Shown: positions 1-56,735, numbered from the stretch's first letter. The stretch is DNA of 56,735 nt from Desulfurellaceae bacterium (GCA_021296095.1 JAGWBB010000021.1:1107-57841), one strand, 5' to 3'. Numbers and translations: made by a program. The notes: a model not told the origin generated them from the sequence alone.

Positions 1-2
1 TC

Positions 3-509
3 TTTGTGCGGCAGTTCGACCACAATGCTACGGTCTGCCGCCCGCGCCACCGGGCTGTTGGGCGTTCCGGTCACGGCCACGCTGAGCACCCCGTGTTGTT
101 TGGCGCGCTCAATGGCCTGCACCACGCGCGGGGTACCGCCCGAGGCCGAGGTCGCCAGCACCAAGCTCTGATGCGGCGTAGCCTGGCGCATCCACTGCGC
201 GCCATAATCCACAAAGCGCTGGGCGCTCATCGGACGGCAGCTCACATCGGCAAGCGTCTCAAACGCCATCTCAAACGCACACGAGGCGTGGTAGGAATCC
301 CCGTCTCCGGTCAGGTATACGTTTCGGACCGCCGTCCACTCTGCGGGGCTGAGGACGGTTTGAATCTGTTGCGCAAACGGGCGGGTCAGCTGGCGCAAAT
401 CGCCGGCCAGGCCGGCCAGCTGTCTGTGCATCACCTCGGGCTTGAGTGGCTCCAAAGGGGAAACGGGTTGTCCTCCAGCATGAGTCTGGCCGACACGTTT
501 CCTCTGCAT
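3..509 (-). CDS. SIS-domain protein (sugar-phosphate isomerase/aminotransferase-like), 3' end cut by window edge
   Basis: The reading frame is open from an ATG at 509 to the left edge, giving 169 residues. Residues 64-72 (VYLTGDGDS) and 119-126 (ATSASGGT) match the two phosphosugar-binding stretches of SIS domains, as in GlmS C-terminal halves and AgaS/FrlB-type deglycases. The segment VAVTGTPNSPVARAAD at 145-160 is the usual third SIS strand. The start lies 4 bp after the stop of the BtpA-like gene, so the two are surely co-transcribed. In other bacteria SIS and BtpA/SgcQ proteins share sugar-utilisation operons, so a role in phosphosugar or amino-sugar handling is likely; the substrate is unknown. 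The first codons contain a 14-bp sequence also present in the inverted repeat at 7069-7116. Confidence 0.8.
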   Translation of the reverse strand, partial: MQRKRVGQTHAGGQPVSPLEPLKPEVMHRQLAGLAGDLRQLTRPFAQQIQTVLSPAEWTAVRNVYLTGDGDSYHASCAFEMAFETLADVSCRPMSAQRFVDYGAQWMRQATPHQSLVLATSASGGTPRVVQAIERAKQHGVLSVAVTGTPNSPVARAADRSIVVELPHK

Positions 510-513
510 GGCG

Positions 514-1320
514 CTATCCTTCCAGTCCCCGCACGATATCGACATAGGTCTTCACCCGCTCGATATCGATCTGTCCACCCCAGCCGCCGCGCTCCAGGCA
601 GGTGCCCACAAACGCCCCGTCCGCAGCCGCCATCAGCCGTGGCGCGTTCTCGTGGTTGGTATAGCCGGCCAGAATGACGGGCAGCCCAGGCATGCTTCTG
701 CGCACCGAGGCGATCATCTCCAGCGTGGTGTTTTCATCGGGGTTGCCCAGCGACACGGCATCCGCCCCAACATACTTTGCGCTGCGCGCCACCTCGGCCG
801 CCGGCTTGGCCTCGCCAAACCACTTGAACTGCATGGAGTCCACCTCGGCAATGACCTTGACCCCGCCGGCGTTGATCCTTTTGCGGTACTCCATCACCTC
901 AAGCGGATTGGCCTCGACCATGCCGTGGGCGGTGAGCGTCATGCCCACCACCGCCCCGGCCCGAATGAAGCTGCCGCCCGCCACCTTGGCCACCGCCAGC
1001 GAAGCCTTGAGCGCGTTGCGCATCAGCTGCACCCCGACCTGGAACTCGTCGCCCGTGGCCTGCACGATAGCCTGGACAATCAGACTCATGGCGGCCGTGC
1101 GGGCCGGGTCGGACTCGTCTTTCACGCTGTAGATACGATCCACCGTCTGGACCAGACAGCCGTCCGCGCCACCGTCGTGCAGCGCCCGGGCCGATTCTAC
1201 GGCAAGCTCGAGGGTCCGGCTGAAACTGCCCTCTTCATACAGCAGGGTGCCGGGCAGCGGTTTCAGGTGAATCATGCCCAGCACGGCCTTGCGTTTGCCG
1301 AGGCTGGTAAACTCTGCCAT
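514..1320 (-). CDS. BtpA/SgcQ family protein
   Basis: This 268-residue protein opens with GKRKAVLGMIHLKPLPGT, the characteristic N-terminus of the BtpA/SgcQ family, and has the family's TIM-barrel pattern (GADGCLVQ, GVQLMRN, GADAVSLG, VILAGYTN, ADGAFVGT). BtpA was named for photosystem I assembly in cyanobacteria, but most bacterial members sit in sugar or nucleoside operons and are of unknown activity. The ATG at 1320 is chosen over the longer open frame because a GGAGAGGAG ribosome-binding site precedes it and homology begins there. It lies 37 bp after the amidohydrolase stop and 4 bp before the SIS gene, forming a three-gene operon (3112 to the left edge). No photosynthesis genes are nearby, so a metabolic role is more likely. 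Confidence 0.85.
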   Translation of the reverse strand: MAEFTSLGKRKAVLGMIHLKPLPGTLLYEEGSFSRTLELAVESARALHDGGADGCLVQTVDRIYSVKDESDPARTAAMSLIVQAIVQATGDEFQVGVQLMRNALKASLAVAKVAGGSFIRAGAVVGMTLTAHGMVEANPLEVMEYRKRINAGGVKVIAEVDSMQFKWFGEAKPAAEVARSAKYVGADAVSLGNPDENTTLEMIASVRRSMPGLPVILAGYTNHENAPRLMAAADGAFVGTCLERGGWGGQIDIERVKTYVDIVRGLEG

Positions 1321-1357
1321 GTTCGGCTCCTCTCCCTTGCGCCCGTCGCCCACAGCC

Positions 1358-3112
1358 TCAGGCCGCTTGGCCGTGGCGCAGCAGTCTGCCGGGTGTGGCT
1401 CCGCTGCACTGGCCGTCGGTAAACGTGACTTGGCCGTTGACCACAATCCACCGATAGCCGGTGGCCTTCTGCACCCGCCGCCACTCGCCGGTGGGCAGGT
1501 CGTGGGCAATCTCGATCGGCTCGATGCCAAGCCCGGCCAGATCGTACACCACGATGTCGGCCGCCATGCCGGGCCGCAGCGTGCCCCGGTCCTGAAAGCC
1601 GGCCGCCCAGGCCGGCAGACAGCTCAGCCGGAAGTGCGCCTCTTCCAGGGACAGGGCCTGGGTGTCACGCACCATCCAGGTCAGCAGATCGGTCGGCCAC
1701 ACCCCGGTGGTGAGGAACTTCATGTGCGCGCCGCCGTCGGACAGGCCGGCAATCGTGTACGGCGAGTCCATGACCCGTTTGTGGTGCTCGACCTGGACGT
1801 TCAGTAGCGGGGTGCGCCACTCGGTCTTGAGGTCGTCGGCGACCGATACGTCGAGCAGGGCGTCAATGAAGTGCTTGCCCTCCTGCTGGGCAATCTGGAT
1901 GACCGACAGCCCCTCGTATTTGTCTTTGAGGTCGGCTCGAAACACCTTCTTGGCGATGAACTGGGCGACCGCGCCGAACAGGTCAATCGACACCTGGCCC
2001 GAGTCATACTCGGCCTTCATCGCCTGACGGATCTCGGGGTCGGCCAGCTTGGCCCGCTTTTCCTCCAGCGTGCCGACTGTGGCCTGGCGCCAGACCGGGC
2101 TGTTGTCGAACAGGTTCCAGTCCTCAAAGGTAAAGGTAAACGGCGCCCGGACGGTAGCCGCCTGGCCGAACACCCGCCGGCCCCTGGCGTTGGCCTCGGC
2201 CAGCAGCTTGAGCTGAGTCTGGTAAAAGATGGGCAGTAGATCGTTGGCGGCAATCAGGTTGTACAACACCGGCCGGCCGCTTTTCTCGGCCAGCTGTTCG
2301 TTAAAACCGAAGTCGCGTTGCAGCCCGGTCAGCAGACTCTGAAAGCCTTCGCTCAGATCCCCGCCGGCCTGGGTGAACTGGATGCAGCCCGCCCGGCGCT
2401 CATGCAGCACCGCAGCCAGGCTGAGGTAGAACTCGTCGGATAACACGTCCGAAATCATGGGCGAGCCGTCATAGTCGCGCTGGACCGCAGCCAGGCTGTC
2501 CGGGAACAGACGCTGGGCGCCCCAGCCGACCGCCCCGGCGTCCATGGCCTCGTGCAGCAGACGCTGAATGGTCTGGACTTCCGTGTCGTTCGGCAGCCGC
2601 TGCTTGGCCTCCTCAAAACCGCCCATCACATACGCGACCAGCGGGGTGACCGGCATCAGCTGGGACAGATTGATGCCCAGCGGAATACGGTCCAGATGGT
2701 CCATCCACTCGGGGAAGGTTTCCCAGTCAAACGGCATGCTGGTCCGCATCGGACCCAGCGGAATGGCCTCATTGCGGGACAGGGACAGCATGGCCCGTTC
2801 GGCGTCCTTGGCGTGGACCGGCGCAAAACCGAAGCCGCAGTTGCCGATGGTGACCGAGGTCACGCCGTGCCAGCTGCCGATTGTGCAGTACGGGTCCCAG
2901 TGCAGCTGGGCGTCGTAATGGGTGTGCAGGTCAATCGCGCCGGGGGCGACAATGCAATCCGCAGCCTCAAGCACCTGACCGGCATCGCTGGGCTGGAGTT
3001 GCCCGACTTCGGCAATCCTGCCGTCCTTGATGCCGATGTCGGCCCGGTAGCGCGGGACCCGCGTCCCATCGACAACCGTCCCGCCTCTGATGACCATGTC
3101 AAATGCCGCCAT
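1358..3112 (-). CDS. Amidohydrolase, N-acyl-D-amino-acid deacylase (D-aminoacylase-like) family, paralogue 1
   Basis: A metal-dependent hydrolase of 584 residues in the COG3653 group. The first metal motif HTHYDA is at residues 63-68, the GNCG motif with the Cys metal ligand is at 90-93 and the catalytic-Asp motif SDGGAH is near 458. The C-terminal RPGMAADIVVYDL is the usual barrel-to-sandwich return. The ATG at 3112 follows GAGGAGGAT; an in-frame extension upstream lacks homology. It is a close paralogue of the protein at 11293-13026 (shared HWDPYCTIGSWHGVTSVT). The SHxK-type histidine ligand of canonical D-aminoacylases is not visible, so the substrate may be another cyclic or linear amide. 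First gene of the operon with BtpA and SIS; divergent from the LLM gene across about 170 bp. Confidence 0.85.
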   Translation of the reverse strand: MAAFDMVIRGGTVVDGTRVPRYRADIGIKDGRIAEVGQLQPSDAGQVLEAADCIVAPGAIDLHTHYDAQLHWDPYCTIGSWHGVTSVTIGNCGFGFAPVHAKDAERAMLSLSRNEAIPLGPMRTSMPFDWETFPEWMDHLDRIPLGINLSQLMPVTPLVAYVMGGFEEAKQRLPNDTEVQTIQRLLHEAMDAGAVGWGAQRLFPDSLAAVQRDYDGSPMISDVLSDEFYLSLAAVLHERRAGCIQFTQAGGDLSEGFQSLLTGLQRDFGFNEQLAEKSGRPVLYNLIAANDLLPIFYQTQLKLLAEANARGRRVFGQAATVRAPFTFTFEDWNLFDNSPVWRQATVGTLEEKRAKLADPEIRQAMKAEYDSGQVSIDLFGAVAQFIAKKVFRADLKDKYEGLSVIQIAQQEGKHFIDALLDVSVADDLKTEWRTPLLNVQVEHHKRVMDSPYTIAGLSDGGAHMKFLTTGVWPTDLLTWMVRDTQALSLEEAHFRLSCLPAWAAGFQDRGTLRPGMAADIVVYDLAGLGIEPIEIAHDLPTGEWRRVQKATGYRWIVVNGQVTFTDGQCSGATPGRLLRHGQAA

Positions 3113-3283
3113 ACCATCCTCCTCGATTCGTGCTGTAGAGATAGAAGGCCCCAGGGTAGCCGATATCCGGCTTTGGAAAAAGCTGGGGGGGCCCGATCTC
3201 TCCCTACTCTTCTCCCCTACTCTTGCCAGCCCCCGGCTCGGCGGAGTAATGAACACAGGAGTATCAGCCATAAGGAGGCTCAC

Positions 3284-4138
3284 ATGGACATTGGCGTATT
3301 CTTTTTCACCTCGGCCGAGTCGGCCGACCCGGCGATCATCGCCAAAAAAGCCGAAGACCTCGGCTTTGCCTCAATCTGGGTCCCGGAACATCCGGTGCTG
3401 CCGGTCCACACCACCACCGGCTACCCGGCCGCGCCCGACCGACCCATTCCGCGCACGGTCGGCATTATCTCCGACCCCTTTGTGGCCCTGGCCCGGGCCT
3501 CGGCCACGACCAGCACAATCAAGCTCGGCACCGGCATCTGCCTGGTGCCGGAGCGCAACCCCCTGCTGCTGGCCAAAGAGATCGCCACCCTGGACCACTA
3601 CTCCAACGGGCGCTTTTTGTTCGGCATTGGCGCGGGCTGGCAAAAAGAAGAGTGCGAGATCATGGGCGGCGATTTTCCGCGCCGCTGGACCCAGACCCGG
3701 GATTCGGTGCTAGCCATGAAAGAGCTGTGGACCACCGACGAGTCCGAGTACCACGGAAAGTATTACGACTTCCCGGCCGTCAAGTGCTTCCCCAAACCGG
3801 CCCGGAAGCCCCATCCACCGGTTCTGCTGGGCGGCTCGGCCAAGAATGTATTCAAGCGCACGGTCGAGTGGGGCGACGGCTGGCTGCCGGTCAGCACCTC
3901 GCCCAAAACGATCGAGGAGGGCCGCCAAACCCTCGACGAGCTGGCCGCTGAGGCCGGCCGTGACCCGGCCTCAATCAGCGTCCTGGCCTTTGGTCAGCCC
4001 GGCCAGCTGCGCAAGCGCGACGATCTCCAGGGACTCGAAGAGGCCGGGGCCGAGCACGCCATTGTCTGGCTCAACGCCTTTCAGCAGGCCGAGGTCATGG
4101 CCGAGTTGGAAGAGCTGGCGGCCGAGCTGTTGGGCTGA
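3284..4138 (+). CDS. LLM class F420-dependent oxidoreductase
   Basis: A 284-residue luciferase-like monooxygenase family protein. The hallmarks are FASIWVPEHPVLP near residues 28-40, KLGTGICLVPERNPLLLAKEIATLD (77-101), NGRFLFGIGAGWQKEE (105-120) and the C-terminal cofactor-pocket segment PPVLLGGSAKNVFKRTVEWGDGWLP. These fit TIGR03619-type F420-dependent enzymes rather than two-component flavin monooxygenases. The start is set by TAAGGAGGCT seven bases upstream. It is followed 25 bp later by phzF on the same strand, so the two probably form an operon. Its divergent neighbour is an amidohydrolase, which suggests redox processing of the same class of compound. The substrate is unknown, and use of F420 is inferred from the subfamily only. 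Confidence 0.85.
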   Translation: MDIGVFFFTSAESADPAIIAKKAEDLGFASIWVPEHPVLPVHTTTGYPAAPDRPIPRTVGIISDPFVALARASATTSTIKLGTGICLVPERNPLLLAKEIATLDHYSNGRFLFGIGAGWQKEECEIMGGDFPRRWTQTRDSVLAMKELWTTDESEYHGKYYDFPAVKCFPKPARKPHPPVLLGGSAKNVFKRTVEWGDGWLPVSTSPKTIEEGRQTLDELAAEAGRDPASISVLAFGQPGQLRKRDDLQGLEEAGAEHAIVWLNAFQQAEVMAELEELAAELLG

Positions 4139-4163
4139 GGCTGCACGAGGAACGGCGGACAGG

Positions 4164-5042
4164 ATGAAGAGCTACCAGTTCAAGCAGGTTGACGTGTTCA
4201 CCGACCGGCCTCTGTACGGCAATCCGGTCGCGGTCGTACTCGGGGCCGACGGGCTGGAGACGGCCGATATGCAGCGCCTCGCCACCTGGACCAACCTGTC
4301 GGAAACCACCTTTGTGCTGTCTCCGACCCGGGCCGAGGCGGATTACCGGCTGCGCATCTTCACCCCCAAGGGCGAGCTGCCGTTCGCCGGCCACCCCAGC
4401 ATCGGCAGCGCCCACGCCGCGCTGGAGAGCGGTCTGGTGGAGCCGCAGCGTTCACACTTTGTTCAGGAGTGCGACGCTGGTCTGCTGCCCGTGCGCGTCG
4501 AGCGGGCGGGCGACACCCGCCACCTGTTCGTACAAACCCCGACGGCCACGGTCACGCCCTGTGATCCAGCCCGCCACGCCGAGCTTGCTGCGGCCCTCGG
4601 ACTGGACCTGCCGCCCGAGCCAGTCCCGCTCCGGGTTGATGTCGGCCCGGTGTGGCTGATCGTGCAGCTGGACAGCGTGGCCTCGGTCCACAGCCTGCGG
4701 CCCGACTCGGCGGCCGTGACGCAGCTGAGCCACGCCCTGGGCCTGACCGGCATCAGCGTCTTCGGCCTGACCGACGGGGGCCCGAGTGCGGTCTATACCC
4801 GCTCCTTTGCCCCGGCCCTGAACGTCCCGGAAGATCCGGTGTGTGGCAGCGGAAACGCCAGCGTGGCAGCCTTCCTGGCCCATTCCGACCAGCTCGGGAC
4901 GACCGGCCCAAACTATGTAGCCAGCCAGGGTCACGAGCTGGGCCGGGACGGCTTTGTCCATATCGCGGTCAGCCTGCCCGAGCGAACGATACAGCTCGGC
5001 GGGGCGTCGGTGACCTGTGTAGAGGGCAGCCTGCGGATTTAA
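4164..5042 (+). CDS. PhzF family isomerase
   Basis: This 292-residue protein carries the PhzF fold signatures: VDVFTDRPLYGNPVAVV at residues 8-24, LSETTFVL around 47-54 with the conserved Glu of the active site, GELPFAGHPSIGSAHAAL around 75-92, and the second-half motif EDPVCGSGNASVAAFL. PhzF members catalyse proton-shuttle isomerisations or epimerisations of small metabolites; only one subclade works in phenazine synthesis, and no other phz genes are present. The ATG at 4164 follows GGACAGG 25 bp after the LLM stop. A longer in-frame upstream stretch overlaps the LLM gene and is not homologous. Its substrate is probably linked to the neighbouring LLM and amidohydrolase pathway, which is inference. 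Confidence 0.85.
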   Translation: MKSYQFKQVDVFTDRPLYGNPVAVVLGADGLETADMQRLATWTNLSETTFVLSPTRAEADYRLRIFTPKGELPFAGHPSIGSAHAALESGLVEPQRSHFVQECDAGLLPVRVERAGDTRHLFVQTPTATVTPCDPARHAELAAALGLDLPPEPVPLRVDVGPVWLIVQLDSVASVHSLRPDSAAVTQLSHALGLTGISVFGLTDGGPSAVYTRSFAPALNVPEDPVCGSGNASVAAFLAHSDQLGTTGPNYVASQGHELGRDGFVHIAVSLPERTIQLGGASVTCVEGSLRI

Positions 5043-5079
5043 CTGAGAGGTGGAAAGAATAAACGCCCTATTGGCGGAT

Positions 5080-5111
5080 AGGTTGACCTCAAACTTTTTG
5101 AGACCTAACCT
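5080..5111. terminator. Stem-loop between convergent genes
   Basis: An imperfect inverted repeat (outer arms AGGTT/AACCT, inner arms CTCAAA/TTTGAG) lies between phzF and the convergent glycosylase gene and covers the latter's stop codon. There is no clear U-run, so termination is only suggested by position and symmetry. Confidence 0.35.
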
Positions 5112-5875
5112 CGATCTTCGACGTTCTCCTTAGTCCACTTGCCTTTGTCGAAACTGGAAAAGATCACGGCGTCCAGTACGCACGGTGTGATCTTGCACGC
5201 TTCACAGAGCCGTTGAAATCCATCGGAAACGAAGTTGTAGTAGTTGCAATCCTGTAAAGCTTGGGCTGTCAGCTCCACCGGGAATCCGAATTCGTTCAGC
5301 CACTTGGTGATCCGACTGTCGATAGGGATCTCGTACCGTGAAAGTCCCAAGATTTGCAGAAGATTTCGAGACTGTTTTGGGCCAAATCCCTTGAAACTCC
5401 TGTCTATGAATTCGGCAGCAAGGCGCTCAGCGGCAAGGCGTTCGGTTTTCGTGCTCGAATTCAATCGCACTTTGTCGAGATGCTGCGTTGTCGGCTTCCA
5501 CCCGCCCTTGTTTAGAAACGACAGGTTGGCGGCAAGTTCCTTACCGATGATCGTTGATCGTCTCAGACCGCCACGGCTGATTGCAGAGCGGGCAAACTCG
5601 GCAAGGTCGTCTTGCTCATCACAGATTTGGTAACTGAGCAGTGGCGGATTCGTGGCTATAAAACGGGAAACCTGTGAATTCGGCCCTGAGCGCTGCTGCG
5701 TGGTCAACAGACATCTAACCATGCAGCGCCAGAAAACTGGCTTTGTGATTGCTGATTTGCCGTCGGCGAGGTTAGTTCTAATTCGATTCTGCACGAGACG
5801 GTTGTCACAATGCTTATCGTAGAATGCTTTGACCTTTGCGACGTCGTCAGAATCTACTTGCCAGACGATCTTCAT
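5105..5875 (-). CDS. HhH-GPD superfamily DNA glycosylase-like protein
   Basis: A 256-residue protein with a helix-hairpin-helix at residues 162-174 (KGFGPKQSRNLL) followed by IPIDSRI at 183-189. Lys167 and Asp186 are 19 residues apart, the same spacing as the catalytic Lys249/Asp268 pair of OGG1, which indicates a bifunctional base-excision glycosylase/lyase. The rest is unlike MutY, Nth or classical OGG1, and no C-terminal iron-sulfur cysteine cluster is seen. GAGGAGG sits five bases before the ATG. The base composition is clearly more AT-rich than that of both neighbours, suggesting recent acquisition. It is convergent with phzF, and a REP-like palindrome lies just upstream at 5900-5931. 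The damaged base it removes cannot be predicted. Confidence 0.65.
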   Translation of the reverse strand: MKIVWQVDSDDVAKVKAFYDKHCDNRLVQNRIRTNLADGKSAITKPVFWRCMVRCLLTTQQRSGPNSQVSRFIATNPPLLSYQICDEQDDLAEFARSAISRGGLRRSTIIGKELAANLSFLNKGGWKPTTQHLDKVRLNSSTKTERLAAERLAAEFIDRSFKGFGPKQSRNLLQILGLSRYEIPIDSRITKWLNEFGFPVELTAQALQDCNYYNFVSDGFQRLCEACKITPCVLDAVIFSSFDKGKWTKENVEDRG

Positions 5876-5899
5876 CTAGCCTCCTCATCATGCGTGGCT

Positions 5900-5931
5900 C
5901 GGTAGGAGCGAGCGGCCACTCGCCCCTACCG
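5900..5931. repeat. REP-like palindrome, copy 1
   Basis: A near-perfect inverted repeat with arms CGGTAGG-GCGAG and CTCGC-CCTACCG around a short loop. It lies between the glycosylase start and the stop of the next minus-strand gene. The CGCCCCTAC edge recurs at 41354-41375, and a degenerate relative is at 39458-39473. These are probably repetitive extragenic palindromes. Confidence 0.6.
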
Positions 5932-5937
5932 ACAGGG

Positions 5938-7044
5938 CTAGCTGAGACCGTAGAAGTTGATGACGTTCTCGCCCACGATCTTTTTCATGCCGTCCTCAGG
6001 CACGTCTTTGAGCGCCTCGGACAGGAACTCTCGGGAGCGCGGCCAGGTCGAGTCGGTGTGCGGATAGTCGGACGACCAGGCGATGTTCTCGGCGCCGTAG
6101 ATCTGGCGGGTGAACTCCACGTTGGAGCTCTCAAACTGGAAGGTCGCCAGCATATTGCGCCGCATATAGTCGCTCGGCAGCATCGACAAGGTCAACCCCT
6201 GCAGATGTCGTAGCCTGTCGTACGCGTGGTCCAGCCGATACAGAAAGTGCGGAATCCACGACACGTCGTTCTCGGCCGAGACGACCTTGAGGCGCGGGAA
6301 GCGCTCGAATACGCCGCCGGCAATCATATCGGCAAAGGTCAGCTGGACTTCCTGGGGCAGCTTCATGTAGCCGTACAGCACGCGGCGCAGGTCGAACTGC
6401 ACCCCGCCCCGACCGGTCAGAATGTGGAGGCTGAGCGGTATCTGCAAATCCTGAGCCGCAGCCCAGAACGGGTCATAGTCCGGCAGGCTGTAGGGCCGGT
6501 CCTCGGGCGGCGCGCCCCAGATCAGCGAGCCGCGCAGACCCTTCTTGGCGATCCGTTCCAACTCGGCGATCGCGGTCGGAATGTCTTCCAGCTCAACCAC
6601 CCCGGCGCCGACCAGGCGCTGGGTATTATAGCTGCAATACTCGGCCGCCCAGTCGTTGAAGGCCCGGAAACACGACGCCCTGAGTTCGGCATCGTCGAGG
6701 CCAAACAGCAGCATACCCATGGACGGGTATAAGACCTCGCCGCTGACCCCGTCGGCGTCCTGCTCTTTCAGCCGCTCGGCCGGGTCCCAGACGCTCTTGG
6801 GCGCCACGTCAAAGCCACGCTTGATGTGCTCCGGCAACTCCTCGGCTGTCTTGCCCGAGCCGAAAAATCCGGCCACCGCCACCGGATTGATGTTCTCGCA
6901 GGCAAAGAACTCGCCCTGCTGGCCGTCATGGCCCTGAATCGTGTGCGGCGCCCGATCCCGAAACTTGGCATCCATACGCTCCGCCCACATGTTGACCGGC
7001 TCCACAAAATGGGAGTCCGCTGAAAAAATCTGATAGTCCGTCAT
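5938..7044 (-). CDS. Amidohydrolase family 2 protein
   Basis: A 368-residue TIM-barrel hydrolase. It begins FSADSHFVEP, where Asp10-x-His12 replaces the HxH of other amidohydrolases, as in ACMS decarboxylase and related enzymes. SLHI supplies the next His, and SSDYPHTDS near residue 325 carries the conserved Asp. Family members decarboxylate or hydrolyse aromatic and ring-cleavage acids. The ATG at 7044 follows AAAGGAGGGTG; the upstream in-frame extension overlaps a regulatory-looking inverted repeat. A paralogue is at 14613-15740. It probably forms its own transcript controlled from 7045-7154. The exact substrate is not readable from sequence. Confidence 0.85.
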   Translation of the reverse strand: MTDYQIFSADSHFVEPVNMWAERMDAKFRDRAPHTIQGHDGQQGEFFACENINPVAVAGFFGSGKTAEELPEHIKRGFDVAPKSVWDPAERLKEQDADGVSGEVLYPSMGMLLFGLDDAELRASCFRAFNDWAAEYCSYNTQRLVGAGVVELEDIPTAIAELERIAKKGLRGSLIWGAPPEDRPYSLPDYDPFWAAAQDLQIPLSLHILTGRGGVQFDLRRVLYGYMKLPQEVQLTFADMIAGGVFERFPRLKVVSAENDVSWIPHFLYRLDHAYDRLRHLQGLTLSMLPSDYMRRNMLATFQFESSNVEFTRQIYGAENIAWSSDYPHTDSTWPRSREFLSEALKDVPEDGMKKIVGENVINFYGLS

Positions 7045-7068
7045 GCTCGCACCCTCCTTTGTGTTGAA

Positions 7069-7116
7069 AAGAGGAAACGTGTCGTCCATGTGGTCAAGGT
7101 TGACACGTTTCCTCTT
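7069..7116. promoter_or_regulatory. 15-bp perfect inverted repeat, candidate operator
   Basis: Arms AAGAGGAAACGTGTC (7069-7083) and its exact reverse complement (7102-7116) are separated by 18 bp, 25 bp upstream of the amidohydrolase-2 start. Fourteen bases of the same sequence recur at 492-505, at the start of the SIS gene. The repeat lies in the leader, so it could be an operator for a dimeric regulator or an mRNA hairpin. Confidence 0.5.
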
Positions 7117-7154
7117 CGATGAACGTCCCACTCGTTTGATTGTCTGTCTTGCTC

Positions 7155-8867
7155 CTACAGGCCCTCAACCCCGCGCAAGACCCGGCCGGGATAACTGCCG
7201 GTGTGCTTGCCGTCTTTGACCAGCACCTGCCCGTTCACGACCGTGTAGTGCATGCCCTCGCACTCCTGGACCAGGCGCGGTCCGTTACCCGGCAGATCGC
7301 TGACCTTGTGGGGCTCCAGGGGACGAATGGTGTCCGGGTCGAAGATCGCCATGTCGGCCGCCATGCCGGGGCGGATCATACCGCGGTCTTTGAGCCCCAG
7401 GGTCGCGGCCGGATGGGCGGCCAAGACCTTGATCGCCTTCTCCAGGCTCATCGCCCGGTTTTCCCGCACCCAGTGGCCCAGCAGGTATGAGGGATAGGCC
7501 GTGTCGCAGATGAACTGCACGTGCGCCCCGCCATCCGACAGCGACACCAGCGACGGCGGATAGTTGATGATCTGGCTGACCGCCTCCTCGTCGCCGTTGG
7601 CCAGGGGGGTGATGAACTGGGTGTCCAGGTCTTCTTCCAGCGACAGATCCATGAACACGTCGAAGACATCCCGGCCCTGTTCGGCGGCAATGTCGGCGAC
7701 GCTCTTGCCCTCGAGCGCCCGGTTCTTGTCCAGCGTGACCTCGTTGACGTACATCAGATCCCAGCGCTTGGAGAAGGCGCGCGGGGTGGGGTCGTCGATC
7801 AGGTCATAGCGCAGGTCTTTGCGCATGGCCGGGTCGCGGAAATGGCGCTTACGCTCTTCGGCGGTCAGGAAATGGACCCGCTTCCAGTTCGGCAGGTCGT
7901 CAAAAATCGTCGCGATATTCTTGAGCGAAAAACGGAACATGATCGGCCGACAGCTGGCCTGGGGATAGATCGGCAGCCCCTGCCTGAAGGCGCCGTCAAG
8001 CTCGCCCATCAGCTCCGACCACAGCTCGGGCTGATCCCACTGGTGAATCAGACCGATCCAGGTGGTAGGCAGCTTGGTCTCCTTGGCAATCGCCTTGAGC
8101 AGAGCCAGATCCTGGTCGCGCTCGGCCTTGTCTTTCTCATAGATCAAGACCCGCGGGTTGAACTCGAAAAAGCCCCGGCCGAACTCGCCGACCGCCTTGC
8201 ACACCTCAAACAGCTCTGCGTCTTCGGCCACCTTGCCCGGCATGGGCTCGCCGTGGTCGCCGACCTGGACCGGAGAGCGCGACACCGACAGTCCGGCGGC
8301 GCCGGCCCGCATGCCCTGGCGGACCAGCTCTTTCATCTGTTCCACCTCGTCCGCAGTCGCCGCCCGCTCAATGGCGTCGGCGCCCATGACATACATGCGC
8401 AGCGGCGAGTGGCCCATCAGAACCGCGACGTTCAGGCCCGGGTTCATGCCCTCGACGGCGTTCAGGTATTCGGGAAACGAGGTCCAGTTCCACGGCACGC
8501 CCTTCTCCAGGGTCTCGAAGTCCAAGCCTTCCACCCGCGAGAAAATATGCATCAGCGGGTCGCGGTGTTCGGGCTTGCACGGGGCAAAGGCCAGACCGCA
8601 GTTGCCCATGACCAGGCTGGTGACACCGTGCCAGCACGACGAGGTGAGCAGCGGGTCCCAAAAGACCTGGGCGTCGTAATGGGTGTGCACATCAACAAAG
8701 CCGGGGGTCACGGCCAGACCGTCGGCATCAATCGTCTGTGTGGCCTGGCCGTCCACCTCTCCGACGGCAACAATATGGCCGGCCTTGACCCCGATGTTGC
8801 CGCCATAACTGTCGGTCCCGGAGCCGTCATAGATCCGGCCGTTCTTGATCAGCAGGTCATAGCTCAT
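7155..8867 (-). CDS. Amidohydrolase, D-aminoacylase-like family, paralogue 2
   Basis: A 570-residue protein with HTHYDA at residues 61-66, MGNCG with the Cys metal ligand at 87-91, and SDGGAH near 444. It forms a second subfamily with the protein at 18209-19900 (both have FWDPLLTSSCWHG-like or SWDPLLTSSCWHG-like segments) and is distinct from paralogues 1 and 3. AAGGAGGGAGCGT immediately before the ATG at 8867 fixes the start. It is upstream of, and on the same strand as, the amidohydrolase-2 gene; the 110-bp gap between them holds the 15-bp inverted repeat. In this subfamily the segment TTWIGLIHQW stands where D-aminoacylases have their SHxK motif, so deacylation of D-amino acids is not assured. 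Confidence 0.85.
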   Translation of the reverse strand: MSYDLLIKNGRIYDGSGTDSYGGNIGVKAGHIVAVGEVDGQATQTIDADGLAVTPGFVDVHTHYDAQVFWDPLLTSSCWHGVTSLVMGNCGLAFAPCKPEHRDPLMHIFSRVEGLDFETLEKGVPWNWTSFPEYLNAVEGMNPGLNVAVLMGHSPLRMYVMGADAIERAATADEVEQMKELVRQGMRAGAAGLSVSRSPVQVGDHGEPMPGKVAEDAELFEVCKAVGEFGRGFFEFNPRVLIYEKDKAERDQDLALLKAIAKETKLPTTWIGLIHQWDQPELWSELMGELDGAFRQGLPIYPQASCRPIMFRFSLKNIATIFDDLPNWKRVHFLTAEERKRHFRDPAMRKDLRYDLIDDPTPRAFSKRWDLMYVNEVTLDKNRALEGKSVADIAAEQGRDVFDVFMDLSLEEDLDTQFITPLANGDEEAVSQIINYPPSLVSLSDGGAHVQFICDTAYPSYLLGHWVRENRAMSLEKAIKVLAAHPAATLGLKDRGMIRPGMAADMAIFDPDTIRPLEPHKVSDLPGNGPRLVQECEGMHYTVVNGQVLVKDGKHTGSYPGRVLRGVEGL

Positions 8868-9296
8868 ACGCTCCCTCCTTATCGAACTTGGCACAAAACT
8901 TGACGCGTCAGCAGGGGGAGGTAGACGGGGCGGGGGTGGGGCATCACACACGACGCGGCGGGTGTCATCCCGTTCTTTGCTGTATAGCCGGCTTGAGCGG
9001 CGATGAACAGAGGTGAGCACGGATTTTTGGCAGAACGCCGAGGCGGCCACCGCGCGTTTGGATCATCACAGATCGCAACACTCACGACACCTACTACCGT
9101 TTCACGTCACTCGGCGGCTGTGCGCAGGTTGACAACTGTTGGGCAACGGGACTAGGGGAAATCAAGGTCGTTGTTCGGTGACACCGCCGGCCTGTCCGTG
9201 ATGTCATCCCGCTACTCCTCGCTATCGTCCGACCGAACAACACGGGCTATCGCCGATGAAGCAGACACCGCAGCACAAAGCCTAAGGAGGGCTATC
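8868..9296. other. Divergent intergenic region without a gene
   Basis: This 429-bp stretch lies between the divergent amidohydrolase and alpha/beta hydrolase genes. I see no credible gene, no strong terminator and no tRNA. TTGACA at 9129-9134 could be a -35 box for the plus-strand gene, but no good -10 follows at the right spacing. Confidence 0.4.
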
Positions 9297-10178
9297 ATGG
9301 AACAGCGCGTCGTCCATTTCTACAGTGAAGGCAGCCGCCTGGAAGGCGACCTCTTTCTCCCGCCTGATTTCCGCAGTGGCGAGAAACGACCGGCTATCGT
9401 GTTGTGCCACGGGTTTACCGGTCTGCGCGAGTTGGTGCTGCCGGACTACGCCAAGGTCTTTGCCGCAGCCGGCTATGTCGCCCTGGGGTTTGACTACCGG
9501 GGGTTTGGCGGCAGCGAGGGATCCAAATGGCGGCTGCTTCCCCTGGAGCAGATCGACGATATCCGTAGTGCGATCACCTTTCTCCAAGCCCAGGCTGAGG
9601 TCGATCCTGACCGGATCGGGGTATGGGGCACGAGTTTTGGGGGTGGACACGCCCCGTATGTGGCCGGGGTCGATGAGCGGGTCAAGGTCGCGGTTGGCCA
9701 GGTCGGCTTTGGGGATGGGGAGCGGTTTATCAACGATGTGCGCTCCTACGGGGAGCGGCTCGAACTCGCCCAGACCCTGGAAGAGGACCGCCGGCAGCGT
9801 GTCTTGACCGGCCAGGGCCAGAAGCTCGATCCCCTGGAGCTGTCCCTGCGAGACCCCCAGTCGCGTGCCTTTTTACCAAAAGCGCTCGAAGCCTTTCCCC
9901 ATATGCGGTGTGAGCTGTCCTGGGAAACGGCCGAAAAAACCCTGGAATACAAGCCGATTGACGTGGTCGAACGGATCTCCCCCCGAGCGCTGTTGCTGAT
10001 CGGGGCGGAGAAGGATTCCATCTGTCCGATTGACGGCTATCGGAAACTGTACGAACGGGCCAAGGAGCCCAAGAAGCTGGAGGTCCTGCCTATCACCCAC
10101 TATGAGATCTACGAGGGCCAGTGGTTCGAGACCTCGTCTCGGCTGGCGCTTGGGTGGTATGATCGGTTCTTTAAGTAA
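9297..10178 (+). CDS. Alpha/beta hydrolase (dienelactone hydrolase-like)
   Basis: A 293-residue hydrolase. VLCHGFTGLRE forms the oxyanion region, GTSFGGG carries the nucleophile Ser near residue 113, IGAEKDSICP the acid Asp near 240, and THYEIYEGQ the catalytic His near 268. The GFDYRGFGGSEG loop is typical of X-Pro-peptidase and dienelactone-hydrolase-like enzymes (COG1073). CTAAGGAGGG just upstream supports the ATG at 9297; the longer in-frame opening at 9171 lacks a ribosome-binding site and homology. There is no signal peptide, so it is cytoplasmic. An aldo/keto reductase follows 56 bp later on the same strand. The ester or amide substrate is unknown. Confidence 0.85.
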   Translation: MEQRVVHFYSEGSRLEGDLFLPPDFRSGEKRPAIVLCHGFTGLRELVLPDYAKVFAAAGYVALGFDYRGFGGSEGSKWRLLPLEQIDDIRSAITFLQAQAEVDPDRIGVWGTSFGGGHAPYVAGVDERVKVAVGQVGFGDGERFINDVRSYGERLELAQTLEEDRRQRVLTGQGQKLDPLELSLRDPQSRAFLPKALEAFPHMRCELSWETAEKTLEYKPIDVVERISPRALLLIGAEKDSICPIDGYRKLYERAKEPKKLEVLPITHYEIYEGQWFETSSRLALGWYDRFFK

Positions 10179-10234
10179 ACCCAGGAGCGCGGATCGTCCC
10201 GAGTGATCCGCTTCCCATTTCAGGAGACACCTCT

Positions 10235-11176
10235 GTGGACTACACCACGCTGGGACGCAGCGGCCTGCGGGTCAGTATCGCCGGCCTGGGCTGCGGCGGG
10301 CACAGCCGCCTCGGCACGGCCACCGGCAACAGCGAGCAGGAATCAATCGCCGTGGTGCGACAGGCCCTGGATCTGGGCATCACCCTGATCGACACGGCCG
10401 AGGCCTACGGCACCGAAGCCATTGTCGGCAAGGCGCTCCGGGATGTCCGGCGCGATCAGGTCGTCATTGCGACCAAAAAGCTGCTGCCGGCTGACGACCA
10501 TCCCGATCCGGCCGGAGCGTTCAGACGCGGCCTGGAGCACAGCCTGCGACGGCTCGGGACCGACCACGTCGATATCTACTTCCTGCACGGCGTGCGGCCC
10601 GAGCAGTACCGCTTTGCCCACGAGGTCCTCGTTCCGGTCCTGACCAGCATGCGCGAGCAGGGCAAGCTGCGCTGTATCGGCATCACCGAGGCGTTCAGCC
10701 GCGACCCCGGCCACCAGACGCTGCAACAGGCGGTGCGGGCGGACTGTTGGGATGTCATGATGGTCGGCTTCAGCCTGCTGAACCAGTCCGCCCGCAGCCG
10801 CGTGTTTCCCCACACCCAGGCCCGCAACATCGGGGTGCTGGGCATGTTTGCCGTGCGCACAGCCCTCAGCCAAACGGCCCGGCTCAAGGCCGTGCTGACC
10901 GAGCTGAAGGGCAGCAATCAGCTGGCCGCCGAGGTGGCTGAGGCGGCCGACCCGCTCGGCTTCCTCACCCAGAGTGGCAAAGCGGCCAGCCTGCCCGAGG
11001 CCGCCTACCGCTACTGCCGCCACGAGCCCGGCATCGACGTGGTGCTGACCGGCACCGGCAAGCTCGAACACCTGCAGGCCAATGTCGCCGCGCTGCTCAA
11101 ACCGCCGCTTATCGAAGAGGACGTGCAGCGGCTCTCGGACCTGTTCGGCCGGGTCGATTCGGTGTCCGGGAATTAG
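10235..11176 (+). CDS. Aldo/keto reductase family oxidoreductase
   Basis: A 313-residue NADPH-dependent reductase of the MocA/YajO-like group. It starts GTG (MDYTTLGRSGLRVS) with CAGGAGAC upstream. The catalytic tetrad is visible as Asp in LIDTAEAYG, Tyr in the same segment, Lys in IATKK and His in IYFLHGV. It reduces carbonyls to alcohols in the cytoplasm. Its C-terminus is somewhat divergent: PEAAYRYCRHEPGIDVVLTGTGKLEHL is the NADP-site equivalent. It lies 56 bp after the alpha/beta hydrolase and 116 bp before an amidohydrolase, all on the plus strand, so one pathway module is plausible. Confidence 0.85.
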   Translation: MDYTTLGRSGLRVSIAGLGCGGHSRLGTATGNSEQESIAVVRQALDLGITLIDTAEAYGTEAIVGKALRDVRRDQVVIATKKLLPADDHPDPAGAFRRGLEHSLRRLGTDHVDIYFLHGVRPEQYRFAHEVLVPVLTSMREQGKLRCIGITEAFSRDPGHQTLQQAVRADCWDVMMVGFSLLNQSARSRVFPHTQARNIGVLGMFAVRTALSQTARLKAVLTELKGSNQLAAEVAEAADPLGFLTQSGKAASLPEAAYRYCRHEPGIDVVLTGTGKLEHLQANVAALLKPPLIEEDVQRLSDLFGRVDSVSGN

Positions 11177-11292
11177 GCCCGAGGGGGAATGCCTCACGTC
11201 TTGCATTTGAAACAAAAAGCGGCCTATCGTGCACACACAGGGGATATGAAGAGGCCCGAGAAGAGCAATCTACCAACCATAAGGAGGGGCAT

Positions 11293-13026
11293 ATGCCACA
11301 GTTTGACACGGTTATTAAGGATGGGACGATTGTCGATGGTGCCCTGATGCCGCCGTTCCGTAGCGACATCGGGATCAAGGACGGCAAGATCGCCAAAATC
11401 GGTAAGATCAACACCAACGAGGGCGCCACAGTCCTTGACGCCTCGGGCATGATCGTCGCGCCGGGCGCGGTTGACCTGCACGCCCACTACGACGCGCCGC
11501 TGCACTGGGACCCGTACTGCACAATCGGCAGCTGGCACGGCGTGACCTCGGTCACCAACGGCAACTGCGGCTTCGGTTTTGCGCCGGTCCACCACAAGGA
11601 CGCCGACCGTTCGATGTACTCGATGGAGCGCAACGAAGCCATCCCGTTTGACGCCATGAAGGCGACCATGCCCTTCTCGTGGGAAACCTTCCCGCAGTGG
11701 ATGGACCACATCGACAGCCTGCCCAAGGGTATCAACATGATCCAGCTCGTGCCGGTCACTCCGCTGGTGAGCTATGTGATGGGCGGCTGGGATCAGGCCA
11801 AGAGCCGTCAGCCCAACGAGACCGAGATGCAGGAAATCATCCGCATTCTTGACGAGTCGATGGCGGTCGGGGCCAACGGCTGGGCAGCCCAGCGCCTGAC
11901 CGGCTACGGCGCGTCGGTGCAGCGGGACTACGACGGCACCCTGATGGTCTCGGACATGATGTCGGACGAGTTCTATCAGCAGCTGGCCAAGGCGATGAGT
12001 AAGTATGACCGGGGCACCATCCAGTACGCCCAGAACTCGGGCGCCATTGATGAAGGCGTCGAGGGCAACCGCCGTGATATGAGCTTTGGCGGACAGCTGG
12101 CCGCGTTGGCCAACAACCCGCTGATCTTCAACGCCGTGCTGGTCACCGACGAGAAGCCCGAGGTGTTCCGCACCATGCTGAGCGTGGTGGACGAGTACAA
12201 CAAAAAGGGCGTGCCGCTGGTCGCCCACGGCCTGACCAAGCGACTCGATTTCCGCTTCTCGTTCTCGGACGAATGGAACCTGTTTGACAATGTGGACGCC
12301 TGGCGGGAGGCGACCCTGGGCACCGAGGAGGAGCGCAAGATCAAACTCGCCAACCCCGACCTGCGCCAGTCCATGAAGGCCGAGTACGACCGCACCAAGC
12401 AGCCCAAGGCACTGGGTGACATCGCCACCTTCATCTGCCGCAAGGTGGAAAGCGAGGAGATGAGCAAGAAGTATCGGGATCGCATGGTCGGAGACATCGC
12501 CCGGGAAGAGAACAAGCATGTCGTCGATACCCTGCTCGACATCTCGGCCGCCGACAACTGGAAGACCGAGTGGCTGACCCCGATGCGCAACCAGAACCCC
12601 GAGTACTGCAAGGAACTCCTGAGCCACCGCACAGTCGCCGGTTTTTCCGACGGCGGGGCGCACACCAAGTTCCAGACCCTGGGCGCGTATGTCACCGACC
12701 TGCTGACCTGGATGGTGCGGGATACCGAGACCATCACCCTGGAGCAGGCCCACCATCATCTGAGCTACCTGCCGGCCTGGACCGCAGGTTTCCGGGACCG
12801 GGGCTGTCTGCGGGAGGGCATGGCGGCCGACATTCTGGTCTACGACCTTGAGAAACTCGCGGTCAAGCCGACCGAAATCCTGCACGACGTGCCGCCCAAC
12901 AACTGGCGGCGGGTCCAGGGGGCGGACGGCTACCGCTGGATCATGGTCAACGGTGACGTGACCTTCGAGGACGGCCAGAGCACCGGCGCGCTGCCGGGCA
13001 AGCTGGTTCGCTGCAACCAGTTCTAG
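11293..13026 (+). CDS. Amidohydrolase, D-aminoacylase-like family, paralogue 3
   Basis: A 577-residue protein closely related to the one at 1358-3112. The metal motif is HAHYDA at residues 63-68 (Ala instead of Thr between the two His, which still leaves HxH), GNCG is at 90-93 and SDGGAH near 452. The start follows AAGGAGGGGCAT. Like its paralogue it lacks the SHxK histidine segment, with LIFNAVLV in that place. Its stop codon TAG is the first base triplet of a 117-bp MITE-like element, and a strong intrinsic terminator follows at 13181. It ends the plus-strand run beginning with the alpha/beta hydrolase. Confidence 0.85.
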   Translation: MPQFDTVIKDGTIVDGALMPPFRSDIGIKDGKIAKIGKINTNEGATVLDASGMIVAPGAVDLHAHYDAPLHWDPYCTIGSWHGVTSVTNGNCGFGFAPVHHKDADRSMYSMERNEAIPFDAMKATMPFSWETFPQWMDHIDSLPKGINMIQLVPVTPLVSYVMGGWDQAKSRQPNETEMQEIIRILDESMAVGANGWAAQRLTGYGASVQRDYDGTLMVSDMMSDEFYQQLAKAMSKYDRGTIQYAQNSGAIDEGVEGNRRDMSFGGQLAALANNPLIFNAVLVTDEKPEVFRTMLSVVDEYNKKGVPLVAHGLTKRLDFRFSFSDEWNLFDNVDAWREATLGTEEERKIKLANPDLRQSMKAEYDRTKQPKALGDIATFICRKVESEEMSKKYRDRMVGDIAREENKHVVDTLLDISAADNWKTEWLTPMRNQNPEYCKELLSHRTVAGFSDGGAHTKFQTLGAYVTDLLTWMVRDTETITLEQAHHHLSYLPAWTAGFRDRGCLREGMAADILVYDLEKLAVKPTEILHDVPPNNWRRVQGADGYRWIMVNGDVTFEDGQSTGALPGKLVRCNQF

Positions 13027-13140
13027 AGCGGTTCACGTTAAGCTGTAGCCGTGCCACTCTCGTCATGCCGGACGTGATCCGGGCTTTCGCCGGAATGACG
13101 ACAAGGACCGGCTGGCTATACGGAATCGTGAAGTGCTCTA
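13024..13140. repeat. MITE-like element with 14-bp terminal inverted repeats
   Basis: The ends TAGAGCGGTTCACG (13024-13037) and CGTGAAGTGCTCTA (13127-13140) are inverted repeats matching at 12 of 14 positions. Inside is a second palindrome with arms CGTCATGCCGG and CCGGAATGACG (13061-13100), a sequence type common in bacterial interspersed repeats. The element codes for nothing and supplies the stop codon of the preceding gene. Confidence 0.5.
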
Positions 13141-13180
13141 GGCCGAACGGGCTGGGCGCTGCCCAGCTTGAGCGACACCA

Positions 13181-13215
13181 CGGGGAACCGGACTTAGACC
13201 GGTTCCCCGTTTTTT
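13181..13215 (+). terminator. Rho-independent terminator
   Basis: An 11-bp perfect GC-rich stem (CGGGGAACCGG with its complement), a 7-nt loop and six T residues. It lies 155 bp after the amidohydrolase stop and 15 bp before the next plus-strand start. It should end transcription of the upstream unit and insulate the next gene. Confidence 0.9.
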
Positions 13216-13230
13216 GTCAGCGCAAGAATC

Positions 13231-13998
13231 ATGACTGAGCAAGCCGCCTTCGGGGTAGGCAATCCATTTATCCTGGACCAACACAGAGTCCGGGAGCGCA
13301 TCAGCCTGTGTCACAGCGGCGATGCCGGTCGTCTGGCGGATCGGATCCGTATTGCGATTCCGGTCGACGACGCGCGGACGGTCTACACGGTCCTGGCAGA
13401 CGCGATGCAAGCGCTGCATGCGAAGAGCGTGTCACAAGACGACCGCTTCAAGCATCCGGCCCCGGACGGACACCGCGATCTTCAGGCTCACGTCCGCCTG
13501 CCAAACGCGGCGGATGAGGTCGCCACCCTGATGATCGTCTCCACCGAAATGCTGGAGGCCAAGCGCCGCTGCCTGCCACTCGAAGCGCGCCTGAACGCCA
13601 GTCAGAGCGTCCTTTCAGCCATATCGTCGGGTCCGCTCGTCGTCGTGTCCGACCTCTTCAACTATGTCCGGCCCAAGGCCAAGCTGTGTTTCGCCGGCTT
13701 TGATTCGCTCCAGACCGCAACAGACTTTGCCCAGCGTCGCACCAGAGACAATATCCGCTCCCTCCACAACACCGCCCTGAGCAGATATGTGCTGCGGCTC
13801 ACCTGGCTGATGTACGGAGAAGATGTGATTGTGGTTCAGAACAATGGGGTGGGCAGAGGCCCCCGGCTGGTGTACCACTCCTTCGATGAAGCGGACGAGT
13901 TGCTCATACACCGGCCGTGGGCCGATGAAGAAGTAGACTGGTGGCGGATACAGGAGGAAGGCCGGCTGGGCGTCAGCGTTTTGCCGTGTGTCTGGTGA
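13231..13998 (+). CDS. Uncharacterised protein with a stretch resembling RelA/SpoT-type domains
   Basis: A 255-residue cytoplasmic protein that I do not firmly recognise. Residues 70-115 (DDRFKHPAPDGHRDLQAHVRLP, then TEMLEAKRR) resemble the 'D-R-F-x-P-x-x-D-G-Y-R-D-x-x-x-x-V-R-L' to 'M-L-x-A-K' part of RelA/SpoT-like nucleotidyltransferase domains found in some toxins and effectors. The catalytic Glu-Gln strand of that family appears replaced (VATLMIV). The C-terminal part contains a Trp- and acid-rich tail (RPWADEEVDWWRIQEEG). The start ATG is only 15 bp after a terminator and has no strong ribosome-binding site. No partner gene is adjacent. The RelA/SpoT link is tentative. Confidence 0.55.
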   Translation: MTEQAAFGVGNPFILDQHRVRERISLCHSGDAGRLADRIRIAIPVDDARTVYTVLADAMQALHAKSVSQDDRFKHPAPDGHRDLQAHVRLPNAADEVATLMIVSTEMLEAKRRCLPLEARLNASQSVLSAISSGPLVVVSDLFNYVRPKAKLCFAGFDSLQTATDFAQRRTRDNIRSLHNTALSRYVLRLTWLMYGEDVIVVQNNGVGRGPRLVYHSFDEADELLIHRPWADEEVDWWRIQEEGRLGVSVLPCVW

Positions 13999-14020
13999 GT
14001 CAGCCCGGCGGCCATCCACC

Positions 14021-14087
14021 GGGCTGCTCTCACTCGCGGGCTGCTCTCACTCGCGGGCTGCTCTCACTCGCGGGCTGCTCTCACTCG
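14021..14087. repeat. 17-bp tandem repeat, four copies
   Basis: The unit GGGCTGCTCTCACTCGC starts at 14021, 14038, 14055 and 14072; the last copy differs only at its end. It lies in the intergenic space between two convergent genes and has no spacers, so it is not a CRISPR. Identical units suggest recent slippage growth. Confidence 0.9.
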
Positions 14088-14119
14088 GCTGAGGAGGAAT
14101 TCCCGTCCGCCGAATCGTC

Positions 14120-14548
14120 TCAGGACTGCTTGAGCCCCAGGTCGCCGGCGATATCGAAGTGAATTTTGCGGACCTTGAACCGCCACGTGTCTCCCTGCTT
14201 GACAAGCAGGTCTTCGTAGCGACCGGCCAGCGAGGTCAGAATGCCCTGCTCGCCCTCGCGCACGACGATGATATAGCTGTCGGCTTTGGCCTCCGTGCCG
14301 TTGACCTGTATCATGCTGTTCATGGTGCAGTGCTTGCGGGCCGGCCCTTCGCCCTGGGTGGGAACCGCCTTGGCAATGAAATCCCGAAGCGCCGCCCGGC
14401 CCTGGACTTGTCCCCGAGGTCCGGCATCAAACAGCGCATCCTCGCTGAACAGCTCGGCCCATTTGTCGAACTCGCCGCCATCAACATGAAAACAGTAGGC
14501 CGACAAGACATCACGAATGGCTTCTTTTTCTTCCAAGATCGAGGCCAT
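14120..14548 (-). CDS. SnoaL/NTF2-like family protein
   Basis: A 142-residue protein of the nuclear-transport-factor-2-like fold. The pattern EKEAIRDVLSAYCFHVDGGEFDKWAELFSEDALFD at the N-terminus and the C-terminal strands (SYIIVV, GRYEDLLVKQGDTWRFKVRKI) are typical of SnoaL_4 proteins, such as ring-hydroxylating dioxygenase small-subunit-like or ketosteroid-isomerase-like enzymes. The ATG at 14548 follows AAAGGAGGA. It lies 64 bp downstream of an amidohydrolase-2 gene on the same strand, so the pair is probably an operon. It may act as an isomerase, dehydratase or hydrolase on the same compound; no catalytic residues can be assigned. Confidence 0.8.
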   Translation of the reverse strand: MASILEEKEAIRDVLSAYCFHVDGGEFDKWAELFSEDALFDAGPRGQVQGRAALRDFIAKAVPTQGEGPARKHCTMNSMIQVNGTEAKADSYIIVVREGEQGILTSLAGRYEDLLVKQGDTWRFKVRKIHFDIAGDLGLKQS

Positions 14549-14612
14549 GCTGGAGTCCTCCTTTTTGTGTACGGCCGGGGCATGTCCGCCCCGACCGTCG
14601 TCTGAGACAGCC

Positions 14613-15740
14613 CTAGCCGAGTTGGTACAGCTCGGCGGCGTTGCCGACCACCAGCTTGTACACGTCGGCCTCCGGCAGCCCGGCAAAGTCCCGGCTGATG
14701 GCTTCCTGCGAGTACGGGAAGGTCCCCTCGGTATGCGGATAGTCCGAGCCCCACATCAGCCGATCCATCGGTACCAGCCCCTCGCGGGCCAGGATGATCC
14801 CGGACCGATCTTCCTCAAACGTGGCCCAGAACTGGCGGTTGAAATAGAAACTCGGCGGCTCCTCCAGCTGCGGCTCCATCCAGCGGCGATGATCCGTCCA
14901 CCAGTGATCCATGAAACCCAGCACGGTCGGGATCCAGCCGATGCCGGCCTCGGCGATGATGAAGCGCAGTTTGGGATAGCGCTGGGGTATGCCGGCCCAG
15001 ATCAGTTCGGCCATGCCCAGCTCGCCGGTCACGATCTTGCTCTGCACCACCCCGACGCCAATGCCCAGCTTCACGAAGTTGTCGTAGACGGGCTCGCCGG
15101 TCGTCCCGATATGGATCGAGACCGGATAGTCGATCTCCTCCAGCGCGGCCCACAGCGGCTCGTACTCGGGCCGTGAATAGGGCCGACCAACCATGGTCGT
15201 GGGGATGGAGATGGTCTTGATACCCGGTAGCTTGGCCACCCGATAGGCTTCCTCGACCGCCCACTCTACCGGTCCACGCATCGGCACCATCGCCCCACCC
15301 AGGAAGCGCTCCGGCGAAACCGCGCAGAACTCGCTCACCCAGTCGTTATACACCCGGATACTCTCGCGCTGATATTCGGCATCCGGGGCAGCCCAGAACT
15401 GGAGTCCAAGCGCGCCCGGATACATGACCTCGGCCCGGATGTGGTCCAGCTCCAGGTCGGTCAGCCGTGCCTGGGGGTCCCAGGCGCCGGGCCGCGTGTC
15501 GGCGTGCCGATGGCCGCCCATCATCTTGATTTCTCCGGCAATCTTGTCCTCCATCGAGGCGCCCTCAAGACCGACCGGAAACGGCGTCACCCCGTCAATA
15601 ATGTACCAATCGGCATCGTCGCGCGCCTCGACGCGTGGCGCCCGGTCACGAAAACGCGTATCCATGCGATCCGTCCACAGCTCAGCCGGCTCGACAACAT
15701 GCCCATCGGCTGAGACATAACCACCTTCAAAGCTTGCCAT
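14613..15740 (-). CDS. Amidohydrolase family 2 protein, second copy
   Basis: A 375-residue TIM-barrel hydrolase with Asp12-x-His14 in SADGHVVEP, a central His in SIHIGTTG, and GSDYPHTEG near residue 331 carrying the conserved Asp. It is paralogous to the protein at 5938-7044. AAGGAGGGAGCGT before the ATG at 15740 fixes the start and is the same leader sequence used by the amidohydrolase at 8867. Related enzymes decarboxylate or hydrolyse aromatic acids and their ring-fission products. The SnoaL-like gene follows in the same operon. The protein is cytoplasmic, and its substrate is unknown. Confidence 0.85.
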   Translation of the reverse strand: MASFEGGYVSADGHVVEPAELWTDRMDTRFRDRAPRVEARDDADWYIIDGVTPFPVGLEGASMEDKIAGEIKMMGGHRHADTRPGAWDPQARLTDLELDHIRAEVMYPGALGLQFWAAPDAEYQRESIRVYNDWVSEFCAVSPERFLGGAMVPMRGPVEWAVEEAYRVAKLPGIKTISIPTTMVGRPYSRPEYEPLWAALEEIDYPVSIHIGTTGEPVYDNFVKLGIGVGVVQSKIVTGELGMAELIWAGIPQRYPKLRFIIAEAGIGWIPTVLGFMDHWWTDHRRWMEPQLEEPPSFYFNRQFWATFEEDRSGIILAREGLVPMDRLMWGSDYPHTEGTFPYSQEAISRDFAGLPEADVYKLVVGNAAELYQLG

Positions 15741-16005
15741 ACGCTCCCTCCTTTGCTTGGTAGAAAAATCCCCGTGAGACACGAAAACGAAAGATCACCT
15801 CCAGCATGAACGCGATTGCTTCTGCTTGTCAAGGCGCGCCCGTCCCAGGCGGGAAGGTCACACCATCGACTTGAACAAGCTGGATTGGTATGGATCGTTC
15901 AGTCGTCCGAGGGACCACGGCACTGTGGCTGCGGACCGAGCGCCCAACACAGTGTGTGATGGTCAAGCGTGACGAGTCGGAGCAGGAAGACGAAACGAGA
16001 CGACG

Positions 16006-18189
16006 ATGAAGTCTGCGAGCATGCACCTGCTATCCGAACTTCGCGCCGACGCCCTGTCGGAGAAAATCTCCCCAGCCCTGTCGGTCGGCCTGATCTCGGG
16101 TTTGATCGTCCTTGTCCGAGGCATCTCTTGGGGAGTGATCGTTTTTTCAGGTCCGTTGGCGCCGTACTCCTCACAGGGCACCAGCGTGGTGCTGTTCGGG
16201 AGTTTCGCCGTCTGCCTGGTGATCGCCCTGACCGGCAGTTACCGGGGCACGATCTCGGCCCTGCCGGCCCCGTGCGTGGTGATGCTGGTGGCGATCAGCT
16301 CTACGCTGGACGCGGAGGGCGACGCGCTGTTCATGTCCATGGTCGCGACCCTCATGCTCAGCGCGCTGGCTGCGGGCGTGGGCTTTCTGATGATCGGGCG
16401 TTTCCGACTCGCCGACCTGACTCGGTTCATTCCCTACCCCGTGGCGGGCGGGTTTCTGGCCGGGACGGGGGGAGCCCTGTGTCTGGCCGCCCTGGTGTTG
16501 ATGGGGCTCAGCCTGGACCGGCAACCGCTTTCCGATCTCCTGAACCTCGCCGTGGTGTGGAACTGGGGTCCGGGCGTCGCCTATGGTCTGGGTCTGTTCC
16601 TGGCCACGGCGCGCTGGAATGCCTTTTGGATACTGCCGGTGAGCTTCGTGCTCGCCGCCGTGTCGTATCATCTGAGTTTGCCCCTGCTCGGCATCTCCGG
16701 AGACGAGGCCAGAGCGGTCGGCCTGCTGTTTCGAGGTACGGCGGAGGGCGCGCTATGGCCCGCCTTCGGGCTTGGCGATGTGGCGCGGGTGGACTGGACG
16801 GCTGTGGCGGGCCAGATTCCCAACATGCTGGCCCTGATCCTGGTCACCCTGCTGTGCCTGGTCACGGGCGTAGGCGGCCTGGAGTTGGCCACGAACCGGG
16901 AACTGGAGTGGAACAGGGAATTCAGAGCGGCGGGTCTGGCCAACCTCGTCGCCGGCTTAGGCGGCGGCCCGCCCGGGTGTCTGATCACCTCAAACACCAT
17001 ACTCAGCCACCTGTTTGGAGCCGAAACACGGCTGACCGGCCTCGTCGTTGCCGGCGTCGTGGGCGGCGCGCTGCTCTTCGGCCATGCGGTGCTGCAACTG
17101 GTGCCGGTGCCGCTTTTGGGCGGGGTCTTGCTCTTCACCGGCCTGCGCATGATGAACGACTGGCTCGTAGCCAGACGCAGCAGGCTGCCGCGCACGGAAT
17201 ACGCCATTGTCGTGCTGATCTTTGTCACCATCACATTCGTCGGCGTGCTCGAGGGGGTGGCTGTCGGCATGGCCGTCACCACGGCCTTCTTTGTCGTTCG
17301 CCTCAGCCGTGTGGAGTCGGTCGAAGCGCGGTTCAGCGCGCGTGAGCGCCACAGCAACAAGGTCCGTCCCGTCCCCGACCGAGCCATCCTGCGGGCGGAG
17401 GGCGAAGGGGTCCAAGCCTACCGGCTGCGCGGCTATCTTTTCTTCGGCAGCGCGTACCGCCTGGCCGACCGTCTCAAGCAGTCCCTGCACGACGAGCCGT
17501 GTCCCAGCTGCATTCTGCTGGACTTCAAAGCCGTCTCCGGCCTCGACTTCTCGGCCATCAATGCCCTGGGCAGGTTCATGCACGCCGCGTATGCCGCCGA
17601 AACGCGGGTGGTGTTGAGCGCGGCGCCCGCACAGCTCAAGAACGAGCTGGAGCACGGACTTCCCCCCCCCGTCTACGACAACCTGGTGTGGGAGCCGGAC
17701 GCCGACCGCGGCATGGAACGCTGCGAGGACATCGTCATCGCCGCACAGAGGTCAGCCCTGGGCAGGCGCGGCGCCCTCCTGGAGCGCGTCACTGACGATA
17801 TGGAGCGCCAGCTCGACAGACAGATCCTCTTTGAGAACCTGGTCCATGACCTCCAAGACTGGTTGGAACCGCGCGAATATGAGGTCGGCGAGGCGCTGAC
17901 CACGAGAGGCGAGCCGCAGCAAGGGTTGCTGCTGCTGATAACGGGGCGGGCTTCCGCTTACGATTCCAGGGGCACCCGGCTGTATCAGTGCGGCCCGGGC
18001 GATATCGTCGAACCGCAGGGCGCCTTTGGCGCGCATACCGCCACGCTGGCAACCGTCGCGGACGAAGCCTGCCGGGCGATGCTGCTGACTCCCGCCGCCA
18101 CGCTCTGGCTGGAAGAACATGAGGGGCGGCTGATCCTTCGGCTCTACCGCTATCTCCTCACCGCCGCGCCGCGTGCCGTGCCGTCATAG
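16006..18189 (+). CDS. SulP-family anion transporter fused to STAS and cyclic-nucleotide-binding domains
   Basis: A 727-residue inner-membrane protein. Residues 20-420 contain about 10-12 hydrophobic segments with SulP features (GPLAPYSSQGTS, SNTILSHLFGAETRLTG, VPVPLLGGVLLFTGLRMM). Residues 445-560 form a STAS domain (ILLDFKAVSGLDFSAINAL), and 600-715 look like a cNMP-binding beta-roll (LEPREYEVGEALTTRGEPQQGLL). The family moves sulfate, bicarbonate or other anions, and the cNMP module implies ligand or voltage-like gating. The start at 16006 is uncertain; a second ATG lies five codons on, and no good ribosome-binding site precedes either. The gene stands alone, divergent from the amidohydrolase at 15740 and convergent with that at 19900. 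Confidence 0.85.
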   Translation: MKSASMHLLSELRADALSEKISPALSVGLISGLIVLVRGISWGVIVFSGPLAPYSSQGTSVVLFGSFAVCLVIALTGSYRGTISALPAPCVVMLVAISSTLDAEGDALFMSMVATLMLSALAAGVGFLMIGRFRLADLTRFIPYPVAGGFLAGTGGALCLAALVLMGLSLDRQPLSDLLNLAVVWNWGPGVAYGLGLFLATARWNAFWILPVSFVLAAVSYHLSLPLLGISGDEARAVGLLFRGTAEGALWPAFGLGDVARVDWTAVAGQIPNMLALILVTLLCLVTGVGGLELATNRELEWNREFRAAGLANLVAGLGGGPPGCLITSNTILSHLFGAETRLTGLVVAGVVGGALLFGHAVLQLVPVPLLGGVLLFTGLRMMNDWLVARRSRLPRTEYAIVVLIFVTITFVGVLEGVAVGMAVTTAFFVVRLSRVESVEARFSARERHSNKVRPVPDRAILRAEGEGVQAYRLRGYLFFGSAYRLADRLKQSLHDEPCPSCILLDFKAVSGLDFSAINALGRFMHAAYAAETRVVLSAAPAQLKNELEHGLPPPVYDNLVWEPDADRGMERCEDIVIAAQRSALGRRGALLERVTDDMERQLDRQILFENLVHDLQDWLEPREYEVGEALTTRGEPQQGLLLLITGRASAYDSRGTRLYQCGPGDIVEPQGAFGAHTATLATVADEACRAMLLTPAATLWLEEHEGRLILRLYRYLLTAAPRAVPS

Positions 18190-18208
18190 CTCGAAGCAGC
18201 CGGAACAC

Positions 18209-19900
18209 TCAGGCATCAGCGCTGTCCATCACCCGGCCCGGAAACACCCCCTGGTGCTCGCCGTGGTCGAACAGAACCTGGCCACCGACCAGGGTATAGG
18301 CGATGCCCTCGGCCCGCTCAATCAGACGCTGCTTGCCACCCGGCAAGTCGTTCACCCACTCCAGCGGACACGGCTTGACCGTCTCCAGATCGAACAGCAC
18401 CAGGTCGGCGTCCATACCCGGCAGCAGGCGGCCTTTCTTTGTGAGGCCCAGAAAATCGGCCGGCTCGGCGGTCAGGCGCTGGACCGCTCGTTCCAGGGAC
18501 AGGCTGCCGCGGTTGTGTACCCACTCGTGCAGCAGATAGGTCGGCACGCCCGCATTACAGCTCTGGTCCACGTGCGCGCCGGCATCCGACAGGCCGAGCA
18601 ACACGTGAGGGTTGGTAATCAGCTCCTGGACCGCCTCCGGGTTGGTATTGGTGGCCGCGAACAGAAACCCCGTCTCCAGATTCTCAGCAATGACCAGGTC
18701 GAGCAGGGCGTCAACCGGGTCCTTCTCGGCCAGCGCGGCAACCTCTTCAATAGTCTTATTGATCAACACTTCGTGCTCCGGCCGGGTCACCCGGACCACA
18801 CTCAGGCGGTCCCACTGGCCGGTAAACACCACCCCGCCCTTGCCTTTGAGTTCTTCCCGAAAGGCATCCCGGAAAGCCGGGCTTTTATACAGGGCGAGCT
18901 GCTCTTCCACGCTCCGGTTAAAAGCATCCTTCCACGAGGCAAAGCTGGCAAAGATGAACGGGGTGCGCAGGGTATGGTACTGGCGCGCCGGACGCGGGGT
19001 GGCCTGGGGGTGGATGCGCATCCCGGCCTCGATATACGGCGCGACGGTGTCGAGGGCCGCACGGTAGGCGTAGGGCATATCCGTCCGATCCAGCAGGGCC
19101 AGCCAGGTGATCGGCCGCTGGCTGCGTTCGGCCAGCAGTTTCAGCAGCTCCAGCTCGTCTTCTGACAGCAGGCCGGCGGTGCTGGTCAGGGCCAGCTCAA
19201 TGACGCCGTGGCCGACCTCGCGCAGCACGTCGGCCAGCGCGCCCAACTCTTCGTGACTGGCCAGACGGCTGGCCAGAGGCCGACCCTGATAGCCGATGTG
19301 TTGGCGCAGGGTGCTGAGCGAAAAACCGAACGCGCCGGCCCGCATGGCCTGGCGCAGGGCATCGGCCATGGCCTGAATCTCATCCGGTCGAGCGGCCCGC
19401 TCCGGGGCGTCCCCGCCGAGCACAAAAAAGCGCAGGGCGGACAGCGGAACGAGAAAACCAGTGTTGATCGCCAGGGGCCGTTTTTTCATTGCGGCCAGGT
19501 ATTCGGGAAAGCTCTCCCAGGCCCACGACACCCCGTTGAGCAAGACCTCGTAGGGCATGGCCTCCACATTCACCAGATCCCAGGCCACAATGCCGCGCTC
19601 ATCCGTCCGGCACGGGGCCACGCCCACCCCGCAGTTGCCCATGACCACACTGGTGATGCCGTGCCAGCACGAGCTGGTCAGCAGCGGGTCCCAGGAAATC
19701 TGGGCGTCATAGTGGGTGTGATGGTCGATGAACCCCGGGGCGAGGATCAGGCCCTGGGCGTCTATCTGTCTGCTCGCCTCACCCGAGACAGCGCCCAGCC
19801 CGGCGATTTTGCCGTCCTTGATGGCAAGATTGCCGTCAAAGGCCGGGGCTCCGGTCCCGTCGCAGATACGGGCGCTGCTAATCAGCATGTCATAGCTCAT
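18209..19900 (-). CDS. Amidohydrolase, D-aminoacylase-like family, paralogue 4
   Basis: A 563-residue protein with HTHYDA at residues 61-66, MGNCG at 87-91 and SDAGAH near 441, where Ala replaces the first Gly of SDGGAH. It groups with the protein at 7155-8867 by its SWDPLLTSSCWHGITS segment. CAGGAGGATGAG before the ATG fixes the start. The SHxK segment of D-aminoacylases is replaced by ITWLALLDRTD. It is the last gene of a minus-strand series with an epimerase and two CoA transferases, after a 108-bp gap that contains a short inverted repeat (19954-19975). Joint action in one pathway is plausible. Confidence 0.85.
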   Translation of the reverse strand: MSYDMLISSARICDGTGAPAFDGNLAIKDGKIAGLGAVSGEASRQIDAQGLILAPGFIDHHTHYDAQISWDPLLTSSCWHGITSVVMGNCGVGVAPCRTDERGIVAWDLVNVEAMPYEVLLNGVSWAWESFPEYLAAMKKRPLAINTGFLVPLSALRFFVLGGDAPERAARPDEIQAMADALRQAMRAGAFGFSLSTLRQHIGYQGRPLASRLASHEELGALADVLREVGHGVIELALTSTAGLLSEDELELLKLLAERSQRPITWLALLDRTDMPYAYRAALDTVAPYIEAGMRIHPQATPRPARQYHTLRTPFIFASFASWKDAFNRSVEEQLALYKSPAFRDAFREELKGKGGVVFTGQWDRLSVVRVTRPEHEVLINKTIEEVAALAEKDPVDALLDLVIAENLETGFLFAATNTNPEAVQELITNPHVLLGLSDAGAHVDQSCNAGVPTYLLHEWVHNRGSLSLERAVQRLTAEPADFLGLTKKGRLLPGMDADLVLFDLETVKPCPLEWVNDLPGGKQRLIERAEGIAYTLVGGQVLFDHGEHQGVFPGRVMDSADA

Positions 19901-20008
19901 CTCATCCTCCTGACTGTTCGGGGCATCACGCTTGTCTTCCCTCTACCCCCTGCGACCGCCTGCCTGCAAGCGGTCTGGGTGATCACAGGGGCTCGCCTCT
20001 ACATATAA

Positions 20009-20887
20009 CTAATCGGGCGGCGGGGGGCCGACCGGGCCGTAGCGTTCCAGTTCACGCAGCGCGTCCATCAGGCTGTAGCGCGGCTGATAGCCCAGGCGGC
20101 GCCGGGTTTCCATCAGATCGTATTTGAAGGGCTTGTCTTCCGGCACCAGTCCCCAGCGCCGGACCAGGGCTTCGTAGGCCGCGTAGTAACGCCGGAAGCT
20201 TGAGCCCGGCCCCTGGGCGTCCCAGTTGGCCAAATCCTCATCCGTATACTCATAGGCGCCGTCAACTGTCAGGACCGGCGGCGTTTCCAGGCGGGTCGTG
20301 GCCAGCAGATCGAGGCTTTGCACGACCGCCCGAGCAACATCATCAATATGCACCGCACCGCGCCAGAACCACTTCAGCCAATCGACAAACGAGTCATACA
20401 CAGTCCGATTCCAGTGCGGAATAAAGCCGCGCGGCCGCAGCACCACCACATTCATGGCGTGGCGGCCGGCATAGCTGTGGGCGACTTCTTCGCCCACCAC
20501 CTTGGTGTGGCCGTACACGCCGTGCCTGTTGCGGACGCTGGTGCTCGACACATAGATCAGCCGTGCGATGCCGGCTCTGGTCGCGGCCTCGAACACGTTG
20601 AAGGTGCCGGTGACGTTCAGGTCCCAGAAGGCGTAGATGTCTTTTCCAAGGGGTGGCTCGGCCGTCTCGTGAACGCCGTGCCAGGCGGCAATATGCACCA
20701 CGCAGTCAGCCTCGGCCAGGCGGCAGGCCAGGCCGGCGCGGTCGAGGACAGAGCCGGCCACGTACACACCCCGGCGGTCACGCGGCGGGACAATATCCAG
20801 GCGCACGGGCGTGTGGCCGCGCGCTTCCAGCCTGGGGGTCAGCACGCTTGCCAGGTCGCCCGAACCGCCGGTCAGTACAATCCGCAC
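20009..20887 (-). CDS. NAD-dependent epimerase/dehydratase family protein
   Basis: A 292-residue extended short-chain dehydrogenase. The N-terminal Rossmann motif is GGSGDLAS, ADCVVHIAAWHGVHE is the next strand, and the active site is the Ser of YVSSTSVRN with YGHTK (Tyr-x3-Lys). It acts on a nucleotide sugar or an isoprenoid/steroid-like alcohol using NAD(P). I prefer the GTG at 20887 because GGAGGG sits six bases upstream; an in-frame GTG at 20902 gives five more residues but has no ribosome-binding site. It lies 21 bp after a CoA-transferase gene and is translationally close to it. The pairing with CoA transferases suggests beta-oxidation-like or hydroxyacyl chemistry. Confidence 0.8.
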   Translation of the reverse strand: MRIVLTGGSGDLASVLTPRLEARGHTPVRLDIVPPRDRRGVYVAGSVLDRAGLACRLAEADCVVHIAAWHGVHETAEPPLGKDIYAFWDLNVTGTFNVFEAATRAGIARLIYVSSTSVRNRHGVYGHTKVVGEEVAHSYAGRHAMNVVVLRPRGFIPHWNRTVYDSFVDWLKWFWRGAVHIDDVARAVVQSLDLLATTRLETPPVLTVDGAYEYTDEDLANWDAQGPGSSFRRYYAAYEALVRRWGLVPEDKPFKYDLMETRRRLGYQPRYSLMDALRELERYGPVGPPPPD

Positions 20888-20908
20888 GCCCGCCCTCCGC
20901 ACCCGGGC

Positions 20909-22105
20909 TCAGCTCGACCCGACAACAACACCGGCAGTCACAAGCTGAGATATCTGGTCCGCAGCGTAACCGAGACCGCCCAGGACCTGCACGGTGTGCT
21001 GGCCCAGGCTCGGAGCCGGGACTGGGGACAGGCGGGCCAGGGGCTCGGAACACAGCCAGGGCACATCAATAGTGGTGTAGGTTCCGGCCACCGGGTGTTC
21101 CAGCTCCTTCAGCATGTCCAGGGCTTCGACCTGCGGGCTGTGGAACAGCGTCTCAGCCGTATTCATCCGCACGATTGTGCCGCCCATGCCCTGCACCAGC
21201 TGCTGCAAGTCGTCAAAACTCCAGCTGGCCAGGAAGGGTTTCAGCGCCTCGGCCAGCTCGGCCTTGCTGTTCAGGCGCTTGAACCACTCGTTGAATCGGG
21301 GGTCGGTACCGAGCTGGGGCGCGCCGAGCGTCGTACACAGGATCTGCCAGGCGTCATTCCGGTTGCCCCAGTCCATCAGGAAGTGGGCGTCTTTGCACGC
21401 AAAGCCGTGGTCCGGCGCTTCGGTGTAACCGGACAGCGGCCGGGCGCGCCACTCGTCCGGGTTGCTTTCCGCCGCAGTCGTCCACTGCATGATGGCGACC
21501 GCCGCATCCAGCAGCGAGGTTTCAACCCGCTGACCTTCCCCGCTCGACTCGCGCGAGTACAGGGCGGCCAGAATGCCCTGGCAGGCAGCCCAGGCCGCGT
21601 TGACGGAAATGATATCAAAACCGACCCGCAGCGGCGGCTCGTCGGGCGTACCGAGCTGGCGAAATTTTCCGACAAAGGCTTGCAGGTCGAGTTCGGTAGC
21701 CGGCGTCCGGGCCAAAGGCCCCTGACTGCCGTAACCCGAGATGGCGCAATAGATCAGCCCCCGGTTATGCGCGGACAGCTCGGCGTACGACAGCCCCAGA
21801 CGCTCGGCCACCCCAGTCGTATAACCCTCGATGAACACGTCGGTGGCCCGGGCCAAACGCCGAACAATGGCCTGGCCGGCCGGTTCTTTCAGGTTGACGC
21901 ACACGCCTTTTTTGTTGCGGTTGAGGCGGATGAACAGGTCGGACTCGGTCTCGCTAAAAGGCCCGACCGTCCGCAGCCAGTCCCCATCCGGGGGTTCGAG
22001 CTTGATGACCTCGGCCCCCAGATCGCCCAGCATGGTCGAGCACAGCGGGCCGGGAACCCCCTGAGAGATGTCTACAACCGTGATGCCGTCGAGTGCCAAG
22101 GCCAT
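20909..22105 (-). CDS. CaiB/BaiF class III CoA transferase, first copy
   Basis: A 398-residue protein. The N-terminal GITVVDISQGVPGPLCSTMLGDLGAEVIKLEPPDGD, the NRNKKGVCVNLK segment and ISGYGSQGPLA are diagnostic for class III CoA transferases. The catalytic Asp is present in the ELDLQAF segment. These enzymes move CoA between carboxylic acids through an aspartyl anhydride. AAGGAGCGGCT precedes the ATG. The adjacent upstream gene is a second CaiB/BaiF protein ending 27 bp away, so the two may form a heteromeric enzyme as known for BbsEF or SmtAB. The acid substrate is unknown. Confidence 0.88.
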   Translation of the reverse strand: MALALDGITVVDISQGVPGPLCSTMLGDLGAEVIKLEPPDGDWLRTVGPFSETESDLFIRLNRNKKGVCVNLKEPAGQAIVRRLARATDVFIEGYTTGVAERLGLSYAELSAHNRGLIYCAISGYGSQGPLARTPATELDLQAFVGKFRQLGTPDEPPLRVGFDIISVNAAWAACQGILAALYSRESSGEGQRVETSLLDAAVAIMQWTTAAESNPDEWRARPLSGYTEAPDHGFACKDAHFLMDWGNRNDAWQILCTTLGAPQLGTDPRFNEWFKRLNSKAELAEALKPFLASWSFDDLQQLVQGMGGTIVRMNTAETLFHSPQVEALDMLKELEHPVAGTYTTIDVPWLCSEPLARLSPVPAPSLGQHTVQVLGGLGYAADQISQLVTAGVVVGSS

Positions 22106-22132
22106 AGCCGCTCCTTCAGATTGCGGCAGCCG

Positions 22133-23317
22133 TCAGGCGGCCGAGACCCGCGACCGGTCCGTGATCCCAAGCTCGTGAAAAATTTCCTGCTGATGCTCGC
22201 CGAGCCGGGGAGCCGGACGGGCGATGGCGGTGCTGTCGCGGCTGAACCGCCACTGAGCCCGACTGACATTGCACGGTCCCCACGGGGTCTCGATGGTGTC
22301 CATCATGCGGTTGGCCCGGGTCTGGGGGTGGTCTTTCACAGCATGGGTGCGCGGCATGTCGCGCCGATACCGGGCGCACGGCACGCCGTGGGCTGTGAGC
22401 ACCGCCTCCCACTGCCAGGCCGCCTTCTTTTTGAAGCGCGCCTCCAGCAGCGGAATCAAGGCGTCCCGGTTGGCGACCCGCGCGGCGTTGGTGACAAAGC
22501 GCGGATCGGCCGCCAGCTCCGACAGGTCCAGGGCTTCACACAGACGGGCCCACACGCCGTTGTGGATCACCGACACGCTGAGGGCTCCCAGCCCGGTTGC
22601 GAAAGCCTGGTCGGGCACGATATGCGGACGCGCGCTGCCCATCCGCTCGGGCACCGCGCCGGTCGAGAAGTACTCGGCATAGCGGGTCAGGCCGGCCAGG
22701 GCCGTAGCGTGCAGCTGGCTGGTTTCGATCTTCATTCCCCGGCCGGTCTTGCGGCGGACGTACAGCGCGGCCAGCAGGCCGATACAGTTGAGCATGGCCG
22801 CGTTCCAGTCCAGGTTGGCCGTACCGCGCAAAAACTCCGGCTTGCCGCCCGGTTTTCCGTTCAGGCTGGTATAGCCGCCGGCCGCCTGGGTCATCCATTC
22901 GTGGCTCAACATGCCCTTCCACGGCCCACGGTTGCCAAAGGCCGAGGCCTGCAAATAAATGATCCGGGAGTTGATCCGGCGCTGGACTTCGTAACCCAGG
23001 CCCAGGCGTTCCATGATGTCGCCGGAACGGAAGTTGTCCAGGCTGACATCGGCCGTGGCCACCAGTTTACACGCGATCTCGCGCTCGGCGTCATCCTTGA
23101 GATCCAGACACACGCCGCGTTTGGTGTGGTTGTTGCCGATGAAGGTCGTGCCCATGCCGCCCATTGTCGGGCCGCTGGGCCGGCGGACAATATCGCCGCT
23201 GGGCTGCTCGACCTTGATCACGTCTGCGCCGAGCAGACCCAGATAGGTGGTGGCCAGCGGTCCGACCGCAGCCATACCGAAATCCAGCACCCGGATGCCT
23301 TCGAGCGGTCCAGCCAT
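22133..23317 (-). CDS. CaiB/BaiF class III CoA transferase, second copy, with altered catalytic position
   Basis: A 394-residue protein with the family N-terminus LEGIRVLDFGMAAVGPLATTYLGLLGADVIKVEQPSGD, then NHTKRGVCLDLKDD and ASAFGNRGPW. At the site where the family has Asp (usual pattern GFD-x3-QA) this protein reads SHEWMTQA, so Glu seems to replace the nucleophilic Asp. It may be a structural partner of the neighbouring copy or may use a different mechanism. GAGGAGGGCGTT before the ATG at 23317 fixes the start; a longer open frame begins at 23362. It is the first gene of the minus-strand series reaching 18209 and is divergent from a toxin-antitoxin pair. Confidence 0.85.
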   Translation of the reverse strand: MAGPLEGIRVLDFGMAAVGPLATTYLGLLGADVIKVEQPSGDIVRRPSGPTMGGMGTTFIGNNHTKRGVCLDLKDDAEREIACKLVATADVSLDNFRSGDIMERLGLGYEVQRRINSRIIYLQASAFGNRGPWKGMLSHEWMTQAAGGYTSLNGKPGGKPEFLRGTANLDWNAAMLNCIGLLAALYVRRKTGRGMKIETSQLHATALAGLTRYAEYFSTGAVPERMGSARPHIVPDQAFATGLGALSVSVIHNGVWARLCEALDLSELAADPRFVTNAARVANRDALIPLLEARFKKKAAWQWEAVLTAHGVPCARYRRDMPRTHAVKDHPQTRANRMMDTIETPWGPCNVSRAQWRFSRDSTAIARPAPRLGEHQQEIFHELGITDRSRVSAA

Positions 23318-23456
23318 AACGCCCTCCTCGCTGTCGGCCACTGTGCCCCGAAGCCGGCTCACAAATCAAGCGTTCGCGTCCTTGCCGGTGTGTCCAGCCT
23401 GGCAACAGGCGGGTTTGTGTGCCATACAGAGAGGCGTCACGAAAGGAGTCAAAGCC

Positions 23457-23717
23457 ATGCTCACAACGATTGCAGGCGTGTATCGCGGGGGGAAGATCGA
23501 ACTTTCGGAAATGCCCCGCGAGGCGCAGGAAGGCGCCTCCGTTCTTGTCACGTTTCTTTCGTCTGATTCTGTCAATTTACACAACCGGGGTATTGACGAG
23601 GCACAGGCGGAAGATTTACGCGCGCGCCTGACGACCTTTGCCGAAGACTGGGAAAGTCCCGAGATGAGTATCTATGACAACTACGACGCCGCCAAATCCA
23701 AGCTACCGCCGCGGTGA
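23457..23717 (+). CDS. Putative antitoxin of a MazF-type pair
   Basis: An 86-residue protein beginning MLTTIAGVYRGGKIEL, the start seen in many small antitoxins preceding MazF/PemK toxins. The C-terminal half is acidic (DWESPEMSIYDNYDAAK), as expected for a toxin-neutralising tail. AAAGGAGTCAAAGCC precedes the ATG. The last 44 bases overlap the toxin gene, so translation is coupled. Assignment rests on size, composition and the toxin next to it. Confidence 0.7.
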   Translation: MLTTIAGVYRGGKIELSEMPREAQEGASVLVTFLSSDSVNLHNRGIDEAQAEDLRARLTTFAEDWESPEMSIYDNYDAAKSKLPPR

Positions 23718-24042
23718 TGTCGTCTTGGTGCTCTTTCCAGATTCCAACCTGCTTACGGCCAAACCACGGCCAGGGTTGATCGTTCAAGCTGACAATCTGC
23801 AAACCAGCCTGCCGCAAGTGATTGTGGCGATGATTACCAGCAAAATATTCCGTGCCAATCATCCCAGCCGCGTCACCGTCTTACTCTCCACTTCCGAAGG
23901 ACAACAATCGGGTCTACTCACCGACTCAGTCGTGATGACGGATAATCTTGCTACAGTCGTTGAATCGGCAATTGACCGCGTCATTGGCTCGCTTCCGATG
24001 GACGCTGTTGACCCGGCTTTGCGGCATACCCTGAACCTCTAG
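23674..24042 (+). CDS. MazF/PemK family toxin
   Basis: A 122-residue protein with RRGDVVLVLFPDSNLLTAKPRPGLIVQ at residues 12-38, the hallmark N-terminus of MazF-type endoribonucleases, and the later strands VIVAMITSK and the TDSVVMTDNLATV segment. Such toxins cleave mRNA at short sequences unless bound by their antitoxin. The ATG at 23674 lies inside the antitoxin gene. The protein is complete and of normal length. Normally the antitoxin complex represses its own promoter, which would lie in 23318-23456. Confidence 0.85.
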   Translation: MTTTTPPNPSYRRGDVVLVLFPDSNLLTAKPRPGLIVQADNLQTSLPQVIVAMITSKIFRANHPSRVTVLLSTSEGQQSGLLTDSVVMTDNLATVVESAIDRVIGSLPMDAVDPALRHTLNL

Positions 24043-24130
24043 CCGCTGATAGCAGTAAGAGAATCTGCCTGACAATACTGACCGCTTCACCCGGTTGATT
24101 TGGGCTCCCCGGCCGTGGCAGGCTGAGGGT

Positions 24131-24679
24131 ATGAAACACCACGATTCGCATACCGACGATCTCGAACGTGAGGCCAGGAAACGCGTCAAACAGCTCAAGG
24201 AGTTCTACGCCCATCTGGGCAGCTATCTCCTGGTCAATGGTTTCCTGGTGTGTGTCAATCTCCTGACCTCGCCCCAGGTCTTGTGGGCCATATGGCCGGT
24301 GCTGGGCTGGGGGCTCGGCCTGGCGTCCCACGCCATGTCCACCTTTGGCCTGTTGGGCCTGGGCGGCAAGTCCTGGCAGGAGCGCAAAGTCCACGAGTTC
24401 ATCCTTCAGCGCCAACGCGGTCTGAGTGCCGAGCAGGTCAGGCAGCTCTTACGCGAGGAACTCCAGCCCGATAGCCACGTCGTCCTGAGTCAGGCCGAGT
24501 GGCAGGCCGTGCTCCGGCGGCTCGAAAATCTGGAGACCATTATCACCAGCAAGGACTGGACCTTTATGGAGCATCTCTCTGATGCCGGCAAGGCGAGCGA
24601 CAACGCCCCGTCCCCCGAGTCCAAGCCCGGCCCGAACGGCGTCCGCCAAGAGGATACTGCCAATCCCGATGCCCAGTAG
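24131..24679 (+). CDS. 2TM domain-containing protein
   Basis: A 182-residue protein. It has a charged N-terminus (DDLEREARKRVKQLKEFYAHL), then two hydrophobic segments (YLLVNGFLVCVNLLTS and ILWP-like VLGWGLGLASHAMSTFGLLG) and a KSWQERKVHEF helix, which is the 2TM domain found in bacterial membrane proteins and in some histidine kinases and LytTR regulators. The C-terminal 90 residues are hydrophilic with a predicted helix (RLENLETIITSKD). Its function is unknown. The ATG at 24131 follows GAGGGT. It stands alone between the toxin and the DUF2283 module. Confidence 0.75.
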   Translation: MKHHDSHTDDLEREARKRVKQLKEFYAHLGSYLLVNGFLVCVNLLTSPQVLWAIWPVLGWGLGLASHAMSTFGLLGLGGKSWQERKVHEFILQRQRGLSAEQVRQLLREELQPDSHVVLSQAEWQAVLRRLENLETIITSKDWTFMEHLSDAGKASDNAPSPESKPGPNGVRQEDTANPDAQ

Positions 24680-24723
24680 CGGTTTTCATTCTTGACCGCG
24701 CCCTGCTTCCAGGCCGTATGGGA

Positions 24724-24825
24724 ATGGCTAAGTCTCAGGCCGTGGACCCGTATAAATTCACTGACTATTTTGAGAACGAGATCTTGCGCAAACGCCCGTA
24801 TCTGAAAAAGCGGTTTAAACCATGA
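24724..24825 (+). pseudogene. Short remnant of the small protein usually preceding DUF2283
   Basis: A 33-codon reading frame (35 codons from the ATG at 24718). It begins MAKSQAVDPYKFTDYFENEI and ends with KKRFKP, its stop codon overlapping the DUF2283 start as ATGA. From memory of the family, the full-length protein is about 85-90 residues with similar first 30 and last 5 residues, so the middle seems to have been lost in frame. This reading should be checked by alignment. Confidence 0.5.
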
Positions 24826-25040
24826 AGCTGACCTATTACCCTGATACGGACTCCCTCTACATTGACCTTTCTGAGCAACCGAGTACGGACAGTCAAGAGG
24901 TTGCCGAAGGGCTCGTGCTCGATTACGACGCCAGTGGAAACCTCGTCGGAATCGATATCGACAATGCCAGCCAGAAAGTCCAACTCAAGGAGCTGACGCT
25001 CAGCAGGTTACCGACCGAGAGCCAGACGATCACGGCCTGA
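24822..25040 (+). CDS. DUF2283 domain-containing protein
   Basis: A 72-residue protein with the DUF2283 pattern MKLTYYPDTDSLYIDLS, then VLDYDASGNLVGIDIDNAS. The family is small, soluble and uncharacterised, and often sits in two-gene cassettes with toxin-like partners. The start overlaps the stop of the preceding short frame by ATGA, so translation is coupled. The next gene starts three bases after its stop. Confidence 0.85.
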   Translation: MKLTYYPDTDSLYIDLSEQPSTDSQEVAEGLVLDYDASGNLVGIDIDNASQKVQLKELTLSRLPTESQTITA

Positions 25041-25043
25041 AGG

Positions 25044-25547
25044 GTGAAGCGTTTCGTTCTTATCTGCGTCCTTGTCCTGTCCGCCATCCTGCTGAACTGG
25101 GCGGTGCTGGCTCTGTTCGGACAGCACAGCGCCGACCGGGCCGAGCACAGTCTGGTCGGGATTCTCCTCCTCATGGGCTATGTCGCCCTGCGCGCCAAGA
25201 GCCGCGCCGTCGGCATCTTTTTCACCGCGCTCATCCCGTGCTACCTCGGCACGGTCTTTCCGGACTGGGATATTCGACTGTTGGGTATTGGCGGCCATCG
25301 TAATCCCCTCTTCCACAGCAGCCTGTCTTTCTTCGTGCTGGCTCTATTGCTCGGACGCCGAGCCGGCTTCCTGGCCACCCTGGTCGCCGGTTATGGGGTG
25401 GGCCTGGCAAGCCACCTGTGGTGGGATGTGGTCTACTATGGCGATGTCCGCTGGCTGCCCGGCGGGACCCTCGACCGCCTATGGCTGGGCGTGCATGGCC
25501 TGCTGTGCCTGACCACCCCAGGCGGCCTCAAGGCCACTTTCGATTAA
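25044..25547 (+). CDS. YdjM-like membrane-bound metal-dependent hydrolase family protein
   Basis: A 167-residue membrane protein with about four hydrophobic segments. FPDWDI followed by GGHRNPLFHSSLSFF and later SHLWWDVV gives the Asp-x-Asp, His-Arg and His-Ser/His clusters of the YdjM/DUF457 family (predicted metal-dependent membrane hydrolases). It starts with GTG at 25044, three bases after the DUF2283 stop, with GAAGGGTG nearby, so it may be translationally coupled. Its substrate is unknown, possibly a lipid or envelope component. Confidence 0.65.
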   Translation: MKRFVLICVLVLSAILLNWAVLALFGQHSADRAEHSLVGILLLMGYVALRAKSRAVGIFFTALIPCYLGTVFPDWDIRLLGIGGHRNPLFHSSLSFFVLALLLGRRAGFLATLVAGYGVGLASHLWWDVVYYGDVRWLPGGTLDRLWLGVHGLLCLTTPGGLKATFD

Positions 25548-25654
25548 ACCCTGCTTCACATTGAGCGGCCCGATTCGGGCTCGCTCGCGCGGCTGGTAAA
25601 AGCAAAGGACGCGTTGTAAGACAGAGGCAGGACAGCACTATGAAGGAGGGGAAT

Positions 25655-27010
25655 ATGCCACAGGTATACACCAACGCCCGGCTGATTGACGGCCTGGCGG
25701 ATCAACCGCAGGAAGGCGTGTCCATCGTTGTCGATGGCGAGCGCATCAGCCAGATCACCGGAAGTGAAGCGCCGGCGCCGGCCGGCGCCGAGGTCATTGA
25801 CCTGACGGGCAAGACGGTCGTGCCGGGCCTGATCGACACCCACGTCCACGCCACCCTGTTGGACAGCGAATCGCTGCCGCTGTTTCTGGCCGCCGGCGTG
25901 ACCACCGCCCGGGATGTGGGCGGCAAGCTGGAGAAGGTCACCCAGCTGCGGGAAGACCTAAAGACCGGCACCAAACTCGGCCCGCGCCTGTTCGTCCTCG
26001 GCCCGCTGCTCGACGGAGTGGACCAGAGCATGGACTATAACGGCGAGTTGGGCGAAATGCTCGACAGCGTGCCCTCGGTGGAAGCCGTACCCCAAAAAAT
26101 CGGCGAGCTGCTCAAGGCCGGGGTGGATGGGGTCAAGCTGTACTTCACCCTGCCGCCCGACACGGCCAAGGCGATCATTCGCTTTGTCGATAAGCGCGTG
26201 CCGGTCACCGGCCACCTGGGCTACAGCCACTCGCTTGACCTCATCAACGCGGGCATTGACGGCCTGGAGCATATGTGGATCTCGCCCTACAACGAGTTCT
26301 GCGCCCTGGACATGCAGTTCGGTCCGGGTGCGTCGATGATGGACCCCGGTTTCTGGACCCAGATCACCGCTGGCTGGGAAGAGGCCGACCTGGAGGGCGA
26401 GGGCGCCAAGACCTGGTTCGGCGCCATGGTCGACAAGCAGGTCAACATGGGCACCACGCTCGACCTGTTGTGGCTGGCAAAATTCGGCACCCAAGCCGCC
26501 CTCAAAGACCCCGACCGCCGCTATATTCCGCCTATGGCTCTGGGACGCCAGCGAGCCATGGCCTCGCGCATTGGCGAGCGACCCGACTGGGATATTCACC
26601 CCGGCATCTTTGACCCGGCAAAGTGCGTCAAAGCGCTGGAGAAGCACCAGGAAGCGACCCGCATCCTGCACGAGTCCGGGGGGCTGGTGGTTGGCGGCAC
26701 CGACTGTGGCGGCCTGCCCTACCCGCCGCCGGGCTTTGCCCTGCTGCGCGAGATTGAGCTGTTGTCCGAAGCGCTTGGCGCCATGGACGCGATCAAGGCC
26801 GTGACCTCGGTTGCCGCCCGCTATCTGCGCCAGCAGGACAACGTCGGCAGTGTGGCGGCGGGCCGCTATGCGGATTTCTCGATTCTCGACGGCGACCCGC
26901 TCCGCGACGTGCGGGAGCTGCGCAGTACGACCACGGTCGTGCGCGGCGGGGTGCGCTACGATCCGGCCGAGTTGCTGGAACAGGTCCCACACTCTGAGGT
27001 CGTCAGCTAG
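25655..27010 (+). CDS. Imidazolonepropionase-like amidohydrolase (COG1228)
   Basis: A 451-residue amidohydrolase. HVH is at residues 63-65, a Lys in GVKLYF near 160 is the likely carbamylated metal bridge, further His residues are at GHLGYSH (about 187) and LEHMW (about 204), and the catalytic Asp is in GGTDCGG near 350. The C-terminal GSVAAGRYADFSILDGDPL closes the small beta domain. AAGGAGGGGAAT precedes the ATG at 25655, preferred over an in-frame ATG five codons earlier that overlaps the ribosome-binding site. It may hydrolyse a cyclic amide, a lactone or a dipeptide. It is unrelated in detail to the four D-aminoacylase-like proteins of this window. Confidence 0.85.
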   Translation: MPQVYTNARLIDGLADQPQEGVSIVVDGERISQITGSEAPAPAGAEVIDLTGKTVVPGLIDTHVHATLLDSESLPLFLAAGVTTARDVGGKLEKVTQLREDLKTGTKLGPRLFVLGPLLDGVDQSMDYNGELGEMLDSVPSVEAVPQKIGELLKAGVDGVKLYFTLPPDTAKAIIRFVDKRVPVTGHLGYSHSLDLINAGIDGLEHMWISPYNEFCALDMQFGPGASMMDPGFWTQITAGWEEADLEGEGAKTWFGAMVDKQVNMGTTLDLLWLAKFGTQAALKDPDRRYIPPMALGRQRAMASRIGERPDWDIHPGIFDPAKCVKALEKHQEATRILHESGGLVVGGTDCGGLPYPPPGFALLREIELLSEALGAMDAIKAVTSVAARYLRQQDNVGSVAAGRYADFSILDGDPLRDVRELRSTTTVVRGGVRYDPAELLEQVPHSEVVS

Positions 27011-27027
27011 CGGGTGTTCTACCCTAC

Positions 27028-27068
27028 GGCTGGGCGGGGGGGCTTGTTGGATGACGCTCCGCCCAGCC
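27028..27068. terminator. Stem-loop after the amidohydrolase gene
   Basis: A 10-bp perfect inverted repeat (GGCTGGGCGG with its complement) flanks a 21-nt loop 18 bp after the stop codon. No T-run follows, so it may protect the 3' end or only weakly terminate. Confidence 0.4.
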
Positions 27069-27158
27069 AGCCTGCTCATCGGCAATGCACGACCCGGGCC
27101 TCATTCCGCGTGCGGCCGGCGTCTTGCCATCGGTCAGGTCCGGCGCTAAGAGGAAGCG

Positions 27159-28448
27159 ATGGACCAACACCGCTTCAACCAAGGGCTGGCCGCCTTCCTG
27201 ACCGCTTCCCCGACGCCCTTCCACGCCGTCGAGCAGATGGCCGCCGGCCTGTCACAGGCCGGCTTTGAGCGCCTGGCCGAGGCCGACGCCTGGTCGCTAC
27301 GACCCGCCGGACGCTATTTCATTACCCGCAATGACTCGTCGATCATCGCCTGGACCATGCCGGTCGAGGGCTCACCGGCCGAACGCGGCTTTCGGATGGT
27401 CGGAGCGCATACCGACTCGCCGTGTCTGAAGGTCAAACCCCAGCCCGAGCTACACCGCCACGGCTATGTCCAGCTCGGGGTCGAGGTCTACGGCGGGGTG
27501 TTGCTCAACCCGTGGTTTGATCGCGACCTGTCGCTGGCCGGGCGGGTCAGCTATCTGAACCAGCACGGCCGACTCGCCCACCGCCTGCTCAATTTCTCAC
27601 ACGCCGTGGCGGTCATTCCCAGCCTGGCCATTCATCTCGACCGCCAGGCCAACACCAGCCGCTCGATCAACGCCCAGACCTATCTGCCGCCCATCCTCGG
27701 GCAGACCGAGGAAAAACCGGAGCTGAAACCCCTCCTCCAGCGCCGGCTTGAGGCCGACGGCGCTGCGGATGTCGCCCAGGTGCTGGACTACGAGTTGTTT
27801 TTCTATCCGACCCAAGGCCCGGAATTCATCGGCCTGGAACAGGAGTTCATCGCCTCGGCCCGGCTCGACAACCTGCTGAGCTGTTTTATCGGTCTCCAGG
27901 CCCTGACCGAGGCCGAGCCCGAGCAGGCCGCCCTGCTGGTGGCCAACGATCATGAAGAGGTCGGCAGCACCTCGGCGGCCGGGGCGCGCGGGCCGATGCT
28001 CAGGCAGATGCTGGAGCGCGTCGTGCCCGACCCCCAGCAGCGCGGGCGGGCGCTGTCGCGCTCGGTGCTGATTTCGGCCGATAACGCCCACGGCCTGCAC
28101 CCCAACTTCTCCGACCGCCACGACGACAACCACGGCCCGCTGCTCAACCACGGTCCGGTCATCAAGCTGAACGCCAACCAGCACTACGCCAGCAACAGCG
28201 AGACCAGCGCCATCTTTCGCAAACTGGCGGCCGAGGAAGACAGCCCGGTGCAAGCCTTCGTGGTCCGCAGCGACATGGCCTGCGGCAGCACGATCGGACC
28301 GCTGACCGCAGCCGAGATCGGCGTGCGGACGATTGACGTCGGCGTGCCGCAGTGGGCCATGCACTCTATTCGTGAGGTGGCCGGAACGCGGGACGCCTTC
28401 ACGCTGAGCCGTATCCTGCGCCGCTTCTTCAGGACCGCCGAACTGTAA
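27159..28448 (+). CDS. apeB: M18 family aminopeptidase (aspartyl aminopeptidase type)
   Basis: A 429-residue cytoplasmic zinc peptidase of standard M18 length. GAHTDSPCLKVKP carries the first metal His and Asp, NDHEEVGSTSAAGARG the catalytic Glu and the metal Glu, SADNAHGLHPNF and RSDMACGSTIGP are further family blocks, and VGVPQWAMHSIRE holds the last metal His. It removes acidic or neutral N-terminal residues from peptides. AAGAGGAAGCG precedes the ATG. All active-site blocks are intact. It is 148 bp downstream of the imidazolonepropionase-like gene and may be expressed alone. Confidence 0.92.
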   Translation: MDQHRFNQGLAAFLTASPTPFHAVEQMAAGLSQAGFERLAEADAWSLRPAGRYFITRNDSSIIAWTMPVEGSPAERGFRMVGAHTDSPCLKVKPQPELHRHGYVQLGVEVYGGVLLNPWFDRDLSLAGRVSYLNQHGRLAHRLLNFSHAVAVIPSLAIHLDRQANTSRSINAQTYLPPILGQTEEKPELKPLLQRRLEADGAADVAQVLDYELFFYPTQGPEFIGLEQEFIASARLDNLLSCFIGLQALTEAEPEQAALLVANDHEEVGSTSAAGARGPMLRQMLERVVPDPQQRGRALSRSVLISADNAHGLHPNFSDRHDDNHGPLLNHGPVIKLNANQHYASNSETSAIFRKLAAEEDSPVQAFVVRSDMACGSTIGPLTAAEIGVRTIDVGVPQWAMHSIREVAGTRDAFTLSRILRRFFRTAEL

Positions 28449-28507
28449 ATGACCAAGGATGAATGCCGAATGATGAACGGCATGACAAGAAGGGAGAGCA
28501 CCGCCAC

Positions 28508-29317
28508 ATGTTAGACCAAGCGCTCGATTTTCGCGCAGAGAGCGATGTCTTCTTTGCGCTGCTCGACAGCCTTGAAGAACACGACTGGAGCCGCACGACC
28601 CAGTTCAAGGACTGGACCATCAACGACGTGCTGGCCCATATCCATCTCGGCAACTATCTGGCCGATCTCTCGCTGCAAGACAGCCGGGCCTTCCTCGACT
28701 TTATCCGGGCCTTCGGTCGGACGGGCAAAAAAGGCGCCAGCCGCCTGGCCGCCACCCACGAGTGGCTGGACGGTCTGTGCAACCGAGCCCTGTTGCAGCG
28801 CTGGCGGGAGTTCTACACCGCAATGGCGGACCGCTTTGCCGACGCCGACCCCAAGCTGCGGGTCAAATGGGTCGGCCCGGATATGAGCGTGCGCTCAAGC
28901 ATCAGCGCCCGCCTGATGGAGACCTGGGCGCACGCCCAGGCTGTGTACGATGTGCTGGGCAAACAGCGCAGCGCGACCGACCGCCTCAAAAACGTCGCCG
29001 TGATCGGCATCAATACCTTTGGCTGGACCTTTCGCAACCGGGACCTGCCCGTTCCTGCCGATCCACCCTATGTCCGGCTCGACGCACCCTCGGGCGAGGT
29101 GTGGGAGTGGAACCCGCCCCAGGACGAGAACGCGGTTCGAGGCCAGGCGCTTGAGTTCTGTCAGGTCGTGACCCAGGTGCGCAATATCGCCGATACCAGC
29201 CTTCAGGTACGCGGCGACACGGCGCAGTCCTGGATGTCGATCGCCCAGTGTTTTGCCGGACCGCCGGAAAACCCGCCGGCGCCGGGAACCCGGTTTCGAC
29301 AGGTGGGGCATCCTTAG
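28508..29317 (+). CDS. TIGR03084-like metal-binding protein (mycothiol maleylpyruvate isomerase/DinB fold)
   Basis: A 269-residue four-helix-bundle protein. The signature is LLDSLEEHDWSRTTQFKDWTINDVLAHIHLGNY in the first 50 residues and METWAHAQAVYDVLG in the middle; His in AHIHLGN and in WAHAQ are the expected metal ligands. The C-terminal part (VRLDAPSGEVWEWNP to GDTAQSWMSIAQCFAGPPENPPAPGTR) fits the TIGR03084 family. These proteins may act as thiol-dependent isomerases or transferases. GGGAGAGC precedes the ATG. The short upstream sequence (28449-28490) contains GAATGCCGAATGATGAAC, similar to the CATTCATCGTTCAG repeats near 48042. Confidence 0.8.
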   Translation: MLDQALDFRAESDVFFALLDSLEEHDWSRTTQFKDWTINDVLAHIHLGNYLADLSLQDSRAFLDFIRAFGRTGKKGASRLAATHEWLDGLCNRALLQRWREFYTAMADRFADADPKLRVKWVGPDMSVRSSISARLMETWAHAQAVYDVLGKQRSATDRLKNVAVIGINTFGWTFRNRDLPVPADPPYVRLDAPSGEVWEWNPPQDENAVRGQALEFCQVVTQVRNIADTSLQVRGDTAQSWMSIAQCFAGPPENPPAPGTRFRQVGHP

Positions 29318-29369
29318 ATAGCGCTCGCCTCAGCCCGCGGGAAAGCCGCATGGGTTCCGGGGAGAAGCA

Positions 29370-31652
29370 ATGTTCACCTGGCAGCCGTTTCGCCTCAGCC
29401 TCTTGGGCCTCTTGTCGGCCGGCGTTGCCGGACTCCTCCTCACCAGCTGTTCCGAATCCGACGAGTCCGGCCATCCTGCTCTGGCCGAAGCCGTTCAGCT
29501 GTTTGAGCAAGCCCGGGCGGCCGAACGCACCAGCTTTGTCACCGCCGCCCAGCTGTACCGGGCCGCGCTGCACAAAGCGCGCAGTGTCCACCCGGCTTCG
29601 CCCTCCGCCCGTCGCCCGACCCGACCCATCGCCGATCCTGTTCTTATCGGTCCCTACACCCTCGGCGCCTTACAGAATGCGGTCATTCCCAGTGTCACGG
29701 CCAAGGCTGAGGCTGAACGCAGTCCCCTGGCCTGCGCCCTGTTCCTGGCCCAGCGACTCCCCGAGACGGTCCACAGGGCGCAAATTCTCGAACAGATCGG
29801 GCTGGCCTATCTGGAACTCGACCAGGACGACCGGGCGGCACGGGCGACTCAGCTGATCGGCGACAGTCCGCACGGGGCGAATATGTTGGAGCGTCTGGCG
29901 CGCAGAGCCATACGCGCCGGCCGCTCCGAGCAGGGCCTGCGGTTTGCCCGGCAAATCGTCACGACTCACGCCCTGTTCGGAGTAGAGCTTTTAACCGACA
30001 TCGCGCTTCAGCATGTCAGGCGTGGTCGGTACGCGGACGCCCTCAAAGTCGCCCACGGGGCAGGGAGAGCGTCGTCGAGCGCCTGGGTGATGAGCGAGAT
30101 CGCCAGCAGGCTGACCCACCCCGGCCAACAGGCGACAGCACTAGCGATGCTGGACCAGGCCGCCCAGCTGGCCCAGCGGGTTTCTCATCCTCCTCTCAAA
30201 AGTCTGGTGTTGGGACAGATAGGACATGCCTATGTCCGCCTGGGCCACAGCGACCGCGCCCTCCAGACTGCCCTGAACCTGCAAGAGTTGCGGCATCGGA
30301 TCACTCTCCTGGTCGCGATCACTCAGGCCGCAGTTGAGGCCGGTGAGCCCGAGCGCGTTTCCGGTCTGATCCAGCATCTGCAAGCGAGCCATGAGCAGCC
30401 TTTCCTCATCGCCCGAGCCCTGACCGAGATTGCCGAGAAACATCTCGAATTGGGCCTGGCTGAGCCGGCCCGGGACGTGTTATCGACAGCCCAACACGTC
30501 GCCGCGGCAATCGACGAGCAATCGCAGCGGGCACGTATTATCGGACGCATTGCCCTGGGCCACCTCGAAGCCGGCCAGACGGACACGGCTCACGCGCTGG
30601 TAGACACGATTCAAGACCCTGGGCAACGCCTCGATGCCAGGGTCCAGCTGGCGCTCGGTCAGGTTGAGGCTGGAGACGTTGAAGCGGCGCGTCGGACCGC
30701 ACAAACGATGACCGACCAGATTCGTCGGGCCGAAATCGAGGAAAGCATTGTGCTCAGCTATCTGAATCGGGGGGAGCTGCAACAGGCGCGTCAGCTGGCC
30801 CAAGCAATCCGAGCGCCAGGCCAGCGGGCAGAGGCTTTGGCACACCTTGCCCGCAGCTATCTTGAATTCGGGCAAATCGCGCCCGCCCTCCACCTCGCCG
30901 AACTGTTGAGCGGCCAGCCCCAGCGGGATGAGGTCGTCGGACGTGTCGTCCGCGCCTACCTCGACGAGGATGCCGGCCAACAGGCGCTCCGGCAGGCCAG
31001 GACGATACAAGACCCGCGCCTGAAGGCTCAGGCTTTTTCCCGCATTGCCCGGAGTCAGGCCAGGGCGGGTGAGTTCGCCGCAGCGCTCCGGATTGCTGAA
31101 GCCATGACCGATCAGGCGCGTCAGGCCGAGGTCGTGGCCCAGATTGGGCTGGAGTATTTCAGAGCCGGTCGGACCGACCACGGCGTGAGTCTGATCCGAT
31201 CCCTTCAGGATTCACAGCCCAGAGCGAGCGCCCTGGGACAGCTCGCGCGCTATTACGCACGGGCCGGTGAGAGCCAGGCAGCGGTGCAGCTTGTGATGGC
31301 CATCAGGCTGCCAAGCCAGCGCGAAGCCGCGCTACGGATGGTGGCCGAAGTCCACCACCAGGCTGGTCGGTACGACCAGGCGGTCGGTGTCATACAGCGT
31401 ATGCAGGCGGCACCGGAAAAAGCGGAACTCCTGGCCAAAGTCGCCGCCGACTATACAAAACAGGGGGCGCAAGAAAAAGCTGCCTCCCTAACCGTCCAGG
31501 CGCTCAGCATAGCCAAAACACGCACCAACCCCGCCTCACAAGCCCACACCCTGGCGGCCGTCGGCCTGTGGCAGGCCAAAGCTGAGCAGCGTTTGGGGAC
31601 GCAAGCCCAGGCCATACTGCACGACATGATCGCTGAGGCGGTGTTACGCTGA
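29370..31652 (+). CDS. Lipoprotein with about 18-20 TPR/HEAT-like helical repeats
   Basis: A 760-residue protein with a signal peptide ending in the lipobox LLTSC (Cys at about residue 27), so it is anchored to a membrane in the envelope. From about residue 110 to the end it consists of 33-36-residue helical repeats with the consensus A-x2-A-x2-I-x-D-P-x2-R-A-x3-I-A-x3-Y-x3-G-x5-A (for example RAEALAHLARSYLEFGQIAPAL). This resembles tandem TPR or Sel1-like units suited to protein binding. No catalytic motif is visible. It converges with the secreted protease gene at 31762-33900; whether they work together is unknown. GGGGAGAAGCA precedes the ATG. Confidence 0.7.
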   Translation: MFTWQPFRLSLLGLLSAGVAGLLLTSCSESDESGHPALAEAVQLFEQARAAERTSFVTAAQLYRAALHKARSVHPASPSARRPTRPIADPVLIGPYTLGALQNAVIPSVTAKAEAERSPLACALFLAQRLPETVHRAQILEQIGLAYLELDQDDRAARATQLIGDSPHGANMLERLARRAIRAGRSEQGLRFARQIVTTHALFGVELLTDIALQHVRRGRYADALKVAHGAGRASSSAWVMSEIASRLTHPGQQATALAMLDQAAQLAQRVSHPPLKSLVLGQIGHAYVRLGHSDRALQTALNLQELRHRITLLVAITQAAVEAGEPERVSGLIQHLQASHEQPFLIARALTEIAEKHLELGLAEPARDVLSTAQHVAAAIDEQSQRARIIGRIALGHLEAGQTDTAHALVDTIQDPGQRLDARVQLALGQVEAGDVEAARRTAQTMTDQIRRAEIEESIVLSYLNRGELQQARQLAQAIRAPGQRAEALAHLARSYLEFGQIAPALHLAELLSGQPQRDEVVGRVVRAYLDEDAGQQALRQARTIQDPRLKAQAFSRIARSQARAGEFAAALRIAEAMTDQARQAEVVAQIGLEYFRAGRTDHGVSLIRSLQDSQPRASALGQLARYYARAGESQAAVQLVMAIRLPSQREAALRMVAEVHHQAGRYDQAVGVIQRMQAAPEKAELLAKVAADYTKQGAQEKAASLTVQALSIAKTRTNPASQAHTLAAVGLWQAKAEQRLGTQAQAILHDMIAEAVLR

Positions 31653-31761
31653 CAACACCATCACCCGAGCCTGCTCCCTAGAGGCCTATGGGAACCGTTC
31701 CTCCGGCTGAGAGTCTATGTGAACCGCTGGGTTCCGGATAAGTCGCTGGGCCACCTTCACT

Positions 31762-33900
31762 TTACGGTGCCGGGGTAAAGCGCACGCTCAGTACATACGC
31801 TCCGCTCGCGTCCCCAAAGCCGTTCACCCGGATATAGTAGGTCCCGGCCGTGACCTGCCGCGCCAGCCGGAAATTGAGCCTGCTGCCCCCGTCGTCGTCC
31901 TCGCTGAGCCGCTGGCCGTCGGCGTCCAGCAGCTGCCCGACCGTATCCGTGTTGCCCGTCGTCTCGACCGTCAGGGTTCCGGCTCGGGTCACCTCGACCC
32001 GGAAATAGTCGATATCTCCCCCGTCCTCCAAGACCCCCGAGGTGGACGAGTTGAGCGCAACGCTGCTGGCTTGCTCAAGCGTTCCGGCGTGACCCTCTCC
32101 CGGTGTTCCTGTTCCAGCGAAGCGCACGACCAGCGTGTACGGTCCAGTAGCATTTTCAAAGCCGCTCACCCGGATATAGTAGATCCCGGCTGTGACCTGC
32201 CGCGCCAGCCGAAAATTGAGCCCGCTGCCCCCATCATCGTCCTCGCCGAGCCGCTGACCGTCGGCTCCCCGCAGCTGCCCGACCGTATCCGTGTCGCCCG
32301 TCGTCTCGACCGTCAGGGTTCCGGCTTGGGCCACCTCGACCCGGAAATAGTCGATATCTCCTCCATACTCCAGCGAGCGCGGGGTGGAGGACGCCGCGCC
32401 CACGCCGGTCGCTGCCTCACGCGTATTCCCATCCATATCCCCGTCGGGCTCCAGATGGTGGCGGATCAGGGGAAAGAAGCGGTCAAAACGACCATACACA
32501 ACGCTGGCCCCGCACTCCATGTCCGTAGGACTGCCCGATAAGACGCCCCGCAGCTGTCCGTGCGCGTCAAACAGGCCGGCCCCGCTGCTGCCCGGTTCGA
32601 CCGTGCCCTGCGACCAGATCACCTCAACAGTCCGAACCTCCTGTAGCTCGGGACCGAGATAGATATTTCTGAAATCTACCGTCAGCCCGGCACTGTATTT
32701 CTTGAGGTCGGCCGCAGGGTGATGCACCCCATACACCTCGGAGGGATGGGTGAGAGGCGTCTCATCCCAGCTCACATACTCGCGCTCACCCGGCGGGGCG
32801 CGCCTGAGTCTCAGCAGGCTCGAGTCCGACTCGGGGTGCGTCGCCAGCAGGTCGGCTCCACCGGTCAGCTGGGTGACTGTCGTTGGATCGTTCCCCTCAC
32901 AGATTTCGCTTTCGCTGTCGCTTGTGCGCTCGATTGCGCGCTCAAAGTCCCAATAGGTGACCAGCGTCCGGGCGACGGACTGGGTCTCGATACAGTGATG
33001 GGCGGTGAGGAAATACGGAATGGAAGACGTGTCGTCCTTATCCTCCAGCAGGGTGCCCGTACAGGCGGCGGTATAGCCATCCTCGGTCGTAAAAATCATT
33101 TTGGCGGTTGCGCCTGCCTGAGGGTCCACCGGCGGGTCTGCACACTGGATATCAATGTGCTCACACGAAGCGCGACCAATATCGACCAGACGCTGCGGCT
33201 GGTAGCGCGGCACGGAAGAGACCTGGTCAGAGACCGGATGAGAGACCAGATGAGAGACCTGGTCCACATACAGCGAGAAAGTAGACAGGGCTTGGGACGA
33301 CGGCAGGCTGATTTCCATTCCGACGGTCTCACCCGCAATGACGGGAGACCAGACCGGCAGGTCGGGCAGCTCCAGATCCTCAGCCGACCCGGTATCCTGG
33401 TCAGTACCCTGGTCAGTATCTTGGGACGTGAAATTCTGCCGGGTCACGGGCTCGAAGTGCTGATCGGGGTCAGCCGGATTGAAGAAGCGCAGTGTGGCGT
33501 CGGGGCCTAAGATGGCAGACACGGCCACCCGCAGTGCCCAGGCGCTGGGGGACGTGACCCTGACCGCGCTGACCAGAGTCCCATCGCTGCGTGTGACCCA
33601 CTCCAGCCGAGGCGCCAGAGCGTCCTGATAGGCGATCGGGATCTCCCGGCCAAAGCCGACTTGCAGCGGGCCGGTCGTGTCCCTCAGCGCCCACTCCACC
33701 TGCTCGGCGGCGGTCACCGCCGGCAGGCTAATACTGAGTGCGGTGGGGGTTGTGGCCTCAGCCGTGGCCGCAGCTGCTCTGAACGCGCCCTCAGCACGAC
33801 CGCCTTGGGTCTGGCCCACGGCAGAAAAACCGAGCACCAGCACGAAGGCGAGCAGCGCGGGTCTGCAGCGAGAGCCCAGAGTGCGAGCATAACTCATCAT
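31762..33900 (-). CDS. Secreted trypsin-like serine protease with two C-terminal PPC domains
   Basis: A 712-residue protein with a signal peptide (LLAFVLVLGFSAVGQTQG). After a beta-rich N-terminal region of about 230 residues comes an S1-type domain: His near 300 in LTAHHCIE, Asp near 358 in SDSSLLRL and Ser near 437 in EPGSSGAGLFD. Residues about 500-710 are two pre-peptidase C-terminal domains (GDIDYFRVEVAQAGTLTVET). The DNA of the two PPC copies (about 31814-32023 and 32156-32364) is nearly identical, showing a recent internal duplication. PPC domains usually aid secretion and are cleaved off. Two tandem ATGs (33900, 33897) follow AAGGATT; a longer frame begins at 33984. Extracellular or periplasmic. 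Confidence 0.85.
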   Translation of the reverse strand: MMSYARTLGSRCRPALLAFVLVLGFSAVGQTQGGRAEGAFRAAAATAEATTPTALSISLPAVTAAEQVEWALRDTTGPLQVGFGREIPIAYQDALAPRLEWVTRSDGTLVSAVRVTSPSAWALRVAVSAILGPDATLRFFNPADPDQHFEPVTRQNFTSQDTDQGTDQDTGSAEDLELPDLPVWSPVIAGETVGMEISLPSSQALSTFSLYVDQVSHLVSHPVSDQVSSVPRYQPQRLVDIGRASCEHIDIQCADPPVDPQAGATAKMIFTTEDGYTAACTGTLLEDKDDTSSIPYFLTAHHCIETQSVARTLVTYWDFERAIERTSDSESEICEGNDPTTVTQLTGGADLLATHPESDSSLLRLRRAPPGEREYVSWDETPLTHPSEVYGVHHPAADLKKYSAGLTVDFRNIYLGPELQEVRTVEVIWSQGTVEPGSSGAGLFDAHGQLRGVLSGSPTDMECGASVVYGRFDRFFPLIRHHLEPDGDMDGNTREAATGVGAASSTPRSLEYGGDIDYFRVEVAQAGTLTVETTGDTDTVGQLRGADGQRLGEDDDGGSGLNFRLARQVTAGIYYIRVSGFENATGPYTLVVRFAGTGTPGEGHAGTLEQASSVALNSSTSGVLEDGGDIDYFRVEVTRAGTLTVETTGNTDTVGQLLDADGQRLSEDDDGGSRLNFRLARQVTAGTYYIRVNGFGDASGAYVLSVRFTPAP

Positions 33901-34006
33901 GGGTAACGAATCCTTGTCCGTGTTCTTCCCGACCAGGCGTCCGGCGGGCAAGCACCGGGCAAGCACCGGGAAGGAAAGCAACAAGATACTTGATTGGGAG
34001 GACGCG

Positions 34007-35008
34007 CTATCGTGCGCCCGACACTCTCACCTCTCCTCCAGCCGTAGGCACGCCCCGCTCCTGGTCGTCCGCCGCCGTCTGCGGATACGGCATCCGGCCG
34101 CTGTTCACAATGTATACGCCCAGGCACACCCCCGCCACACCGGCGAGTTGGCTGGCCCCCATGTACTCACCGAGCAGCAGCCAACCGTACAGCACGGCAA
34201 ACACAGGCGACAGAAAGGTCAGCGCCGCCACCCGGGTTGCCGAGTTGCGTTGGATCAGCCAGGCATAGGCAACAAAGCCAAAGGCGGCCGACACAATGCC
34301 CAGGTACAGGATGGACACGACCGCCCGGCCGGAAAAAACAAACACGGCGTCCGCCTCCCACATCCAGGAAGACAGACCCAACAGCGGCCACGACATCCAG
34401 GACTGCCAACAGATCAGGGCCACCGGATGGATCCGACCGGCCACCCGCTTGGTCATCACCCCGGAGACAGCGGTGGCGACCGCGCCGCTCAGCACGATGG
34501 CGTCACCTATGAGGGTCGGCGTGATGCCGCCGCCAAGCTTGGCCAGAAACAGCACGATCACACCGCCAAAGGCCAGCCCCAGGCCGGACAGCTTGCGCAG
34601 GGTGAGTCGGTCACCAGGCAGGAAATACGGCGCCAGCAGGGCCAGGAAAATCGGCTGGGCGTAGAAGAAAACCGCCGCCCGGCCCGAAGTCGTTCGCGAC
34701 GTGCCAACGTAGGCAGCCACATTGGTGTAAAAAAACAAAACTCCCAGAATCAGCAGCAGCATGGCTTCGGTCCGTCCGAAGCGCAGCGGAACCCGCCGGT
34801 AGTAGGCCCAGCCGGTCAGCACCAGGCTGGTCAGCAGAAAGCGTAGCGCCCCGGCTCCCAGCGGGGGCATGTCCATCGTTCCGACCTTGATGGCGACAAA
34901 GGCGCCGCCCCAAATGGCACACAGTACGATCGTCAGACTCACGGCCAACAGGTCGAGGGGGGAGTCGGCTGAGACAGAGATACGGGTTGTCTGACTGCGC
35001 TGTGGCAT
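34007..35008 (-). CDS. EamA/DMT family permease
   Basis: A 333-residue inner-membrane protein with ten predicted helices in two EamA halves. LCAIWGGAFVAIKVG in helix 1 and ALRFLLTSLVLTGWAYY in helix 2 are typical of RhaT/YdcZ-like drug/metabolite exporters, and the second half repeats the pattern (GVMTKRVAG, YLGIVSAAFGFVAYAWLIQ). Members export amino acids, nucleosides or small toxins. The start at 35008 has no clear ribosome-binding site, and an internal ATG is possible. It is divergent from the MazEF pair at 35142 and follows the protease gene on the same strand after a gap of about 100 bp. Confidence 0.85.
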   Translation of the reverse strand: MPQRSQTTRISVSADSPLDLLAVSLTIVLCAIWGGAFVAIKVGTMDMPPLGAGALRFLLTSLVLTGWAYYRRVPLRFGRTEAMLLLILGVLFFYTNVAAYVGTSRTTSGRAAVFFYAQPIFLALLAPYFLPGDRLTLRKLSGLGLAFGGVIVLFLAKLGGGITPTLIGDAIVLSGAVATAVSGVMTKRVAGRIHPVALICWQSWMSWPLLGLSSWMWEADAVFVFSGRAVVSILYLGIVSAAFGFVAYAWLIQRNSATRVAALTFLSPVFAVLYGWLLLGEYMGASQLAGVAGVCLGVYIVNSGRMPYPQTAADDQERGVPTAGGEVRVSGAR

Positions 35009-35141
35009 CGGCTTGTTATAGCCAGTGACAGGACAGCGTCAAGCGGGAAAGGGGAATTTCCTGCACCTCCTGCGCCCTTGAGTTACGGCCGAATGGGGGA
35101 TATACCTTGGCTATACATTTGGTCATCCGAGGAGAAAAGCG

Positions 35142-35390
35142 ATGCTGACCAGGATTCAGAAATGGGGCAACAGCCAGGGGCTTCGGTTCACCAAGGCGCT
35201 TTTGGAAGAAGCCCAGATCAGCGTAGGCGACGAAGTGCAGGTGTCCGTCCACAAGGGGCGGATTGTCGTTGAACCCGTGACCAAGGTGCGAGGCAGATAC
35301 GACTTGGAGGCATTGGTAGCCAAAATGCCGAAAGGCTATCGGGCTGAAGAACTGGACTGGGGACCACCTGCCGGTAGGGAAGTCTGGTAA
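35142..35390 (+). CDS. mazE: AbrB/MazE-type antitoxin
   Basis: An 82-residue protein starting MLTRIQKWGNSQGLRFTKALLEEAQISVGDEVQVSV, the swapped-hairpin AbrB/MazE DNA-binding domain. The C-terminal half (YDLEALVAKMPKGYRAEELDWGPPAGREVW) is the toxin-wrapping tail. GAGGAGAAAAGCG precedes the ATG. The stop codon is immediately followed by the toxin start. It should repress its own promoter, which lies in 35009-35141. Confidence 0.9.
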   Translation: MLTRIQKWGNSQGLRFTKALLEEAQISVGDEVQVSVHKGRIVVEPVTKVRGRYDLEALVAKMPKGYRAEELDWGPPAGREVW

Positions 35391-35735
35391 ATGCCCAGAT
35401 ATGTCCCAGAGAAAGGGGATTTCGTGATCCTGACCTTTGACCCGCAGGCCGGACACGAGCAACGAGGCCGTCGGCCGGCACTGGTCGTCAGCAACACCTT
35501 GTTCAACCGTCATACCAGGCTTGCCATGGTGTGTCCCATAACCAATACCTTCAAGGACATTCCCTTTCATGTGGCGGTTCCCGACGAGTCGTCCCTGACC
35601 GGCTACATCATGGTCGAACAACTCAAGTCCGTTGATTGGGCGAGCCGGCAGGCGCGATTTGTTGAAAAAACTCCCGCAGCCGTGCTCAACGAGGTGCTGA
35701 GCCTGCTGGACGCCTGTCTCTACAACCCGCTGTGA
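35391..35735 (+). CDS. mazF: MazF family endoribonuclease toxin
   Basis: A 114-residue protein with PEKGDFVILTFDPQAGHEQRGRRPALVVSN at residues 6-35, TRLAMVCPITN, GYIMVEQLKSVDW and a C-terminal helix NEVLSLLDACL, all standard for ChpB/MazF toxins. It cleaves mRNA when free. It starts directly at the base after the antitoxin stop. It is complete. A truncated redoxin gene ends 26 bp after its stop on the other strand, as if this module or its insertion cut that gene. Confidence 0.92.
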   Translation: MPRYVPEKGDFVILTFDPQAGHEQRGRRPALVVSNTLFNRHTRLAMVCPITNTFKDIPFHVAVPDESSLTGYIMVEQLKSVDWASRQARFVEKTPAAVLNEVLSLLDACLYNPL

Positions 35736-35760
35736 CGGCGGTCAGCCACAAGGGCCACGC

Positions 35761-36096
35761 CTACCTTTTCCTGACCTCGGCCGAGCCGGCCTGACGGAAC
35801 AGTTCGTTCAAATACGGCGCGTAACGGGTTGAGATGGGGCAGGCGGTGTCGAGAAAGACGAGGACGAGCGGACGTGCCGTGTCGTCGAGTCCGAGCAGAT
35901 GGAGCCGCCCGTCAAGGTCGAGGCTGCGGCGTCCGATCAGACCGACCGGACCGTCCGCGCTCGGCGGCGGGATGTGGGCCTGTGGCACCAAGTCGGCCTG
36001 GGCCATATAGGGCGTGGCGGTCAGCTGACCAAAGACCAGACCGAAAACGGTCAGGCACGCTCCGACAGCCAGCAGCACTCGTGTCCTGTTCCGCAT
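35761..36096 (-). pseudogene. N-terminal fragment of a redoxin/thioredoxin-like protein
   Basis: A 111-codon frame with a signal-anchor (RVLLAVGACLTVFGLVFGQ), a linker, and RPLVLVFLDTACPISTRYAPYLNELFRQA, the first strand and helix of an AhpC/TSA-type redoxin with a single Cys. Homology should continue for at least 100 residues but the frame stops eight residues later, beside the end of mazF. The start at 36096 is preferred to 36102 because GGGAG then has proper spacing. It could still yield a short membrane peptide, but it is most simply a broken gene. Confidence 0.6.
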
Positions 36097-36152
36097 CAGC
36101 ATCTCCCTGAACCGGATTCATGATTAAGTGTTCATCCCTGGATTCATCCGGC

Positions 36153-37034
36153 TCAGCCCCTGGGCTGACGCTGGGCGAAATCCGCCGCGATCTCTCCCAG
36201 CGTGCACCAGCTCACCCCGGCGTGGCCGTTGATGTATTCGATCAGCCGCTCGTGCATCAGCAAGACCTGCGGGCGACCGCTCACATCCGGGTGGATGGTC
36301 ATCGCAAACACGGCGTAGTCGTACTCCCGGTACACCCAGTCGAACTGGTCGCGCCACAGCTGCTCAATATCGTGCGGATTGACAAAGCCGTGGCTGTTGG
36401 CCGACTTCTTGATGAACATCATCGGCGGCAGGTCGTCGAGGTACCAGCTGGCCGGGATCTCGACCAGATCCGTTTCCTGGCCGCGCTGCAGGGGCTTCAT
36501 CCACTCGGCGGCCGGTTTGGCGTAGTCGATGTTGGTCCACCGGTCGCCGACCCGGACGTAGTAGGGGTGGAAGTCGTTGTGCATCAGGCTGTGGTCATAC
36601 GCAAAGCCGTGCTTCAGCAGCAGCTCGTTGGTGATGGGAGAGAACTCCCACCACGGGGCCACATAGCCGGTCGGCCGTTTGCCCGCCACGCGCTCGATCA
36701 ACTCAATGCTCCTGAGCAGCACATCTTCTTCCTGCTGGGGCGTCATGGCAATCGGATTTTCGTGGGCGTAGCCGTGGGCACCGATCTCATGCCCGGCCTC
36801 GACGACCATCCGGGTCTGCTCGGGAAAGGTCTCGATCGAGTGGCCGGGCACGAACCAGGAGGTTGTGATGTCGTATTTGGCAAACAGCTTGACCAGACGC
36901 GGCACGCCGACCTCGCCGGCGAACAGCCCGCGCGAAATGTCGTCCGGCGAGTCCTCGCCGCCGTACGAGCCCAGCCAGCCGGCCACCGCATCCACGTCGA
37001 TACCGTAGGCAATTTTGATGTCTTTTGTCGCCAT
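36153..37034 (-). CDS. Polysaccharide deacetylase family protein
   Basis: A 293-residue NodB-fold protein without a signal peptide. GIDVDA near residue 12 provides the catalytic and metal Asp, and [10 protein letters not shown] near 90 gives the His-x3-His metal pair. [25 protein letters not shown] matches the later motifs. Cytoplasmic members of this group act on small imides, cyclic ureides or N-acyl compounds rather than on polysaccharide. GAAGGGAGT precedes the ATG. It is 66 bp downstream of the PuuE-like gene on the same strand, so both probably form one operon. Confidence 0.85.
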
Positions 37035-37100
37035 GGGTGGTACTCCCTTCCGTCTCAGCTGCCCAATCATCGAGCCTGGGGAAAACCGAGTCAAGCCGCG

Positions 37101-38042
37101 TCAGCGGACGAACTCCGTGTGATGGTCCCGCCACCACCGGGCGATATCGATCCGCCGGGCAAACCACACCCCGCCCTTGTTCAGCGCGTAGTCGAGGAAC
37201 TCCCGCAGCGCGGCCGTCCGACCGGCCTGGCCGACCAGACGCGGATGGAGACCGATCGACATCATTTTGGGATAGCCGGCCGCCCCCTCGCGCCATAGCT
37301 CGTCCAGGCCGCGTTTGCAGGTCTCAAAGAAATCGGTCGGGCTGCCGTAGCCCTGGGGCAGGACGTAACGCGCGTCGTTATAAGTCAACGAATACGGCAC
37401 GATCAGATGCTGGCGGCCGTTCACCTCGGTAAAGTAGGGCAGGTCGTCGTTATAGGCGTCCGAGTCGTACACAAAGCCGCCCTCCTCGACGAGCAGCTCG
37501 CGGGTGTTGACGCTCGGCCCATAGCGACAGTACCAGCCCTGGGGACGCTGGCCACAGGTGTTCTGGATCGACTCGATGGCCCAGCGCAGCTGCTGGCGCT
37601 CTTCGTCGCGACTGAGCAGCCAGTGTTCGCTCCAGCGCCAGCCGTGCGAGCACGGCTCGTGGCCGCTGGCCTGCATCCACTGGCCGACTTCGGGGTTGCG
37701 CTCCAGAGCCACCGCGCAGGCGAAGAAGGTGGTCGGAATTCGATACTCGTCAAACAGCCGCAGCAGGCGCCAGATGCCGGCCCGGCTGCCGTACTCATAG
37801 ACCGACTCGGTACACAGATCGCGGTACTTGGGGTTCAGGGCGTAGTTGATCTCGGCCAGGCCCTCGTTGCGCTCATCGCCCAGCGGCTTGGCGTACTCGG
37901 AGCCCTCTTCGTAGTTGACGACCAGATTGACCGCCACCTGCGCCTCGTCGGGCCACACCACTTTCGGCAAACGGCGGCCATAGCCCACATAGTCGCGTTT
38001 GGGACCTGGAATAGCGCGGTCTTTGAGTTGTTCGGCTGCCAT
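37101..38042 (-). CDS. puuE: PuuE-type allantoinase-like polysaccharide deacetylase family protein
   Basis: A 313-residue protein. The N-terminus RDYVGYGRRLPKVVWPDEAQVAVNLVVNYEEGSEY and the core CSHGWRWSEHW (His-x3-Trp instead of His-x3-His) match the metal-independent PuuE allantoinase group. YCRYGPSVNTRELLVEEGGFVYDSDAYNDDLPY is a further family block. PuuE opens the hydantoin ring of allantoin. No other ureide genes are adjacent, so a related cyclic ureide or imide is possible. AAAGGAGGACGAACT precedes the ATG. It is divergent from a DUF1329 gene. Confidence 0.82.
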   Translation of the reverse strand: MAAEQLKDRAIPGPKRDYVGYGRRLPKVVWPDEAQVAVNLVVNYEEGSEYAKPLGDERNEGLAEINYALNPKYRDLCTESVYEYGSRAGIWRLLRLFDEYRIPTTFFACAVALERNPEVGQWMQASGHEPCSHGWRWSEHWLLSRDEERQQLRWAIESIQNTCGQRPQGWYCRYGPSVNTRELLVEEGGFVYDSDAYNDDLPYFTEVNGRQHLIVPYSLTYNDARYVLPQGYGSPTDFFETCKRGLDELWREGAAGYPKMMSIGLHPRLVGQAGRTAALREFLDYALNKGGVWFARRIDIARWWRDHHTEFVR

Positions 38043-38123
38043 AGTTCGTCCTCCTTTGTCTCACTCTGCCTTGACCTTCCGGGCCTGACAAGCCTAAAAG
38101 CGTTCGATATGAGAGACCCAGCC

Positions 38124-39455
38124 ATGACCCATCCCACCCGCCTGAGAATACTCCTGTGTCTGCTCGCCGTCTGGCTGCTGCTGCCCGTCTCGTCCGAGGC
38201 CGACCAGCGCAGCTGGCGCACGCTGGCCGAGTTGAGCGAGCAGGAGCGGGCCGCGTTCGACCCCCGCCCCCAGACCCCGCGCGACGCCCAGTACCCCTAC
38301 ATCCCGGCCGAGCGCTATCCGTTCGAGCCGCCCTACACGGCCGAGGAGATGGGCTTTCGGGCCATGGAGTTCAGCCACTCGCCACGCTGGTCGTGCAACC
38401 TGATCGATGTCAGCGGGACGCTGACCAGCGAGGGCTATCTGTTCACCTCCAAGCTCTACAGCCCGATCTTCTACGTGCCCAACGCCAGGGGGCTGACCGG
38501 CTTTGCCGGCGAGCTGTACGGCACCCTGCCGGGCCAGCCGACCCGTCAGATTACCGGCCAGGATATCTTTCCGCCCGAGACCTACGGCAACCAGATGAAC
38601 CTGATCCAGTACCGGACCGACCTGGAGCACCCCACCCGCTGGGACCTGTTCGTCTACACCGAGGGCATGCGCCGCGTCCGCCGCCAGCCGTCGCCGCGCC
38701 GGGGCGATAAACTCGCCCAGGGGGCGGAGGGCTTTGACGACGTGTTCGGGCGTGACCCGTGGGAGTTTGACTGGGAGGTCTTGGGCACGGACGTGCTGCA
38801 CGAAACCATCCGCTTTCCCTCCACCCGGCCGGCCCTCACCCTGGCCCGTCCCGACGGCACCTTCTACACGGTCGAGACCAAAGACTTTCGGCTGATGGGC
38901 GAGCCCTACCCCTTTTATACGGCCGACAACGGAGTCGCCTGCTGGGTGGTCAAAGCCCAGGCCAAAGAAGAATGGCTGCCCAACTACTACGCGCCGACGA
39001 TCGTGTACTGGCTTGACCAGCGCTACTTCTATCCACTGCGAATCGAACAGTACGGGCGCGACGGCAACCTGATCTTCATTGAAACCCGTCTGGCCGACCA
39101 TATGAACCCGCCCCTGGGCGACCAGGGCTACGGCATGCACTTCAACCACTACTGGGACGTGAGCATCGACTATATGCGCTACAGCGTGCACGACGCCCAT
39201 GTGCTACGCGAATGGTCGGAACAGGATCAAAAGGTCTTTTTCAGTCCTGCCGTGCTGCCCCGCAAGTGGCATTTTGCCCCGCTCAAGAGCCAGGTCGAGG
39301 TGACCTCGTCCGAGCAGTTTTTTCTGCGCCCCCACCTCGACCGCGACAAATTTCCCCAGCACCGCAAGATCGAGCTGCCCGCCGCCATCGAGGAACGGGT
39401 CGCCGCCCAGGAGGCGGCCGGCTATATCGTCTTCAGCGATGAAGACGGCGAGTAA
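38124..39455 (+). CDS. DUF1329 family protein, first copy
   Basis: A 443-residue exported protein with signal peptide LRILLCLLAVWLLLPVSSEA. The central block VYTEGMRRVRRQP, then FDDVFGRDPWEFDWEVLG, is the DUF1329 signature, and the C-terminal Tyr/Trp-rich strands fit its LolA/LolB-like beta fold. DUF1329 proteins are predicted outer-membrane or periplasmic carriers that occur with RND transporters and DUF1302 barrels. This copy stands alone, whereas a second one (44212-45495) sits in the RND cluster. The ATG at 38124 is preferred because GAGAG lies at the right distance; ATG 38109 is also in frame. It converges with a GST gene. Confidence 0.75.
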   Translation: MTHPTRLRILLCLLAVWLLLPVSSEADQRSWRTLAELSEQERAAFDPRPQTPRDAQYPYIPAERYPFEPPYTAEEMGFRAMEFSHSPRWSCNLIDVSGTLTSEGYLFTSKLYSPIFYVPNARGLTGFAGELYGTLPGQPTRQITGQDIFPPETYGNQMNLIQYRTDLEHPTRWDLFVYTEGMRRVRRQPSPRRGDKLAQGAEGFDDVFGRDPWEFDWEVLGTDVLHETIRFPSTRPALTLARPDGTFYTVETKDFRLMGEPYPFYTADNGVACWVVKAQAKEEWLPNYYAPTIVYWLDQRYFYPLRIEQYGRDGNLIFIETRLADHMNPPLGDQGYGMHFNHYWDVSIDYMRYSVHDAHVLREWSEQDQKVFFSPAVLPRKWHFAPLKSQVEVTSSEQFFLRPHLDRDKFPQHRKIELPAAIEERVAAQEAAGYIVFSDEDGE

Positions 39456-39457
39456 GA

Positions 39458-39473
39458 GCGACCAACCGGTCGC
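39458..39473. repeat. REP-like palindrome, degenerate copy
   Basis: GCGACC-AACC-GGTCGC, followed by CCCCTG, lies in the 27 bp between the convergent DUF1329 and GST stops. It is a shorter relative of the palindrome at 41354-41375 and may also act as a weak bidirectional terminator. Confidence 0.5.
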
Positions 39474-39482
39474 CCCTGCTGT

Positions 39483-40451
39483 TCAGACTCGGGCGTCCTC
39501 GGCGGCAAAAATCCGGGCCGGGCCTTTGGGCACGATGCCGGTCGGATTGACCCGGCCGATGCCGTAATAGCCGTGCTTGATGTGGTGAAAATCCACCGTC
39601 TCTTCAATGCCCGGCACCCGGTATAGGCGCCTGAGGTAGGCCGACAGATTCGGATAGTCAGCCACCCGCCGCAGGTTGCACTTGAACAGCCCGTGATAGG
39701 CGACATCAAACCGAATCAGCGTCACAAACGCCCGCCAGTCGGCCTCGGTGATCCGCTCGCCGCACAGATACGAACGGCCGCGAAGCCGCTCCTCCAACTC
39801 GTCCAGACACCCGAACACGTCGCTCACCGCCTCGTCGTAGGCAGCCTGGGAGACCGCAAAGCCGGTGCGGTACACGCCGTTGTTCAGCGCCTCGTACATA
39901 CGCGCGTTCAGCTGGTCAATCTCCGCCCGCAGTTCCGACGGATAGAAATCGACCGAGGCGTCGCCATAGGCGTCAAAGGCGCTGTTCAGCATGCGGATGA
40001 TGTCGGCCGACTCGTTGTTGACCATGGTGTGGCGGGCTTTGTCCCACAGCACCGGTACCGTCGTCCGGCCGCTGAAATGCGGGTCGGCCCGGGTGTAGAG
40101 TTCATGGACATAGCGGATATTGTACAGCGGGTCGGGAATCGAACCGGGGTAGTCGCCGAACTCCCAGCCCTCTTTGCCCATGGCCGGAAAGGAGAGCGAC
40201 ACCGAGATCACGTCTTCGAGTTTCTTGAGCTTGCGGTAGGCCAGGGTACGACACGCCCAGGGACACACCAGGGCGATATACAAATGGTAGCGACCCGGCT
40301 CGGCCTTGAAGCCGCCCACGCCGGTCGGACCGGGTGAGCCGTCGGGCGTGACCCAGTTGCGAAAGGTCGAGTCCCGACGGACAAAACGGCCCTGGGCGTC
40401 GGTCGGTTGTGGCGCCTGCGCGTCGTCTACCCATTTTCCGTCAATAAGCAT
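39483..40451 (-). CDS. Xi-class glutathione S-transferase (glutathionyl-hydroquinone reductase, YqjG/ECM4-like)
   Basis: A 322-residue protein with the active-site Cys63 in LVCPWACRT, the FRNWVTPDGSPGPTGVGGFKAEPGRYHLY N-terminal extension and the C-terminal RGRSYLCGERITEADWRAFVTLIRFD and FHHIKHGYYGIGRVNPTGIVP blocks. This fits glutathionyl-hydroquinone reductases, which remove glutathione from quinols formed during aromatic or chlorinated-compound breakdown. CAGGAGGCGAGC precedes the ATG. It lies 53 bp downstream of another GST-like gene on the same strand, an operon. Confidence 0.9.
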   Translation of the reverse strand: MLIDGKWVDDAQAPQPTDAQGRFVRRDSTFRNWVTPDGSPGPTGVGGFKAEPGRYHLYIALVCPWACRTLAYRKLKKLEDVISVSLSFPAMGKEGWEFGDYPGSIPDPLYNIRYVHELYTRADPHFSGRTTVPVLWDKARHTMVNNESADIIRMLNSAFDAYGDASVDFYPSELRAEIDQLNARMYEALNNGVYRTGFAVSQAAYDEAVSDVFGCLDELEERLRGRSYLCGERITEADWRAFVTLIRFDVAYHGLFKCNLRRVADYPNLSAYLRRLYRVPGIEETVDFHHIKHGYYGIGRVNPTGIVPKGPARIFAAEDARV

Positions 40452-40504
40452 GCTCGCCTCCTGTTGGTGTGGGCGTCCTACACGGTGGTGATTCCGGCTG
40501 TGTT

Positions 40505-41272
40505 TTACAACTCCATCGGCAGCACCAGATACTCGTCATAGATGAAGTCCCGGTGTTCGACCAGGGCCGGGTCGACCACGGCACTGATCTCCGGGTCGGC
40601 CGCCTCAAAGGCTTTGCGCAGCCCCTCGACCATCGGGCATTTGTCCGGCGGCAGGGGCGCGACCAGGGCGGCAAAGGTCGCCCAGTACACGTCCAGGGCG
40701 GTCAGGCTGTCGCCGAGCAGAAAGCGACCTGGGTGGGCGTGGAGCTGCTCGGACAACAGCTGCAAGACCTCAATCGTCCGTTTACGGACCTGGGGGCCGA
40801 CGCCGGGCCGATAGCCGTACTTCGAGCCAAGATACTGGGCGGCACCGGCATCCATGGGAAACTCGACTGCGGGGTCGAGCGCCCGATCAACCAGCACCAG
40901 CCGTATGCTCCAGCCAAAGCCCAGCTCACCGCAGACTTCGTGGGCCAGCCCGAACATGAGCGCCCGCTGGGCCGGGTCTTCGGGAATCAGCCGCGGCTCG
41001 GGCGCCAGCCGTTCGGCCAGCAGCAGGATTTCGGCCCAGCCCGAGCGGGCGGGTTCGTTCTCGTACATAATCGCCGGGCCGCTATCGACCCCGGTCCATT
41101 CGACCAGGGCCGAGTTGTCGCCACCCGGGAGATAGCGCGTGGCCACACACGGAAGCTGCTTGATGTGAAAGAAGCCCTTGGCCGCCTCGCCCCACGGGCT
41201 GGGCGCCCCACCGACAAACGCGCCACGCAGCCCAGGGCTGTTCTTGGCCGTTGCAACATCGACAAATTCCAT
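40505..41272 (-). CDS. Glutathione S-transferase-like protein
   Basis: A 255-residue protein with a degenerate thioredoxin-like N-terminus and a recognisable GST C-terminal domain (HPGRFLLGDSLTALDVYWATFAALVAPLP). The N-terminal GGAPSPWGEAAKGFFHIKQLP replaces the usual catalytic Ser/Cys/Tyr strand, so the chemistry is uncertain. AGGAGGACGAGAG precedes the ATG at 41272. The first 156 bases of this gene and its ribosome-binding site are duplicated at 42356-42526 in broken form. It is co-transcribed with the Xi-class GST and would originally have been divergent from the MDR gene now at 43240. Confidence 0.8.
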   Translation of the reverse strand: MEFVDVATAKNSPGLRGAFVGGAPSPWGEAAKGFFHIKQLPCVATRYLPGGDNSALVEWTGVDSGPAIMYENEPARSGWAEILLLAERLAPEPRLIPEDPAQRALMFGLAHEVCGELGFGWSIRLVLVDRALDPAVEFPMDAGAAQYLGSKYGYRPGVGPQVRKRTIEVLQLLSEQLHAHPGRFLLGDSLTALDVYWATFAALVAPLPPDKCPMVEGLRKAFEAADPEISAVVDPALVEHRDFIYDEYLVLPMEL

Positions 41273-41288
41273 CTCTCGTCCTCCTGTT
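41117..41288. repeat. Flank repeat A, intact copy (5' end and leader of the GST-like gene)
   Basis: This 172-bp segment holds the ribosome-binding site and first codons of the GST-like gene. A copy with about 93 percent identity, by eye, is at 42356-42526 in the same orientation. Confidence 0.85.
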
Positions 41289-41304
41289 ATGAATTATCGA
41301 CCGA

Positions 41305-41353
41305 TGTTTACACAAATCATCCGGTGCGATAAGCCTGCCCAACAGAAAGGAGC
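41305..41353. repeat. Flank repeat B, displaced copy of the MDR-gene leader
   Basis: This 49-bp stretch matches 43186-43234 at 45 of 49 positions and includes the AAAGGAG that serves as the ribosome-binding site of the MDR gene in the other copy. Here no MDR gene follows; an hsdS fragment does. Confidence 0.85.
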
Positions 41354-41375
41354 GGGGCGACCGACCGGTCGCCCC
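41354..41375. repeat. REP-like palindrome at the rearrangement junction
   Basis: GGGGCGACC-GACC-GGTCGCCCC, followed by TACCG, abuts repeat B exactly where the sequence stops matching the second copy. The same palindrome family occurs at 5900-5931 and 39458-39473. Confidence 0.7.
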
Positions 41376-41391
41376 TACCGGGCGTATCGCC

Positions 41392-41613
41392 ATGATCCAC
41401 AAGCTCAAACCCTATACTGCCTATAAGGACTCCGGCGTGGAGTGGTTGGGGGAGGTGCCAGCGCACTGGGAGGTTCTTCCAAATCGCGCGACGTTTTCCG
41501 AGGTGAATGACCGAGGACATCCACGAGAACAAATGCTCTCCGTGACAATCGCCGGGGGTGTTGTTCGACAAATGGTTGACCGGGTGTTCGACTTTTGGTC
41601 GTTCAGGTGTTGA
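41392..41613 (+). pseudogene. N-terminal fragment of a type I restriction specificity subunit (hsdS)
   Basis: The 73-codon frame begins LKPYTAYKDSGVEWLGEVPAHWEV, the hallmark start of HsdS proteins, and keeps family similarity through QMLSVTIAGGVVRQ at about residue 60. It then runs into unrelated codons and stops. A functional HsdS has some 400 residues with two target-recognition domains, and no hsdM or hsdR is nearby. This is a relic carried in with, or cut by, the toxin-antitoxin module that follows. Confidence 0.75.
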
Positions 41614-41644
41614 CAAAACGCACACGTTGGATGACGATTCGTCC

Positions 41645-41932
41645 GTGGAGACGCGCTTCGATTGGAGTACGGAGAAGAACCAACAACTCGTTGAGCAGCG
41701 AGGAATCTCCTTCGAGCGTGTCATCGCTGCTATCGAACAAGGTGGTCTGGTGAACGTACTGGAACACCCCAATCAGGAACGATACCCGGGACAGCTGATC
41801 TACGTAGTGGACATCGAACAATACCTCTCCCTCGTCCCCTTTGTGACTGAGGCGGACGGCTCGCGGTTCCTGAAGACGATCATCCCCAGCCGGAAGGCAA
41901 CGCGGGACTATCAGAGGAGGCAATCATCGTGA
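41645..41932 (+). CDS. BrnT-like toxin
   Basis: About 95 residues. The core RFDWSTEKNQQLVEQRGISFERVIAAIEQGG, then QLIYVVDIEQYLSLVPFVTEADGSRFLKTIIPSRKATRDY, resembles BrnT-type RNase toxins. The true start is uncertain: GTG 41645 (used here), TTG 41627 or an in-frame ATG at 41558, which would add unrelated residues from the hsdS side. The stop TGA overlaps the GTG start of the downstream antitoxin. The toxin-first order is typical of BrnT systems. Confidence 0.7.
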   Translation: METRFDWSTEKNQQLVEQRGISFERVIAAIEQGGLVNVLEHPNQERYPGQLIYVVDIEQYLSLVPFVTEADGSRFLKTIIPSRKATRDYQRRQSS

Positions 41933-42204
41933 ACGACCAGCTGAATTCCGAAGAGCGGGACATTGTGGAGAAGTTTGAGCGGGGCGAATTGCGGTCTGCT
42001 CGTGGGGCTGAACGTGAGATGGAGACCGCACGTCAGGCGGCCCGCAACACCTTTCACAAGACCCGGCGGGTCAATCTGCGGGTGACCGAACGTGACTTCA
42101 ACCTCGCCCACGCGCGGGCGCGGGAGGAAGGCATCCCGTATCAGACGCTTTTGTCGAGCGTCATCCACAAGTACTTATCGGGCCGGCTGACGGAGAAGAT
42201 ATAA
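41929..42204 (+). CDS. Antitoxin of the BrnT-like pair (CopG/BrnA-like)
   Basis: A 91-residue protein. The helical N-terminus SEERDIVEKFERGELRSARGAEREMETARQAARNT is followed by a ribbon-helix-helix-like domain (RVNLRVTERDFNLAHARAREEGIPYQTLLSSVIHKYLSGRL). It starts with GTG at 41929 overlapping the toxin stop, preceded by GAGGAGG. It should bind both the toxin and the operon promoter. Confidence 0.8.
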   Translation: MNDQLNSEERDIVEKFERGELRSARGAEREMETARQAARNTFHKTRRVNLRVTERDFNLAHARAREEGIPYQTLLSSVIHKYLSGRLTEKI

Positions 42205-42355
42205 GCGGTCACCTTGGAATTTTTCATGACAAAGAGTCAACATTTGTGGTTGAGGATAGCCCAGTTGCTTTCGGACCCAGGGTTTTTTGATGCGGAAAGC
42301 GAGCCGGTTTTAGCCGACTATCCCCTGTTCAATGCGCACGGCTTGGGACAAGCGC

Positions 42356-42526
42356 GTCGCCACCCGGGATATAGCGCGTGGCCACACACGGGAGCTGCTT
42401 GATGTGAAAGAAGCCCTTGGCCGCTTCACCCCACGGGCTGGGCGCCCCGCCGACAAACGCGCCCGTAGCCCAAGGCTGTTCTTGGCCGTTGCAACGTCTA
42501 CAAATTCCATCTCTCGTCCTCCTGTT
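42356..42526 (-). pseudogene. Duplicated, frameshifted 5' fragment of the GST-like gene (repeat A')
   Basis: Reading leftward from an ATG at 42510, the first codons MEFVDVATAKNSLGL match the start of the GST-like protein at 41272. A one-base deletion then breaks the frame. The copied ribosome-binding site AGGAGGACGAGAG is intact. To its left, 42205-42355 holds no recognisable gene; an open frame of 62 codons at 42214 is not supported. Confidence 0.8.
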
Positions 42527-42554
42527 CTTCTTGCGAGTCGATTTTAATGAGATT

Positions 42555-43160
42555 CTACGGAATCCAAATAGAGAGCTTGTCCTTATGTTGAAGGAGAAGG
42601 GACGATATCTCTTCGGCCACGTAATCAAAGTAGTTTCCGCCCTCTGCACCTGTGAAATAATCGTGGCTTTTCAGGAACCAGCGCCGAGCTATGCTCACAT
42701 GCAACAGCGGGAAGATATTGGTTTTCTCAGGGTCGAAGTCTCTCGTCCGCTGTCTAAATTGATCTCCTAATTTCTTGGTGTTCCAGTGGCGGTAGTTTTT
42801 CGGATTCTCCCCTACACTTTGCCTGGCGAACTCGAAGGCAAAAGAGCCAAACGTGAAGACTATTTTCGGGTTGTGCCTGGTTAAAAGATCACCAAAATCG
42901 GACGTTTCTTTTTCGATATTGCCGTCTTTCTCTTCGGGGTCTTGTACGGCATTTCGCACATATAGCCTATCGGTCCTAACCCTTCGACGGTCGGCCAAGA
43001 ATACCTGTTCTTGAATTCCATCCAGAATCGGAGTCCAAATATTATGGCGTGCGGGATGCCTCGGATCGAGAGGGTATTCGAGAGCATTCTCCCAAGTTTT
43101 AGGGTTGGAATCCCCAATTAGCCAAATGGGAAATTTCCTTGAACCAGATTCTCTCTGCAT
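42555..43160 (-). CDS. AT-rich orphan protein, possible uracil-DNA-glycosylase-like fold
   Basis: A 201-residue cytoplasmic protein I do not firmly recognise. It begins FPIWLIGDSNPKTW, and later has KIVFTFGSFAFEFARQ and NIFPLLHVSIARRWFLKSHDYF. The order of a strand plus GDSNP-like loop, a central TFGS strand and a C-terminal PLxHxS-like loop recalls the uracil-DNA-glycosylase superfamily, but the match is weak. An ideal AGGAGGTGAA precedes the ATG. Base composition is far more AT-rich than the neighbours, indicating foreign origin. It lies exactly between repeats A' and B', so it interrupts the second copy of the duplicated GST/MDR intergenic region. Confidence 0.6.
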   Translation of the reverse strand: MQRESGSRKFPIWLIGDSNPKTWENALEYPLDPRHPARHNIWTPILDGIQEQVFLADRRRVRTDRLYVRNAVQDPEEKDGNIEKETSDFGDLLTRHNPKIVFTFGSFAFEFARQSVGENPKNYRHWNTKKLGDQFRQRTRDFDPEKTNIFPLLHVSIARRWFLKSHDYFTGAEGGNYFDYVAEEISSLLLQHKDKLSIWIP

Positions 43161-43185
43161 ATTTCACCTCCTGGGATATCACCGC

Positions 43186-43234
43186 TGTTTACACACATCG
43201 GCCGGGGCGATAAGCCTGCCCAACAGAAAGGAGC
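43186..43234. repeat. Flank repeat B', leader of the MDR gene
   Basis: The functional copy of the 49-bp repeat at 41305-41353. It ends in AAAGGAGC five bases before the MDR start codon. Confidence 0.85.
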
Positions 43235-43239
43235 CGCCT

Positions 43240-44211
43240 ATGAAAGCCATGCGCGCCGCCGAGTTCGGCGGACCGGAAAACCTCCGTTTGGAAGACGCCC
43301 CCGAGCCCGAGCTGCGAGACGGCCATGTCCTGATTCGAGTCAGGGCCACCGGCATCAACCCGGCAGACCTCGTCCGCATGTCCGGCCGCTATCCGCAACG
43401 CCTGCCCCTGCCGTATATCCCGGGCACGGATGTGGCCGGAGAGGTGGAGGCGGTAGCAGCCGACATCAGCCACGTCAGCGTCGGCGACCGGGTCTTCGGC
43501 CGCTCAATCAACGGCGGCGGCTATGCCGAGAAAGCCTGCCTGCCGGGACCCGAGACCATCCCCCTGCCGGACACGCTGTCGTTTGCCGAGGGCGCGGCCA
43601 TCCCGGTTCCGTTCTATACCGCCTACGTGGCGGTCCACCATAAAGCCCAGCTCAAGGCTGGTGAGACCGTGCTCGTCTCGGCCGGTGGCGGCGGGGTCGG
43701 CGTGGCTGCAGTGCAGCTGGCCAAAGTGTGTGGCGCGCGGGTGATTACCACCGTCGGCTCGGCCGACAAGGCGGCCAGGATACAAGCCCTGGGCGCCGAC
43801 TCGGTGATCAACTATAAGACCCACGACTTTGCGGCCGAGGTGCGGCGGCTGACCGACGACAGGGGAGTAGAGGTCATCCTTGAGAATGTGGCCGCCGACA
43901 ATCTGGCCCAGGACTTTTCGGCGCTGGCCCGGAACGGCCGGATTGTCCTGATCGGCAGCGGCACCGCTAAAGCGCCCGAGGCTGCGTTTATGGTCGGTCC
44001 GGCCCTGTTCAAAGACGCCGCCATCTACGGCATGGCCCTGGGCAACTCGGCAACCCATGTCCCGGAGCTGGCCCGCAGCCTGGTCCCGCTGTTTGCTGCG
44101 GGCCAGCTGAAAGCCGTGGTGCATCAGACCTATCCCCTGGCCCAGGCGCAGCGCGCTCTTGGCGATCTGGTGGCGAGTCGGGTGTTCGGCAAGCTGGTGC
44201 TGGTCCAGTGA
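43240..44211 (+). CDS. Quinone oxidoreductase-like MDR family protein
   Basis: A 323-residue NADPH-dependent enzyme. The GroES-like half has RATGINPADLVRMSGRYP and YIPGTDVAGEVEAV, and the Rossmann half has VSAGGGGVGVAAVQLAKVCGARVITTVGS. Zinc-binding Cys residues are absent, as in QOR/Zta-crystallin and enoyl reductase types. It reduces quinones or enones. AAAGGAGC in repeat B' is its ribosome-binding site. Its stop codon touches that of the convergent DUF1329 gene with no gap and no visible terminator. Its original divergent neighbour was probably the GST-like gene. Confidence 0.87.
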   Translation: MKAMRAAEFGGPENLRLEDAPEPELRDGHVLIRVRATGINPADLVRMSGRYPQRLPLPYIPGTDVAGEVEAVAADISHVSVGDRVFGRSINGGGYAEKACLPGPETIPLPDTLSFAEGAAIPVPFYTAYVAVHHKAQLKAGETVLVSAGGGGVGVAAVQLAKVCGARVITTVGSADKAARIQALGADSVINYKTHDFAAEVRRLTDDRGVEVILENVAADNLAQDFSALARNGRIVLIGSGTAKAPEAAFMVGPALFKDAAIYGMALGNSATHVPELARSLVPLFAAGQLKAVVHQTYPLAQAQRALGDLVASRVFGKLVLVQ

Positions 44212-45495
44212 TCATTTGCCCTTGAGCATCAGGGTCATCACGCTGAACTGGGTGTCGCTCATGGGTCGATTGTGAAAGATTTTGAAAATCTGAAACGTGT
44301 TGGACATCTCCAGCTGATAATCAATCGAGGCCTGGGCGGCGGTCTGGGGAAACCACTCGGCGTTATCCCAGGGGTTATAGTCCGGGTGACGGTAGACCAG
44401 CAGAAAGGTGCGTTTGTGATTGCCGTCGTGGTCGTAGGCAAGAGCAAACAGCGGGACTGAGGTCTGGACATCCAGATACAGCAGGCGGCGACTGTACAGG
44501 GGGTGGGAATTCTTGGGCGTCATCTCCAACACATCGGCGTGGCGCAGCTCCCACGGATCGGTCAGATACCACGTGCCGCGTCCGCCCCAGGTCGGCTCGG
44601 CCGCCTTGATCGGCCCCGGGGTCAGCACGACCCGGCGGCCCAGATATGTCCAGTCGTAATCGTGGATATAGCCCAGGAAGCCCGACCGGTCCTCAATCAG
44701 CACGACGCCGTTGCCGGGCGAAACATACGGGTTATACACAATTTTGCGGGTGCGACGGGTCTTGGGGTCGTAGGCCCACTGATCGTTGGCCAGCCGGTCG
44801 TCGTTGTAGAGCACACTCAGGATCTGATTGCCCTCCGAATCCGAGGGGGCGACCATCATCGTATACTGCTTCGAGAAGACGCCCTGCTTCTGCCACGGCG
44901 CGACGTTTTCGTCTGACGCCGGCCGGTGCATGCCGTGCTTGAAGGAAAACAGGAAGCGCTGTTCGCGCTCCACCGTTCCGCTGCCGTTGCGCAGCCCGTT
45001 CGAGGCCCACATCAGGGCGGTTTCGCCCTGGTCCCGATAGCGGTGGTTCCAGGCCATCTTGAGACCGGCCTGGGGGTCGCCGACCTCAACAACCGGAAAG
45101 GGCCGGCCGGCCACATAGTTGCCGAGCGTACCCTCGCCGAGCGTCACCCCGGCGGCGTGCTGGACGGTCGCGTCGATAAACGCCTGGCGCAGCGGAGTAT
45201 CGGTCGTTTCGCGGATAGTGACCGAAAAATCGCCGGCCTCGACATAGCGCACAATCTCCGGCGGCAGCACCTCTGTGGCCAGCTGGGCGGTTGACGAGTC
45301 GAGCGTCATGCCCGGGGTGATGCCCTCGACCTGCGGAAAGCCGTCCTGATACGGGAAAAATCCGGCCAGGACGGACGCTCGGCCCTGGCCGGCAGCAGCC
45401 CCGGCCGACATGAGTCCGAGGATACACATGAGGCTGAAAATCCGGGAAATCTGCGAAATCTGCAAAGTCTGCAAAATCTGATGAATACGGCGCAT
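44212..45495 (-). CDS. DUF1329 family protein, second copy
   Basis: A 427-residue exported protein with the family signature AYDPKTRRTRKIVYNPY, DYDWTYLGRR and RRLLYLDVQTSVPLFALAYDHDG. The hydrophobic core of the signal peptide is FSLMCILGLMSAGAAAG, preceded by an unusual n-region (QILQTLQISQISRIF) coded by imperfect 9-bp tandem repeats (45437-45480). DUF1329 is predicted to have a LolB-like lipid-binding fold and to work at the outer membrane. It is the last gene of the RND cluster, 52 bp after the barrel gene. GAAAGAAGGAAT precedes the ATG at 45495; a longer frame starts at 45519. Confidence 0.8.
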   Translation of the reverse strand: MRRIHQILQTLQISQISRIFSLMCILGLMSAGAAAGQGRASVLAGFFPYQDGFPQVEGITPGMTLDSSTAQLATEVLPPEIVRYVEAGDFSVTIRETTDTPLRQAFIDATVQHAAGVTLGEGTLGNYVAGRPFPVVEVGDPQAGLKMAWNHRYRDQGETALMWASNGLRNGSGTVEREQRFLFSFKHGMHRPASDENVAPWQKQGVFSKQYTMMVAPSDSEGNQILSVLYNDDRLANDQWAYDPKTRRTRKIVYNPYVSPGNGVVLIEDRSGFLGYIHDYDWTYLGRRVVLTPGPIKAAEPTWGGRGTWYLTDPWELRHADVLEMTPKNSHPLYSRRLLYLDVQTSVPLFALAYDHDGNHKRTFLLVYRHPDYNPWDNAEWFPQTAAQASIDYQLEMSNTFQIFKIFHNRPMSDTQFSVMTLMLKGK

Positions 45496-45547
45496 TATTC
45501 CTTCTTTCCGATGTGGCACGGGCAGGCCCGGCGGCCGGCCCCTCCAT

Positions 45548-46873
45548 TCACAGAGAAAACGAGCGTTTGACCTCCAGAAAAACCCGGCCGTTTCTACCCG
45601 TAAAATAGCCCCGTCTCAGCCGCCGTGCCGGAGCCGCGTACTGGCCGAAGAAGCCCGAGCGGGGCCCGATAAAGAAGTCCGCGCCGAGCGTGACCGACAG
45701 ATAATCGGTGAGCTGATACTCGATCTGGGGCCGGATCAGCAACTCCCCGAAATTGATACCGTACAGGGCGATCAGTTCGGGAAACAGCGTTTCGTTGATG
45801 AAGTCGGCGCGCAGAAAGACCGAGACGATATTGTTGACCGCCTCGTCCGGAATATCGCTGGGCTTGTTGAAGATCACGTTCTGAAAAAACTGGAAGTTGG
45901 CCATCAGGTTGTCGTTGACCGTCCAGTCCAGGCCCAGCACATAGGACAAAAACTCGCGCTGGCGGATACCGTCCGCATCCCGGAGGTCGGTCGACACAAA
46001 ATGTTGTCCCAGTTTCAGCCCGCCTTCGCCCCGGATGACGAACACGTCAAAGGCGTAGTTGAAGGTCCCGCCCAGCAGGTGAAAGCGGGTGTGGCGCGGC
46101 TCAACCAGAAACCGGTTGCCGCCAATCGTGCGCCGGAAGCCGACCGGGAAATCGCTCCAGGCGTAAAAATAATTCAGCGACACGTCCATATTGCGCATGA
46201 AGCGGGTGACCCGAAAGCCGACCTCGGAATCGCTCAGCCGGCCGTCCCGGGGTTTTTTGGTCTTGGCCAGCTGGATCGCAGGAGATTGCAGGAACAGGTC
46301 GAGCTGTCCGCTCTCCCGGAACTGCCACTCGCTGCCCAGGTCTGCGGGCCGGTTGTCCTCAAAGTCGAGAAACCACACGCCCTCAAACACCCAGTCGCCG
46401 AAGGTGTAATCGAGCCGTGTGCCCCACAGCGGGATGCGCGCGTCAATGAAGTCGTCGAGGATGAACTCCCGAAAATCCTGGGGATTGATGACATCCAGAA
46501 TCCGCAGGCCGAGCGATTCGCCCCACACCACCTGCTGGCGGCCGACCCGCAGGTCAAAATCGCCCTGGACGATTTCGAGATACAGCTCACGCAGCTCGGC
46601 CTGGAAAAAATCGCCGCTGGCCCAGCGGTCAATCGGCCCGGCGCCAAAGTCGTGGGTGTTGCTCTCCAGGTGGTTGGCCGGATCGATCAGCGCCCGCCCG
46701 ATCGAGGTCAGGGTCATCCAGTCGCTCAGCTCGATATCAACGTCGATCTCCAGCCAGTTCTGGGCCTTGGAGAACTGACGCGGCGAGTACAACCGAAAGG
46801 CGGTCTCGTTTTTGATGAAGGCCACCCCGTCAATCCGCTCCTGCCACAGCTGGTGGACCCAGCTCGGCAGCAT
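45548..46873 (-). CDS. Outer-membrane beta-barrel protein (DUF1302-like) without its own signal peptide
   Basis: A 441-residue protein rich in alternating aromatic strands (DFDLRVGRQQVVWGESLG, WFLDFEDNRPADLG, LNYFYAWSDFP, QYAAPARRLRRGYF), as in DUF1302-type porin-like barrels. It begins MLPSWVHQLWQERIDGVAFIKNETAF with no signal sequence, which is odd for an outer-membrane protein. Its start overlaps the end of the AMIN gene by 44 bases in the +1 frame, and an A6 run sits just before the ATG. Loss of one base there would fuse it to the AMIN protein, which does have a signal peptide. GGAGGA lies ten bases before the ATG, so separate translation is possible. The C-terminus ends SFSL rather than with Phe. 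Confidence 0.7.
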   Translation of the reverse strand: MLPSWVHQLWQERIDGVAFIKNETAFRLYSPRQFSKAQNWLEIDVDIELSDWMTLTSIGRALIDPANHLESNTHDFGAGPIDRWASGDFFQAELRELYLEIVQGDFDLRVGRQQVVWGESLGLRILDVINPQDFREFILDDFIDARIPLWGTRLDYTFGDWVFEGVWFLDFEDNRPADLGSEWQFRESGQLDLFLQSPAIQLAKTKKPRDGRLSDSEVGFRVTRFMRNMDVSLNYFYAWSDFPVGFRRTIGGNRFLVEPRHTRFHLLGGTFNYAFDVFVIRGEGGLKLGQHFVSTDLRDADGIRQREFLSYVLGLDWTVNDNLMANFQFFQNVIFNKPSDIPDEAVNNIVSVFLRADFINETLFPELIALYGINFGELLIRPQIEYQLTDYLSVTLGADFFIGPRSGFFGQYAAPARRLRRGYFTGRNGRVFLEVKRSFSL

Positions 46874-47942
46874 ACTTTTTTCGTCCTCCGGTCACGGCCG
46901 GAACAAATGCCTGGCGGGTGGGCGGCGGCGCCGGAGGCGGCGCGGGCGCGGGAGCTTCAGCCACAGTGGGCGCGGTCGGGGCCGGACGCGGTGCGGCCGG
47001 TGTCCGGGCGGCCAGGGCGGTCGTACCCGGCCGCCGAAACAACACCTGGGCTTGCACTCCCTCAGCCGGCGACTGGGCAAAGACCAGACGCAGCCGGTTT
47101 TCCTGCTGGCGTACCTCAAACGGCGGGATTTGGCTGCCGCTCAGGTCAACCACAAAGCGCAGCCGGTCCGAATGAGAGCCGACCCGCACCGCGCTGACCA
47201 GGGCGTCGCGCGCCGTGTAGCGTGCCGACGGCCCGGGCGCGACCGGCCCGGTCACATCGAGCACCAGCCGGGGCGGGTCGGACAGGGCAAAAGACCGTAC
47301 GCTGTGGGGCGACTGGGAGAACACGAAGCTGAGCGCCTGGCGGTCGTCCTCAAGCCCGAGCTGGAGTTCGTCCAGGTGCAGCCCGGCCGCCGCAGGCGTC
47401 GCTTCGCCGGACGCGGTCGGGGCGGAGGCCTGCGGCCGAGCGGACGGGGCGGCTGGGGTCGCGGACGCCGTCTGACCGGACGCGGTGCGGAGCGGCGGAA
47501 AGAGCTGCCGGCTGGCCTCGCGGGCGTCCCCCGGGGTTTGGACAAGCGCGCTCAGCCGCGTGCCGTCGTGCTCGATGGTATAGCTTGGCAGGCTGTCGGT
47601 CTTGAAGTCGAGTACAAAGCGCAGGCGCTGGGGATGCGCGCCCTGGCGGATACGCCACACGGTCTCGTCGTGGGTTGTATAGCTGGTCGAGATCGTCCCC
47701 TGGGCCGGACCACTGACATCGATGACCAGCCGGGGCGGGTCGGACAGGCCAAAGGCTTTCACCTCGGTCGGGGCGGTCGAGAAGCGCCAGTTCAGCCGCT
47801 TGTGGCCGGCGGTGGATTCGAGCCGGAGTTCCTGGACCTCAAGCACGAGCGGCCCGGAAGCCCGCAGTTCAGCGGTCTGGGGACCGAGTCCGACAAAGAG
47901 TCCGAGCCAGCCCAAGGTGATAATCCGACGCAGTGTTTTCAT
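46830..47942 (-). CDS. Periplasmic protein with two AMIN-like domains and a Pro/Ala-rich tail
   Basis: A 370-residue protein with signal peptide IITLGWLGLFVGLG. AMIN-type beta domains are at about 35-135 and 190-290, each with the SDPPRLVxDVxGP motif (residues 67-79 and 221-233). A Pro/Ala-rich linker lies between them (150-187) and another at 310-345. AMIN domains bind peptidoglycan or position envelope machines, as in AmiC and PilQ. The last 16 residues, from K355, follow an A6 run and read through the start of the barrel gene in another frame, so the natural C-terminus may instead be the barrel. There is a weak ribosome-binding site at 47942 and a 145-bp gap to the LolA-like gene. Confidence 0.75.
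   Translation of the reverse strand: MKTLRRIITLGWLGLFVGLGPQTAELRASGPLVLEVQELRLESTAGHKRLNWRFSTAPTEVKAFGLSDPPRLVIDVSGPAQGTISTSYTTHDETVWRIRQGAHPQRLRFVLDFKTDSLPSYTIEHDGTRLSALVQTPGDAREASRQLFPPLRTASGQTASATPAAPSARPQASAPTASGEATPAAAGLHLDELQLGLEDDRQALSFVFSQSPHSVRSFALSDPPRLVLDVTGPVAPGPSARYTARDALVSAVRVGSHSDRLRFVVDLSGSQIPPFEVRQQENRLRLVFAQSPAEGVQAQVLFRRPGTTALAARTPAAPRPAPTAPTVAEAPAPAPPPAPPPTRQAFVPAVTGGRKKYAAELGPPAVAGAD
46876..46881 (-). other. A6 run at the AMIN/barrel frame junction
   Basis: Six A residues on the coding strand cover codons 354-356 of the AMIN gene. The barrel frame is +1 relative to it, and the barrel ATG is two bases further on. Deleting one A, by mutation, read error or polymerase slippage, would give a continuous frame of about 797 codons. 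Confidence 0.6.
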
Positions 47943-48041
47943 GTGTCTTGACCGTGAGCCGTCAGGTGCGCCAGATTTCAGCTCCCCACTCCGGCATCCG
48001 CCCTCCGAGCCTCAGAGCGCCCCCTCGCACGGGCGGCGCTC

Positions 48042-48080
48042 TTCAGCATTCATCGTTCAGCATTCATCGTTCAGCATTCA
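48042..48080. repeat. 14-bp tandem repeat
   Basis: TTCAGCATTCATCG occurs twice in tandem (48042-48055, 48056-48069), followed by a partial copy. It lies in the gap between the LolA-like and AMIN genes. The related sequence GAATGCCGAATGATGAAC occurs at about 28461-28478. Confidence 0.8.
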
Positions 48081-48087
48081 GCATTAT

Positions 48088-48885
48088 CTAGGGCGCGCCC
48101 TTGCGCAGGGAACGCTCGGTGAACAGACTCTCCCGAAAGCCCTGGTTGAATTTCACATTGCTGATATCCAGCTCGGTCTTGTGACCGGTGAGCTGATTTT
48201 CGACCACCGTTTTTCTCCAGTTCCAGATGCCGTCGATCTGCACCCAGTCCTGGTACATGATCTTGAGCAGGCGACCCTTGCGGTCGTAGAACTCGATCTT
48301 GGGCGTTGTCCAGGTCTCGGCATTCACCCAGGTCAGCTTCTTGCTGTAGATGTAGTTTTCCTTTTTGGCCACCGCCTGGACCACATACAGCTTGGTGCCG
48401 TTGTTCTGTTCAACCCGGACCAGGGTGTGGGTGTCTTCCTCAACCTCGCGGTCGCCCATGTCGTCGTAGATCATGTCGCTGCCCATGAACGAGTTTTCCT
48501 TGTCGCCCGAGGCAATCCGCCGCACCTTGCGCAGGGCCGGCAGATAGATCCACTGGTCGTCGTCGGCATCGGCGTCCTCCTGGGACCAGTTCAGGAAGGT
48601 GGTGTCTTTGACATCCGGCGGCGAGCTGAAATAGATGAACGACTTGCTCGACAGCCCGTCATTGCCGTCATAGTCCTTCCAGTAGCGCAGGGTGTGACGC
48701 TTGCGCTGTTTACCGGCCTTATTGGTCAGCGTCCAGCTCGCCTCAGACACCTGATCGTCGCCGTCTTCGCGCTCATCAACATTGATCGCAATCTGGAGGC
48801 CGCTCGGCTCGCCCGGAATCTCTTCCGCTCCGGCGGGCACGGGGGCCAACAGCATAACTCCAGCCACTAGCAGAACAGTTCGCAT
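48088..48885 (-). CDS. Outer-membrane lipoprotein-sorting (LolA-like) family protein
   Basis: A 265-residue exported protein with signal peptide VLLVAGVMLLAPVPAGA. The pattern ASWTLTNKAGKQRKRHTLRYWKDYDG, FIYFSSPPDVKDTTFLNW, DDQWIYLPALRKVRRIASGDKENSFMGSDMIYDDMG is diagnostic for the LolA-like group (COG2834/PF17131-type) that is encoded beside MMPL transporters. It is a periplasmic half-barrel expected to bind a lipid-like ligand and to accept it from, or deliver it to, the RND pump. GAAGGAGAAAGATT precedes the ATG. It lies 21 bp after the last RND gene. Confidence 0.88.
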   Translation of the reverse strand: MRTVLLVAGVMLLAPVPAGAEEIPGEPSGLQIAINVDEREDGDDQVSEASWTLTNKAGKQRKRHTLRYWKDYDGNDGLSSKSFIYFSSPPDVKDTTFLNWSQEDADADDDQWIYLPALRKVRRIASGDKENSFMGSDMIYDDMGDREVEEDTHTLVRVEQNNGTKLYVVQAVAKKENYIYSKKLTWVNAETWTTPKIEFYDRKGRLLKIMYQDWVQIDGIWNWRKTVVENQLTGHKTELDISNVKFNQGFRESLFTERSLRKGAP

Positions 48886-48906
48886 AATCTTTCTCCTTCC
48901 TCTCGC

Positions 48907-51423
48907 TTAGGCCCTGTCTTCAGGGCGGGTTGTCACAACAGCCCCGTTGTGTGGACCGTACACAAAACGGGGCTTCCACGTATTCAACATCACCGGCAGC
49001 AGCGTCATCGAGGCCACCAGGCACGCCCCCATGTTCAGCGCCATCATCGCTCCCAGATAGTAGTTGGGCAGGAATTTCGAGGTCAGAAAGACGAGGAAGC
49101 CACCGATGACCACGACGGCATTGAAGAAGATGGCTTTGCCCGAGGTCACCATGGTGGCCAGGGTGATCGCTTCCGGGTCGGTCAATCCCTCACGCACTTT
49201 GAGCCGATACTTGTTGAGAAAATGAATCGTATAGTCGATCCCGACCCCGATGACCATCGAGGCGGTGAGCGATTTGCCGATTTCCAGCGGGCTCTGGAGC
49301 AGGCCCAGCAGACCGAAGCTGAAGATGATCACCACCCCGATGGGAATGACCGTGATCAGACCGGCCGTGAGCGACCGGAACATGAGCGCGGTGAGGACGA
49401 ACACCGCCCCCAACGAGGTGACCAGGCTGGCAGCCTGGCTGCTGACGACCAGCTCGCTCATCCGGTTGACAAAATACCCGTTGCCGGCAAAGCCGATACG
49501 AAAGCCGCTTTGGGTCTCCCAGTTGGTGATCGTCGGCTCGATGTTGACCAGCCAGCGCCCCAGGCGGATGGACAGCGGATCGCGGTGGCTCAGCTGTCCG
49601 TTATCGACCAACTCCGCCCGCCCGAACTGCTCCTCGGCAAAGTCTTGAGCCCGCTGGACCACCCGCAGCACATCGTCGGTGCTGTCGGAGCGCAGGTAAA
49701 ACGCCACGTTGGCGTGCTGGTAGTCATAATCGACGACCTCGTCGAAATCGTCCGGGTCGCCGGAGAACGAGTACAGCAGCAGGTACTGGGCCACCAGGTC
49801 ACGGTCGGTCGGCACGACCTCCATCTCGGGCCGGTCCTCGTTCATGATCCGGTTCATGCGCTTGACGTACTCGGCGATGGACACCGAGCCGCCGACCATG
49901 GGGTCCTGTTCGACCTCGGCCTGCAGCAGGTCGAGTTTGGCCAGCAGACCGGGATCTTTGAGCCGGTCGGGCTCATGCCCCTCGATCACCACATACACGG
50001 GCGTCGTGCCCTGGAAGGTGTCCCGCAAGATCCGATCCGCAGTGCGGACCGGACTGTCGGGATGAAAGATGCCGATGGGTGAGGAATCGACCGGAATATA
50101 GCGGCTGCCGACCAGACACAGGCCAACAATCCCCAGCGTCGGCAGCCACACCAGCAGCGGCCGCCGGGCCACACCTCGGCCCAGGACGGCCAGCGTCCGG
50201 GCCGCCCAGCCGGTCGCCGCCAGGTCACCGCTGCGCCGCATCTGGCGCACCAGACCCCGGCTGACCTTGGCCGGCAGCATGGACAGCAGGGCCGGGAAGA
50301 GGGTCAGGGAGAAGACCATGGCCGCCAGCACGCCAAAGGCGGTGAAAAATCCGAACTGACGGATCGGGGGCATCGGAGCGGCCACAAACGACAGGAAGCC
50401 CGCCGCCGTGGTCAGCGAGGTGAACACCACCGGCCGCCACATCTCGCACAGGGCGGCCACGGTCGCCTCGGACGAGGACAGCTGCGGGTGCTCCAGAAGT
50501 TCGTCGTAGTAGCGGCTCAGAATATGAATGCCGTCGGCCACCCCGATCGCCATCAGCACAACCGGCAGCATGGTCGAAATGAAGAACATCGGGACTTCGA
50601 GCGCCGCCATCAGCCCCAGGGTCCAGATCACCGCTCCGACCACCACCACCAGGGGCAGGAGCACGCCGCGCAGACTCCGGTAGGTACAGTACAGCGCCCC
50701 GAGCACGACCAGCACGACCAGGGGCAGGAAGGTCTGCATGTCCTCACGCCCATAGTCACCGACCATCACCTCGATGGCGCCCCGGCCGGCGATATAAAAG
50801 GCTTCAGGCGCCCCGGCATCCTGCTGGGCCTGGACCATGTGTTCGATCGCGCTATAGACGGCCATCCGGCGCGCCACTCCCTCAAGCGTCCCCCCGGACT
50901 CCTCCATTTTGGCCATAATCAGCAGCCCGGTGCTGTCCTGCGACACCAGCCAGTTGACGTACATTGGGTTGCCGAACAGATTCTCTTTGAGCGCGCCCAG
51001 CGCCTCGGGCGTGTCCGGCACGTCCTCCATGAACGGGTTGACGGCCATGCCGTCGGCCGTGCCGGTGATATTATCCATGGTCGCTACGCTGGCGATGTCT
51101 TCATCCCGGACCGCCTTGATGCCCGGCAACAGGGCAATCTGCTCGGACAGGTCTTTGACAATGCCCAGCGTGCGCGGGTTGAACACGCCGTTTTCGGCCG
51201 GGTTGGTGTTCAGCACGCCAATGACAATCAGGTCACGGATGCCAAAGCGGTCTTCGACCAGGTCACTGTAGTGCAGGACCGGATCGTCGGTTGGAATCAT
51301 GGCCTCGGCATCGCTCTCAAAGCGCAGCGTGCTCATTTGCACCCAGGCCAGCCCAGTGCAGCCCAGGACCAGGCCGATAGTCAGCCACCGAAAGCGGAGG
51401 ATGGTGCGAAAGACGGCTTCCAT
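48907..51423 (-). CDS. MMPL/RND family transporter, copy 1
   Basis: An 838-residue inner-membrane protein with the 12-helix MMPL layout: one N-terminal helix, a periplasmic loop of about 200 residues, five helices (about 230-400), a second helix near 430, a second periplasmic loop, and five C-terminal helices. Typical segments are LPVVLMAIGVADGIHILSRYYDE and VIGVGIDYTIHFLNKYR. It belongs to the COG1033 group related to HpnN and MmpL proteins, which move lipids, hopanoids or wax-like molecules using proton flow. No MexB-type adaptor or TolC gene is seen. It is 11 bp after copy 2 and 21 bp before the LolA-like gene. Confidence 0.9.
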   Translation of the reverse strand: MEAVFRTILRFRWLTIGLVLGCTGLAWVQMSTLRFESDAEAMIPTDDPVLHYSDLVEDRFGIRDLIVIGVLNTNPAENGVFNPRTLGIVKDLSEQIALLPGIKAVRDEDIASVATMDNITGTADGMAVNPFMEDVPDTPEALGALKENLFGNPMYVNWLVSQDSTGLLIMAKMEESGGTLEGVARRMAVYSAIEHMVQAQQDAGAPEAFYIAGRGAIEVMVGDYGREDMQTFLPLVVLVVLGALYCTYRSLRGVLLPLVVVVGAVIWTLGLMAALEVPMFFISTMLPVVLMAIGVADGIHILSRYYDELLEHPQLSSSEATVAALCEMWRPVVFTSLTTAAGFLSFVAAPMPPIRQFGFFTAFGVLAAMVFSLTLFPALLSMLPAKVSRGLVRQMRRSGDLAATGWAARTLAVLGRGVARRPLLVWLPTLGIVGLCLVGSRYIPVDSSPIGIFHPDSPVRTADRILRDTFQGTTPVYVVIEGHEPDRLKDPGLLAKLDLLQAEVEQDPMVGGSVSIAEYVKRMNRIMNEDRPEMEVVPTDRDLVAQYLLLYSFSGDPDDFDEVVDYDYQHANVAFYLRSDSTDDVLRVVQRAQDFAEEQFGRAELVDNGQLSHRDPLSIRLGRWLVNIEPTITNWETQSGFRIGFAGNGYFVNRMSELVVSSQAASLVTSLGAVFVLTALMFRSLTAGLITVIPIGVVIIFSFGLLGLLQSPLEIGKSLTASMVIGVGIDYTIHFLNKYRLKVREGLTDPEAITLATMVTSGKAIFFNAVVVIGGFLVFLTSKFLPNYYLGAMMALNMGACLVASMTLLPVMLNTWKPRFVYGPHNGAVVTTRPEDRA

Positions 51424-51434
51424 GACGCCTTGCC

Positions 51435-53915
51435 TCAGAGCACGTTCTCCCGGCCGTACACAAACCGGGGTTTACAGGTATTCAGGATGGCCGGCAGAAC
51501 CGTCATCGACACCAGCAGACAGGCGCCCATGTTGAGCATCAGCATGGCGCCCAGATAAAAATTGGGCATAAAGTTGGAACTCAGAAACACGGCAAAACCG
51601 CCGATGACCACCACCGCATTAAAAAAGATGGCCTTGCCCGAGGTCGCCATGGTCGCCACGGTGATGGCGGTCGGCTGGCTCAGCCCGCTGCGGACCTTGA
51701 GCCGGTATTTACTCAGAAAGTGAATCGTGTAGTCGATGCCGATGCCGATCACCATCGACGAGGTCAGGGCCTTGCCGATCTCAAGCTCAAGGCCGAACAG
51801 GCCCATCACGCCAAAGCTGAAGATGATCACAATGCCGATCGGGATGACGTTGACCAGACCGGCGACCACGGAGCGGAACATGAACGCGGTCAGCACAAAG
51901 ACCGCGCCCAGCGAGACCAGCAGGCTCGACACCTGACCGCTGATGACCAGCTCGCTCAAGTGGTAGGTGAAATAGGCGCCGCCGGCAAAACCGATCCGAA
52001 AGCCCTGGTCCGTCTCCCAACCGGTCTGCACCGGCGCCAGGTCGAGCAGCCGGCGGCCGACCCGCAGCGCCAGCGGCTCGGCGTCGGCCTCGCCAGCCTG
52101 CTCTGCACGGCCAAACTCGGCCAGGGCATAGTCCTGGACCTGTCTGACCACGTGGGCAATTTCCCGGCTGCTGTCCTCACGCAGGTAAAACGCCACGTTG
52201 GCGTACTGATAGTCGTAGTCGACCACCTCGTCGAAGTCGTCCGGCTCACCCGAGAAGGAGTACAGCAGCAGGTACTGGGCAACCAGGTCGCGGTTGGTGG
52301 GGATGACCTCCATCTCGGGCCGGTCTTCGTTCATCACCCGGTTCATGCGCTTGATGAACTCGGCGATGGACACCGAGCCGCCCACAATCGGGTTCTGCTC
52401 GGCCGCAGCCTGCATGCGGTCAATCTGCTGCAACAGGCCGGGGTCTTTGAGCCGGTCGGCCTCGTGGCCCTCGATCACGACGTACAGCGGGACGGTGCCC
52501 TGAAACTTCTGGCGCAGGACGCCCTCGGCGACGCGGATGGAGCTGGAGTCGGGAAAAATACGGATGGCCGAGGTGTTGACCACAATGCGCTGGGTGCCGG
52601 CCAGACACACCAGGACAACGACTACGCTCGGCACCCACACCAGCAGCGGACGCTGGGCCACGCTGCGGCCCAGCCAGGCCAGGCCCCGGGCCGCCCAGCC
52701 GGTGGCGGCCAGGTCACCGCTACGGGCCATCTGGCGGGCCAGGCCACGGCTGACCTTGACCGGCAGCATGGACAGCACCGCAGGCAGCAGGGTCAGCGAT
52801 AAGACCATCGCCACCAGCACCCCGACGGCGGCAAACAGGCCAAAGTCGCGCTGGGGCGGCATGGGAGCGGTCAGAAACGACAGGAAGCCGGCCGCGGTGG
52901 TCAGCGAGGTCAGCATCACCGGCAGCCACATTTCGCTCATCGTGGCCACTACGGCCGTCGGTCCGTCGGTGTCCGGGTGTTCCAGAATCTCGTCGTAGTA
53001 GCGGCTCAGAATGTGAATCCCGTCCGCCACCCCGATCGCCATCAGGACGACCGGCATCATGGTCGAGATGAAGTACAGCGGAAAGCCGAGCCCGCCCATC
53101 AGACCCAGGGTCCAGATCACCGACCCGACCACCACCGCAAACGGCAGCAGTACGCCGCGCAGGCTGCGATAGGTCAGGTACAGCGTCAGCAGCACCACGC
53201 CGAGCACCAACGGCAGAAAGGTGGCCATGTCCTGGCGGCCGTAGCGGCCGACCGTGATCTCCATCGCCCCGCGGCCGGCCACATACAGCTGCTCGGGCAC
53301 GCCGGCGTCGCGTTTGGCCTGGACCATGGCCTCGATGGCGTTATACGCCTCGGCGCGCTGGGCCAGCCCGGCGGTGTTATCCACCGCCGACTCCAGCTTG
53401 GCCATGATCAGCAGCCCGGTGCCGTCGCGCGACACCAGCCAATCGACATACATCTCGTTACGAAACAGATTGTTCCGCAGAGCGGCCAGCGCTTCCGGCG
53501 TGTCGGGCACGCTTTCCATGAACGGATCGACCGCCATGCCGTCGGCCGTGCCGGTGATATTGTCCATGGTCGCCACACTCGACACGTCCTCGTCGCGCAC
53601 GGCCTTGATGCCGGGCAGCAGGGCGATCTTTTCGGACAGCTCCTTGACGATGGCCAGGGTGCGCGGGTTGAACACGCCGTTTTCGTCGGGATTCTCGTTC
53701 AGCACCCCGACCACGATGTTGTCGCGCATGCCAAAGCGGTCTTCGACCTGTTCCTTGTACATGCTGACCGGGTTGTCGGCCGGCACCATGGCGTCCAGAT
53801 CGCTCTCAAAGCGCAGATGGTTGCGCAGCTGTCCCCAGGCGAGGACCGAGATGCCCAGGACCAGGGCAATGATCAGCCAGCGCAGGCGGATCACGACCTG
53901 AAAGAACGACTTCAT
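51435..53915 (-). CDS. MMPL/RND family transporter, copy 2
   Basis: An 826-residue paralogue of copy 1 with the same helix plan and near-identical motifs (MMPVVLMAIGVADGIHILSRYYDE, VIGIGIDYTIHFLSKYR, DDFDEVVDYDYQYANVAFYLRED). Its start overlaps the stop of copy 3 by four bases (53912-53915), so translation is coupled. Both periplasmic loops are complete. Three or four consecutive homologues could form a hetero-oligomeric pump or handle related substrates. Inner membrane. Confidence 0.9.
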   Translation of the reverse strand: MKSFFQVVIRLRWLIIALVLGISVLAWGQLRNHLRFESDLDAMVPADNPVSMYKEQVEDRFGMRDNIVVGVLNENPDENGVFNPRTLAIVKELSEKIALLPGIKAVRDEDVSSVATMDNITGTADGMAVDPFMESVPDTPEALAALRNNLFRNEMYVDWLVSRDGTGLLIMAKLESAVDNTAGLAQRAEAYNAIEAMVQAKRDAGVPEQLYVAGRGAMEITVGRYGRQDMATFLPLVLGVVLLTLYLTYRSLRGVLLPFAVVVGSVIWTLGLMGGLGFPLYFISTMMPVVLMAIGVADGIHILSRYYDEILEHPDTDGPTAVVATMSEMWLPVMLTSLTTAAGFLSFLTAPMPPQRDFGLFAAVGVLVAMVLSLTLLPAVLSMLPVKVSRGLARQMARSGDLAATGWAARGLAWLGRSVAQRPLLVWVPSVVVVLVCLAGTQRIVVNTSAIRIFPDSSSIRVAEGVLRQKFQGTVPLYVVIEGHEADRLKDPGLLQQIDRMQAAAEQNPIVGGSVSIAEFIKRMNRVMNEDRPEMEVIPTNRDLVAQYLLLYSFSGEPDDFDEVVDYDYQYANVAFYLREDSSREIAHVVRQVQDYALAEFGRAEQAGEADAEPLALRVGRRLLDLAPVQTGWETDQGFRIGFAGGAYFTYHLSELVISGQVSSLLVSLGAVFVLTAFMFRSVVAGLVNVIPIGIVIIFSFGVMGLFGLELEIGKALTSSMVIGIGIDYTIHFLSKYRLKVRSGLSQPTAITVATMATSGKAIFFNAVVVIGGFAVFLSSNFMPNFYLGAMLMLNMGACLLVSMTVLPAILNTCKPRFVYGRENVL

Positions 53916-56416
53916 GCCGAGGGGGCTCCCTCCTGCTCCCGACCGAAGCCGAGGCCCGCGTCCGGCTCTTGCGGCTCCGGCCGTACGACCACGGGCGAGG
54001 TCCTGGCGTACACAAAGCGAGGCTTCCAGGTGTTCAGAATCGCCGGCAACACCGTCATCGACACCAAGAGGCAGGCGCCCATATTCAGCGACAGCATCGC
54101 CCCCAGGTAAAAATTGGGCCGAAAGTTTGAGGTCAGGAAAACCAGGAAGCTCGCCGTCACAACCAGCGCATTAAAAAAGATGGCTTTGCCCGAGGTCGCC
54201 ATCGTCGCGGCGGTAATCTTTTCCGGGTCCGTCAGGCCAGCGCGGACTTTAATCCGATATTTATTCAGGAAGTGGATCGTATAATCGATGCCAATCCCAA
54301 TCACCATGGAGGCGGTCAGCGATTTGCCAACCTCCAGGGGGATGCCGAGGAGTCCAAGCAGGCCAAAACTGAAAATCATCACCAGACTGATCGGGATGAT
54401 ATTGATCAGCCCGGCGACCCAGGAGCGAAACATGAACGCCGTCAAGGAAAAGACCGCGACCAGGGAGACGACCAGACTCGCCAGCTGGCCGGACACGACC
54501 AGTTCGCTGAAACGGGTGGTCAGATAGCCATTGCCGGCAATCCCCAGCCGAAAACCGCTGTTGGTGTCCCAGCCGGTCACCGTCGGCTCAATGCCGGCCA
54601 GCCAGCGTCCAAAGCGGATAGACCACGGGTCCCGTGAGCCGGTATCGGCCGTGCCGGTATCGCCCGCCTGCCCAAACTCACGCACGGCAAAGTCTTGCAC
54701 AATCCCAACCACGCGTTCGATGTCCTGGGTGCTGTCCGAGCGCACATAATCCACGATTTCATCAAAATCGTCCGGGTCGCCAGAGAAGGAATACAGCAAC
54801 AGGTATTGGGCGACGAGGTCTTGCGAGTCCGGAATCACTTCCATTTCGGGCCGATCCTCGTTCATCACCCGGTTCATGCGTTTGATATACTCGGCTAAGG
54901 AGAGCGATCCGCCAACGATAGGGTCTTGTTCGACGACGGTTTGGAGGCGGTCGAGTTGGGCGAGCAGCCCCGGATCTTTGAGCAGATCGGGCTGATGTCC
55001 TTCAATCGCGATATACAGCGGCAGATTGCCTTGGAATGTCTCGCCCAAGACGGTATCCGCAATCCGCACCGGACTGTTGGGGTCGGACATCTTGATAAAT
55101 GAGGTATCGACAAAAATGCGCTGCGCACCAAACAGACACACCAGCATGACACCGGTTGTCACGCCCCACACCACGAGTGGTTTTCGCGCCACGCCGACGC
55201 CTAAGCGGGACAGCGTCCGGGCCGCCCAGCCCGTCGCCGCCAGGTCACCACTGCGGCCCATCTGGGCGCGCAAGCCACGGCTGACCTTGACCGGCAGGAG
55301 GCTTAACAGGGCCGGAAAAAAGGTGATGGAGAAGACCATCGCGGCCAAGACGCCAATGGAGGTAAAGATGCCGAAATAGCGGATCGGGAGAATGCTGGCG
55401 GTCAGGAAGGAGAGAAACCCGGCCGCCGTCGTCAGCGAGGTGAAGACCACCGGCTGCCACATCTCTCGCATCGCGGCGAGGACCGCATCGGCCGAGGAAA
55501 CGTCCGGGTGTTGCAAGACCTCGTCGTAATAGCGGCTCAGAATATGAATCCCATTTGCCACCCCGACCGCCATCAGGATGACCGGCATCATGGTCGAAAT
55601 GGAGTACATCGGCACACCCACGGTCGCCATAATGCCTAAGGTCCACATCACGGAGGCGCCGACCACCGCCAAGGGGAGCAAGACGCCGCGCACACTCCGA
55701 TAGGTAAAATACAGCGTGCCGAGGACAATCACGAGGAAGGTCTCCATGTCCTGCCGCATCCCCTCCTCAAAGGTGACCTCCAGAGCGCCTTGGCCCGCAA
55801 CATGGAATTCCTCTGGAGCGCCGGCCGCTTTTTTCGCCGCAACCATGTCCCGGATCGTCGTATAAACAGCCATCCGTCTGGCCGTACCCTCGAGAGTCCC
55901 TCCGCCAGGCTCCATTTTGGCCGTGATAAGCATCCCGGTACCGTCCTGGGAGACGATCCAATTCACGAACATCGAGTTGTGAAACAGAGCCTGCTGTAAT
56001 GCGGCGAGTGACTCGGGTGAGTGCGGCACCGTTTCCATGAACGGATCAACGGCCATGCCGTCCGCCGTACCGGTGATATTATCGAGCGTGGCCACACTCG
56101 CCACGTCTTCGATGCCGGGCAGCAGGGCGATCTTTTCCGAGAATTCTTTGATCGTGGCCAAGGTCCGTGGATTAAAGACGCCGTTTTCGTCCGGATTTTT
56201 ATTCAGCACCCCAATAACAATCAGGTCGCGAATACCGAAACGCTCCTCGACCAGGTCGTTATAACTCATAACCGGGTCGTTTTGGGGAATAAAAGCGTCG
56301 GCATCGCCCTCAAAGCGGAGCGACTGCACCTGGATCCAGGCCAGGCCGGTACAGGCCAGAACAAGGCCAATGACCAGGAAACGAAAGCGGATGATCAAGC
56401 GGAAAAATGAATCCAT
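53912..56416 (-). CDS. MMPL/RND family transporter, copy 3, with short internal losses
   Basis: An 834-residue paralogue with the full 12-helix plan. Against copies 1 and 2 it lacks five residues after LLPGI near 105, four residues in the second helix (TFLVIVLGTLYFTYRS) and ten residues after DDFDEIVDY near 560, all in frame. The loss in the second helix should shorten a membrane span. The C-terminus is longer and Glu/Pro-rich (VRPEPQEPDAG). Codon use is slightly more AT-rich than in copies 1 and 2. The start at 56416 is 71 bp after the stop of copy 4. It may be a specialised or decaying subunit. Confidence 0.88.
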   Translation of the reverse strand: MDSFFRLIIRFRFLVIGLVLACTGLAWIQVQSLRFEGDADAFIPQNDPVMSYNDLVEERFGIRDLIVIGVLNKNPDENGVFNPRTLATIKEFSEKIALLPGIEDVASVATLDNITGTADGMAVDPFMETVPHSPESLAALQQALFHNSMFVNWIVSQDGTGMLITAKMEPGGGTLEGTARRMAVYTTIRDMVAAKKAAGAPEEFHVAGQGALEVTFEEGMRQDMETFLVIVLGTLYFTYRSVRGVLLPLAVVGASVMWTLGIMATVGVPMYSISTMMPVILMAVGVANGIHILSRYYDEVLQHPDVSSADAVLAAMREMWQPVVFTSLTTAAGFLSFLTASILPIRYFGIFTSIGVLAAMVFSITFFPALLSLLPVKVSRGLRAQMGRSGDLAATGWAARTLSRLGVGVARKPLVVWGVTTGVMLVCLFGAQRIFVDTSFIKMSDPNSPVRIADTVLGETFQGNLPLYIAIEGHQPDLLKDPGLLAQLDRLQTVVEQDPIVGGSLSLAEYIKRMNRVMNEDRPEMEVIPDSQDLVAQYLLLYSFSGDPDDFDEIVDYVRSDSTQDIERVVGIVQDFAVREFGQAGDTGTADTGSRDPWSIRFGRWLAGIEPTVTGWDTNSGFRLGIAGNGYLTTRFSELVVSGQLASLVVSLVAVFSLTAFMFRSWVAGLINIIPISLVMIFSFGLLGLLGIPLEVGKSLTASMVIGIGIDYTIHFLNKYRIKVRAGLTDPEKITAATMATSGKAIFFNALVVTASFLVFLTSNFRPNFYLGAMLSLNMGACLLVSMTVLPAILNTWKPRFVYARTSPVVVRPEPQEPDAGLGFGREQEGAPSA

Positions 56417-56487
56417 TCTTACCGTAGCTCCTTATACTTCTGGCACTTCCAAATGGATGTAGATACGAGTGCGTGAGTTCACAGATA

Positions 56488-56735
56488 TCAGGCCTCAGAT
56501 TCTTGGACGGCCACGAGTCGCGCTTCTTTATTGCCATACACAAAACGCGGTTTAAACCGATTCAAGATCGCCGGCAGGACCGTCATCGAGACGATCAAGC
56601 AGGCTCCCATACTGAGAGACAGCATGACACCCAGGTAAAAGAGGGACTCGAAGTTTGAGGTGAGAAAAATCAGGAAGCCGCCGATAACCACGACCGCATT
56701 AAAAAAGATGGCCTTGCCGGAGGTGGCCATCGTGG
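56488..56735 (-). CDS. MMPL/RND family transporter, copy 4, C-terminal end only
   Basis: The frame enters from the right edge and gives the last 82 residues: ATSGKAIFFNAVVVIGGFLIFLTSNF, two helices and the VLPAILNRFKPRFVYGNKEA tail shared by the other three copies. The rest lies outside the window. It shows that the tandem array contains at least four transporters. Confidence 0.88.
   Translation of the reverse strand, partial: TMATSGKAIFFNAVVVIGGFLIFLTSNFESLFYLGVMLSLSMGACLIVSMTVLPAILNRFKPRFVYGNKEARLVAVQESEA

Follow-up and report, generated by a model that had tools for sequence, protein, structure and literature searches.

Tandem RND genes, a LolA-like carrier gene and an AMIN-barrel gene in Candidatus Binatota: a candidate trans-envelope relay for hydrophobic molecules

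The DNA analysed here, called the window throughout, is a stretch of 56,735 nucleotides (C21:1107-57841) from a genome of the uncultured lineage Candidatus Binatota; its end coincides with the end of the contig (57841). Pfam matches give, on the minus strand throughout, the order RND genes, LolA-like gene, AMIN, DUF1302 and DUF1329, which is the same-strand order of the original prediction. Three MMPL/RND transporter genes are complete: RND3 (53912..56416, 834 aa, 158 bits, also placed by tree and alignment), RND2 (51435..53915, 826 aa, 149 bits, 93% identical to RNDc of G001, a genome of the same genus) and RND1 (48907..51423, 838 aa, 157 bits, 96% identical to its G001 counterpart), the last adjoining the carrier gene. 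These MMPL scores (149–158 bits) lie above the PF03176 gathering score of 20.5. At least four RND genes had been predicted, and four are present, although only the last 81 codons of the fourth (RND4, 56488..56735; PF03176 match at C21:57666-57839) precede the cut made by the contig end. The carrier gene (48088..48885, 265 aa; PF17131, 197 bits) is followed by an AMIN-AMIN-barrel gene (45548..47942) and, 52 nt beyond the barrel stop, by a DUF1329 ORF of the LolA superfamily (44212-45519; PF07044, 126 bits), for which the sequence suggests an ATG at 45495 as the likely start. Among the cluster ORFs of the window scanned with Pfam, no match was found to an HlyD-type adaptor, a TolC-type channel or a COG4447-type protein. 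Promoter and terminator scans returned counts close to the shuffled expectation.

The AMIN protein and the barrel had been described as two separate genes, a description that the relatives exclude. Each of the eight relatives that carry the locus has one AMIN-barrel protein of 644–795 aa: in G001 it is a single 795-aa ORF (L056:2355-4742), in which DUF1302 comes after two AMIN stretches, and in seven genomes of a sister genus a single ORF of 644–671 aa. Since the ORF is single in all eight, AMIN and barrel are read as one gene, with AMIN as the N-terminal part of the barrel protein. In the window this gene is split into two overlapping ORFs in different frames. The upstream ORF (46830..47942, 370 aa) carries an apparent signal peptide, two AMIN domains (PF11741, two stretches) and a Pro-rich linker, and the downstream ORF (45548..46873, 441 aa) carries the DUF1302-like outer-membrane barrel, detached and without a signal peptide of its own. 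Pairwise alignment and the raw sequence place the frame change at 46873..46905 within the linker, where a net 17-nt gap relative to G001 (around 46889) shifts the frame. Programmed frameshifting at the A-AAA-AAG motif near 46880 was considered and rejected, as a -1 slip misses the barrel frame and the 17-nt gap, which lies upstream of the motif, has by then already put the reading out of frame. The dN/dS values against G001 are 0.13 for the barrel and 0.33 for the AMIN part (0.20 for LolA and 0.11 for RND1) and indicate purifying selection on both halves, so the break is either recent or an assembly error. Unless it is the latter, the source strain may have no intact AMIN-barrel protein.

Both halves pass their Pfam cut-offs, the AMIN part with 60.8 bits in the window and 57.9 in the G001 fusion, and the barrel with 53.9 bits for DUF1302 (PF06980). 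PilQ is the sole PDB match of the AMIN part (E 0.009), and a search with the barrel profile gave no PDB sequence match at E 0.1. In the model of the intact G001 protein the barrel is confident and the first AMIN domain is poorly modelled. The best structural matches of this barrel are OprD/Occ porins and AlgE (Z about 21–22.6). OprD/Occ porins and AlgE are 18-stranded barrels, and the modelled barrel probably has about 18 strands too. A porin-like fold is not proof of function.

The neighbourhood of this gene in the sister genus defines what is conserved. There, a single RND gene stands in the arrangement TetR-RND-LolA-like-[AMIN-barrel]; the RND and LolA genes overlap by 4 nt, and 12–13 nt separate LolA from the barrel. 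The TetR gene was called whole in five of the sister-genus genomes, and in two its frame was missed by the simple gene caller. Comparison of gene order thus points to a conserved operon consisting of TetR, a single RND, the LolA-like gene and the AMIN-barrel gene. The original prediction of a conserved unit of five families in one order fails at two places: DUF1329 is an add-on, and the extra RND copies of the sister genus lie at a separate locus with neither carrier nor barrel. Co-occurrence in the sister genus holds for the TetR-RND-LolA-like-[AMIN-barrel] core, while DUF1329 and the RND array of that genus are found elsewhere. Its orthologue of DUF1329 (65%), with a DUF1302 of its own coming next, is separated from the LolA-like gene by about 670 kb in G007 and 1.2 Mb in G015. 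Judged by this arrangement, DUF1329 is a genus-specific neighbour outside the conserved operon, beside which it moved in the lineage of the window; the G001 contig stops short of dating the move. A five-gene unit including DUF1329 is rejected for lack of conservation in the sister genus. That genus has further AMIN proteins around a separate DUF1302-DUF1329 cluster (L226 4669-14450 and L227 5278-13649), with a TetR-like gene in L226.

The RND genes are best matched, among NCBIfam subfamilies, by TIGR00921 (HAE3), with 223–249 bits against a curated cut-off of 351.9, and may be called HAE3-like, under the family cut-off. Two lipid-transporter assignments were rejected: HpnN, the hopanoid transporter (110–131 bits for TIGR03480, cut-off 751.85; 57–74 bits for NF052374, cut-off 1100), and BstA, the sterol transporter (15–39 bits for NF045600, cut-off 1400). 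A second contig of the source genome (C110) carries TetR, RNDa and the first 52 codons of another RND gene, and probably supplies the upstream end of the array that C21 lacks. The best match of both its RND start and the RND4 tail is one sister-genus gene, arr2 (92–94% and 95–98% amino acid identity, respectively), and for this reason the two pieces probably belong to one gene interrupted by an assembly gap; the total would then be five RNDs. G001 has TetR-RNDa-RNDb-RNDc and RND1-LolA-AMIN-barrel on two different contigs, and the sister genus keeps its array of three RND genes at the separate locus. The tandem linkage of the array to the carrier/barrel operon, as far as gene order tells, is specific to the genus of the window, in which RND has been multiplied to at least four copies, probably five, with carrier and barrel remaining single. 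Because the sister-genus array stands apart from carrier and barrel, some RND copies may work without them. Alignment shows that the TM4 residue before GIH varies among the RND copies (Y, A, D or N) and that the TM10 motif GIDYTIH is invariant across Binatota copies; the TM4 variation suggests divergence of the proton path among the copies.

Several features of the array and its genome are recorded separately. RND3 contains three in-frame deletions (5, 4 and 10 aa) not present in its orthologues. It shares 93% identity with the sister genus against 87% with its own, and in the RND4 tail DNA identity with the sister genus reaches 96%. Such a pattern could stem from recombination between lineages or from a chimeric assembly. 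Scattered RND-like pieces over a short stretch at G000:C6:2348-4793 appear to be a decayed RND copy of the array. The source genome also contains further RND/DUF1302/DUF1329 clusters and an ABC-LolA-like cluster (L017 2399-7756, L018 7187-13252, L019 and L025).

The pairing of carrier and barrel recurs with different engines. A search of 395 genomes of the phylum found a same-strand LolA-like gene in 26 of 29 barrel-seeded loci, and in 10 an RND gene and in 7 a LolCDE-type FtsX permease no further than 5 kb away; of 30 LolA-seeded loci, a barrel is adjacent in 19 and an RND gene in 12. As the sets were seeded, these figures do not tell how common the arrangements are in genomes at large, and some neighbours are hidden by short contigs. 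The orders RND-LolA-barrel or LolA-barrel-RND, without AMIN, occur in Vecturithrix-type UASB270 (with a TetR gene), in Desulfobacteraceae and in a record labelled Halanaerobium. Many Desulfobacterota have a LolCDE-like ABC transporter in place of RND. Five loci of this phylum (L151, L152, L153, L155 and L156) are operons of a LolD-like ATPase, an FtsX permease, a LolA-like protein and a DUF1302 barrel. In G038, one 1089-aa ORF matches both RND and LolA profiles and is followed by a barrel (L198 4833-8102), a possible RND-LolA fusion. The predicted combination of RND pump, LolA-fold carrier and outer-membrane barrel, without adaptor or TolC, is supported by the order conserved in Binatota and other phyla and by the AmeABCD system (PMC6394551).

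The nature of the engines also bears on direction. DUF1302 barrels could import instead of export, and the OprD/Occ-like fold is that of uptake porins; the barrel and the LolA-fold protein might then bring a hydrophobic nutrient in, with the RND protein reversed or acting as a sensor. RND transporters, however, move their substrates outward from the inner membrane or periplasm, and the ABC proteins that replace them are MacB/LolCDE-type extractors, which are of the export type. The TetR, MMPL, lipoprotein-sorting and hypothetical genes of Porphyromonas gingivalis are among those most raised under hemin limitation, as uptake genes would be (PMC10470040, PMC10434189). Weighing these, we regard import as improbable.

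The LolA-like protein has an apparent Sec signal, lacks a lipobox and is 95% identical to its G001 counterpart; no close LolA-like relative was found in other genera of the same family. It passes the PF17131 cut-off, and its AF2 model (pLDDT 91.6) predicts a LolA3-type fold, nearest to P. gingivalis LolA3 (PDB 9tp6; 39% identity, target TM-score 0.94–0.95). To our knowledge, no RND pump acts as a lipoprotein extractor, which argues against a specialised lipoprotein-sorting pathway in which RND or ABC extracts particular lipoproteins and the LolA-like protein and the barrel bring them to the outer membrane. The LolA fold itself and the LolCDE-like partners in Desulfobacterota would suit such a pathway, and a comparable proposal has been made for Borrelia BBJ23-29 (PMC13078400). 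The LolA3 structure has a hydrophobic groove (PMC13103446). This protein, the nearest solved relative of the carrier, lacks the LolA arginine and binds LolB only weakly (PMC13103446), and loss of lolA3 in F. johnsoniae leaves gliding and amylase secretion unaffected (PMC11885536). Lipoprotein sorting is accordingly the reading to which we give least credence, and it is very improbable.

The barrel end of the proposed route is where AMIN enters. AMIN-DUF1302 fusions above the Pfam cut-off are found in Binatota and in barrels of families f10 and f57, and a further case in f70 falls below the threshold. The f10 fusion is accompanied by TetR, LolA and two or three RND genes, and the f57 fusion by an ABC engine, so that AMIN-barrels in three branches are found with both engine types. 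A tree built from 42 barrel domains requires the AMIN label to change three times; well-supported branches force this count, and it is stable in bootstrap trees. Three independent gains of AMIN are the simplest reading, although some mixtures of gain and loss may also fit the tree. The long N-termini of the f28 barrels (L126 and L133) were considered as AMIN and received no support from Pfam or hhalign; the extension is coiled-coil-like where other barrels have AMIN. In another family of the class, G037 carries TetR-LolA-AMIN-barrel-RND-RND with a divergent RND gene nearby (L184 2696-13499), an independent case of an AMIN-barrel with several RND genes. No description of AMIN fused to a DUF1302 barrel was found in the literature searched. 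The predicted role of AMIN as a wall anchor is strengthened by the fusions in three tree branches, with the correction that AMIN is the barrel's own domain and not a separate protein. It is tempting to extend this to a general class of wall-anchored lipid routes, in which a fixed LolA-fold carrier and an AMIN-tethered barrel are fitted with RND or LolCDE-like ABC engines and the anchor was gained independently several times; such a class is conceivable, and we hold it as a tentative proposal with doubt prevailing.

For the locus itself, the reading favoured, with modest confidence, is a trans-envelope relay in which a hydrophobic or amphiphilic molecule passes from RND to LolA-fold carrier to AMIN-tethered barrel. 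It is preferred because of the gene order, the exchange of RND for LolCDE-like ABC engines while LolA and barrel remain paired, and the effects of deleting AmeABCD (PMC6394551). The MMPL/RND pump, driven by the proton gradient, would take the molecule out of the inner membrane; the soluble LolA-fold protein would hold it in its groove and carry it across the periplasm; and the porin-like DUF1302-type barrel would receive it, for insertion into the outer membrane or release through it. The N-terminal AMIN domains, for which peptidoglycan binding is predicted from AMIN proteins elsewhere, would tether the barrel end to the wall. The TetR-type regulator beside the first RND gene would control the operon, and the multiplied RND step may widen or tune the range of cargo. 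What the analysis shows directly is gene content, order and conservation, the AMIN-barrel fusion, the LolA3-like fold, the porin-like barrel model and the exchange of RND for an ABC engine in relatives. We infer the class of cargo (lipid in the original prediction), its outward direction, the binding to peptidoglycan, the control by TetR and the contact between parts.

The set could instead serve inducible efflux of toxic hydrophobics (terpenes, alkanes, aromatics), like AmeABCD, with RND copies widening the compound range and with no envelope-building role. A TetR gene is adjacent, luciferase-like monooxygenases flank the sister-genus operon, and deletion of AmeABCD lowers monoterpene tolerance and raises Nile Red uptake (PMC6394551). 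Yet the carrier has a LolA fold and is not a sealed adaptor, the LolCDE-like extractors of the ABC versions fit a lipid-like cargo better, and efflux has no need of a wall anchor. Detoxification of this kind is considered unlikely.

The relay reading bears on two questions: by what means a hydrophobic molecule could pass through the periplasm when no sealed tube encloses it, and what keeps such a route in place at the outer membrane. One carrier-barrel pair with two engines and a probable wall anchor in three branches points to a modular delivery end, and raises the question of whether AMIN places the barrel where the carrier meets the wall. Related operons exist in cultured bacteria (Castellaniella, Porphyromonas and Prevotella).

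Compared with known systems, classical tripartite HAE1 RND efflux differs in the HlyD-type adaptor and TolC-type channel, both absent from the scanned cluster ORFs of the window. The LolCDE-LolA-LolB pathway shares with the locus an extractor, a soluble LolA-fold carrier and an outer-membrane receiver, but the engine of the locus is RND instead of LolCDE ABC, and its receiver is a barrel instead of a lipoprotein. PilQ secretin also places AMIN domains N-terminal to an outer-membrane channel, although this is a multimeric channel for pili and not a DUF1302 barrel. Veillonella OmpM differs in having no RND or LolA link and a wall-binding part that is SLH and not AMIN. Like the locus, it joins a porin-type barrel to a wall-binding N-terminal part, and it is among the structural matches (PDB 8bym/8bys). 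Borrelia BBJ23-29, a proposed ABC-LolA-barrel export cluster, brings together an inner-membrane extractor, a LolA-like carrier and an outer-membrane barrel, with a non-polar ligand proposed (PMC13078400); it differs in its MacB-like ABC engine and Omp85-type barrel. The Porphyromonas/Prevotella operon PG1175-81, hemin/iron-regulated in Bacteroidota, comprises TetR, MMPL, outer-membrane-lipoprotein-sorting and hypothetical genes (PMC10434189, PMC10470040), and so resembles the locus in TetR, MMPL and LolA-like genes followed by a further gene; it differs in also having ABC ATP-binding proteins, and no AMIN is reported.

The closest described relative of the locus is AmeABCD of Castellaniella defragrans, composed of DUF1302, DUF1329, COG4447 and an HAE3 RND (PMC6394551). 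Each cassette combines an RND, of HAE3 type in AmeABCD (PMC6394551) and HAE3-like in the locus, with a DUF1302 protein of the outer membrane and a periplasmic protein of the LolA superfamily, and no HlyD adaptor or TolC is described for AmeABCD. The carrier side differs, being DUF1329 plus a COG4447 protein in AmeABCD and PF17131 LolA_like in the locus, where the COG4447 type was not found in the scanned ORFs; a DUF1329 gene is present in the window, but the sister genus has it far from the operon. Unlike AmeABCD, the locus has AMIN domains on its barrel and a multiplied RND. Already known, then, are HAE3-type RND cassettes with DUF1302 and LolA-superfamily proteins, TetR-MMPL-LolA-like operons and the ABC-LolA-barrel proposal for Borrelia.
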